From the NCBI GenBank assembly GCA_021805245.1, contig JAJZFS010000006.1, positions 1 to 42,867 of the forward strand: a DNA stretch of 42,867 nucleotides, given 5' to 3'. The position numbers and the translations under genes were made by a program. Positions 1 through 42,867 of the stretch are shown here, in pieces (position 1 is the stretch's first letter; each line of letters starts with the position of its first letter). The notes below the pieces were generated by a model. The model made no database searches and was not told the origin of the DNA. It saw nothing but the letters and a program-made list of their open reading frames with translations. The stretch is from Pseudomonadota bacterium. GTDB taxonomy: Bacteria; Pseudomonadota; Alphaproteobacteria; Micavibrionales; UBA2020.

Positions 1-383
1 ATGTAGGTCATGTCCGGCTCGCGGTTGCGGTCGAGCGGCGTCGGCACGCACATGATGATGGCGTCCATGTGGGCCAGCGCGTCGAATTCTCCGGTGGGTG
101 TGAACTTTGCGCTTTTGACGAAGCCGGCCACGCGGTCGTTGTGGATATTGCCGATGTAGGACTCGCCTTTGTTCAACTTTTCTATTTTTGAGGGATCGAC
201 GTCGAAGCCGGTGGCGCGGAAATCCTTGTCGCAAATGGCGCAGGCCAGCGGCAGGCCGACATAGCCGAGGCCGATGACGCCTATTCTCGCCTTGCGGCTG
301 GTGAAGCGGGCGGCCAGTTCATCGATGTTCAGCGGGCTTGTCGCGGCTTTCAGCTTGACGCCTGACGTCTTGGTACCGGACAT
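1..383 (-). CDS. Nucleotide-sugar (UDP-sugar) 6-dehydrogenase, 5' part only
   Basis: Oxidises the C6 hydroxyl of a UDP-sugar to a uronic acid with NAD+, for capsule or O-antigen sugars; cytoplasmic. The window holds the first 127 residues and the rest lies beyond position 1. After a ~33-residue lead come IGVIGLGYVGLPLA (NAD-binding Rossmann start), FDVDPSKIEKLNKG and CVPTPLDRNREPDMTY; this last form is typical of the UDP-GlcNAc/UDP-ManNAc (WbpA/TviB) branch rather than plain UDP-glucose dehydrogenase. The ATG at 383 is preceded by GAAAGGAA at good spacing. Family assignment is firm; the exact substrate is inference. Confidence 0.88.
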   Translation of the reverse strand, partial: MSGTKTSGVKLKAATSPLNIDELAARFTSRKARIGVIGLGYVGLPLACAICDKDFRATGFDVDPSKIEKLNKGESYIGNIHNDRVAGFVKSAKFTPTGEFDALAHMDAIIMCVPTPLDRNREPDMTY

Positions 384-430
384 GTCGTGTTCCTTTCGGT
401 CAAAATTTCCGCCCCAATATAGCCCCGTGG

Positions 431-472
431 CGGAAAAAAGCAAACGGGCAAAGGCGAAACGCCTTTGCCCGT
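431..472 (-). terminator. Intrinsic terminator of the gene ending at 532
   Basis: A perfect 12-bp stem (444-455 with 461-472, loop GAAAC) is followed on the minus strand by TTGCTTTTTTCCG. It lies 60 bases after the stop of the minus-strand gene at 532, and it also separates that gene from the dehydrogenase below it. Confidence 0.8.
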
Positions 473-531
473 CCAACCTCTTCTTCCAATAGGGAATGGA
501 AAGAAGAAATCTTGCTTTTTAAGGCTGTGGA

Positions 532-1353
532 TTAGATCTTCCAGCCGCCGTTTTTCGGACCTTTTTTGCCTTTTTTCGGGCCTTTCGGGGCCGGGTTCTT
601 CACGGCAGGCGTGTTGTCGTTGTCGCTTTTCGGCAGCTTCTTGTTGCCGAGTTCCAGAACCTTGTCGTTGAATTCCTTCAGAGCGTTGAGGGTTTCAGCG
701 AACGTGGTGCCTTTGGCGGCCTTGCCCAGCGTTTCGCTGGCGGCTTTGCCGAGGCCCTGGATGGTGTCGACGACTTCTTGCGGCTTGGGGAGTTGGCCGG
801 AAAGGTCGCCCGACTGCTTGTCGAGTTGCTGCACGCCCGTTTGGATGAGTTGCTTGACTTGCTCGGCGACATCGTAGCCGGATAGGTTGTTGGCGAGCGA
901 GCGGACTTGCTGAGCGACGTCTTCGACGCTGGCGGCCTTGATGTCGTCAAGGACAGGGCCGAGTTGCGCGATCAGCATTTGCGCGGCGAATTGCTGTTCC
1001 AGCGGCGCTTTTTCAACGGCTTTGAAGATGATCTTTTCGATCTGTTCAGCCGATGTTTGGTTGGCGACTTGCTTCAGCGCGGTCGCGACTTGCTCGGACA
1101 CTTTGGGGTCTTGCAGCTTGAACTTCAGCTGGTCAACGGCGTCGGCGATCTTCGTCGTGTCGATTTTGCCGATCAGACCGTCGATGCCGTTCGCACCGTT
1201 GATCATGTTGTAGGCGTCTTCGACGGCGCGGGTAATGTCCTGGCTGGACATGGAGTCGAGTGCTTTGTCGAGTTTTTCTTTACCGGCCTCGAGAATGGGG
1301 CGCAGGGCGTGTTCGTTAAAAGCATCAAGGAATTTATTGAAATCGGGGTTCAT
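532..1353 (-). CDS. Unknown helical protein with Lys/Pro/Gly-rich tail
   Basis: A 273-residue protein I do not recognise. It has no signal peptide or membrane segment. Residues 1 to ~235 look like successive amphipathic helices rich in Ala, Gln, Asp and Lys, and the last ~35 residues form a basic low-complexity tail (PKGPKKGKKGPK). Layout and composition resemble phasin-like or DNA-binding tail proteins, but no diagnostic motif is visible. Two adjacent ATGs exist (1356 and 1353); GGAG sits 4 and 7 bases upstream respectively, so 1353 is preferred. It is a single gene with its own terminator. A longer upstream reading frame to 1452 has no ribosome site. Confidence 0.7.
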   Translation of the reverse strand: MNPDFNKFLDAFNEHALRPILEAGKEKLDKALDSMSSQDITRAVEDAYNMINGANGIDGLIGKIDTTKIADAVDQLKFKLQDPKVSEQVATALKQVANQTSAEQIEKIIFKAVEKAPLEQQFAAQMLIAQLGPVLDDIKAASVEDVAQQVRSLANNLSGYDVAEQVKQLIQTGVQQLDKQSGDLSGQLPKPQEVVDTIQGLGKAASETLGKAAKGTTFAETLNALKEFNDKVLELGNKKLPKSDNDNTPAVKNPAPKGPKKGKKGPKNGGWKI

Positions 1354-1496
1354 CATCTTTCTCCACGTGTAAAGTGTTTGGGTTTTTTTCGACAACGGCT
1401 TTATGCGCCGCCAATAGCCGTAAGGAATACGGTTATGGACAAAGAGAGTCAACCGAAATTTTCAGAAAAAAATAGTAAATTAGAATATTATGTAAT

Positions 1497-1895
1497 TTAG
1501 CTGATCGTGTTGAGCAGATCGCCCATCATGTGCTTTTGCGTTTTTATGACATCGATATTTGCCCTGTAAAGCAGCTTTGCCTGAAGGAGGTTCACAATTT
1601 CTTGCGTCAGGTCAACATTTGGCGCGGCGACCAACCCCTGGCTGTTTGCATAAGGACTGGCTGGATCGGGAACGGGGCTGTAACCGTTAGGATTTGACGT
1701 AACATGAGATTGCACGCCGCCACCAACCTGAGACGTGTAATTCACAGTGAGAGGTTTGTAAACGGTCGTGGCCGGTGCCTGCGGCGTCGGCAGCGCGCCC
1801 GTAGTGTCCGCATTAGCTATATTGTTAGCCGACACTGAAAGGCGCTGGTCTTGTGCCATAAGCCCACTCAGGGCGATAGAAAGAGCATCAACCAT
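1497..1895 (-). CDS. flgC: FlgC-like flagellar proximal rod protein, isolated
   Basis: FlgC forms part of the periplasmic rod of the flagellar basal body and is exported by the flagellar type III system. The ~132-residue product matches FlgC in length. It starts with the rod-family N-terminal helix (ALSIALSGLMAQDQRLSV, then SANNIANADTTG), has the GGGV...DPASPYANSQGLVAAPNVD segment typical of FlgC, and ends with EIVNLLQAKLLYRANIDVIK. No other flagellar gene is present here, whereas flgC normally sits between flgB and fliE or flgG. The start at 1895 has a G-run 9 bases upstream; an ATG at 1904 abuts that run and is less likely. Family sure; a true flagellar role is uncertain. Confidence 0.8.
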   Translation of the reverse strand: MVDALSIALSGLMAQDQRLSVSANNIANADTTGALPTPQAPATTVYKPLTVNYTSQVGGGVQSHVTSNPNGYSPVPDPASPYANSQGLVAAPNVDLTQEIVNLLQAKLLYRANIDVIKTQKHMMGDLLNTIS

Positions 1896-1928
1896 ATGGC
1901 TCATCCCCCCATTTTCGCGTATAGTTCC

Positions 1929-1970
1929 ATTATATACAGTAAGCCTTAACTTTTTGTTTATATAGTTAAG
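1929..1970. promoter_or_regulatory. Divergent control region with inverted repeat
   Basis: Between the divergent flgC-like and lipoprotein genes, CTTAACT (1945-1951) and AGTTAAG (1964-1970) form a 7-bp inverted repeat with a 12-base AT-rich centre. On the minus strand a TATAAT (1934-1929) follows it and could be the -10 of the flgC-like gene. The halves contain TTAAC, as CtrA half sites do, but not in the TTAA-N7-TTAA spacing. A factor-binding role is inference. Confidence 0.35.
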
Positions 1971-1992
1971 TTGAGGTAGGGGGGATCGAATC

Positions 1993-2532
1993 ATGCCATC
2001 GACGACAAAAGCTGCGTTACGAGCTGTTTTTTCTGTGTTTTTAGTGTCGCTCGTCAGCGCCTGCGCGCCGGGACAGCCCTCCACTGCCTTCACGGAACCC
2101 GACCGTACGGCAAACCGCACCGTTGCCGGAACGACCGTGATGCCCGACTGGTATTATAGCACACCGGACTACTATCGGTTTTCTCCGCTGGTGAGCAACA
2201 GCGACCCGTTGACGCAGCATCCGCACCAGTGGGACGGCCAAGACTGGAATCCCGCCAAATGGAATGCGCGCTGGACGCCCGTGATTGCCATCCGCAAGTT
2301 TTACAACGCCGGCATTTTTGTCGACCAGTCCTTGTCGGCGTGGTCGTCACCCACCGTCGAACTGGGGCCGAGATTCTATCAGTTGTCCGACCTTGATCAG
2401 CGGCGTACGCTCAAGCTGCTCGTCGATTACATGGCGTACCTGAAAGAAGGTTACCCTTACGTCAAGCTGGTGGACTGGCACACGCATGACGTTGTGGGCG
2501 CATACACAGCACAGGGCATGTTCCTGAATTAG
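1993..2532 (+). CDS. Predicted lipoprotein of unknown function
   Basis: A 179-residue exported protein. A basic N-terminus and hydrophobic stretch end in the lipobox LVSAC, with the lipidated Cys at residue 24. The mature part is rich in Trp, Tyr and Pro (DWYYSTPDYYRFSP; WDGQDWNPAKWNARW) and I do not recognise it. GGGGGGAT precedes the ATG by 6 bases. It ends 7 bases before an M48 protease gene on the same strand, so the two are probably co-transcribed and the lipoprotein may act with that protease; this is inference. Lgt, the enzyme that would lipidate it, is encoded at 12928-13728. Confidence 0.75.
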   Translation: MPSTTKAALRAVFSVFLVSLVSACAPGQPSTAFTEPDRTANRTVAGTTVMPDWYYSTPDYYRFSPLVSNSDPLTQHPHQWDGQDWNPAKWNARWTPVIAIRKFYNAGIFVDQSLSAWSSPTVELGPRFYQLSDLDQRRTLKLLVDYMAYLKEGYPYVKLVDWHTHDVVGAYTAQGMFLN

Positions 2533-2539
2533 AAAAAAG

Positions 2540-3874
2540 ATGTCACTCGTCAGAAAACTTCTCTTCTGCCTCGTTTTGCTGGGCTGTATCGGTGTCGCGC
2601 AGGCCGAGGCCGCCGGCATAACCATTCTGCGCGACGCGGAAACCGAGCATGACCTGAGAACCATGGCGACGCCGATCTTCAAGCAAGCGGGGCTGGTGCC
2701 GTCCAATATAAAGTTCTTCATCGTCGAGAGCGACGAGATGAACTCTTTCGTCGCGGGCGGGCAGAATATTTTTCTCTACACCAACCTGATCCTCCAAACG
2801 TCGAACGCGGCGGAGCTGCTCGGCGTCGTCGCGCACGAAACCGGCCACATCGCCGACGGACATTTGTTCCGCGGCGCCAGGGATGAATCACATCTGTCGG
2901 CGGAAGCCATTCTCGCCGCTTTGCTCGGCGTTGCAGTGGGGATCGCGGGGCATTCGCCCGATGCGGGCATCGCCATTGGCAGCGGCGGCAACAGCATGCT
3001 GACGCGCAACTTTCTTCAGTACAGGCGCACGCTGGAAGGATCCGCCGACCGCGCGGGCATCCGCTTTTTGCAGGGGGCGGGATTGCCCGTCACGGGGTTT
3101 CTGAGCTTCATGAAAAAATTGCAGACGCAGGAGCTGCTGCCCGAGTCCGAACAATCGGCTTATTTGCAGACGCACCCGCTGACGCAGGACCGCGTCGATG
3201 CCCTTCAGCACGCCGTCGATACGGGGCCGCCGGGGAAAATTCCGCAGGGATGGAACGAGATGCACGCCCGTATGGTGGCTAAGCTGCGCGGCTATCTCTA
3301 TCCGAACAGGGAACTGGCCATTCACGACAATTCCATCGCGACGCGTTATGGCCACGCCGTCGCCTGGCTCCGCGACGACCGCGAGAAGAAGGCGCTGGAG
3401 ACGCTCGCACCGCTGATCAAGGCCGAGCCGGAAAATCCGTTTTTTTACGAGTTGAAGGGGCAGATCCTTTACGAGAACGGCCATATCGAAGAATCCATTC
3501 CGCCCTATGCCGAAGCGGTGAAGCTCGCGCCGTGGTCGGGGTTGATCCGCATCGAATATGCCGAGGCTTTGCTGCAGTCGCATAAAGACGTGAAAACACG
3601 TCTGGCCGAGGCGGCCCGGCAACTCAATCTGTCGCTGGAGACGGAAAAACGGAATCCGGCGTCGCGCTACCTGTTGGCGGTCGCCTATGGCCGGCTGGGG
3701 GATATCGGCCAGTCGCGTCTGGAGCTGGCGGAGAAGGCGGTGCTGGAAAACAAGAAAGGTTTTGCGCACCGCGAAGCGGCCCTTGCGAAAATGGACCTGA
3801 AAAAAGGAACGCCCGCCTATCAGCGTGCGCTGGATATTCTGGATTTACTAGGGCATACGGACAAAAAAGGATGA
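2540..3874 (+). CDS. M48-family metalloprotease with TPR tail (BepA-like)
   Basis: A periplasmic zinc protease related to BepA/YfgC, which degrades or chaperones misassembled outer-membrane proteins. The signal peptide (residues 1-22) ends GVAQA. The zinc site is H99-E-T-G-H103 in VVAHETGHIADGH, with the third ligand probably E166 in LEGSADRAG. Residues ~285-440 are Ala/Leu-rich helical repeats that read as TPRs. Length 444 fits BepA-type proteins (~480). The ribosome site is weak (AGAAAAAAG), suggesting coupling to the lipoprotein gene ending 7 bases upstream. Family assignment is strong; the specific BepA role is inferred from architecture. Confidence 0.88.
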   Translation: MSLVRKLLFCLVLLGCIGVAQAEAAGITILRDAETEHDLRTMATPIFKQAGLVPSNIKFFIVESDEMNSFVAGGQNIFLYTNLILQTSNAAELLGVVAHETGHIADGHLFRGARDESHLSAEAILAALLGVAVGIAGHSPDAGIAIGSGGNSMLTRNFLQYRRTLEGSADRAGIRFLQGAGLPVTGFLSFMKKLQTQELLPESEQSAYLQTHPLTQDRVDALQHAVDTGPPGKIPQGWNEMHARMVAKLRGYLYPNRELAIHDNSIATRYGHAVAWLRDDREKKALETLAPLIKAEPENPFFYELKGQILYENGHIEESIPPYAEAVKLAPWSGLIRIEYAEALLQSHKDVKTRLAEAARQLNLSLETEKRNPASRYLLAVAYGRLGDIGQSRLELAEKAVLENKKGFAHREAALAKMDLKKGTPAYQRALDILDLLGHTDKKG

Positions 3875-3931
3875 AAACCGGAGAAAAGGATTGATTTTGC
3901 CGGAGCTAACCAGCAGATTCAGGAGGAAGCC

Positions 3932-4774
3932 GTGAATAATTCAAACAGCAGAGGACTATCCACCATGTCGATTAAAAAGATTGCTTTTTCCGGGCTGGCG
4001 CTTGCGGCGCTGCTCCTGACCGTCTTCGCGGGAATGCCGAGTGCGCAGGCGGCAGATCAGGCCCTGCTTCAAGAGAAGGCGAAGGAGGCGGCCCAGCCGG
4101 TAACGCAGGCGCAGGTCGAGCAGATCGTGCATGATTATATCGTCAAGAATCCGAAGCTGATCATGGACTCCGTGAACAATTACCGCTTTCAGGTGGCCAG
4201 CCAGCAGGCGTCTCAAGACGCGCAGCAGGCAGAGAAAAATGTGCAGAAAAACAAGAAAGCCCTGACGGGAACCGACTCTCCGGTCGCGGGCAATCCGAAG
4301 GGCGATGTTACGGTCGTGGAATTTTTCGACTTCAACTGCCACTATTGCAAAGGCGCTTTCCCCACGGTCGAGGCCTTGTTGCAGGATGATAAAAACGTCC
4401 GTCTGGTCCTTAAGGACTTTCCGATCCTTGGGCCGTCGTCGATCCAAGCTTCGAAATGGGCGCTGGCCGCGCAGAGGCAAGGCAAATATTATCCGTTTTT
4501 CAAGGCTCTGATGCTCAACAGGGAGCCGATCACGGACGATGTGCTGAGGAGCATCGCCAAGCAGGTCGGTCTGGATGCCGCGCAGATGGAAAAAGACGCC
4601 GCAGATCCGGCGATCACAAATCAGATCGAGAAGAACGAGCAATTGGCGGAAGAGCTTGGCATCCACGGCACGCCGTCCTTTGTGATCGGGAATAAGGTGG
4701 AGCCCGGCATCCTGTCCGAAGACCAGCTTGAAACCGCAGTTCAGGACATCCGCGCCCTGAAAGACGGTAAATAA
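3932..4774 (+). CDS. Periplasmic DsbA-family disulfide protein (ScsC/Com1-like)
   Basis: A thiol-disulfide oxidoreductase or isomerase of the periplasm. The signal peptide ends MPSAQA|AD at residue 40. Residues ~45-115 form a helical, Gln-rich stalk like the trimerising N-terminus of ScsC-type proteins. The thioredoxin fold follows, with active site C136-H-Y-C139 in FDFNCHYCK and the cis-proline loop GTPSF (P248). The GTG start at 3932 has a near-perfect AGGAGG 5 bases upstream; an ATG at 3965, with GAGGA 9 bases away, would give a more usual signal peptide and cannot be excluded. Single gene with its own terminator. ScsC-like isomerase activity is inference. Confidence 0.87.
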   Translation: MNNSNSRGLSTMSIKKIAFSGLALAALLLTVFAGMPSAQAADQALLQEKAKEAAQPVTQAQVEQIVHDYIVKNPKLIMDSVNNYRFQVASQQASQDAQQAEKNVQKNKKALTGTDSPVAGNPKGDVTVVEFFDFNCHYCKGAFPTVEALLQDDKNVRLVLKDFPILGPSSIQASKWALAAQRQGKYYPFFKALMLNREPITDDVLRSIAKQVGLDAAQMEKDAADPAITNQIEKNEQLAEELGIHGTPSFVIGNKVEPGILSEDQLETAVQDIRALKDGK

Positions 4775-4794
4775 ACGCCGGTTCGCACTGTATT

Positions 4795-4835
4795 AAAAAA
4801 GCCGCCCCGATGTTTTTAGACGGGGCGGCTTTTTT
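4795..4835. terminator. Bidirectional terminator between dsbA-like gene and lexA
   Basis: AAAAAA, then the 9-bp stem GCCGCCCCG (4801-4809) and CGGGGCGGC (4821-4829), then TTTTTT. The symmetrical A and T runs serve both converging genes. Confidence 0.9.
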
Positions 4836-4854
4836 ATTATCCGGTTATATATTT

Positions 4855-5547
4855 TTAGTATGAGCGGAGCAGGCTGCGTATCCGCCCCTGTATCCGCACG
4901 CGGTTTGGCGTGAGGCGGATCGGCTGATAGGCGTCGTTCTCCGGCATCAGCACGATGGAGCCGACTTCGCGGCGCAGGCGTTTCAGCGTGACTTCTTCCT
5001 CGTCGACGAGGGCGACGACGATTTCTCCGTCCGAGGCGCGGTCGCATTTTTCGATGACGACGATGTCGCCGTCCATGATGCCGGCCTTGATCATCGAATC
5101 CCCTTCGACGGTCAAGGCGTAGCAGGGCTGCATGCCGAGCATGCTCATGGGGATGCCGATGGTTTCCTGTTCGTTGCGCAAAGCTTCGATCGGCGTGCCG
5201 GCGGCGATTTTGCCGTAGAGCGGCAGTTGCGCGACTTCTTCGGCGTTGTGATCTTCAGGCGTGCCAGCCGATTTTTTCTGCGTGACTGACGGGCGGCCCG
5301 CGGGATGATTGGCGTTGGAGGCGGCGGGCACGTTTTCCGGCAGTTTGCGCACCTCGAGCGCGCGGGCCTTGTTGGGCAGCCGCGCCAGAAAACCGCGTTC
5401 GACCAGTGCGTTGATCAGGCGGTGAATGCCGGATTTGGACTTGAGGTCGAGTCCCGCTTTCATCTCCTCGAACGAAGGCGAGAGACCGGTTGTCTGGATG
5501 TAATCATTGATGAAAATGAGAAGGTCGCGTTGTTTTTTGGTCAGCAT
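4855..5547 (-). CDS. lexA: LexA SOS repressor / self-cleaving serine protease
   Basis: Represses DNA-damage genes and cleaves itself when stimulated by RecA-ssDNA. The 230 residues start at the conserved MLTKKQRDLL. Residues 1-65 are the winged helix, then a linker ~68-105, then the S24 peptidase domain with cleavage site A116-G117 (YGKIAAGTP), nucleophile S151 (VEGDSMIKAG) and general base K189 (EVTLKRL). The ATG at 5547 is preferred over an in-frame TTG at 5565 on homology; AGGA lies 9 bases upstream. The linker is long, as in other alphaproteobacterial LexAs. Its promoter carries its own operator, so it is autoregulated. Confidence 0.97.
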   Translation of the reverse strand: MLTKKQRDLLIFINDYIQTTGLSPSFEEMKAGLDLKSKSGIHRLINALVERGFLARLPNKARALEVRKLPENVPAASNANHPAGRPSVTQKKSAGTPEDHNAEEVAQLPLYGKIAAGTPIEALRNEQETIGIPMSMLGMQPCYALTVEGDSMIKAGIMDGDIVVIEKCDRASDGEIVVALVDEEEVTLKRLRREVGSIVLMPENDAYQPIRLTPNRVRIQGRIRSLLRSY

Positions 5548-5579
5548 GGATGCTTTTCCTTTCAAAATATTCTCTCTTT

Positions 5580-5608
5580 GTTCTAGTTTAGTTCCTCCTC
5601 TGTGTCAA
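5580..5608 (-). promoter_or_regulatory. lexA promoter with overlapping SOS box
   Basis: On the minus strand TTGACA (5608-5603), a 17-base spacer and TAGAAC (5585-5580) form a sigma70-type promoter for lexA. The plus strand at 5580-5594 reads GTTCTAGTTTAGTTC, an exact GTTC-N7-GTTC alphaproteobacterial LexA box, covering the -10 and part of the spacer. The divergent hydrolase gene at 5656 could also be touched. Confidence 0.8.
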
Positions 5609-5655
5609 CATTTTTTTGTGCTAGGTTTTGGCGGCAAAATGAGGGAAAACAGCAT

Positions 5656-6705
5656 ATGTCCGAACCGGAAATTCTTTTTACAGTCGAACGCGGCGCGGGG
5701 GTGATCACGCTCAACCGCCCGAAGGTGTTGAACGCCCTGACGTTCGACATGGTGAAGCGCATGGACCGCCAGCTTATCGACTGGGCGAAAGATCCCAAGG
5801 TCAAGGTGGTCATGATTACCGGCGCGGGCGATCGCGCGTTTTGCTCCGGTGGCGACATCAAAAGCGTTGCCGAGGCGGTGAAGCAGGGCGGCGATGCGCG
5901 CGCCGAGGCGGGAGAATTTTTCCGCGCCGAATATACGCTCAATCACCGCATTTTCACTTATCCCAAACCTTATATCGCGCTGGTCGACGGCATCGTCATG
6001 GGCGGAGGCAAGGGCGTTTCCGCGCACGGCTCGCACCGTATCGTGACCGAAAACGCCGTTTTCGCCATGCCGGAAGCGACGATCGGCTTTTTCCCCGATG
6101 TCGGCGGCGGCTACTTTTTGCCGCGCTGCCCCGGACAAACGGGTTTGTATCTCGCGCTCACCAGCAGGCGCGCCAAAACCTTTGATACGCTTTACATCGG
6201 CTTCGCCACGCATTTCGTGCCGCACGCGAAGATGCAGGAACTGCGCGAGGAGATTGCCGATGCGCCGGAAAATCTCACCGTGATTTTGAACCGTCTTTCG
6301 GAAGAGCCTGCGCCCGTATCGGATCTTGTTCCGGTCCGTGAAAAAATAGACAGCTGTTTCGGGCATGACAGCATCGCGGAGATTTTCGCCGCGCTGGAAC
6401 GCGACGCATCGCCATGGGCGCTGGGCACGCTGCAGGCGTTGCAGGCCGTTTCGCCGAGCAGCCTCAAAATCGCGTTGCAGCAGATCAGGCGCGGCGCAGC
6501 GATGGATTTTGCAAATGTTATGGCTATGGAATATCGGCTCAGTCAGACTTGCATCGACCGCCCCGACTTTTATGAAGGCGTGCGCGCCGCACTCATTGAT
6601 AAAGACCGCAATCCGCACTGGAATCCCGATACCATCGCAAAAGTGAAGGATGCCGAGGTCGAGGCCTGTTTCCAGAGCCTCGGCGCGCAAGAGCTTGTCT
6701 TATAA
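5656..6705 (+). CDS. 3-hydroxyisobutyryl-CoA hydrolase-type crotonase
   Basis: Probably hydrolyses 3-hydroxyisobutyryl-CoA in valine breakdown. It belongs to the enoyl-CoA hydratase/isomerase superfamily: oxyanion-hole segments AFCSGGDIK (62-69) and GIVMGGGKG (112-120), then FAMPEATIGFFPDVGGGYFL (137-156). MPE...FPDVGGG is the HIBCH form rather than that of plain hydratases; E140 and D148 are the likely catalytic acids. Length 349 fits HIBCH. The ATG at 5656 has GAGGGAAAA ~9 bases upstream; the open frame before it lacks a site. It stands divergent from lexA and shares its short control region. The exact acyl-CoA substrate is not proven by sequence. Confidence 0.85.
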   Translation: MSEPEILFTVERGAGVITLNRPKVLNALTFDMVKRMDRQLIDWAKDPKVKVVMITGAGDRAFCSGGDIKSVAEAVKQGGDARAEAGEFFRAEYTLNHRIFTYPKPYIALVDGIVMGGGKGVSAHGSHRIVTENAVFAMPEATIGFFPDVGGGYFLPRCPGQTGLYLALTSRRAKTFDTLYIGFATHFVPHAKMQELREEIADAPENLTVILNRLSEEPAPVSDLVPVREKIDSCFGHDSIAEIFAALERDASPWALGTLQALQAVSPSSLKIALQQIRRGAAMDFANVMAMEYRLSQTCIDRPDFYEGVRAALIDKDRNPHWNPDTIAKVKDAEVEACFQSLGAQELVL

Positions 6706-6714
6706 GCGTAGGTA

Positions 6715-6730
6715 TCTTATTATTGTAAGA
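6715..6730. promoter_or_regulatory. Short inverted repeat upstream of ldtR-like gene
   Basis: TCTTA-TTATTG-TAAGA lies 26 bases before the regulator's start codon. It could be an autoregulatory operator or a weak hairpin after the hydrolase gene; five base pairs is little evidence. Confidence 0.2.
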
Positions 6731-6756
6731 GAATTAAAAGCAGGAGACATAATGCT

Positions 6757-7224
6757 ATGATGCCATATTATGAATCAATCAACCTGATCGAGCGCCTGCA
6801 CCGCCAGTTTCTGGACATCCTCAAGGTCGAGCTTGAGCGTGCCAACATCCTTGACATCAACAACGTGCAAAGCCTGATCCTGCACAACATCGGCACCGAC
6901 GAGCTGACGGTCGGAGAACTGACGGTGCGTGGCTACTATCTCGGCTCCAACGTTTCCTACAACGTCAAAAAGATGGTGGAGAACGGCTACCTCGTGCAGG
7001 AGCGTTCCATCCACGACAAGCGTTCCATCCGCGTGAAACTCTCCGACAAGGGCCGCAAGCTCGACGATGCGCTGACCGAGCTTTACAAGAAGCACGAGGA
7101 ACGCCTCGAACCCGCGGGCTTGCAAAACACGCGCCTTGAAAGCATGAATCAGGTCTTGCGCGACCTCGAAGCTTTCTGGGGCGAGCAGATGGGCGCGGGC
7201 GGCCTGAGCGTAGCGAACGGTTGA
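6757..7224 (+). CDS. ldtR: LdtR-like MarR/winged-helix regulator
   Basis: A 155-residue cytoplasmic transcription factor. The winged helix spans ~35-110: NNVQSLILHNIG, ELTVGELTVRGYYLGSNVSY as recognition region, then the wing EERSIHDKRSIRVKLSDKGRK (read as ERSIHDKRSIRVKLSDKG). The wording matches the alphaproteobacterial LdtR group, which in Liberibacter/Sinorhizobium controls an L,D-transpeptidase gene and osmotic tolerance. AGGAGA stands 9 bases before the ATG at 6757; a second ATG at 6760 is possible. A YkuD transpeptidase is encoded 29 kb away at 36415-36927, but no link is visible in the sequence. Confidence 0.82.
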   Translation: MMPYYESINLIERLHRQFLDILKVELERANILDINNVQSLILHNIGTDELTVGELTVRGYYLGSNVSYNVKKMVENGYLVQERSIHDKRSIRVKLSDKGRKLDDALTELYKKHEERLEPAGLQNTRLESMNQVLRDLEAFWGEQMGAGGLSVANG

Positions 7225-7262
7225 TATCTAGCGGCGCGAACGGCTAGGCCTCACGCAATTCT

Positions 7263-8132
7263 TCAAGATGCTTTTCTGTCCGGGATGACGGCTTTTTTGA
7301 AGGTCGTCTGACCGGGATTAATGACCTTGGCAACCTCGCGCGCGGCGGCGTTGGCCAGGTCCTGCGCGTTGGCAAACTTCTTGGGATCGAGCGGCGCGAA
7401 GGCCGTGACTTCGATCGTGACGTTTTTGACCTGCAGGCTCCGCCAGATTTTGCTGATTTTTTTACTGCCATTGTTTATGCGGTAGAGGCTGCGCAATTCT
7501 TTGTCCTTCGCGGCGTCCTTGCCGTTGACGGATTTGATCTGGATGGCGACGGGCTGCACGACGACGTCTTTTTCCAGGCTGACAGGGCGGTTTCTCTTAT
7601 CGACCGCGGCGGCGCCGAACATGAGCGTCAGCAGGCCGGCGTGGAAAAGCTTGACGTCACCGTCGTCGCTCGTCGTCGCTTCGGGGAACATGATGGTGTT
7701 GCGGCCGGCGTTGAAGTTTTTGGCGATTTTGCCGCGCGACTGCGCGTTGAACTCAGGTTTGCGCTCGATGCCGATGAACTTCAGCGCGCGTGCGATCGGC
7801 GCCATGCCAGGCCGTTTGGAGATTTCGCTTTTGCCGACGAAAGAGCCGTTCAGGATCACGCCCGCGGGGATGAAATCCATGGACGATAGGTGGTTGGAGA
7901 GAAACCACACGGGCTTGTCCTGCACCAGCGGCGCGGAGGCTTTGTTGAAGATGACCTTGTAGCCGAAGATCCGGCGCAGGCCGCCGTAAATCATGCCGGG
8001 AATGAAGGTGTCGTTATGCGTCAGCGGGCCGACGACAAGGCCTTGCACGCCCGCCAGCGTGGCGGCGACGGGCAGAAAGACGATGCCTGCCGTGGCTCTT
8101 GTAAGCGCGCGTAAATTCTTCCTGATCTGCAT
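7263..8132 (-). CDS. PlsC-type 1-acylglycerol-3-phosphate acyltransferase
   Basis: Transfers an acyl chain to a glycerophospholipid precursor at the inner membrane. The acyltransferase motif NHLSSMD gives H81 and D86 (HX4D). GSFVGKSEISKRP follows as motif II, IERKP carries motif-II arginines, and FPEATTS (149-155) is motif III. A hydrophobic N-terminal stretch (~15-38) may anchor it. Length 289. It starts 15 bases after the ilvE stop on the same strand, with AGAGGAT upstream of the ATG, so the two are probably co-transcribed although unrelated in pathway. Ornithine-lipid or other acceptor specificity cannot be excluded. Confidence 0.85.
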   Translation of the reverse strand: MQIRKNLRALTRATAGIVFLPVAATLAGVQGLVVGPLTHNDTFIPGMIYGGLRRIFGYKVIFNKASAPLVQDKPVWFLSNHLSSMDFIPAGVILNGSFVGKSEISKRPGMAPIARALKFIGIERKPEFNAQSRGKIAKNFNAGRNTIMFPEATTSDDGDVKLFHAGLLTLMFGAAAVDKRNRPVSLEKDVVVQPVAIQIKSVNGKDAAKDKELRSLYRINNGSKKISKIWRSLQVKNVTIEVTAFAPLDPKKFANAQDLANAAAREVAKVINPGQTTFKKAVIPDRKAS

Positions 8133-8147
8133 CCGTTGTATCCTCTT

Positions 8148-9032
8148 TTATGCGGCGGGAGCTGTCCGTACCAGCGTGCCATAGGCATCGCGCAGCAGCC
8201 TGGTGACGGGGCCGACCTGATAGGTCGTCTCGTCGATTTTGCCGATGGGCGTGATCTCTGCGGCGGTGCCGGTGGCGAAGCATTCCTGCGCTGTTTTCAA
8301 CTCTTCCGGCATGATCGCGCGCTCGACGACCTTGATGCCGTTTTTCCGCGCAAGATCCATGACCGTGCGGCGGGTGATGCCGTTGAGAAAGCAATCCGCT
8401 TCCGGTGTGTGCAGCTCGCCGTTCACGACCATAAAGAAGTTCGCCCCGGTCAACTCGGCGACGCGGCCGCGGTAGTCCAGCATCAGCGCGTCGGTAAATC
8501 CGGCGCGTTCGGACTCATGTTTGGAGATCGTGCAGATCATGTAAAGGCCGCAGGCCTTGGCATGCACCGGCGCGGAGTCGGACGGCGGGCGGCGCCAGCG
8601 CGAGGTTTTCAGCGTTATGCCTTTTTCCTGCGCCTCGGCGGAGAAATAGCTGCCCCAGTCCCAGGCCGCGATGCCAACGTGGATTTTGGTTTGCTGCGCC
8701 GCGACACCCATTTGTTCCGCGCCGCGCCAGGCCAGCGGACGGATGTAGCCGTTGACGACGTTGTTGGCCTTTACGGCCTCCATGCAGGCGGCACTGAGTT
8801 CGTCCGCCGTGTAAGGGCATTTCATATCCATAATTTTACAGCCTTCGATCAGGCGCGCGCTATGCTCCTTCAGCTTGAAGGGATGGCCGTTATAGGCGCG
8901 GATCCCCTCGAAAACGCCGCTGCCGTAGTGCAACGCATGGGTCAGAAAATGCACTTTTGCTTCGCGCCAGGGGACCATTTTGCCGTCAACCCAGATAAAT
9001 CCATCGCGGTCATCGTATGGGATGGTTGCCAT
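8148..9032 (-). CDS. ilvE: Branched-chain amino-acid aminotransferase
   Basis: PLP enzyme interconverting Leu, Ile and Val with their 2-oxo acids. Fold-type IV: substrate-side ALHYGSGVFEGIRAY (33-47), PLP lysine K159 in SAPVHAKACGLYM, GRVAELTGANFF, and the phosphate-binding ATGTAAEITPI near the end. Length 294 and the lysine position match the E. coli enzyme. AGGAAAC precedes the ATG at 9032. It heads a short minus-strand operon with the acyltransferase gene and stands divergent from a two-component system. The valine-degrading hydrolase at 5656 lies nearby but on the other strand. Confidence 0.94.
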   Translation of the reverse strand: MATIPYDDRDGFIWVDGKMVPWREAKVHFLTHALHYGSGVFEGIRAYNGHPFKLKEHSARLIEGCKIMDMKCPYTADELSAACMEAVKANNVVNGYIRPLAWRGAEQMGVAAQQTKIHVGIAAWDWGSYFSAEAQEKGITLKTSRWRRPPSDSAPVHAKACGLYMICTISKHESERAGFTDALMLDYRGRVAELTGANFFMVVNGELHTPEADCFLNGITRRTVMDLARKNGIKVVERAIMPEELKTAQECFATGTAAEITPIGKIDETTYQVGPVTRLLRDAYGTLVRTAPAA

Positions 9033-9112
9033 GATTATGTTTCCTGTCTAAATTTGACTTTGATTTCTACAGGATATTCGTATGTGTTTCCACCCCCAAC
9101 TTATTAATTATT

Positions 9113-9850
9113 ATGTCTAATAAAAACCCACAAAGCGACCGCCTCAGCCGTCTTTCCGAACTGCCGCATGTGCTGGTGGTGGATGATGACGAGCGCCTGC
9201 GGCAGCTGTTGTCGCAGTTTCTGGTGGAAAGCGGGTTTCTGGTGACGACGGCGGTCGATGCGGCGGACGCACGGAACAAGCTGAAATATCTGGAATACGA
9301 CCTGATCGTCATGGACGTGATGATGCCGGGCGAGGACGGTTTCGCGCTAACCAAGTCCCTCAAGGCGGACAAGCTGCAAACGCCGGTGCTGCTGCTGACC
9401 GCGCGCAGCGAGACGGAGGACCGTATCGAGGGACTGGAAGCGGGCGCGGACGATTATCTGCCCAAGCCGTTCGAGCCGCGCGAATTGTTGCTCCGGTTGC
9501 ATGCCATTTTGCGCCGCGTCGCCGCCGCGCCGGCGCGGATGGAGGCTGCGTTGCGCTGCGGAAAATGGACGCTCGATCTTGCGCGCGGCGAACTGGTCGA
9601 TGACGATGAACGTCTGCCGCTGACGCAGGTGGAGCATAATTTGCTCAAAGCGCTGGCGGGACGCAAGGGCGAGGTCGTCGGACGCGAGGAACTGGCGCAA
9701 CTGTGCGGCATCGACGCCGCGGACATCGGAACCTTGCGCACCATCGATGTGCAGGTGACGCGTCTGCGCAAAAAGCTCGAGGAAGACCCGAAGATGCCCA
9801 AATATCTCCAGACCGTGCGCGGCAAGGGATATGTGCTGTGGGCGGATTGA
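9113..9850 (+). CDS. OmpR-family response regulator
   Basis: DNA-binding partner of the kinase that follows. The receiver domain (18-135) has acidic pocket VVDDDE (23-28), phospho-acceptor D68 in IVMDVMMP, T96 in LLTARS and K118 in LPKPF. The winged helix (~145-243) ends in QVTRLRKKLEEDP and TVRGKGYVLW, as in OmpR/PhoB. No ribosome-binding site is visible before the ATG at 9113 (TTATTAATTATT), and no other start fits, so the mRNA may be leaderless or its initiation SD-independent. The kinase gene begins 13 bases after the stop. The signal sensed is unknown. Confidence 0.93.
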   Translation: MSNKNPQSDRLSRLSELPHVLVVDDDERLRQLLSQFLVESGFLVTTAVDAADARNKLKYLEYDLIVMDVMMPGEDGFALTKSLKADKLQTPVLLLTARSETEDRIEGLEAGADDYLPKPFEPRELLLRLHAILRRVAAAPARMEAALRCGKWTLDLARGELVDDDERLPLTQVEHNLLKALAGRKGEVVGREELAQLCGIDAADIGTLRTIDVQVTRLRKKLEEDPKMPKYLQTVRGKGYVLWAD

Positions 9851-9863
9851 GGATAATTGACTG

Positions 9864-11204
9864 ATGGCTTACCGCTGGAAAACGATCAAGCAGAAAGTTC
9901 TTCCGCGTTCGCTCTACGGGCGGTCGCTGATGATCATCGTCGTGCCGATCATGCTGATCCAGATCATCGTCGCCTACATCTTCATCAGCCAGCCGTGGGA
10001 GCGGGTGAGCAACGCGCTGGTATCCTCGCTGTCGGGGGAGATCCGCATGGTTATCGGCGAGATTCGCATGGCGCCGACCAATGCCGACGTGCAGAAGATC
10101 ATTGACATGGCGGGGCAGAACCTCGGCTTGCAAATCTCCATCGAGGGCAAGCGGGAAGCCGCCCGTCACGCGATCTTTTTTGACGGCATCACATGGTACA
10201 GCGTCGAGACGAAGCTGCAAAAATATCTGCAACGGACGCTGTCCGAGCCTTTCACCATCGTCGACCACCCGAAGCAAAGGCAATTCGAGGTCGATGTGCA
10301 GATCGACCATCATCGCGTCGTCAGGTTCCTGAGTTCCGACGACCGCCTGATGGATCCGCGCATGTATATCTTCATTCTCTGGTTGATCGGCAGTTCGGTT
10401 TTCCTCATGGCGGTGGCGGTGATTTTCATGCGCAACCAGATCCGCCCGATCCACCGGCTCGCGCTGGCCGCGGAAAAACTGGGCAAGGGGCAGGACCTTG
10501 CGACCTTCAAGGTCGAGGGCGCGCGCGAGGTGCGCCAGGCAGGAAGGGCGTTCCTCGATATGCGCGACCGCATCCGCCGCCAGATCGACCAGCGCACGGC
10601 GATGCTGGCGGGCGTGAGCCATGATTTGCGCACGCCCCTGACGCGCATGAAGCTGCAACTGGCCATGCAGAAAGATTCTGCCGGCAGCGACGAGTTGCGG
10701 CAGGATCTCGACGAGATGGAGAAAATGCTCGAAGGCTATCTTGCCTTCGCGCGCGGCAGCGGCAACGAGCCGACGGAACTGGTCGATATGCGCTCCGTTC
10801 TCGCCCGCATCGCCGCGAACGCGCGGCGGCAGGGCGCTGATATCACGGAAAACTATGTCGACCATGCACCCTTGCGCGCGCGCCCCGTGGCGATCGAGCG
10901 CGCGCTCGGCAATATCGTCAGCAACGCCTGCAAATACGCGACCCATGTCCGTATTGGCCTGACAACCGAGCCGGAAGCGGTCGAGATCACGGTCGACGAC
11001 GACGGGCCGGGCATTCCGGTGGAGCAACACGCCGAGGTTTTCAAACCGTTTTACCGCCTTGAAAAATCGCGCAACCAGAAAACCGGCGGCGTCGGGCTGG
11101 GATTGTCTATCGCGCAAGATATCATCCACGCCCACGGCGGCGAGGTGTCGCTCGCCGATAGCGACATGGGCGGGTTGCGGGTGATTGTCCGTTTACCGGT
11201 TTAG
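9864..11204 (+). CDS. EnvZ-like sensor histidine kinase
   Basis: Inner-membrane kinase for the preceding regulator. Transmembrane segments ~22-42 and ~167-189 enclose a ~125-residue periplasmic sensor domain; HAMP ~190-243; H-box VSHDLRTPLTRMK with phospho-acceptor H253; N-box NIVSNACKYA (N355); D-box VDDDGPGIP; G-box GGVGLGLSIA. This is the EnvZ/RstB arrangement, with the short HDLRTPLTR dimerisation helix. The ribosome site GAGGATA lies in the 13-base gap after the regulator. It ends 3 bases from the convergent proC stop, with no terminator between them. Confidence 0.93.
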   Translation: MAYRWKTIKQKVLPRSLYGRSLMIIVVPIMLIQIIVAYIFISQPWERVSNALVSSLSGEIRMVIGEIRMAPTNADVQKIIDMAGQNLGLQISIEGKREAARHAIFFDGITWYSVETKLQKYLQRTLSEPFTIVDHPKQRQFEVDVQIDHHRVVRFLSSDDRLMDPRMYIFILWLIGSSVFLMAVAVIFMRNQIRPIHRLALAAEKLGKGQDLATFKVEGAREVRQAGRAFLDMRDRIRRQIDQRTAMLAGVSHDLRTPLTRMKLQLAMQKDSAGSDELRQDLDEMEKMLEGYLAFARGSGNEPTELVDMRSVLARIAANARRQGADITENYVDHAPLRARPVAIERALGNIVSNACKYATHVRIGLTTEPEAVEITVDDDGPGIPVEQHAEVFKPFYRLEKSRNQKTGGVGLGLSIAQDIIHAHGGEVSLADSDMGGLRVIVRLPV

Positions 11205-11207
11205 GTT

Positions 11208-11975
11208 TTAGCGCGAAAGGTCTTCCGCCCGACGGGTCGCGGCTTTGAGGGCGCGGTTGAACAAGTCTTGAATCCCCGCATCGGACATCAGAACTTTCAG
11301 CGCGGCTTCGGTCGTGCCGCCGGGGCTGGTGACGTTTTTGCGCAAGGTTGCGGCATCCGTGGCTGCATCCGCTTCCGTCAGCGCGGCCGCACCGATGACC
11401 GTTTGCCGCGCGAGTTTTTCGGCCATGTCTTCACTCAGCCCTATTGCCACGCCCGTTTTCGCCAGCGTTTCGATGAGCAAAAAGATATAAGCGGGGCCGG
11501 AGCCGGAAAGGGCAGTCACGGGATTGAGCAGGGATTCTTCCTTCGCCCACAAAACTTCGCCCACCGCGCCGAGCAGTTTCGTCGCTTTGTCTTTTTCCGC
11601 CGCGCTGACGTTTTTGCTGGCCGCGGCAACGGTGATGCCCTTGCCGATGGCGGCGGGCGTGTTGGGCATGGCGCGGACGATCTTTGCTCCCGTGCCGAGG
11701 TGCTGTTCGAAAAACGCAATCGGTTTTCCGGCGGCGATGGTCACGAAGAGCGCGTCGGGATAGGCTTGATAATCGTCCACCATGTCGGGCAGGGTTTGCG
11801 GCTTGACGGCAAAGACGATGACGTCGGGTTTAAACTCTTTGGAAATGTCGGTGAAGGATTTTATCGACGAGGCAACGGGATCGACGATCACCAGTTTGTC
11901 GCAGATGTTTTTATCCTGCCAGCGCCGCGCCATGGCGCCGCCCATCTTGCCGCAACCGATAAGCAGGACGTTCAA
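11208..11975 (-). CDS. proC: Pyrroline-5-carboxylate reductase
   Basis: Last step of proline synthesis: NAD(P)H-dependent reduction of pyrroline-5-carboxylate. Rossmann start VLLIGCGKMGGAMA (3-16), VRAMPNTPAAIGKG, and the family signature ALSGSGPAYIFLLIETLA. Length 255, slightly shorter than the usual 265-275. Its ATG overlaps the ybjN-like stop by 4 bases (ATGA), so it is translationally coupled as the last gene of a three-gene operon, an arrangement known in other alphaproteobacteria. Confidence 0.95.
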   Translation of the reverse strand: MNVLLIGCGKMGGAMARRWQDKNICDKLVIVDPVASSIKSFTDISKEFKPDVIVFAVKPQTLPDMVDDYQAYPDALFVTIAAGKPIAFFEQHLGTGAKIVRAMPNTPAAIGKGITVAAASKNVSAAEKDKATKLLGAVGEVLWAKEESLLNPVTALSGSGPAYIFLLIETLAKTGVAIGLSEDMAEKLARQTVIGAAALTEADAATDAATLRKNVTSPGGTTEAALKVLMSDAGIQDLFNRALKAATRRAEDLSR

Positions 11976-12478
11976 GCTTCACCGATGGTTTCAAAGACCG
12001 CGGCGTTAAGGTCGTCGTGCAGCCGGACGTCGCCCGCCGCCGCGAGGCGGAAGGTCGAGTTGAAACGGTTGCATTCGGCCACGGCGATGTCGAGCACGTC
12101 GGCGACGAGGTCGATGGCGATGCCCGAAGGAACCATGCGCAGCAGCAGCGTGTGGCGGAAGGTCGGGAACATGTTCTGGTTCGCGAGGTCGAAGTGGCCG
12201 AGCCAGAGGTTCTGGTTGATTTTTTCCAGCGCGACGGCGGCCATTTCGTAGCTGGCGGCGGGAATCTCGATCGGCAGCGAGCAGGAGATCAGCAGCGCCG
12301 AAAATTCGTCCTGCCATTCGAGGCAGACGCTGATGTTTGCCACTTGTCCCGGCAGCGACATGTCGAGCGTGCAGTCGTCGTGGCGGATGAAGTCCCAGCC
12401 TTTGGTTTCGGCGAGTTCCTCGACCATGTCGACGGGGTTGTTGCTGTCGTGGGAAAGTTCAAACGGGGCGCCGATCAT
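11972..12478 (-). CDS. YbjN-domain protein
   Basis: A 168-residue cytoplasmic protein of the YbjN family, whose fold resembles type III secretion chaperones and whose biochemical role is unsettled. Visible features are the N-terminal FELSHDSNNPVDMVEELAE, the core FSALLISCSLPIEIP, and the YbjN-typical LEKINQNLWLGHFDLA, followed by a helix of MVPSGIAIDLVADVLDIAV. It overlaps the upstream ubiK-like gene and downstream proC by 4 bases each (ATGA), implying coupled translation of all three. Confidence 0.88.
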   Translation of the reverse strand: MIGAPFELSHDSNNPVDMVEELAETKGWDFIRHDDCTLDMSLPGQVANISVCLEWQDEFSALLISCSLPIEIPAASYEMAAVALEKINQNLWLGHFDLANQNMFPTFRHTLLLRMVPSGIAIDLVADVLDIAVAECNRFNSTFRLAAAGDVRLHDDLNAAVFETIGEA

Positions 12479-12768
12479 TTCTTCGCTCCCTTCGTCTTTT
12501 GGGTTTTTGCCGTTTTCGGCTTTTGTCCCTTCAGGCTTTTTTCGAGTTCGGCGAGCCGTTTTTCCAGCGCAACCTGCCGTTCGCGGGCTTTTTGCGCCAG
12601 CGCTTCGACCTGATCGAATTCATCGCGGGTGACAAGGTCCATTTCGGCCAGAAACCCGTTGACGAGGGCTTTGACCTGGCCGCGGATTGCGCCAAACGAT
12701 TGCGCGGCACCGCCGGCCATTTTGGCCAAATCGTCCATAAATTTGAGGTTATCGCGGCTACTTCTCAT
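12475..12768 (-). CDS. ubiK: UbiK/BMFP-type accessory factor
   Basis: A 97-residue coiled-coil protein of the BMFP/YqiC family. In E. coli UbiK supports the aerobic ubiquinone synthesis complex and associates with lipids. Residues 10-45 form an amphipathic helix (DDLAKMAGGAAQSFGAIRGQ), ~45-78 a heptad coiled coil (FDQVEALAQKARERQVALEK), and the last ~20 residues a Lys/Thr-rich tail. GGTGAG precedes the ATG at 12768; an internal ATG at residue 11 is less likely. First gene of the ubiK-ybjN-proC operon. Family call is good; the ubiquinone role is transferred from E. coli. Confidence 0.82.
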   Translation of the reverse strand: MRSSRDNLKFMDDLAKMAGGAAQSFGAIRGQVKALVNGFLAEMDLVTRDEFDQVEALAQKARERQVALEKRLAELEKSLKGQKPKTAKTQKTKGAKK

Positions 12769-12927
12769 AATATCTCACCAAGTTTTTTGCCTTTCTATCA
12801 CGGGATGGATAGTTTATGCAATGTTTTAATCTTTTTATCGCTCTGTGCATAGCAATCTCGTGACGCGACCCGTGAGTTTCGCTAGGGTGATTTCCGACCT
12901 TATTAGACAATATAGTTATGTAAACAC

Positions 12928-13728
12928 ATGATTCCTTATCCCAAGATTGACCCGATCGCCATTCATTTTACGGCAAAATATGGCATCCGTTGGTACGCGC
13001 TGGCCTATCTCACCGGATTTCTGGGGGGGTGGTATTATGCGGGGCGCCTCGCCGACCGTGATCCGGGCCACCGCCCGAGCCGCGAAGATATAGATAATGT
13101 CTTGCCGCTGTTGGTGCTGGGCGTGATTCTCGGCGGGCGCACGGGTTACGTGCTGTTCTACAACTTCGACTATTACATGGCGCACCCTTTGCGGATTCCC
13201 GCTATCTGGGAGGGCGGCATGTCGTTCCACGGCGGCCTGCTGGGCGTCGTTGCCGTTGTTCTTCTCTATGCGCGCAGGCACAAGTTTTCCCCGTGGGCGC
13301 TGGGCGACATTCTCGCCTGCGTGACACCGATCGGCCTCTTCTTCGGCCGGATCGCCAACTTTATCAACGGCGAGCTTTTCGGCCGCGTCTCGACGGTACC
13401 GTGGGCGATGGTGTTTCCGCAAGGCGGGCCGTTTCCGCGTCATCCGAGCCAGCTTTATGAGGCGTGTCTTGAAGGCGTCTGCCTTTTTACCGTTCTTTAT
13501 TTGGCCGCGCGCAAACCGTCCGTCCGCCATACGGAAGGATTGCTGTTCGGCATGTTCGTGACAGGATATGGTTTGTGCCGGTTCCTCGCCGAGTTTTTCC
13601 GCGAACCCGACCGGCAGATCGGATTCATCTTCCAGTACTTCACCATGGGGCAGGTGTTGTCCCTGCCGATGATTGTTGTAGGGCTTTATATCATTCATTA
13701 TGCAAGAAAACGTCAAAAGAAAGCATAA
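12928..13728 (+). CDS. lgt: Prolipoprotein diacylglyceryl transferase
   Basis: Inner-membrane enzyme that attaches diacylglycerol from phosphatidylglycerol to the lipobox Cys of prolipoproteins. The 266 residues show about seven hydrophobic segments; H101 in MSFHGGLLG; and the Lgt signature GRIANFINGELFGR (140-153) with R141, N144 and E149. HPSQLYEA follows, as in all Lgts. The ribosome site before 12928 is weak. The end overlaps the next gene (midA) by 29 bases. The lipoprotein at 1993-2532 would be a substrate. Confidence 0.96.
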   Translation: MIPYPKIDPIAIHFTAKYGIRWYALAYLTGFLGGWYYAGRLADRDPGHRPSREDIDNVLPLLVLGVILGGRTGYVLFYNFDYYMAHPLRIPAIWEGGMSFHGGLLGVVAVVLLYARRHKFSPWALGDILACVTPIGLFFGRIANFINGELFGRVSTVPWAMVFPQGGPFPRHPSQLYEACLEGVCLFTVLYLAARKPSVRHTEGLLFGMFVTGYGLCRFLAEFFREPDRQIGFIFQYFTMGQVLSLPMIVVGLYIIHYARKRQKKA

Positions 13729-14839
13729 AGGGGAAAACCCCGTACACGACGAGATCGCTGCCGAAATCATGGCGCGCGGTCCGATAACGATGGCGGAGTA
13801 TATGGAGCGCGCTGTCTCCGCCTATTACAAGACGCAGGAGCCTTTCGGCGTGGAGGGTGATTTCACCACCGCGCCGGAGATCAGCCAGATGTTCGGCGAG
13901 ATGGTCGGCGCGTGGCTCGTGGATGCGTGGATGCAAATGGGGCGGCCGGACAATGTCAAGCTGGTCGAGCTCGGGCCCGGCAAGGGCACGCTTGCGGCAG
14001 ACATCATGCGCACGGTCTCCAACTGGCCGGACTTTAAAAACGCTGTGTCGCTGCATCTGATCGAGACCAGCCCGCGCCTCAAGGAACTGCAGGCGCTGGC
14101 GCTGAAGAATTACAGCGTCGGCTGGTACGACAGTTTCGACGAAGTGCCGCAAGGCGTGTGCTTCGTCGTCGCCAACGAATTTTTCGACGCGCTGCCGATC
14201 CACCAGCTGAAAAAGACCAAGGACGGCTGGTGCGAGCGCCGCATCGGCTACGATGCCGAGCATGACGTTTTTTCCTTCACCACGGCGCCGCTGGAATTCG
14301 CGCTTGATGGCATGATGCCGGAAGATTTTATGAATGCGCTGGAGGGCAGCATTTTCGAGATCAGTCCCGCGTCTCTGGACATCGTGAAGCAGGTGTCGGA
14401 GCGCATCGCGCGGCACGGCGGCGCAGCGCTGATTTTGGATTACGGTCATGCGGAAGCAGGGCTGGGCGATACGTTGCAGGCGGTCGCGCATCACAAATAT
14501 GCCGATGTTCTGGAGGAGCCGGGGTTGCGTGATATTACCGCGCATGTCGATTTCGGAACGCTGAAAGCGGTCGCATCGCAGCAGGCCGTCGTGTCGGGGC
14601 CGGTGACGCAGGGAGAATTTTTGATCGGGCTCGGCATCGAGGCGCGGGCGCAAAGCCTCTGCAAAAAAGCCACGGACGAACAGCGCGAAGACATCACGGC
14701 GGCGCTCTGCCGCCTTGTCGCGCCGAAGGAGATGGGGCGGCTGTTCAAAGTCATGGCCCTGACGTCGCGTGAAAAGCCCATTCAACCCGCAGGGTTCGTG
14801 CCCGCCGGGGGAGAGCATCATGAAACACCTCACGACTGA
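13700..14839 (+). CDS. NDUFAF7/MidA-type SAM-dependent methyltransferase
   Basis: Belongs to the MidA family; the mitochondrial member NDUFAF7 dimethylates an arginine of a complex I subunit during assembly. The N-terminal AAEIMARGPITMAEYM is typical; VELGPGKGTLAADIMR (89-104) is the SAM-binding loop; ANEFFDALPIHQ, LDYGHAE and VLEEPGLRDITAHVDF are further family blocks. 379 residues from the ATG at 13700, which lies inside the lgt end (29-base overlap) with no clear ribosome site, consistent with coupling. It overlaps the following gene by 20 bases. The target in this bacterium is inference. Confidence 0.9.
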   Translation: MQENVKRKHKGENPVHDEIAAEIMARGPITMAEYMERAVSAYYKTQEPFGVEGDFTTAPEISQMFGEMVGAWLVDAWMQMGRPDNVKLVELGPGKGTLAADIMRTVSNWPDFKNAVSLHLIETSPRLKELQALALKNYSVGWYDSFDEVPQGVCFVVANEFFDALPIHQLKKTKDGWCERRIGYDAEHDVFSFTTAPLEFALDGMMPEDFMNALEGSIFEISPASLDIVKQVSERIARHGGAALILDYGHAEAGLGDTLQAVAHHKYADVLEEPGLRDITAHVDFGTLKAVASQQAVVSGPVTQGEFLIGLGIEARAQSLCKKATDEQREDITAALCRLVAPKEMGRLFKVMALTSREKPIQPAGFVPAGGEHHETPHD

Positions 14840-15584
14840 CCTTGCCGCGATACCGTGGGTGCAGCACGGATTTTTCACCCGTGAGGGAGGGGTCAGTAGC
14901 GGGCTTTACACGTCGCTCAACTGCGGCTTCAAAAAAGACGACAAACGGAACAACGTGCGCACGAACCGCGCGCTTGCCGCGGCGGCGCTGGACATCGCGC
15001 CCGACCGCCTTGTCGTCGCTCGCCAGACGCACAGCACCAAGGTTGTTACGGTGCGCAAACCGTGGGTGCCAAAAAATGCGCCGGAAAGTGACGGCATGGT
15101 GACGGCGGAGCGCGGCATGGGGCTCGGCGTCCTCACGGCGGATTGCGTGCCGGTGATGTTTGCTTCCAAAAAAGACAAGATCGTCGGCATCTGCCATGCC
15201 GGATGGAAAGGCGCGTTGGGCGGCGTGCCGGAGCAAGTGGTCGCGGCGATGAAAAGGCGCGGCGCGCCGCCGGAGGATATCGCGGTGGCGATCGGCCCCT
15301 GCATCGGCGCGGATTCATACGAGGTGAGCGGCGCATTCCTGCTGCCGTTTCAAGAGCAGGATGCCGACAACGCGCGGTTTTTCAAACAGTCGCCAAAGTC
15401 TGGGCACCACATTTTCAATTTACCGGGCTACGTGGTGCACCGGTTGAAGAGGGTTGGCATCGAAACAATTTATGAGACACGTCAGGACACACTGACCGGC
15501 GAAGCCTTCTTCAGCAACCGCCGCGCTTATTTGAACGGCGAAAAGGGCTTCGGGCTGCAGATTTCGATTATTTCAATAAAATGA
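14820..15584 (+). CDS. pgeF: PgeF/YfiH laccase-domain protein
   Basis: Family formerly called polyphenol oxidase; in E. coli PgeF removes mis-incorporated L-Ser from peptidoglycan stems, and other members cleave purine nucleosides. Metal ligands are H71 (RQTHSTK), C109 (LTADCVP) and H126 (GICHAGWKG), followed by GPCIGADSYEV. The ATG at 14820 has GGGGGAGA upstream and starts 20 bases before the midA stop; a GTG frame start at 14769 lacks support. 254 residues, a normal length. Third gene of the lgt-midA-pgeF operon. Which of the known activities applies is not decided by sequence. Confidence 0.9.
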   Translation: MKHLTTDLAAIPWVQHGFFTREGGVSSGLYTSLNCGFKKDDKRNNVRTNRALAAAALDIAPDRLVVARQTHSTKVVTVRKPWVPKNAPESDGMVTAERGMGLGVLTADCVPVMFASKKDKIVGICHAGWKGALGGVPEQVVAAMKRRGAPPEDIAVAIGPCIGADSYEVSGAFLLPFQEQDADNARFFKQSPKSGHHIFNLPGYVVHRLKRVGIETIYETRQDTLTGEAFFSNRRAYLNGEKGFGLQISIISIK

Positions 15585-15674
15585 GGCAGTTACAGAGAAG
15601 ACTTCTTTTTTGATTGAAAATTGGCTAATTTAAGGCCGCATTTGGAAACCGGACAAATTATGGGCGAGAAGAAA

Positions 15675-16628
15675 ATGAAATTGATTGCATGTTCCAGCAA
15701 CCAGCCGCTTGCCGCGGCGGTATCGGCTTATCTTGGCATTCCGTTGACGCAGGTCAACCTCAAGCGCTTCGCCGATCAGGAGATCTTCGTTGAAGTGTTG
15801 GAGAACGTGCGCGGCGAGGATGTGTTCGTCGTCCAGTCCACGTCGTACCCCGCCAACGACCACATCATGGAAATGCTGATCATGGTCGACGCGCTCAAGC
15901 GCGGTTCGGCGCGGCGCATCACGACGGTCATGCCCTATTTCGGTTATGCGCGGCAGGACCGCAAGACGGGGTCGCGTTCGCCCATTTCCGCCAAGCTTGT
16001 CGCCAACCTGATCACCGAGGCGGGTGCCGACCGCGTACTGACGCTCGATCTGCACGCCGGCCAGATTCAGGGCTTTTTCGACATTCCGGTGGACAACCTC
16101 TTCGCGGGCACGCCGATTTTCGTGCCCTATGTGCGCCAGACGAAATCGGGCAAGCCGCTGACCGTCGTTTCGCCCGACGTGGGCGGCGTGGTGCGCGCGC
16201 GCGCGCTGGCCAAGCAGCTCGACGCCGGCCTTGCCATCATCGACAAACGCCGCGAGAAAGCGGGCATCTCCGAAGTCATGCACGTGATCGGCGAAGTCGA
16301 CGGGCAGGAATGCATCCTGATCGACGATATGGTCGACAGCGCGGGCACGATCTGCAACGCGGCGGCGGCCCTGATGAAGGAAGGCGCGTCATCCGTCCGC
16401 GCCTTCGCGACGCACGGCGTTCTCTCCGGCAGCGCGATCGACCGCATCGAAAAGTCGCCGCTGACGGAAATGGTCGTCACCGACAGCATCGCCGCGACGC
16501 CCACGACGCGGGCCTGCAAAAAGCTGAAATACCTGCCGGTCGCGCCGCTGATCGGCGAGGCGATCCTGCGCATCAGCGAGGAACGCTCGGTTTCGTCGCT
16601 GTTCGATGCGGTGCCCGCGGGCGCTTAA
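15675..16628 (+). CDS. prs: Ribose-phosphate pyrophosphokinase (PRPP synthetase)
   Basis: Makes PRPP from ribose-5-phosphate and ATP for nucleotides, His and Trp. Conserved blocks: [39 protein letters not shown] (ATP flap), [32 protein letters not shown] and the PRPP loop [12 protein letters not shown] (~215-226). The start at 15675 (MKLIAC) matches the family N-terminus; ATG 15660 and TTG 15621 are also in frame but extend beyond known homologues. 317 residues. It ends 6 bases from the convergent ppiD stop. Confidence 0.95.
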
Positions 16629-16634
16629 GCTCTC

Positions 16635-18548
16635 TTAGTCTGAATCTGAACTGTCGCCGTTCTGCGCATAGAGCGAGTCGAACAGCTTTTCGTTGATATG
16701 GGCTTTGTATTTTCCCCAAAGATACTGGCGGTATTGCTCGAGAAAATCGCTGCTGATCCGTTGTTGCAAGGCACTCGCAAAACCCTCTTCGTCCGACTTG
16801 AGCGTATCTTTCGGCATTTTGATCTTGCGGTCGGTGAGGCGGAGAACGGCGAGCGCGTTTTTCGTGGTGACGGTGGTTGTTTCGCCGACGGCGGAGAGAG
16901 AGAAAAGACCGTTCAGCATATCGTCGTCCAGCTTGGCCTGCTTTGAAGTTTCGCCGCGCTGGATCATGCCGGTTTGCATCACCGGCTGCTTCAGTTCCGC
17001 CGCGACCTTGTCGAAAGCCGCGCCCTTTTGCAGGCGGGCGACAATGTTCTTGGCCTTGTTGTTCAGGGCTTCGAATTCCTGCTCTTTCGTCCAGCGGTCG
17101 AGAACGGCCGCGCGGACCGCGCTGAACGGAGGCTGGCTGGCGGGGAAGACATCGTCGACGCCGACGACCTGATAAGAGCCGTCCGGCGCTTCGATCATCT
17201 GGCTTGCTTCGCCCTTTTCAAGGCTGAAGCCGGCCGAGACGATTTTGGCGATGTTGGGAACCTTGGCATCCGGTTTCTTTTGACCGGCGGGCACGCCGCT
17301 GGCGCTGACTTTTTTCAGGACGACGACGGGAAGGTTGAATTGCTTGGCGATGTCCTGAAGCGCGGCGCCGCCGCCGATGGCGTCTTCGATCTTGTTGGAT
17401 TCCTTGTATATCGCGTCATCGATCTTGTCCTGCGCGAGGTTGCTCTCGATTTCGCCTTTCACGGCGCTGAAGGGCTGGACTTTGCCGGGGATGACTTTCT
17501 TGATGTAAAGGATGTTCCAGCCGAACGGGGTTTTGATCGGCGCGGTGATCGTGCCTTGCGTGCCGGCGAAGGCGGCGAGGCGCAGTTCTTCGGCGATCTG
17601 CTTGCGCTGGAAAGGCTCCGCCTTGAGGTAGGTGACCTTGCCGCCCGCCTGCTTGACGGCGGCGGCGAGGTTGTTGTCCTTTTGGGCGGCCTGATAAACC
17701 TTCATCGCCGTGGCTTCGTCGGGCGCGACGGCTTGTGCGATGTAGCGGGTTTGCGGCAGTCTGTAGGCGTCGAGATTGTCTTTATAATGTTGTTCCAGCT
17801 GCGCGTCGGGAATCTTGATGGTGGCCGCGACGGCTTTGCGTGTGAGGGTGATCACTGTCAGGGCGCGGTATTCCGGCAGCGTGTAGTCGCTTTGGACGGT
17901 CTCGTAATAGGATTTCAGGCCGGCTTCGGACGGCGGCTTGACGGGCGGGACGTCTTTTGCCGTCAACATGAAGTATTCGCCGCTGCGGTATTCGTTGCTG
18001 TATTTCATCGCGTCGTCGACAAGCTGCTTCGGCGCGAAGGCGCCCGACATGACGATGCTTTGCAGCATCTGGGTCGCGATGTCGCTTTTGAGCGAGGCGA
18101 CGAGCTCGGACTCGTTCATGTTATAAGCCTGCTCGAGGCGGCCGAGCGCCTCTTGCGGCTTCATGCCCCTTTTGACGTAGGGGGCGATGATGCCTTTGAC
18201 CTGCTGCGCGGCGAGAACCTCTCCGGGGAGGATGTCGGTGTCGGCCGCGGCCATGTTGAAAGCCTGCCGGTTGATTTCCTGGTTCAGGATGATGCGCGGG
18301 ACGCCGGTACGGATGGCGTCGCTTTCGCTCACGTTTTTCCGGCTGAGTTCGTCGCGCACCATGCGCTCGAAGCCCGCGGAGTGAATTTTGATGCCGCCGA
18401 TCTTCGCCACCACGTCGTTTCCGCCGATGCTGTTGAAGACGCTGTTCCCGCCGATCAGCGCCAGCCCTGTCATCGCCAGCAGCAGGAGGCCGAAGAGGAC
18501 GAACTTGACCACAGTGGACTTGGCACCATCGCGCATCTGTTTAAGCAT
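16635..18548 (-). CDS. ppiD: PpiD-type membrane-anchored periplasmic chaperone/PPIase
   Basis: A folding factor anchored in the inner membrane near the Sec translocon. 637 residues: single transmembrane segment ~13-33 (VVKFVLFGLLLLAMTGLALIG), SurA-like helical N-domain ~45-200, then one recognisable parvulin domain ~270-360 ending in TPFGWNILYIKKV, a second helical part, and a hydrophilic C-terminus. This fits PpiD (~620 residues). Parvulin activity may be weak, as in E. coli PpiD. Divergent from tpiA, its usual neighbour in alphaproteobacteria. Confidence 0.9.
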   Translation of the reverse strand: MLKQMRDGAKSTVVKFVLFGLLLLAMTGLALIGGNSVFNSIGGNDVVAKIGGIKIHSAGFERMVRDELSRKNVSESDAIRTGVPRIILNQEINRQAFNMAAADTDILPGEVLAAQQVKGIIAPYVKRGMKPQEALGRLEQAYNMNESELVASLKSDIATQMLQSIVMSGAFAPKQLVDDAMKYSNEYRSGEYFMLTAKDVPPVKPPSEAGLKSYYETVQSDYTLPEYRALTVITLTRKAVAATIKIPDAQLEQHYKDNLDAYRLPQTRYIAQAVAPDEATAMKVYQAAQKDNNLAAAVKQAGGKVTYLKAEPFQRKQIAEELRLAAFAGTQGTITAPIKTPFGWNILYIKKVIPGKVQPFSAVKGEIESNLAQDKIDDAIYKESNKIEDAIGGGAALQDIAKQFNLPVVVLKKVSASGVPAGQKKPDAKVPNIAKIVSAGFSLEKGEASQMIEAPDGSYQVVGVDDVFPASQPPFSAVRAAVLDRWTKEQEFEALNNKAKNIVARLQKGAAFDKVAAELKQPVMQTGMIQRGETSKQAKLDDDMLNGLFSLSAVGETTTVTTKNALAVLRLTDRKIKMPKDTLKSDEEGFASALQQRISSDFLEQYRQYLWGKYKAHINEKLFDSLYAQNGDSSDSD

Positions 18549-18633
18549 AAAGAAATCCTTTTAAGGTCGATTAAGAATTGATTATTAAAAGATATTTAGC
18601 GAAGATGACGCCGAATGCAAAGGAGAAATATAT

Positions 18634-19356
18634 ATGCCCAAGCTGATTGTCGGGAACTGGAAAATGAACGGTTTGCAGGCGGAGAGCCTTGAACGCGTGG
18701 AAAAACTGGCCGCAGGGGTGCAAAGCGATACCTCCAGGTCTTTCCATATGGTTGTTTGTCCGCCTGCGACGCTGATCGCCCCCGTCGCCATGAAATTGAA
18801 GGATTCGGCCATCCGCTGGGGCGGGCAGGATTGTCACGACCAGCCTTCCGGCGCACATACGGGCGATATTGCCGCGCCGATGCTGAAGGATCTGGGCTGT
18901 GATTTCGTGATCCTCGGCCATTCCGAGCGCCGCCAGCACCACGGCGAAACCAGCGCGCAAGTCGCTGCCAAGGCAAAACAGGCCCATACGGCGGGGCTTA
19001 CCGCTATCGTTTGCGTCGGCGAACTCGACGCCCAACGCAGCGCGGGGGAGCAGGAAAGCGTTGTGGGACAGCAACTGGCGGAGTCGATCCCCGATACGGC
19101 GTCGCCTGAAAACACGGTGATCGCCTATGAGCCGGTCTGGGCGATCGGCACGGGCAAGACGGCGTCCGCCGACGACATCAAGCAGATGCACGCCTTCATC
19201 CGCGGCAAGGTCGGGACGCTGCAAATTCTCTATGGCGGCTCGGTCAAGGCGGCAAATGCCAGAGAGATTCTCCACACCGAGAACGTTGACGGCGTCCTTG
19301 TCGGTGGGGCGAGTCTCAAGGCCGGCGAGTTTCTGGGGATTGCGGCAGGGAGTTAA
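18634..19356 (+). CDS. tpiA: Triosephosphate isomerase
   Basis: Interconverts DHAP and glyceraldehyde-3-phosphate in glycolysis. Catalytic residues K10 (GNWKMNG), H96 (ILGHSERR) and E166 (AYEPVWAIGTG); phosphate loop LYGGSVKAAN and VGGASLKA near the end. 240 residues, normal. AAGGAG lies ~8 bases before the ATG. First gene of the tpiA-secG-pyrG row. Confidence 0.97.
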   Translation: MPKLIVGNWKMNGLQAESLERVEKLAAGVQSDTSRSFHMVVCPPATLIAPVAMKLKDSAIRWGGQDCHDQPSGAHTGDIAAPMLKDLGCDFVILGHSERRQHHGETSAQVAAKAKQAHTAGLTAIVCVGELDAQRSAGEQESVVGQQLAESIPDTASPENTVIAYEPVWAIGTGKTASADDIKQMHAFIRGKVGTLQILYGGSVKAANAREILHTENVDGVLVGGASLKAGEFLGIAAGS

Positions 19357-19394
19357 TTGATATAATTTATGGAAAAATATAAATCGCTGGATTT

Positions 19395-19422
19395 TTGACA
19401 GGATACCGCTTAGAAATACGAC
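19395..19422 (+). promoter_or_regulatory. Possible secG promoter
   Basis: TTGACA (19395-19400), a 16-base spacer and TACGAC (19417-19422), about 54 bases before secG. The -35 is consensus, the -10 poor. Confidence 0.3.
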
Positions 19423-19475
19423 ATAAGAGATATATCATTCCATAACTGTAAAAACAGGATTCGAGGAACAAATCT

Positions 19476-19898
19476 ATGGAATCAGTCATTCTTGTTATTC
19501 AATTGATTGTGGCGATTGCGATTGTCGCCGTCGTGCTGGTGCAGCCTGCGGAAAGTGCAGGCTTCGTCGGCGGTTCGGGCTCGATGTCCAACCTCGGGAC
19601 CACGCGCAGCAAAGGCGACGCCCTGTCGCGTATCACGGGTTATCTCGGTGCCATTTTCTTCATTACCAGTCTGGCGCTGGCCTTGATGGCTGAGCATCAC
19701 GGAAAGGCGCCGAGCATTCTCGACGTCAATACCGGACCCGCGGCCGTGACAACGACGGCGCCGAAGAAGGTCGCGCCGCCCGCGACAACCGCGCCGGCCA
19801 AGACGGCCCCCGCTGACCATGCGGAGAAACACGCCGCCGTGAAGCATGAACAGAAAAGACCGGTACAAGAAAGACCGTCTGCGCCGATTTCGAAATAA
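19476..19898 (+). CDS. secG: SecG protein-export subunit
   Basis: Small inner-membrane subunit of the SecYEG translocon. Transmembrane segments ~4-24 and ~54-72 flank the conserved cytoplasmic loop AGFVGGSGSMSNLGTTRSKGDALSR (shown by AGFVGG and RSKGDALSRIT). The C-terminal ~65 residues are Pro/Ala/Thr/Lys-rich low complexity, as is common in alphaproteobacterial SecG. GAGGAAC precedes the ATG. pyrG starts 22 bases after the stop. Confidence 0.94.
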   Translation: MESVILVIQLIVAIAIVAVVLVQPAESAGFVGGSGSMSNLGTTRSKGDALSRITGYLGAIFFITSLALALMAEHHGKAPSILDVNTGPAAVTTTAPKKVAPPATTAPAKTAPADHAEKHAAVKHEQKRPVQERPSAPISK

Positions 19899-19905
19899 CC
19901 TCTAA

Positions 19906-21549
<1,644 letters not shown>

Positions 21550-21647
21550 GCGGGAATTTTATATCCATATCCCCTTTGACTCCCTAAATTTTATGTATAC
21601 AGTGTGCGGAATCATTAATATAACCTCGCCATTTCAGGAGAACCATC

Positions 21648-21998
21648 ATGAGCAAACCCACGCCCAAAGAGTATGAATACGTCGAACTTTCTTTCACCAA
21701 GCCGTCGGGCCGCCGGAACGGAAAGCACTTCGAAGTCACGGCGTTTTTGCTCGTGCCCGCGGAGGTCGTGTCCGAAATGAAGCAGGCGCAGGAAAAGGAA
21801 GTCAACGAGGGTTTGTATAGCACATTGCTGTCCAAGGGCGCATTGCTGCACAAGGAAGATGGCCCCGCTTACAAGGTTGTCGAAAAGAGCGGCTTCAATA
21901 AAAACTACGCCGTGGTCAAGACGGAAGAATACTGGGTCAGGGGCGTGCGCCAGAACGGCAGCTCGCACGTCAAGAATCTGGGCAAGTTCAAATTCTAA
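21648..21998 (+). CDS. Small protein with one HxEDGPA-type motif
   Basis: A 116-residue soluble protein, not recognised as a named family. Residues 70-76 (HKEDGPA), followed ~20 residues later by EYWVRGVRQNG, resemble one unit of the H-x-x-DGPA ... W-x-x-G repeats seen in phage and MORN-like proteins. The first 60 residues are a beta/helix mix (VTAFLLVPAEVVSEMKQAQE). CAGGAG lies 7 bases before the ATG, so it is very likely expressed. Codon use matches its neighbours. It stands alone after pyrG. Confidence 0.65.
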   Translation: MSKPTPKEYEYVELSFTKPSGRRNGKHFEVTAFLLVPAEVVSEMKQAQEKEVNEGLYSTLLSKGALLHKEDGPAYKVVEKSGFNKNYAVVKTEEYWVRGVRQNGSSHVKNLGKFKF

Positions 21999-22099
21999 GA
22001 CAGCCTGAAGAGAATGTTAAAAAGCGGGTCTGTTTCAGACCGGGGTATAGTGTAAGGTCGGGGATGTTTGATTTCTGACCACACACACAAAGATAAAGA

Positions 22100-22135
22100 A
22101 ACAGCTCTTACCTTCACTGGTAGGGGCTGTTTTTT
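22100..22135. terminator. Terminator between two hypothetical genes
   Basis: A 13-bp stem with two G-T pairs (22100-22112 with 22119-22131, loop TTCACT) followed by TTTT. The 5' side is AAAGA, so it may also act for the minus-strand gene ending at 22155. The 100 bases before it hold one short hairpin (22027-22041) and nothing else I recognise. Confidence 0.7.
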
Positions 22136-22154
22136 ATACAATATGAAGTCAGTC

Positions 22155-22769
22155 TTAGCTTGGCTTAAGAGCTTCTGCTATTGCGACCTGTGCTTTCATA
22201 TTATCATTTTTATTGTGTAGCATTGCGATAAACATTTGCTGACCATTTTTCATGACTAACATATGATGCGATAGAAGATTATTAAGCTTCTGCGCTTTTT
22301 CTGTTATTTCAGGATAGTTAATCTGCTTAGGAAATTGCCCCTTTAATAATTTACGCAAACTTCCACGATGAAGCGCCTCGTCACATTTGTGATAGAGTTT
22401 AAGAAACTCAGATTTAGGAAGTGGTGATGCCAGTCCTTCTAGATGAAAACCATTATCTTTTTTAATTTGTTTTACAGGTTGGGGATAAAATTGTGGATGC
22501 AACCTTTCAAGCGCCTCCATAATTTTTTGTGCTGACCATGCTCGTTTTAAACCTGAAGTCCCTTGTATATCTCCATGTGCTACTAAACAGCAAAGTGCAA
22601 CTAATTCACAAATCATCCTAATCTGTAAGTAGCAATAATCTTTCACGAATGGGGGCGCAAAGCCTGATAAGCCTAAAGTGCAATGATTAATTGAATCAAT
22701 TCTTAGTTTAATTTCTTCAAGCAAGTTCGCATAAAGATTTAGTGAACTTATTTGATCTTGTGCAGGCAT
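22155..22769 (-). CDS. AT-rich orphan protein, unknown function
   Basis: A 204-residue soluble, mostly helical protein that I do not recognise. It has no signal peptide and no clear motif; notable stretches are the aromatic/Cys-rich KDYCYLQIRMICELVALCCL (~44-63) and a C-terminal LSHHMLVMKNGQQMF. Base and codon use (many AAT, TTA, ATA, AAA) differ sharply from every neighbour, which points to recent transfer. AAGGAG lies ~11 bases before the ATG at 22769. It is bounded by a terminator and, upstream, by what looks like a cut native reading frame. Confidence 0.65.
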   Translation of the reverse strand: MPAQDQISSLNLYANLLEEIKLRIDSINHCTLGLSGFAPPFVKDYCYLQIRMICELVALCCLVAHGDIQGTSGLKRAWSAQKIMEALERLHPQFYPQPVKQIKKDNGFHLEGLASPLPKSEFLKLYHKCDEALHRGSLRKLLKGQFPKQINYPEITEKAQKLNNLLSHHMLVMKNGQQMFIAMLHNKNDNMKAQVAIAEALKPS

Positions 22770-22770
22770 A

Positions 22771-22896
22771 CTAAATTAATCTCCTTAATAAAAAAAACAG
22801 ATAGTCGCTTTCACGCGGATCCCACTTGAGGCCGATGCGCAGGTGAAGCGCTTTGTCGGGGGATATTTCCACTATTTTTGCGGCATTTTCAGCCAT
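22771..22896 (-). pseudogene. 41-codon reading frame, possibly a truncated native gene
   Basis: An open frame from ATG 22896 to TAG 22771, directly before the AT-rich gene. The first ~32 codons (through ISPDKALHLRIGLKWDPRES) have the genome's normal GC-rich codon pattern; the last nine (LFFLLRRLI) run into AT-rich DNA containing the next gene's ribosome site. It has no ribosome site of its own. I read it as the cut end of an older gene whose remainder was replaced at ~22800; a real small protein is possible. RIGLKWDPR faintly recalls TerD, not enough to assign. Confidence 0.35.
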
Positions 22897-22920
22897 TGAT
22901 TTATGAGATAAGTCCGGCAC

Positions 22921-22982
22921 GCGTTCCCGGGAACGCCCGTTCCCGATAGGGATGCGTTTTGATGACGTTGTGTTGCGTCATC
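22921..22982. repeat. Overlapping palindromes after eno
   Basis: GCGTTCCCGGGAACGC (22921-22936) is a perfect 16-bp palindrome. Its right half, CGGGAACG, also pairs with CGTTCCCG at 22938-22945 across 2 bases, so two hairpins exclude each other. A third inverted repeat, GATGACG (22961-22967) / CGTCATC (22976-22982), follows. They occupy the 3' region of the minus-strand eno gene; no T-run follows on that strand, so simple rho-independent termination is not obvious. Confidence 0.6.
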
Positions 22983-23005
22983 TTGTCTTTTTGTCGGGCA
23001 CCGTG

Positions 23006-24412
<1,407 letters not shown>

Positions 24413-24482
24413 CTATAGGAGATTTATTAATTTTTGTTTGCGATACTGGAAGTTGCTGAACCAACCCATGAAGGAGAAATGT

Positions 24483-25121
24483 ATGAAACGTTTAACCGGA
24501 GCCGCGGCACTCGTTTTTTGCGTATTTTTTGCGGTCGCCGCTACGCCGTCTTATGGCTTTGAAACACCGGTTGTTTCTGCGAAGGATCACCAGTTTCTCG
24601 AGAATATTGGCACTGTTTTTCTCAGGGTGGGCAAGAAGTTTGGCTGCGATCAGTTCGCCTGGGCCAATTTTGTGACGCCGGAGAAGCGGGCGCTTGCGTT
24701 CGAGTATGTGCCCAAAGGAGACCATGTAGAGAATTGGACGCGCCTTGTGACTGTTACGCTTTTCACTCTGACCGGCGATCCGAAGATCGATCACGAGATC
24801 ATGGACAAGCTCGAGGGCGGGTTGCTGGGGGCTTACAAGTCACGTGGAAAGATCATCGCTACAGAATTTTACCATAACAACCAAACCAACGATCCGGCCG
24901 CATTCATCGAATACGATATCGGCTCAGGGCCATTGCTGGAGCACAACGCCGGCGTCTTTTTGCGCACGGGGAAGGTTGCGGCCGGATTCATTCAAGTCCA
25001 GTCACGCGGCAAGCCGCTGAAGCCCTCCGATATTACGGGACTCAAAAGCCTGCTCGGCCCGATCGGGGGGGCTTCGACAGTTCCTAAACCAACCAGTGCG
25101 ACACCGGCTGCTCACAAGTAG
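24483..25121 (+). CDS. Secreted protein of unknown function
   Basis: A 212-residue exported protein that I do not recognise. The signal peptide ends at residue ~25 (FAVAATPSYG|FETP). The mature part alternates predicted strands and helices (FLRVGKKFGCDQFAWANFVT; RLVTVTLFTLTGDPKIDHEI; VAAGFIQVQSRGKPL) with one Cys, and ends in a Pro/Ala/Thr/Lys-rich tail. The ATG at 24483 has AAGGAG 6 bases upstream, so the in-frame extension to 24354 is not the start. Divergent from eno and convergent with the tandem membrane-protein genes. Confidence 0.72.
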   Translation: MKRLTGAAALVFCVFFAVAATPSYGFETPVVSAKDHQFLENIGTVFLRVGKKFGCDQFAWANFVTPEKRALAFEYVPKGDHVENWTRLVTVTLFTLTGDPKIDHEIMDKLEGGLLGAYKSRGKIIATEFYHNNQTNDPAAFIEYDIGSGPLLEHNAGVFLRTGKVAAGFIQVQSRGKPLKPSDITGLKSLLGPIGGASTVPKPTSATPAAHK

Positions 25122-25131
25122 ACGTTTTAAA

Positions 25132-25572
25132 TTATACGCCCGGTCCCTGCGGGGGCTTGGGCGTGTTCTTCGGTGTGTTTGGCTTGTGGTCTGCGCTCTT
25201 CTTTTTCTTCGCCTTTGAATTAAAGACGGAGCGGATGCCTTTATACGCGGCCTGAAACGGCGTGACGAACATGGCTTTGGCGCAGCTGCCGCCGACAACC
25301 GCGACGCCGAGCGGAATGACTTTCAGTTCCGTCACTTGGCGGCTGGCCATAAAACCGAAGACCCCTGCGGCGGCGGTCAAAGCGCTGGGAAAGGCGATAC
25401 CGCCTGCGACGGCGCCGAAAGCACCGGCAGCTGCAAGAACGGGCACGGCGGGCAGAACGGCGGCGGTGGCGATGACAGTGGCAACGCCAGCGGCGGCACC
25501 GGCTGCGGCCAGCGTGTAGGGAATAAAGAGAAACCTTTTGTTTTTCGTCAGATCAAAATTGATATCGCCCAT
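25132..25572 (-). CDS. Gly/Ala-rich membrane protein, paralogue 2
   Basis: A 146-residue protein of unknown family. After a short conserved start (MGDINFDLTKNKRFLFIPYT) come one or two long Ala/Gly/Val segments (~20-75) with glycine-zipper spacing, then a second conserved block, TELKVIPLGVAVVGGSCAKA-MFVTPFQAAYKGIRSVFN (81-118), and a Lys/Pro tail ending PKPPQGP. It is clearly paralogous to the gene just upstream (25613-26128), with the same first block, last block and tail. AAAGG stands 8 bases before the ATG. Probably third gene of kdsA-p1-p2. Confidence 0.65.
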   Translation of the reverse strand: MGDINFDLTKNKRFLFIPYTLAAAGAAAGVATVIATAAVLPAVPVLAAAGAFGAVAGGIAFPSALTAAAGVFGFMASRQVTELKVIPLGVAVVGGSCAKAMFVTPFQAAYKGIRSVFNSKAKKKKSADHKPNTPKNTPKPPQGPGV

Positions 25573-25612
25573 TTTGGTTGCCTTTCATTATCTATGCTAT
25601 GCGTGATTCAAA

Positions 25613-26128
25613 TTATGCAGCGGGCCCTTGCGGGGGCTTGGGCGCGTTTGCGGGTTTGGCAGGTGTGGAAGAGGATTGCTTTTTTGCCTTCGCGTTAAAG
25701 ACGGAGCGGAGACCTTGATAGGCAGCCTGAAACGGCGTGACAAACAGGGCTTTTGCGCAACCGGCGCCGACAACCGCAATGCCGAGCGGAATGACGTCAA
25801 GTTCTGTCTTCTTGCGGGTGGCGAGAAAGCCGATGCCGCCGATAAGCGCCGTCAGCGCGACGGGAACCACGATCCCGCCGATCACCGCACCCGCAGCGCC
25901 TGCGACGGCAAGGACGGGTAACGTCGGCATGACGGAGGCCAGTGTCACAGGCGCCGCGGCGCCGCCGGCCAGAGCGGAGATGGTGTTGAGAAGGGCGACG
26001 ACGGGCAAAACCGGCAACGCGGCGGCGATGGCCGTGCCAACGCCCGCGATGGCGCCTGCGGCGGCCATGGTGTACGGGAGGATCAGGAACTTTTTGTCTT
26101 TCGTCAGGTCGAGAGAGAAATTGCCCAT
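25613..26128 (-). CDS. Gly/Ala-rich membrane protein, paralogue 1
   Basis: A 171-residue protein of unknown family. It begins MGNFSLDLTKDKKFLILPYT, has hydrophobic Gly/Ala/Pro segments from ~20 to ~104, then TELDVIPLGIAVVGAGCAKA-LFVTPFQAAYQGLRSVFN (108-145), and ends in PKPPQGPAA. Compared with its neighbour it carries ~25 extra hydrophobic residues in the middle (LPVL/PTLPVLAVAGAAG), apparently an internal repeat. GGAG lies 7 bases before the ATG at 26128, 23 bases after the kdsA stop on the same strand, so it is likely co-transcribed with kdsA. The conserved Cys and VTPFQAAY block suggest a specific role. Confidence 0.68.
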   Translation of the reverse strand: MGNFSLDLTKDKKFLILPYTMAAAGAIAGVGTAIAAALPVLPVVALLNTISALAGGAAAPVTLASVMPTLPVLAVAGAAGAVIGGIVVPVALTALIGGIGFLATRKKTELDVIPLGIAVVGAGCAKALFVTPFQAAYQGLRSVFNAKAKKQSSSTPAKPANAPKPPQGPAA

Positions 26129-26151
26129 TTTATTGCTCCGTATGACTGAAC

Positions 26152-27012
26152 TTAAGCAACCTTCGCCTTGGCGGCGTAGCCTTGCGGCTTGAGCAGCCGG
26201 TCGATGGAGATGAGCTGTTCCAGCAGCGCTGGCATGTCCTTGAGGTTCACCATGTTGGGGCCGTCGGACGGCGCTTTGTCGGGGTTCTGGTGCGTTTCCA
26301 TAAAAACGGCGGCGACGCAGCCTGTCGCCAGCGCCGCGCGCGCGAGATAGGGCACCATGCGGCGGTCGCCCCCTGTCGTCGCACCGTTGCCGCCCGGAGA
26401 TTGCACCGAGTGCGTCGCGTCGAATACGACCGGATGCCCCGTTTCCGCCATGATCGGCAGGGCGCGCATGTCGTTGACCAGTGTATTGTAGCCGAAGGTC
26501 ACGCCGCGCTCGCATAGCATGACGTTGGGGTTGCCGCTGTCGGTGACTTTTGCGGCGACGTTCTTCATGTCCCACGGTGCGAGGAACTGGCCTTTTTTAA
26601 CATTGATTGCCTTGCCGGTCTTGGCGGCGGCGATCAGCAGATCGGTCTGGCGGCAGAGAAACGCGGGGATTTGCAAAACGTCCACATGTTCCGCGACGGC
26701 GGCGCATTGTTCCGGCGCGTGGACATCGGTGATGACGGGCAGGCCGGTTGCCTTGCGCAGGGAGTCGAAGATCGGCATGGCTTTGTCAAACCCGAGGCCG
26801 CGCCCGCCCTTGAGCGAGGTGCGGTTCGCTTTGTCGAAGGAGGTTTTATAGATGAACGGCAGCCCGAGCTTTTGCGTCATTTCTTTCAGCGCGCCCGCCA
26901 TGTCGAAGGCGTGGTCTTTGCTTTCGAGGGCGCAGGGGCCGGCGATCAGCACGAACGGCAGGTCGTTGCCAATTTTGAAGTTCTGCAAGGAGATGTGGTG
27001 TTGTGCGGTCAT
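26152..27012 (-). CDS. kdsA: KDO-8-phosphate synthase
   Basis: Condenses PEP and arabinose-5-phosphate to KDO-8-phosphate for lipopolysaccharide. FVLIAGPCALESKDH (20-34) carries C27 where E. coli has Asn, which marks the metal-dependent class. FKGS-like KTSFDKANRTS, GLGFDKA, VDVLQIPAFLCRQTDLL, NVKKGQFLAPWDM, DATHSVQSPGG and FMETHQNPDKAPSDG are the other conserved blocks. 286 residues from the ATG at 27012, preceded by AAAGGAA. Reversed relative to pyrG and the pdh genes. Confidence 0.96.
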   Translation of the reverse strand: MTAQHHISLQNFKIGNDLPFVLIAGPCALESKDHAFDMAGALKEMTQKLGLPFIYKTSFDKANRTSLKGGRGLGFDKAMPIFDSLRKATGLPVITDVHAPEQCAAVAEHVDVLQIPAFLCRQTDLLIAAAKTGKAINVKKGQFLAPWDMKNVAAKVTDSGNPNVMLCERGVTFGYNTLVNDMRALPIMAETGHPVVFDATHSVQSPGGNGATTGGDRRMVPYLARAALATGCVAAVFMETHQNPDKAPSDGPNMVNLKDMPALLEQLISIDRLLKPQGYAAKAKVA

Positions 27013-27038
27013 GGGCTTTTTCCTTTTAATAAAGGCGG

Positions 27039-27066
27039 AATGTAGCACGCTTGATCCACTTGTCAA
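27039..27066 (-). promoter_or_regulatory. kdsA promoter
   Basis: On the minus strand TTGACA (27066-27061), a 16-base spacer and TACATT (27044-27039), placing transcription start about 20 bases before the kdsA ATG. Confidence 0.5.
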
Positions 27067-27099
27067 TGTTTTTCATATACTTATAACGTGAGCGCTATT

Positions 27100-27132
27100 T
27101 TAACCATTCACTAACCATTACGCATGTATAAT
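27100..27132 (+). promoter_or_regulatory. CtrA-like site and -10 element
   Basis: TTAACCATTCACTAACCAT (27100-27118) reads TTAA-N7-CTAACCAT, one base from the alphaproteobacterial CtrA box TTAA-N7-TTAAC, and includes the 8-mer TTAACCAT. A consensus TATAAT follows at 27127-27132 with no good -35, as in activated promoters. The gene at 27164 is the likely target. Confidence 0.45.
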
Positions 27133-27163
27133 ACATAATAAAATAAGGGTAGGAGATCGCATT

Positions 27164-27568
27164 ATGGGTGACCGCATAGATGAAGGATGGATGCGCGAGC
27201 AGGCGAAGGAAATGCGCGAGGAGCGCCAAGCCGATCTGAAGGCTGCGGGCCCGCTGCTCAATGAGGGTCAAAAGGCGGAACTGCAATCCTTTCTCAAAAC
27301 TGCATGCTGGATGAAGCCCGCCGACGCAAACGATGTGGTCGATACCATCAGCCAGCTTGCCGGTGAAAAGGGTTCAAATGCAAAGCAAGTTGTGAGGGAT
27401 GCCCTCGAGGGGCATGTTTCGAAAGTATTTTTAAAGAACGAAGGTAATTTCAAACCGGTCACCGGCATGCTTGAGGCCGCTATCGCGGCACGCGAGGCAC
27501 GCATTGTCACGTCACATAAGCCTGCGACTGCGTCTCCAGCCACGTCCGCACCGCAGATGAAGAGTTAG
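27164..27568 (+). CDS. Unknown small helical protein behind a CtrA-like site
   Basis: A 134-residue soluble protein that I do not recognise. The first ~30 residues are highly charged (MREQAKEMREERQADLKAAG); the centre is helical (AELQSFLKTACWM; DANDVVDTISQLAGEK; NAKQVVRDALEGHVSKVFL); the end is a Thr/Ser/Pro/Ala-rich tail. No signal peptide or membrane segment. AGGAG lies 8 bases before the ATG. It stands alone between divergent kdsA and a terminator-like hairpin. If the CtrA-like site is real, expression would follow the cell cycle. Confidence 0.65.
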   Translation: MGDRIDEGWMREQAKEMREERQADLKAAGPLLNEGQKAELQSFLKTACWMKPADANDVVDTISQLAGEKGSNAKQVVRDALEGHVSKVFLKNEGNFKPVTGMLEAAIAAREARIVTSHKPATASPATSAPQMKS

Positions 27569-27571
27569 GGT

Positions 27572-27600
27572 ATATACCATTCTGGCGGTATGTTTTTCTT
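27572..27600 (+). terminator. Probable terminator after the 27164 gene
   Basis: ATATACC (27572-27578) pairs with GGTATGT (27587-27593, one G-T pair) around an 8-base loop, followed by TTTTCTT. Confidence 0.45.
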
Positions 27601-27719
27601 GATATTTATAAATCTTATAGATATATCAATATAATAAATTGAAAACATCATGCGCTGCTTTCATATGCATTAGTGCCGCTTTCCATCATGGGCTCGCCAA
27701 TAATCCTGATGTATAAAAT

Positions 27720-27738
27720 AATAATTGACGTAATTATT
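27720..27738. promoter_or_regulatory. Inverted repeat upstream of the four-repeat protein
   Basis: AATAATT-GACGT-AATTATT lies 56 bases before the ATG at 27795, in an AT-rich leader. It is operator-like; no known consensus is matched. Confidence 0.3.
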
Positions 27739-27794
27739 TTAATGTTTTATGCCAATGGAGATATATATTTTCATAGAAATGGAAGAGGCTCCCC

Positions 27795-28829
27795 ATGTCC
27801 AAACTGCTCAACATCGCGAAGACGGATGAAAATCCCCTGTACATCGACCCCTCCGAGGTGACCGCGCTGCACGTCGATCGGGCGAAGGAAGAATTGCACC
27901 TCTTCAACGGCAGCGGCGAGTTGCTGTGGATAAAATACAAGGACTGGGGCGTGGACGTCGACGAGGCGCTGCAAAAGCTGGAACAGAACGGCACGCCGAT
28001 GGTGTGTTTTCCGGTGCGGGTCAAAGAGGATGGGCGGGAATTTTTGAACTATATTTCGCCCAAGGCCGTAGCCTACATCACTGTTTCCGAGCCCGCGAAA
28101 GACGGCACTGTCGGCGTCATCGCTGGCGTCAAAGGCGTGGGCCGGGAGGAAACCTGGACGGGGGGCATGACCGAGGCGGAATTCGAAACCATCCGCGATG
28201 CCGTGAAGTCCGCAAAAAACCTTCTGGAGTACGCGCCGGAAGACGCCTATTCGCGCTGGTCTTCGGCGGCGGCGCTTTATATCGATCCGCAATCCGTGAC
28301 GCGCATCGAAGATCAGGGCTCGCAACTGATCGTCGGCTTCGAGGGCGCGGGCGGGCTGGATGTCCAGATAAAAGAGGTGTCCATCAAACCGTTTTTGTCT
28401 CCCGATTATGTAGCCGGTGACGACTCTCCCGAAAACCGCCGTTTGTTTAATTTGGCCTTCCAGAACCTGATGGCATATCAAAATCAGGAGTCGGTCAAGG
28501 CAGAGCAAAAACAGGCCCGTTTCGATTTTTCCGCCGACATCACGGCGGCCAACAAGCGCCTGATCAATGTTTCGTCGAACGAAAGCGCAAACTACATTTG
28601 CAAAGAAGACGTAGGCTACGTCTCTTTGCGCGACGACGCGCAAAACGGCACTTTTTCTATCAACATCAATACCCAGAAAAACGCGGGCAATCCTTACGGC
28701 GCCAGCCTAAGCCTGAGGTTCAAGTCGGCGGCGGAACGCAAAAAGGCCTTCGAGACGCTGGACAAGGCGCTCTCCGCGAAGCCGCCCAAGCCGCCCAAGT
28801 CATCGCCGGGCCGCAACTACAAAATGTAA
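27795..28829 (+). CDS. Unknown protein with four internal repeats
   Basis: A 344-residue cytoplasmic protein of no family I recognise. Four units share a beta-rich start and a helical end: residues ~16-63 (LYIDPSEVTALHV ... VDEALQKL), ~83-144 (LNYISPKAVAYITV ... FETIRDAVKSA), ~161-230 (LYIDPQSVTRIED ... LFNLAFQNLMAY) and ~266-328 (NYICKEDVGYVSL ... KKAFETLDKAL). The common core is hydrophobic-Y-I-x-P-x-x-V followed by alternating strands, and the helix closes each unit, so a tandem small alpha/beta or PH-like fold is plausible. The C-terminus is Pro/Lys-rich. The ribosome site GGAAGAGG is acceptable. Confidence 0.72.
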   Translation: MSKLLNIAKTDENPLYIDPSEVTALHVDRAKEELHLFNGSGELLWIKYKDWGVDVDEALQKLEQNGTPMVCFPVRVKEDGREFLNYISPKAVAYITVSEPAKDGTVGVIAGVKGVGREETWTGGMTEAEFETIRDAVKSAKNLLEYAPEDAYSRWSSAAALYIDPQSVTRIEDQGSQLIVGFEGAGGLDVQIKEVSIKPFLSPDYVAGDDSPENRRLFNLAFQNLMAYQNQESVKAEQKQARFDFSADITAANKRLINVSSNESANYICKEDVGYVSLRDDAQNGTFSININTQKNAGNPYGASLSLRFKSAAERKKAFETLDKALSAKPPKPPKSSPGRNYKM

Positions 28830-28883
28830 GCTGCGCTTTTTTTTGAGATTGACGCTTTTGCCTCTCTGTGATTCCATAGGGAA

Positions 28884-29198
28884 ATGAGTGCCTTACCCCA
28901 AAGCAATCGCAAACTGATTTCACACATGCTGGCAACGCTTTCCAGTTTCGGCCTGTTCGTGTATTTTTGCTATTTCCTGTTGCATGGGAATATGGGCTAT
29001 TTCGCGCTGCACGGGCTGAACGACAAGCTTGCGGCGGCGCAAGCGGAGTATGATCAGGTGCATGCGCAGCGTATGGCCCTTGAAAACCGGGTTGTGCAGA
29101 TGCGCCCCGGCAGCATCAACCCCGATATGCTGAGCGAGCAGGTGCGGCTCGTTCTGGGGTATGCCAAGCCCGACGAGCGCGAAATTATTGAACCATAA
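28884..29198 (+). CDS. ftsB: FtsB/DivIC septum-formation protein
   Basis: Bitopic division protein linking FtsL and FtsQ. 104 residues: transmembrane segment ~15-34 (LATLSSFGLFVYFCYFLLHG), coiled coil ~44-75 (LNDKLAAAQAEYDQVHAQRM), then the DivIC-typical NPDMLSEQVRLVLGYAKPDE, which the family uses to bind partners. AGGGAA lies directly against the ATG, closer than usual. Its place just before pdhA is conserved in alphaproteobacteria. Confidence 0.9.
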   Translation: MSALPQSNRKLISHMLATLSSFGLFVYFCYFLLHGNMGYFALHGLNDKLAAAQAEYDQVHAQRMALENRVVQMRPGSINPDMLSEQVRLVLGYAKPDEREIIEP

Positions 29199-29327
29199 CC
29201 GTCCAAAATCGGTTTTTTTGTCCGCAATACCCATTTTTAGGTAGATTTATCTTTTTATGTGAAAACAATCCCCCAAAGAATGTTGCAAAATAAGCGTCCC
29301 GCGCTTAACTAAAAGGGCGTAATTTTC

Positions 29328-30368
29328 ATGACAAGAGGAGAGGGCTCCTTGGCGAAACCGACATCACCTGCCGGCAAGGCAAAATTGCAAACAGTAACCG
29401 CGGCCTCCAACGTCGCGACTCCGGAGCAAATGCTCCAGTTCTACAAGGATATGCTGCTGATCCGCCGTTTCGAGGAAAAAGCGGGTCAGCTTTACGGCAT
29501 GGGCCTGATCGGCGGCTTCTGCCACCTGTATATCGGGCAGGAAGCCGTTGTGACCGGCGTGCAGTCCGTATTGCAGCCGAAGGACTCGGTCATCACCGCG
29601 TATCGCGACCACGGGCACATGCTCGCCTGCGGCATGGATCCGAAAGGCGTGATGGCGGAGCTGACCGGACGTTCCGGCGGCTACTCCAAAGGCAAGGGCG
29701 GCTCGATGCACATGTTCAGCCGCGAAAAGAATTTCTACGGCGGCCATGGCATCGTCGGCGCGACCGCGCCGCTCGGCATCGGCCTCGCTTTCGCGCACAA
29801 ATACCGCGGAGACGGCGGCATTACCACCGCCTATTACGGCGACGGCGCGGCCAATCAGGGGCAGATTTATGAATCTTATAACATGGCCTCGCTGTGGAAA
29901 CTGCCGATCATCTTCATCATCGAGAACAACAAATACGGCATGGGCACGAGCCAGAAGCGCCACGCCGCCGGCGATTTTCTCAAGCGTGCCGAAGGTTTCG
30001 ACATCCCCGGCGAGAAGACCGACGGCATGGATGTGCTGGCGGTGCGCTCTGCGGCGCTGAAAGTCGTCGAACATGTGCGCGGCGGCGAAGGCCCGATGGT
30101 GCTGGAAGTCAGCACCTACCGTTACCGCGGCCACTCGATGTCCGACCCCGGCAAGTACCGCAGCAAAGAGGAGGTCGAGGATATGCGCGAGCATCACGAT
30201 CCGATCGAGCATATCCGCAAGACTATTCTTGATGGCGGCAAAATGACCGAGGATGCCTTCAAGCCCATCGACAAGGAAATCAAGGCGATCGTCAACGAAG
30301 CCGCTGAATTCGCGCAAACCAGCCCCGAGCCGGATCCGTCCGAGCTTTGGACGGATGTTTTACTATAA
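29328..30368 (+). CDS. pdhA: Pyruvate dehydrogenase E1, alpha subunit
   Basis: With E1 beta decarboxylates pyruvate using thiamine diphosphate. 346 residues: LLIRRFEEKAGQLYGMGLIG, CHLYIGQEA, the TPP/Mg motif GDGAANQGQIYESYN (from 171) ending ENN (199-201), and the regulatory-loop region YRYRGHSMSDPGKYR. The ATG at 29328 has AAAGGG 10-11 bases upstream; a TTG at 29349 with AGGAG 8 bases upstream is a serious alternative start that removes seven residues. Followed after 9 bases by an unusual inserted gene. Confidence 0.96.
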   Translation: MTRGEGSLAKPTSPAGKAKLQTVTAASNVATPEQMLQFYKDMLLIRRFEEKAGQLYGMGLIGGFCHLYIGQEAVVTGVQSVLQPKDSVITAYRDHGHMLACGMDPKGVMAELTGRSGGYSKGKGGSMHMFSREKNFYGGHGIVGATAPLGIGLAFAHKYRGDGGITTAYYGDGAANQGQIYESYNMASLWKLPIIFIIENNKYGMGTSQKRHAAGDFLKRAEGFDIPGEKTDGMDVLAVRSAALKVVEHVRGGEGPMVLEVSTYRYRGHSMSDPGKYRSKEEVEDMREHHDPIEHIRKTILDGGKMTEDAFKPIDKEIKAIVNEAAEFAQTSPEPDPSELWTDVLL

Positions 30369-30377
30369 GGTGAATTC

Positions 30378-30986
30378 ATGAAAAAGAGTGCGTATGCCGT
30401 TTCTGCCCTGTTGTCCGTCGTTATCGCGTGTCCTGCTTTCGCGCAAGCCGTGCCTGCGCCTGCGCCGACAGTAAAAACCGAGAAGTCCGCGCCTGCTGCA
30501 AAAACAGGAAAGCAGGCGATTGCCACGCCGTCCACGAAAGCGGCAGCCGAGTATGCCGGCGCCGGAATCGTAATGCAGCCGGTGCAATATCCGGTACCGT
30601 ACGAGCGGTTTGCTAACGTGGACTGCATGCATCACACGTCGGGAACTCTCAATATACAGTTCAACTACACCAAGACGGACATTCCCCATCTGGGCAAGGA
30701 GATCGCGGACAAGATCGCCAAAATAGAAGAGATTGCCAGACACGCCGGCGCGACCGGCATCAGGCTGACCAGCGAGAATTACAACGTCCGCACCGGAGGA
30801 TCTTTCAACGGCGGCTATGACGAGGCTCAATCCGGATCCGGAGTTTATATCATCTCCGGCAACCTGAGCTTTGATATCAAGCCCGCCGAAAAAGGGACGG
30901 ATATCATGAGCCAGTTGAGCGAGAAATCCTACCGCGCGAATTTCAATTACCGGATGGACAGCGGGTACTGTCCGTTTGCCCGATAG
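30378..30986 (+). CDS. Secreted protein inserted in the pdh operon, possibly SIMPL-like
   Basis: A 202-residue exported protein. Signal peptide 1-22 (PAFA|QAV), then a Pro/Ala/Lys-rich linker (~24-55). The folded part (~63-202) has two Cys (CMHH near 83 and YCPF near the end) that could pair. The order of a helix ([17 protein letters not shown]), strand [13 protein letters not shown], strand [15 protein letters not shown] and a final FNYRM is like SIMPL/DUF541 domains, but identity is weak. AAGGTG precedes the ATG. It sits 9 bases after pdhA and 17 before pdhB, hence in the same transcript. Function unknown. Confidence 0.72.
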
Positions 30987-31003
30987 ATAAGGAAGCGTTC
31001 CCC

Positions 31004-32380
31004 ATGTCCATTCAAATTCTTATGCCCGCGCTCTCGCCGACCATGACGGAAGGCAAACTTTCCAAGTGGGTCAAAAAAGAGGGTGATGCCGTCAAGGCGG
31101 GTCAGGTGATCGCCGAGATCGAGACCGACAAGGCGACGATGGAAGTCGAGGCCGTCGATGAAGGTGTGATCGGCAAAATCCTCGTGCCCGAAGGCACCGA
31201 AGGCGTCGCCGTCAACACGCCGATCGCCGTGTTGCTGGAGGAAGGCGAGGATGCGGCGGATGCTGCATCCGCCGAACCGGTCGAAGTTGCGTCTTCGCCG
31301 TGCAGTATGCCGGCCTGTCCGCCGCAAGCCGCCGCGCCGTCTCACGCGCCGGTGCAGACGGTGGTCGATATCGACGAAGAGAAGTTTTTTAAAAACGTCC
31401 AGACCATGACAGTGCGCGAAGCGCTCCGTGATGCGATGGCGGAAGAAATGCGCCGCGACGGCGATGTTTTCGTCATGGGCGAGGAAGTCGCGGAATATCA
31501 GGGCGCGTATAAAGTGACGCAGGGCCTGCTGCAGGAATTCGGCGACAAGCGCATCATCGACACACCGATCACGGAATACGGCTTTGCCGGCCTCGGCGTC
31601 GGCGCGGCCTTTGCGGGCCTGAAGCCGATTGTCGAATTCATGACCTTCAACTTCGCCATGCAGGCGATTGACCATATCGTCAACTCGGCGGCGAAGACAT
31701 TGTATATGGCGGGCGGCCAGCTCGGTTGCCCGATCGTCTTCCGCGGCCCCAACGGCCCCGCATCGCGCGTCGGCGCGCAGCACTCGCAGTGCTATGCGAG
31801 CTGGTACGGCCACGTGCCGGGCCTGAAGGTGATCGCCCCATGGTCGGGCGCGGATGCCAAAGGTTTGCTCAAATCCGCGATCCGCGACCCCAATCCCGTC
31901 GTCTGCCTTGAAAACGAAATTATGTACGGCCAGAGCTTCGAGGTGCCGACCGATCCGGAATTCGTCATTCCGCTCGGCAAGGCGAAGATCGAACGCGCCG
32001 GAACGGATGTGACCATCACCGCCTTCTCGCGCATGGTCGGCGTCGCGCTGGCAGCGGCGGAAAGACTGGCTGAAGAAGGCATCAGCGCGGAAGTGATCAA
32101 TCTGCGCACCATCCGCCCGCTTGATGTCGAAACGATTGCCAACAGCGTGCGCAAGACCAACCGCCTCGTGTCGGTTGAAGAAGGCTGGTATTTCGCCGGG
32201 ATGGGCGCGGAGCTGGCGGCGCAGATGATGGAAGTCTGCTTCGATGATCTCGATGCGCCGGTCACGCGCGTCTATGGCGCGGATGTGCCGATGCCCTATG
32301 CGGCGAACCTCGAAAAACTCGCCCTGCCGCAGGAAGAAGACATTATAACCGCAGCGAAGAAGGTGGCCTATGCCGCATAA
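31004..32380 (+). CDS. pdhB: Pyruvate dehydrogenase E1, beta subunit with lipoyl domain
   Basis: 458 residues. Residues 1-80 are a biotinyl/lipoyl domain with K43 in [12 protein letters not shown] as lipoylation site. Then comes an Ala/Pro linker with two Cys ([11 protein letters not shown], ~96-106), then the transketolase-like E1 beta ([53 protein letters not shown]) and C-terminal domain ([17 protein letters not shown]). The extra lipoyl domain is a known feature of several alphaproteobacterial lineages. It differs from the E2 lipoyl domain at only four of 76 positions. Overlaps pdhC by 11 bases. AAGGAAG precedes the ATG. Confidence 0.96.
31022..31249 (+). repeat. Lipoyl-domain direct repeat, copy in pdhB
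   Basis: Codons 7-82 of pdhB repeat at 32388-32615 in pdhC, with four amino-acid differences (S/A, A/T, E/D, P/L) and an identical 38-base run at 31118-31155 matching 32484-32521. Confidence 0.85.
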
Positions 32381-33647
32381 CGTATTGATGCCGGCGCTTT
32401 CGCCGACGATGACAGAAGGCAAACTTGCCAAATGGGTCAAAAAAGAGGGCGATACGGTCAAGGCCGGACAAGTCATCGCTGAAATCGAGACCGACAAGGC
32501 GACGATGGAAGTCGAGGCCGTTGACGAAGGTGTGATTGGAAAAATTCTCGTCCCCGAAGGCACCGACGGCGTCGCCGTCAACACGCTGATCGCTGTTCTG
32601 CTCGAAGAAGGCGAGACCGCTGCAGATATCAAGGCAGCTGCCGCGCCTGCCCCGAAAGCGGCGGCTCCCGCGCCCGCACCCGCCGCGACGGTCAAAACCG
32701 TCACCCCTGCGAACACGCAAGGCGCCGCGCCGCAAAAGACGGTCGCGCTCCTGCCGCAAAAAGGCGGCCGCATCTATGCTTCCCCGTTGGCGAAGCGTTT
32801 GGCGAAAGAACGCGGCATCGATCTTTCAACGCTTAAGGGGTCCGGCCCGCACGGGCGGATTGTGAAATCCGACCTCGATAAAGCGCCTGCTACTGTAGCG
32901 CCTGCGAAATCTGCCGCGCCTGCGTCGTCCATCGACGCAAAAGCCTTGGCCGATGCGTACGGTATTCCTTACACGCTTCAGCCGAATTCCGGTGTGCGCA
33001 AGGTCATCGCCCGCCGTCTACTGGAATCAAAGCAGACCGTGCCGCACTTTTATCTCACTGTCGATTGTGAGCTGGACGCGCTTCTCAAAATCCGTCAGGA
33101 CTTGAACGAAGGCGCAACGGATTTCAAAATTTCTGTCAACGACTTCATCATCAAGGCGACGGCGGCGGCGCTGGTCAAATTCCCCGCCGCGAACGTCTCG
33201 TGGACGGACGATGCTATTTTGCAATACGAGCGTGCGGATGTCTCGGTTGCCGTGGCGACGCCGAACGGCCTCATTACGCCGATCATCAAAGATGCGGCCA
33301 ACAAGAGCCTCAAGGTCATTTCCATCGAGATGAAAGCGCTTGCCGCCAAGGCGCGCGACGGAAAATTGCAGCCCGCCGAATTCCAGGGCGGGACGATCTC
33401 CGTTTCCAACCTCGGCATGTTCGGCATCCGTGAATTCGGCGCGATCATCAACCCGCCGCAGGGCGCGATCCTCGCGGTCGGTGCGGGTGAACAGCGCGCT
33501 GTCATCAAGGGCGGCGAAGTAAAGCCTGCCACGGTGATGACCGTCACCATGTCGCTCGACCACCGTGCCATTGACGGCGCGGTCGGCGCCGAGTTCCTGC
33601 AGATCTTCAAGAAACTGATCGAAAGCCCGATGAGCCTCATCCTATGA
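32370..33647 (+). CDS. pdhC: Dihydrolipoamide acetyltransferase (E2) of pyruvate dehydrogenase
   Basis: Core of the complex; transfers acetyl from the lipoyl arm to CoA. 425 residues: one lipoyl domain (K43 in [12 protein letters not shown]), Ala/Pro linker, peripheral-subunit-binding domain ~130-170 ([20 protein letters not shown]), second linker, and catalytic domain ~205-425 with [16 protein letters not shown] (H398, D402). Starts within the last 11 bases of pdhB and overlaps lpd by 4 bases (ATGA), so the three are translationally coupled. Confidence 0.97.
32388..32615 (+). repeat. Lipoyl-domain direct repeat, copy in pdhC
   Basis: Partner of the repeat at 31022-31249, offset by 1366 bases. 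Protein identity is higher than DNA identity, because many third positions differ. Confidence 0.85.
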
Positions 33648-35032
33648 CAGAACAAAATTTTGACATCATCATTATCGGCGGCGGGCCGGGCGGCTATGTG
33701 GCGGCGATCCGCGCAGCGCAGCTCGGCATGAAGACCGCCGTGGTCGAACGCGAACACTTGGGCGGCATCTGCCTCAACTGGGGCTGCATTCCGACCAAGG
33801 CGCTGCTGCGTTCGGCGGAAATTTATCATCTGATGCACCGCGCCAGCGAGTTCGGCCTCAAAGCCGATAACATCGGCTTCGACTTCGCAAAAATCATCGA
33901 GCGGTCGCGCAAGGTTTCGGCGCAGCTTTCCGGCGGCGTCAAACATCTCCTCAAGAAAAACAAGGTCACGGTGTTCGACGGCACGGCGAAACTGCTCGGA
34001 AAAGGAAAAATTTCCGTCGACGGCAAAACCGAATTGAAGGCGCCGCACATCATCATCGCCACCGGCGCGCGGGCGCGCGTGCTGCCGGGACTGGAGCCGG
34101 ACGGCAAGCTGGTCTGGAGCTACAAGGAAGCGATGGTGCCGACCGAGATGCCGAAATCCGTGCTGGTGATGGGCTCGGGCGCGATCGGCGTCGAGTTCGC
34201 CAGCTTTTACAACAGCCTCGGTGCGCAAGTGACCATCGCCGAAGTGATGGACCGCATCGTGCCAGTCGAGGATGCAGAGATTTCCGCTTTCGTGCGCAAA
34301 CAGTTTGAAAAGCAGGGGATGAAAATCCTCACCTCCGCCAAAGTGGTGAAGCTGGAAAAATCAAAGAGCAACGTCACCGCGCATATCGAAGTCGGCGGCA
34401 AAGTTGAAAAGATCGTCGTCGACCGCGTGATCTCCGCCGTCGGCATCGCGGGCAACGTCGAGAATATCGGCCTTGAAAATACCAAGGTCAAAGTCGATCG
34501 CGGGCATATCGTCATCAACGAATGGATGCAAACCGCAGAGCCGGGCGTCTATGCCATCGGCGACGTCGCGGGCCCGCCGTGGCTGGCGCACAAGGCGAGC
34601 CATGAGGGCGTCATCTGCGTTGAAAAAATCAAAGGCCTGCCGGACGTGCATCCGTTGAAGGTCGAGAATATCCCGGGCTGCACCTATTGCACGCCGCAGA
34701 TCGCCTCTGTGGGCTTGACCGAAGCGAAAGCGAAGGAAAAAGGCTATCAGGTGAAGGTCGGCAAGTTCCCCTTCATCGGCAATGGCAAGGCGATTGCCTT
34801 GGGCGAGCCGGAAGGCATGGTGAAAACCGTGTTCGACGCGAAAACGGGAGAATTGCTCGGCGCGCACATGGTCGGTGCGGAAGTGACGGAGCTGATACAG
34901 GGCTACGGCGTCGCCAAATCTCTGGAAACGACCGAGTTGGATCTGATGCATGCCGTCTTCCCGCACCCGACGCTCTCTGAGATGATGCACGAGAGCGTGT
35001 TGGATGCCTATGGCCGTGCCATTCACTTCTAA
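33644..35032 (+). CDS. lpdA: Dihydrolipoamide dehydrogenase (E3)
   Basis: Reoxidises the lipoyl arm with FAD and NAD+. 462 residues: FAD site [20 protein letters not shown] (9-28), redox disulfide C43/C48 in [16 protein letters not shown] site [18 protein letters not shown]-second motif [10 protein letters not shown], and the dimer-interface pair H441/E446 in [12 protein letters not shown]. Overlaps the pdhC stop by 4 bases. Last gene of pdhA-orf-pdhB-pdhC-lpdA; it may also serve other 2-oxoacid complexes. No lipoyl synthase gene follows in this window. Confidence 0.97.
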
Positions 35033-35039
35033 ATTGCGC

Positions 35040-35068
35040 TTGACACTTTCATAATACGCTGCTAGGTT
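35040..35068 (+). promoter_or_regulatory. Promoter after lpdA
   Basis: TTGACA (35040-35045), exact 17-base spacer, TAGGTT (35063-35068). The predicted transcription start falls at about 35075, the first base of a 25-codon open frame, and the transcript would also serve the gene at 35229. Confidence 0.5.
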
Positions 35069-35074
35069 GCGCCC

Positions 35075-35152
35075 ATGCAATCGATCATACCTTACATGGC
35101 CGCATTGGCCTCGATCTTCCTTTTTACGACAGCAACCGTCTGGTGGCGCTGA
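35075..35152 (+). CDS. Possible 25-residue membrane peptide
   Basis: ATG at 35075 to TGA at 35152 encodes a single hydrophobic stretch, IIPYMAALASIFLFTTATVW, ending WWR. The composition is a textbook single-pass micropeptide: membrane segment plus terminal Trp-Trp-Arg anchor. There is no ribosome site, and the promoter upstream would make it leaderless. It precedes the GCS2-family gene by 76 bases and could alternatively be a chance frame in that gene's leader. Confidence 0.35.
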   Translation: MQSIIPYMAALASIFLFTTATVWWR

Positions 35153-35228
35153 GCGCCCGTATTTTGCATCCGCGGTTCTGACCGCACTTTCTATCATTCA
35201 TAACTGATTTCTCATTCAGGAGACAACT

Positions 35229-36515
35229 ATGTCACGTGTCATACGCACGGGGGGCAATGCCGTTTTGCGCTCCCGCGCCGAGGTCGAGCTGTATCTGCTT
35301 GCCAAGGCCGAAAAAAACACCAGCGGCGTCATCGGAACCGAACTGGAACTCTTCGTCACAACGCAAGAAGGCAAGCCTATTTCTTACGCGCAAATCGAAA
35401 AACTTTTCGAGCACATCGCGGCAAAGACGGGCGCGGAAAAAAGCGTGGAGGGCGGGCATGTCGTCGCGCTGCATATGCCGGATGTCGGCGACGTCTGCCT
35501 TGAGCCGGGCGGGCAGGTGGAACTTTCCACCAAACCCTGCGAGACCCTGGACGAACTGGAGGAGGCCAATAAAACGCTGCGCGCCGCGTTGGACGAAGCG
35601 GCGACGCACTTCGGTTTGCGTGTCAAAGGGCAGGGGCATATGCCGTCGTTTCTGCAGGCGGAAGATATGCCGCGCTCGCGCTTCGCGGCTTACTACGGTT
35701 ACTGCCGTCACGAGATCGGCGCGGCAGCGGAGGACCTGATCAAAACCATGAAATCCGTGTGCAGTCTGCAGGTGAACGTCGATCCGATGGGCAAGGACTT
35801 TCACAATATTTACCGCGCCCTGCTGTTGCTCGATGTTGCGGCGGCCTTCAATCAGGCCTCGGAGCGGCGTGAACGGCTGGATAAAACCTACGCGCCCTAT
35901 TTCGGCGCGCAGACGCAGCCGGTTTTCGAGGCTTTGGGGGCGAAGTCGAATGCGGAGCTTGTGCCACCGCTGGTTGACCGTTTACTGACCTTGAAAGTGC
36001 CATTCATCCCCGATAATTCTCCGGAAGGGTTCAAAAGCACGATCGACGTTTTCAGCAAGCCGCCGACAGTGGGCGAATTGCTGGATAAGGGGCAACTTAC
36101 AAAGGAAATCCTCGACAATGCGCTGAGCCTGCAACTAACGCCGCCCAATTTGCGCCGTCACGGCGTGGTTGAAACGCGGCTTCTGGACAGTGTGGATACG
36201 ACGGAAGACGTGATGCGCGTCGCGCGCCGTTACAGGGAGGCTGCTTATAGCGAAATGGACCGCGCCCGCCTGTTGAAACGCTTCAAAAAGGCCGATCCTG
36301 ACTTGCTGCGGGCGGCGTTCAACGCGCGTGGGCAGATGCCGCGGAAAAAGCTGATGGAGATGGATATTGGCGGCGGGCTCAAGGCGGGCAATCTCGCGGT
36401 GGAAGCGGAAAGCTTTATGCCGCGCGGCGCAGCTTCTTCAGCTCCTTGCGCGAAAGGCTCTTCGACGGCACGACCTTCACCACGTCGCCGACGTCAAGGG
36501 CGTCATAGACCCTGA
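35229..36515 (+). CDS. GCS2-family glutamate-cysteine ligase-like protein
   Basis: ATP-dependent carboxylate-amine ligase, probably making gamma-glutamylcysteine for glutathione. 428 residues: GTELELF (36-42) near the start is the acidic metal/ATP site, LEPGGQVELSTKPCETLDEL is the GCS2 substrate block, and MPRSRFAAYYGYCRHEIGA...VCSLQVNVDPMGKDF gives the SVQxNxD strand. The region after this (AFNQASERRERLDKTY) departs from standard GshA, so substrate is uncertain. AGGAGA precedes the ATG. Its last 34 codons overlap the convergent L,D-transpeptidase gene by 101 bases and read as low-complexity R/P/S, which suggests a lost earlier stop. Confidence 0.68.
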   Translation: MSRVIRTGGNAVLRSRAEVELYLLAKAEKNTSGVIGTELELFVTTQEGKPISYAQIEKLFEHIAAKTGAEKSVEGGHVVALHMPDVGDVCLEPGGQVELSTKPCETLDELEEANKTLRAALDEAATHFGLRVKGQGHMPSFLQAEDMPRSRFAAYYGYCRHEIGAAAEDLIKTMKSVCSLQVNVDPMGKDFHNIYRALLLLDVAAAFNQASERRERLDKTYAPYFGAQTQPVFEALGAKSNAELVPPLVDRLLTLKVPFIPDNSPEGFKSTIDVFSKPPTVGELLDKGQLTKEILDNALSLQLTPPNLRRHGVVETRLLDSVDTTEDVMRVARRYREAAYSEMDRARLLKRFKKADPDLLRAAFNARGQMPRKKLMEMDIGGGLKAGNLAVEAESFMPRGAASSAPCAKGSSTARPSPRRRRQGRHRP

Positions 36516-36927
36516 CGATGTCTTCCGGCGCGAAGACGATGCAGCCTTCGGAGTTGGGCGTGCCGAGCTTGGCAAAGTGGCTGGTGCCGTGGAGATAGAT
36601 GGTGCGGTTTTTGGTGTTGCGGTTGTGACGGTCCGCGCCCTCGAGCCAGAGAATGCGCCCGAGAATCGGCGACTGGTCTGCGCGCTCCTTGCCGTCCCAC
36701 AGGCCGCTGGCGACGCGCTCGTTGAAAACCGTGTACAGCGGCATGCCGTCGCCGATCTTTTCGGAGACGCGCAGCTTGCCGATCGGCGTGCAAAAGCTTT
36801 GCGCCTTGTTGCCGAGGCCGTTTTTGGCGGTCGAGATGTTGAACACCTCTTTCAGACGCCGCCCTTGGTAGAGGCGCGCCTTCTGGTGTTCGACGTCGAC
36901 GATCAGCTTGTGCCTTGTTCTTCTCAT
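36415..36927 (-). CDS. L,D-transpeptidase (YkuD domain), no signal peptide
   Basis: YkuD enzymes make 3-3 crosslinks or attach lipoprotein to peptidoglycan. 170 residues: catalytic H113 in YLHGTSHFA and C129 in PNSEGCIVF, the full HxGT..S.GC pattern; STAKNGLGNKAQSFCTPIGK earlier; basic tail (LSRKELKKLRR). It starts MRRTRHKLIVDVEHQK directly in the domain, without any export signal, which is odd for a periplasmic enzyme. The ATG overlaps the transglycosylase stop by 4 bases, so the two wall enzymes are coupled. The 3' end overlaps the ligase gene on the other strand. Confidence 0.87.
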   Translation of the reverse strand: MRRTRHKLIVDVEHQKARLYQGRRLKEVFNISTAKNGLGNKAQSFCTPIGKLRVSEKIGDGMPLYTVFNERVASGLWDGKERADQSPILGRILWLEGADRHNRNTKNRTIYLHGTSHFAKLGTPNSEGCIVFAPEDIVRVYDALDVGDVVKVVPSKSLSRKELKKLRRAA

Positions 36928-38834
36928 TTCAGCGCCAGTATCGTTTTCGGGTTTTGCCCCAGTCTCAACTGATATATATAATATGTTTCCAGAACGCGTT
37001 GTATATAATTTCTTGTCTCGGAGATGGGAATCTCTTCTATCCAGTTGATAATACTAACATTTTTTTGACGCGGGTCGCCGAATTCCTGTAGCCATGCATC
37101 GACGTTGCGCGGGCCTGCGTTGTAGGCGGCAATCGCCAGCGGGTAGGAGCCGTTATAATCATTCAATAATTCCTGCAAATAGGCCGTGCCGAGCTTGATG
37201 TTGTAGCGCGGGTCCGTGAGCGCTTCGCGGTTGTAGCGGATGCCGATTCGCCGAGCGATCTGGTGTGCGGTGTGCGGCATGAGCTGCATCAGCCCGCGCG
37301 CGCCGGCGGGGCTTGCGATATCGGCGTCAAACATGCTTTCACGGTGCACAACGGCATGAATCAGCGCGCTGTCGGGATGGTCCGTCGAGAGCACCGGGAG
37401 CAGCGGATAGCCCTCGGGATATATGAACGTGCCGAGCATCTGCTGCATATGCATGTTGGCCATGACGGCGAATTGCGGCCGTTTGACCTGATAGGCGAGG
37501 CGGGCGATCAGGGTGAAGTCGGGGCGCGTCTCGGACGTATAAAGCAGTTTGTAGAAGAAAGGGTCGGCTTCATCCGCAAGGCCGTCGTTGCTCAGCAGGC
37601 GGATGACGCGCACAAGCTCGTTGGTATTGAAATCGAGAAGATCGTCTGCGGATACGGCGGCGTCATGAAACTTTGCGGCATTCGCGGGTTTTTTGTAGAC
37701 AGCCTCGTAGGCCAGCTGGCCGTAGAACGTGGAGGGATATTGCGCCGCGCTACGGCTCCATTTGTCGGCGGTTTTACGCCAGCCCATTGTCGCCGCCGCG
37801 CGGGAGAGCCAATAGGCGCCGCGCGCGCAACTGATGGCGGATTCGGCGATGTTGTAGAACTTCTCGAAATGCAGATAGGCCGGGCGCGGACGGCCCAGAA
37901 AGTCGAGGTCGAGCCAGCCGAGCATCCATTCTTTCGTGATGTAATGGGCGCCGCTTTTGATCTTGCTGTCGTTGATGAGGTCGAAGGCGCGCCTGAAATC
38001 ATTTTTTTCGATCGCGCGGCGGGCAAGAATGTCGCGCTCGCGCCACCACAGGTCGGGGTGCGGCGGATTGTCCGGCTCCTGCCGGAGCAGAAGATAGGCG
38101 TTTGTGTCGTCTTTTTCCATCCGCCGCCAGCGGATGCGCGCGTATATCAGGCCGGGGTCGCCGCGCTCCGCGCGCGGAACGTGCCGCACCAGATATGCGG
38201 CATCGCGCGACCTGCGGCCGAGCGCGATGCGCGCTTTTGCCAGCCTGCGGTCTTTCCCGCCGATGAACGGAAACATATATTCCGCCTCGGAGAACCGGTT
38301 GGACCACAGCAGGTTTTCAAGGCGGTCATGCTGCAGTTGCGGCGACAATAATCTGCGGTACCGTGCGGCGAGGGCGCGGGTTTCCGTGCGCGTGAGTTTT
38401 GCATCGGTCCAGAACTGCGCGAGGGCGGCGCGTTGCTGTTTTTTGTCGTGCCGCAGCTTGAGCGCGTGCATGTAGGCGTCGAAGGCTTCCGTTTTCTGCG
38501 GCGGGTGTTTGCCGAACCACGCGATGATTCCATCCGTGTTGAGGCCGGAGATTCTGATGCTGTTTTCGATTTGTTTATCGAGGACGTAAAGCTCCGGCCA
38601 GCCAGAATTTTCGTTCGCGAACGTAACGAGCGTTTGCGCCGGCAAGGGTTTGTTGGTCTGGGTGATCGTCAGCCACAGAACGAGTTTGCGTGCCAGCGGC
38701 GTATGGTCGTTCAACAGCCTGGTGTTGTGCTGCCACGCAGGCGATTTGTGGAGCCATTTGTTCCAGAAAGCGCATCGGCCGGGCGTGCAAAGCCCGCCGA
38801 TCAGCAAAAATGTCGTCAAAACCCCCAGAAACAA
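36924..38834 (-). CDS. slt: Soluble lytic murein transglycosylase (Slt70-like)
   Basis: Cleaves the MurNAc-GlcNAc bond, leaving 1,6-anhydroMurNAc. A long helical superhelix (~50-470) is followed by the SLT domain with catalytic Glu in VVHRESMFD (codon 37338-37340, E499 from this start), ARGLMQLMPHTA, YNIKLGTAYLQELL and AIAAYNAGP. The N-terminal FLGVLTTFLLIGG is a signal-peptide core. No ATG or GTG starts the frame near there: the only usual alternative codon is TTG 38834, without ribosome site, and ATGs further up (39056, 39074) would run deep into dapA. Start therefore uncertain; the body is secure. Confidence 0.82.
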   Translation of the reverse strand: MFLGVLTTFLLIGGLCTPGRCAFWNKWLHKSPAWQHNTRLLNDHTPLARKLVLWLTITQTNKPLPAQTLVTFANENSGWPELYVLDKQIENSIRISGLNTDGIIAWFGKHPPQKTEAFDAYMHALKLRHDKKQQRAALAQFWTDAKLTRTETRALAARYRRLLSPQLQHDRLENLLWSNRFSEAEYMFPFIGGKDRRLAKARIALGRRSRDAAYLVRHVPRAERGDPGLIYARIRWRRMEKDDTNAYLLLRQEPDNPPHPDLWWRERDILARRAIEKNDFRRAFDLINDSKIKSGAHYITKEWMLGWLDLDFLGRPRPAYLHFEKFYNIAESAISCARGAYWLSRAAATMGWRKTADKWSRSAAQYPSTFYGQLAYEAVYKKPANAAKFHDAAVSADDLLDFNTNELVRVIRLLSNDGLADEADPFFYKLLYTSETRPDFTLIARLAYQVKRPQFAVMANMHMQQMLGTFIYPEGYPLLPVLSTDHPDSALIHAVVHRESMFDADIASPAGARGLMQLMPHTAHQIARRIGIRYNREALTDPRYNIKLGTAYLQELLNDYNGSYPLAIAAYNAGPRNVDAWLQEFGDPRQKNVSIINWIEEIPISETRNYIQRVLETYYIYQLRLGQNPKTILALK

Positions 38835-38921
38835 AGCTTTTTTGTCTGCGCCGCGCGCGGTTTGCTTGCGCCTGCGCCCAAGGGAGAGTATGGTAAGCGC
38901 TGTTTTTAAAGGAGAATGGAC

Positions 38922-39878
38922 ATGGCCAAATCCAGTGCAAAAACCAGAACGAAATCCAGAGCGGCCCGCATCGGCGGGTCTCTCGTGGCGCTCACGACCC
39001 CCTTCCGGAACGGCAAGGTCGATCTGGACGCCTTTCAAAGTCTTGTCGAGTGGCATATTGCCAGCGGCACGCATGGGCTTGTCCCTTGTGGTACGACGGG
39101 TGAAACACCCACCCTTCTTGACGCAGAACATAAACGCGTGATTGAGGCTTGCATCGAGGCGGCGGACGGACGCGTGCCGGTGATTGCCGGCGCGGGCTCC
39201 AATTCCACGCAAAAAGCCATCGAGTTGGCGCGTTTTGCCGAGAAAAGCGGGGCGGATGCCATTCTAGTCATTACGCCTTACTATAACAAGCCCACGCAGG
39301 AAGGATTGTATCAGCACTTCAAAGCCGTCAACGACGCCTGCGGCCTGCCCATAATCGCCTACAACGTCCCGGGGCGTACCGGTGTGGAGATTTCTGTCGA
39401 GACGGTTATCCGTATGGCGGGGCTGAAACGGGTCGCCGGCATCAAGGACGCTTCGGTCGACCTTGCGCGTCCGCTGCAGCTGCGTCTGGCGCTGGGCGAC
39501 GACTTTATCCAGCTTTCGGGCGAGGACGCCACCGTCGCCGCCTATCTCGCGCAGGGCGGGCATGGCTGCATTTCCGTCACGGCCAACGTCGCGCCGAAAC
39601 TGTGCGCCGATCTGCACAATTACTGGCAAAAGAAAGACTGGGAAAATTTCGAGCGCGTGCGCGACATGCTCTTGCCGCTGCACAAGGCTTTGTTTGTCGA
39701 AACCAGCCCTGCGCCCGCGAAGTACTGCCTTGCGCGCCTTGGCAAATGCGCGGAAGACCTGCGTCTGCCGATGGTGCCGGTCTCCGCCGCCACCCGCAAG
39801 AAGCTCGACGATGCGATGGAGTTCGCCGGATTGTTTAGAACGGGACGCAAGAAGCTCAAGCCCGTGGGGAAACGCTAA
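38922..39878 (+). CDS. dapA: 4-hydroxy-tetrahydrodipicolinate synthase
   Basis: First committed step to diaminopimelate and lysine: pyruvate plus aspartate semialdehyde. 318 residues: PCGTTGETPTL phosphate-like loop, TPYYNKPTQEGLY, Y147 in IAYNVPGRTG, Schiff-base K175 in VAGIKDASVD. A ~14-residue basic N-terminal extension (AKSSAKTRTKSRAARIGG) precedes the usual start. AAGGAG lies 7 bases before the ATG at 38922; ATG 38916 is too close to it. Divergent from the transglycosylase and followed 20 bases later by smpB, the common alphaproteobacterial order. Confidence 0.96.
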   Translation: MAKSSAKTRTKSRAARIGGSLVALTTPFRNGKVDLDAFQSLVEWHIASGTHGLVPCGTTGETPTLLDAEHKRVIEACIEAADGRVPVIAGAGSNSTQKAIELARFAEKSGADAILVITPYYNKPTQEGLYQHFKAVNDACGLPIIAYNVPGRTGVEISVETVIRMAGLKRVAGIKDASVDLARPLQLRLALGDDFIQLSGEDATVAAYLAQGGHGCISVTANVAPKLCADLHNYWQKKDWENFERVRDMLLPLHKALFVETSPAPAKYCLARLGKCAEDLRLPMVPVSAATRKKLDDAMEFAGLFRTGRKKLKPVGKR

Positions 39879-39898
39879 AACTGTGGCGTTGATGTTCT

Positions 39899-40384
39899 AT
39901 GGCGGCGAAGAAGAAAAATAGTGATCCGGAATCCAAGACCGTCGCCCAGAACCGCAAGGCGCGGTTCAACTACTTTATAGAGGATACGCTCGAGGCCGGC
40001 ATCGTGCTGACGGGGACGGAGGTGAAGTCTCTCCGCGACGGGCAGGCCAGCATCAACGAAAGCTATGCCGACGTGAAGGAGGGCGCGCTTTATCTTCTCA
40101 ATGCCCATATCCCCGAATACACCAAGGCGCACGGCAAGCTGCAGCATGAAGTCCGCCGTCCGCGCAAATTGCTGCTGCACAAGCGCGAGGCGGACAAGCT
40201 GATCGGCGCCGTGCAGCGCAAGGGCACGACGATCGTTCCGCTGGCCATCTTTTTCAACAAGCGCGGCATCGCCAAGGTCAGCCTTGGAATCGCCTCGGGC
40301 AAGAAGCAGTTCGACAAGCGCGAGACCGAAAAGAAGCGCGACTGGCAGCGCGAAAAAAGCCGGATTATGCGCGAAAAGGGATAA
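39899..40384 (+). CDS. smpB: SmpB tmRNA-binding protein
   Basis: Brings tmRNA to stalled ribosomes. 161 residues: [40 protein letters not shown] and AHIPEYTKA, with C-terminal [20 protein letters not shown], the helix that enters the mRNA channel. No strong ribosome site stands before 39899 (TTGATGTTCT). tmRNA itself was not seen in this window. Confidence 0.96.
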
Positions 40385-40386
40385 GC

Positions 40387-41253
40387 TTGGACAAAGTTAA
40401 AAATTATGTCTCTTACTGGCGCAGATGGGCCGGCTCCGGTCATGTGTGCCGCGACATGGCTCATACGGTACTGTACTTCGTCAAAAGCTATTTAATACTG
40501 GTTTTTGCCATGCTCGTTTTGCAGCGGTATGTCGTGTATTACCCTTCGCGGACGTGGGTTGTGTCGCCGGAATCTGTTGGTGCGCAGGTTGTGGCCTATA
40601 AGACGGTAGACAATATAAAGCTCACGTCATGGTATGTTCCGCCAAAGGGGGGCAAGCCGGTTTTTGTTCTGTTCCATGGCAATGCGGGGAACATTTCAAA
40701 TCGCGCTTTCAAACTCGCCTACTTTGCAAAACGGGGCTACGGATTTCTGCTTGCAGAATACCGCGGCTATGGCCGCAATGCGGGCAGCCCGTCCGAGTTG
40801 GGATTTTATAACGACGGTCGTGCTGCCATGACGTGGCTCATGAAAGACCAAAAGATTCCGGAAAATAAAATCATAGTATATGGCGAAAGCATTGGCACCG
40901 GTACGGCCTGCGAGATGGCAATCGAGTATAAAAATATCAGGGCGCTCGTGCTCGAAGCGCCTTTCACAAGCATACAGCACGAGGCGGATGCCGTTTATCC
41001 GTGGCTTCGTCTTTTTACGTATTTAACAATCGATAAATATGACAATTTATCTAAAGCTGGTTACTTTGATATGCCGGTTATCGTTCTGCAGGGTTCGAAA
41101 GATGAAGTTATTCCTCCCAGACAGGGTAAAGAACTATTCGAAGCCGTGGCCAGTCCCGTCAAAAAATACGTGCCGCTACGGGGGGGCGGTCACGAGAATC
41201 TCGCTGATTTCGGGTTGCTACAGCACATTCAGGCGTTTGTTGAGGCTCGTTAA
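40387..41253 (+). CDS. Membrane-anchored alpha/beta hydrolase (ABHD13/BEM46-like)
   Basis: A serine hydrolase of unknown substrate. N-terminal anchor ~31-48 (LYFVKSYLILVFAMLVLQ), then RYVVYYPSRTW, oxyanion segment LFHGNAGNISNR, EYRGYGRNAGSPSE, nucleophile S168 in VYGESIGTG, D239 in QGSKDEVIPP and H269 in GGGHENLAD. This is the BEM46/ABHD13 pattern. TTG 40387, with AAGGGA upstream and 2 bases after the smpB stop, is the likely start; ATG 40456 has no ribosome site but gives a similar anchor. Lower GC than its neighbours in the 3' half. Confidence 0.85.
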   Translation: MDKVKNYVSYWRRWAGSGHVCRDMAHTVLYFVKSYLILVFAMLVLQRYVVYYPSRTWVVSPESVGAQVVAYKTVDNIKLTSWYVPPKGGKPVFVLFHGNAGNISNRAFKLAYFAKRGYGFLLAEYRGYGRNAGSPSELGFYNDGRAAMTWLMKDQKIPENKIIVYGESIGTGTACEMAIEYKNIRALVLEAPFTSIQHEADAVYPWLRLFTYLTIDKYDNLSKAGYFDMPVIVLQGSKDEVIPPRQGKELFEAVASPVKKYVPLRGGGHENLADFGLLQHIQAFVEAR

Positions 41254-41288
41254 GGTGCTTATTACACATAGTCTCAAGCAATCGAGGC

Positions 41289-41317
41289 TTGCCATCCTTG
41301 ATAACATTAGGCATATT
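41289..41317 (+). promoter_or_regulatory. Possible hppA promoter
   Basis: TTGCCA (41289-41294), 17-base spacer, CATATT (41312-41317), 60 bases before the pyrophosphatase ATG. A small hairpin ACCCC/GGGGT lies between. Confidence 0.3.
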
Positions 41318-41377
41318 TCGACGACCCCGATTCATGGGGTAACGATCTTGACAGGGTAACAAAAAGGAAAAAAGACG

Positions 41378-42867
41378 ATGGATAATATCCAGATCATTAT
41401 TATCGGATCCGGCGTTTTGGCGCTCGCTTATGGCGTCATCACCGGCATGCAGGTCATGTCGGCCAGCCCGGGCAATGCGCGCATGCAGGAAATTGCGGGT
41501 GCCATTCAGGAGGGCGCCAGCGCATACCTCAATCGTCAATATACCACCATCGGTCTCGTTGGCGCGGTTGTCGCCGCCATCCTTGGCCTGACATTGGGCC
41601 AACAGGTTGCCATCGGTTTTGTCATCGGCGCAGTGCTTTCGGGTGCGGCCGGCTACATCGGCATGAACGTTTCGGTGCGGGCGAACTGCCGTACGGCGGA
41701 AGCGGCGCAAAAGGGCATGAAAGAAGCGCTCTCCGTCTCCTTCCGCTCCGGCGCCATCACCGGCATGCTGGTCGTGGGTCTTGGCCTGCTCGGTATTTCC
41801 GGATATTACTTTTACCTTCTGCACGCCGATCTTAATGACACGCGCGCCGTGATCGAAGGCCTTGTCGGCCTGAGCTTTGGCGCTTCGCTGATTTCGATTT
41901 TTGCGCGTCTTGGCGGCGGCATCTTCACCAAGGGCGCTGACGTCGGCGCCGACCTGTGTGGTAAAGTCGAAGCCAACCTGCCGGAAGATGACCCGCGCAA
42001 CCCCGCCGTGATCGCCGACAACGTCGGGGACAACGTCGGGGACTGCGCCGGCATGGCGGCCGACTTGTTCGAAACCTATGCCGTGACCGTCGTCGCGACC
42101 ATGCTGATTGCGTCTTCCGTCTTCGTCAGCGGGGCGCAATCTGCCATGATGCACCTGCCGTTGCTGATCGGCGGCCTTTGCATCATCGCTTCCATCATCG
42201 GCACGTTCTTCGTGCGTCTCGGCTCCTCGCAAAACATCATGGCTGCGCTTTACAAGGGCCTTGCCGTGACCGGACTTATCTCGATCGGCCTCATCTACTG
42301 GGCGATCGGCAAGCAGGTCGGTTATGGTGCGGCTGTTGGCCTTGCTGCCGGCGGCGGCGTGACGGGCATGCAGCTCTTCTACTGCGCGCTCACCGGTCTT
42401 GCCGTCACGGCGGCGCTGGTGGTGATCACCGAATACTACACCTCGACGGCTTTCCGTCCCGTCCGTTCGATTGCGGCGGCATCGGAAACAGGCCATGGCA
42501 CCAACATCATTCAGGGTCTTGCCGTTTCTCTTGAATCGACGGCGCTGCCCGTAATTGTGATCTGCATTGGCATTTACGTTGCCCATCACGAAGCCGGTCT
42601 CTACGGCATCGCGCTCGCGGCGACCACCATGCTGGCACTGGCCGGTATGATTGTGGCGCTCGATGCGTATGGCCCTGTCACGGACAACGCCGGCGGCATC
42701 GCCGAAATGTCCAAACTGCCCAAGCACGTGCGCACGGTCACCGACGCGCTCGACGCCGTCGGCAACACGACCAAGGCCGTCACCAAGGGCTATGCGATCG
42801 GCTCCGCCGCGCTCGCCGCGCTGGTGCTGTTCGCGGCTTACACACAGGAACTGGTGCACTACTTCCC
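41378..42867 (+). CDS. hppA: Proton-pumping membrane pyrophosphatase, K+-independent type, 3' part missing
   Basis: Couples pyrophosphate hydrolysis to proton pumping across the inner membrane. 496 residues are in the window and the gene runs off its end. Substrate-binding [20 protein letters not shown] starts at D188, followed by [19 protein letters not shown]; many hydrophobic helices flank it. GNTTKA near the end has Lys where K+-dependent enzymes have Ala, the established marker of K+ independence. AAGGAAA precedes the ATG. Confidence 0.96.

Follow-up and report, generated by a model that had tools for sequence, protein, structure and literature searches.

Genes between kdsA and eno

The window, the whole stretch of 42,867 nucleotides analyzed here, carries two adjacent reverse-strand genes immediately downstream of kdsA, which we call X1 and X2, and a gene convergent to them, Y, which is followed by eno (Table 1). 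Both X ORFs lie where an earlier note on this DNA had placed them. The kdsA stop codon and the start of X1 are 23 bp apart, X2 follows X1 by 40 bp on the same strand, and no terminator-like site was found between the three genes. On this basis co-transcription of kdsA, X1, and X2 is likely, and the kdsA operon proposed earlier is plausible on sequence grounds, with the gene order kept in several genomes. The sigma-70-like site upstream of kdsA is the sole one found in positions 22900–27300, but is weak evidence for a promoter, since 1.2 such sites are expected by chance. A literature search combining pyrG, kdsA, eno, and operon returned nothing. The GC content of X1 and X2 (0.60–0.64) is like that of kdsA and eno (0.60–0.62), so that no recent foreign origin is visible.

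Table 1 Features of the kdsA–eno region in the window
Feature	Position	Strand	Description and basis
eno	23006..24337	-	Far border of the kdsA–eno interval; Pfam Enolase_N/C
Y	24483..25121	+	Orphan protein of secreted type, convergent to X2; the two stop codons are 10 bp apart
X2	25132..25572	-	146 aa; paralog of X1, about two hydrophobic units; ORF and translation, BLASTP
X1	25613..26128	-	171 aa; orphan membrane protein, about three hydrophobic units; ORF and translation
VIPLG...SVF block	25700..25801	-	X1 residues 110–143; invariant AKA-F--P, hydrophobic moment
Extra X1 hydrophobic unit, not in X2	25937..26017	-	Residues 38–64; alignment gap and self-repeat
kdsA	26152..27012	-	Upstream gene of the putative operon; NCBIfam NF003543/TIGR01362 above cut-off (KDO8P_synth, 386 bits)
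Sigma-70-like promoter site	27039..27066	-	TTGACA-16-TACATT, upstream of kdsA

Y has an apparent signal peptide, no Pfam match, and a dN/dS of 0.38, evolving faster than its neighbors. Of the 18 genomes in the family, 11 have homologs of Y (two copies in G016), which adjoin eno where inspected; in relatives they are found next to X and/or eno, and the inspected genomes of genus g2 have Y beside eno without X. On the other side of kdsA, a forward-strand orphan of 344 aa (27795–28829) lies between kdsA and an ftsB-type gene. Its two halves appear similar (YIDP(S/Q)-V...), and similar ORFs were seen in G005 and G004.

X1 and X2 are tandem paralogs

X1 and X2 match each other in BLASTP at an E-value of 4e-42, with 66% identity over aligned residues. 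Their codon-aligned DNA (144 codons) is identical at 303 of 432 positions (70%), compared with at most 161 (37%) in 1000 codon shuffles. Chance is far exceeded, and X1 and X2 are true tandem paralogs, as had been proposed. The motifs described earlier, VIPLG(I/V)AVVG with a Cys, VTPFQAAY, and a PKPPQGP tail, are present in both proteins. The claim that the first 20 residues are shared is overstated, given that 12 of the 20 are identical. DNA similarity had likewise been placed at both ends of the genes; it holds for the N-terminus (74%), whereas the C-terminal tail is only 60% identical and the peak lies in the VIPLG...SVF block (84%). This block, in which Cys-Ala-Lys-Ala within a hydrophobic stretch is followed by an amphipathic segment, has the highest conservation in the X family, and AKA-F--P is invariant across all members in alignments where contig ends cut some of the sequences.

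The two proteins differ by an alignment gap of 27 residues, consistent with the hydrophobic insertion of about 25 residues reported earlier. Aligned with itself, X1 gives a match that is shifted by 29 residues, spans 55 residues, and scores 79, a value that none of 300 dipeptide-preserving shuffles equaled (maximum 63). Judging from this self-match, the "insertion" is best read as an additional copy of a hydrophobic unit of about 29 residues, and its borders are uncertain because the unit is a repeat. The self-repeat of X2 is weak (period 25; matched by 38 of 300 shuffles in the window's genome, G000, and by 10 of 300 in G005), and the repeat is therefore firm for X1 only. At the DNA level the units are only about 50% identical, thus their copying is old or has been blurred by later change.

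Selection and age of the duplication

The nearest relative found, G005 (L016), carries both genes in unchanged order. Its X1 ortholog is 90% identical with a dN/dS of 0.17, and its X2 ortholog is 94% identical with a dN/dS of 0.07 (Nei–Gojobori); the corresponding values for kdsA and eno are 0.04–0.06. Amino-acid changes are strongly depleted (approximate Fisher P about 5e-11 for X1 and 9e-17 for X2, with an assumed share of synonymous sites). X1 and X2 are both coding and under purifying selection in the two species.

Synonymous divergence between the paralogs is about 1.0 in both genomes, compared with 0.36–0.45 between orthologs in G000 and G005, which means that the copies arose before the two species bearing them diverged. 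Members of the family in genus g3 are single copy and about 39% identical, which places the duplication most probably within the lineage of the window's genus. The duplication had been described as fairly recent; this is appropriate in the relative sense that it is apparently confined to one genus-level lineage, but not on the scale of the two species.

In the VIPLG...SVF block, pS is 0.29 between the window's paralogs, compared with 0.40 between X1 and its own ortholog. The lowest synonymous-difference window along the gene was equaled in 14 of 500 shuffles. At synonymous sites X1 and X2 are closer to each other here than in the rest of their length. Gene conversion in the present genome is hinted at, on the strength of 8 vs. 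11 changes.

Predicted protein anatomy

Hydropathy and charge suggest that both proteins begin with a charged N-terminus, continue into a hydrophobic stretch (about 62 residues in X2, 90 in X1) and a short basic loop, and then have the conserved hydrophobic block with its central lysine, which turns into an amphipathic segment and is followed by a Lys/Pro-rich tail. The hydrophobic moment reaches 0.40–0.45 over the C-terminal half of the VIPLG...SVF block. The hydrophobic segments agree with the membrane character assigned to the pair earlier, with the reservation that hydrophobicity by itself is no proof of membrane insertion. Structure prediction had been proposed as a further check. AlphaFold2 models, built on shallow alignments, contain helices only, and with a pLDDT of 45 and a pTM of 0.17–0.19 they are too poor to support a fold or to decide topology. 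On the best reading, X1 and X2 are helical proteins of the inner membrane that probably form oligomers and have their Lys/Pro-rich tail in the cytosol.

Distribution and linkage to kdsA

Among 142 genomes of the order, a profile of the X family detected members in seven, namely G000 and G005 in the window's genus (g1), G009, G012, and G014 in g3, and G033 and G042 in g19, which belongs to another family. The g19 profile scores are partly high by construction, since the G033 sequence was included in the profile. Single-sequence matches provide an independent link (E = 4.9e-4 for G042 and 0.012 for G033), and the g19 members also have the start MGD-(S/N)FD--K---F and an AKA-F-TPF block. No credible member was found by profile search among 385 genomes at class level and 398 at phylum level. 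Weak single matches there (E = 8e-4 to 7e-3) fall within far longer ORFs or contain in-frame stops, and were judged compositional.

In G000, G005, and G012, kdsA, X, convergent Y, and eno follow one another on one contig. This series is split across two contig ends in G009, and in G014 the contig begins inside X, leaving X–Y–eno visible. In G033 and G042, X adjoins ankyrin-repeat genes away from kdsA. The arrangement of an X-family gene followed by two ankyrin-repeat genes forms a conserved cassette in these two genomes (L073:6738–9676 and L075:7477–9262), and in G033 a third ankyrin-repeat gene precedes X. When conserved linkage was examined, as the earlier note had advised, adjacency to kdsA proved to be kept within two genera, whereas most relatives have kdsA without X; the linkage is not obligatory.

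The kdsA–eno interval (24338–26151; L042–L051 in relatives) is a variable slot. Where X is missing, the gene after kdsA is of the isochorismatase type in G001 and G004, encodes a poly-gamma-glutamate hydrolase in G003, and encodes an RNase_T exonuclease in G010 and several genomes of g2. In others it is cysS, a gene for a protein with a sub-threshold YflT score, or eno itself (G006). Pfam was applied to one example per kind. Several genomes are incomplete, and single absences of X are therefore weak evidence, though the overall pattern stands.

These data bear on the link to lipopolysaccharide (LPS) raised in the earlier note. X1 and X2 could serve LPS or Kdo synthesis directly, e.g., by anchoring KdsA to the membrane or as envelope factors whose regulation is tied to Kdo supply, and the tight same-strand spacing, along with kdsA–X adjacency in four genomes, would fit such a role. 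However, X is rare in the order although kdsA was detected in 49 of 55 relatives, the genes that follow kdsA vary, and X lies elsewhere in two genomes; the conserved co-occurrence with kdsA expected of a Kdo/LPS gene was not found among relatives. The LPS link is thus weak and a direct role improbable. Given how variable this slot is in the lineage, an operon-like position after kdsA is no evidence of an LPS role, and co-transcription with kdsA does not imply a shared pathway.

The same distribution could be explained if X and Y form an exchangeable block at a recombination-prone kdsA–eno junction, with a niche function unrelated to their neighbors. Within the genus of the window, G000 and G005 carry both X and Y, neither of which was found in G001–G004, G006, and G007, and the unrelated genes after kdsA in relatives are in line with exchange. 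Yet the GC content is native, the junction showed no mobile-element gene, no plasmid or virus copies were found, and some genomes without X are incomplete. We consider this account possible, if rather unlikely; it speaks to where the genes came from more than to how they act, and can hold alongside the explanation favored below.

A putative envelope scaffold

Our preferred, still tentative, explanation is that X1 and X2 are an inner-membrane pair occupying the variable kdsA–eno slot, most likely transcribed with kdsA, and acting as a hetero-oligomeric envelope scaffold rather than a Kdo-synthesis enzyme. The short charged N-terminus (MG(D/N)...D-TK-K-F) would be cytosolic in both proteins. The Gly/Ala-rich hydrophobic units, two in X2 and three in X1, would be suited to close helix packing, the conserved VIPLG...AKALFVTPF...SVF block would lie at the membrane surface, and the Lys/Pro-rich tail would be kept in the cytoplasm according to the positive-inside rule. 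X1 and X2 may then assemble into a hetero-oligomer in the inner membrane, with the basic tails binding either the membrane surface or an acidic partner in the cytosol, and their role would be that of a structural part of the envelope. Purifying selection, the hydrophobic segments and charge placement, the amphipathic segment by the tail, the extra X1 unit, the kept gene order, the lack of a terminator-like site, and the native GC content are consistent with this explanation. One feature fits less well: with three full spans, X1 would have its N-terminus on one side of the membrane and the basic loop that follows the third span on the other, a poor match to the positive-inside rule.

It is also conceivable, but improbable, that X paralogs evolve by changes in the number of hydrophobic units, giving tandem copies that differ in topology and form an unequal hetero-oligomer. 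If unit number does alter topology between tandem paralogs, the pair would be a compact natural case for the study of membrane-topology evolution.

Comparison with known families

As stated in the earlier note, X1 and X2 match no known family: HMM and sequence searches of Pfam, NCBIfam, PHROGs, PADLOC, and PDB sequences returned none. NCBIfam matches to shikimate dehydrogenase and SpoIIE were far under cut-off and judged compositional. X1 and X2 are a real, lineage-specific orphan pair whose context is accounted for in part, and they define a family of membrane proteins that is narrow in distribution and has no description in the libraries searched.

One of the closest described families is the phage holin Hol44 (Phage_holin_5_2, PF16079), which X2 resembles in its hydrophobic helical segments and composition. 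X1 and X2 could accordingly be pictured as a pore-forming holin/antiholin-like pair of hairpins with a basic tail, in which the added segment changes topology and restrains the partner. The two or three Gly/Ala-rich hydrophobic segments, the Lys-rich tail, and the difference of one hydrophobic unit between the paralogs would suit such a pair. The Pfam score of X2, however, is far below the curated cut-off (E = 0.17; 12.6 vs. 29.2 bits), X1 has no score, nothing better than E = 0.059 was found in PHROGs, and phages, plasmids, and viral contigs gave no match. The neighbors are kdsA, eno, and the ftsB-type gene, i.e., housekeeping genes, with no lysis gene recognized alongside and no phage or prophage lysis context. 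We regard a holin-like function as very doubtful; like the LPS role, it is less likely than the envelope scaffold.

Glycine-zipper membrane proteins have Gly/Ala-rich packing helices, and X1 and X2 are similar in this respect, but none of eight X members matches a Pfam glycine-zipper model at E = 0.1. By sequence, the closest relatives of the pair are ORFs without annotation in G005 (L016), G009, G012, G014, G033, and G042. Those in other genera are single copy, lack the extra unit, and have longer tails, and the G033 and G042 members differ further in a longer middle loop and their ankyrin neighborhood. In alignments, the relatives share with X1 and X2 the start MGD---D---(K/R)--F (MG(D/N)---D across the family), the Gly/Ala-rich hydrophobic segments, the AKA(L/M/V)F--P block, and the basic Pro/Ala-rich tail that characterize the X family.
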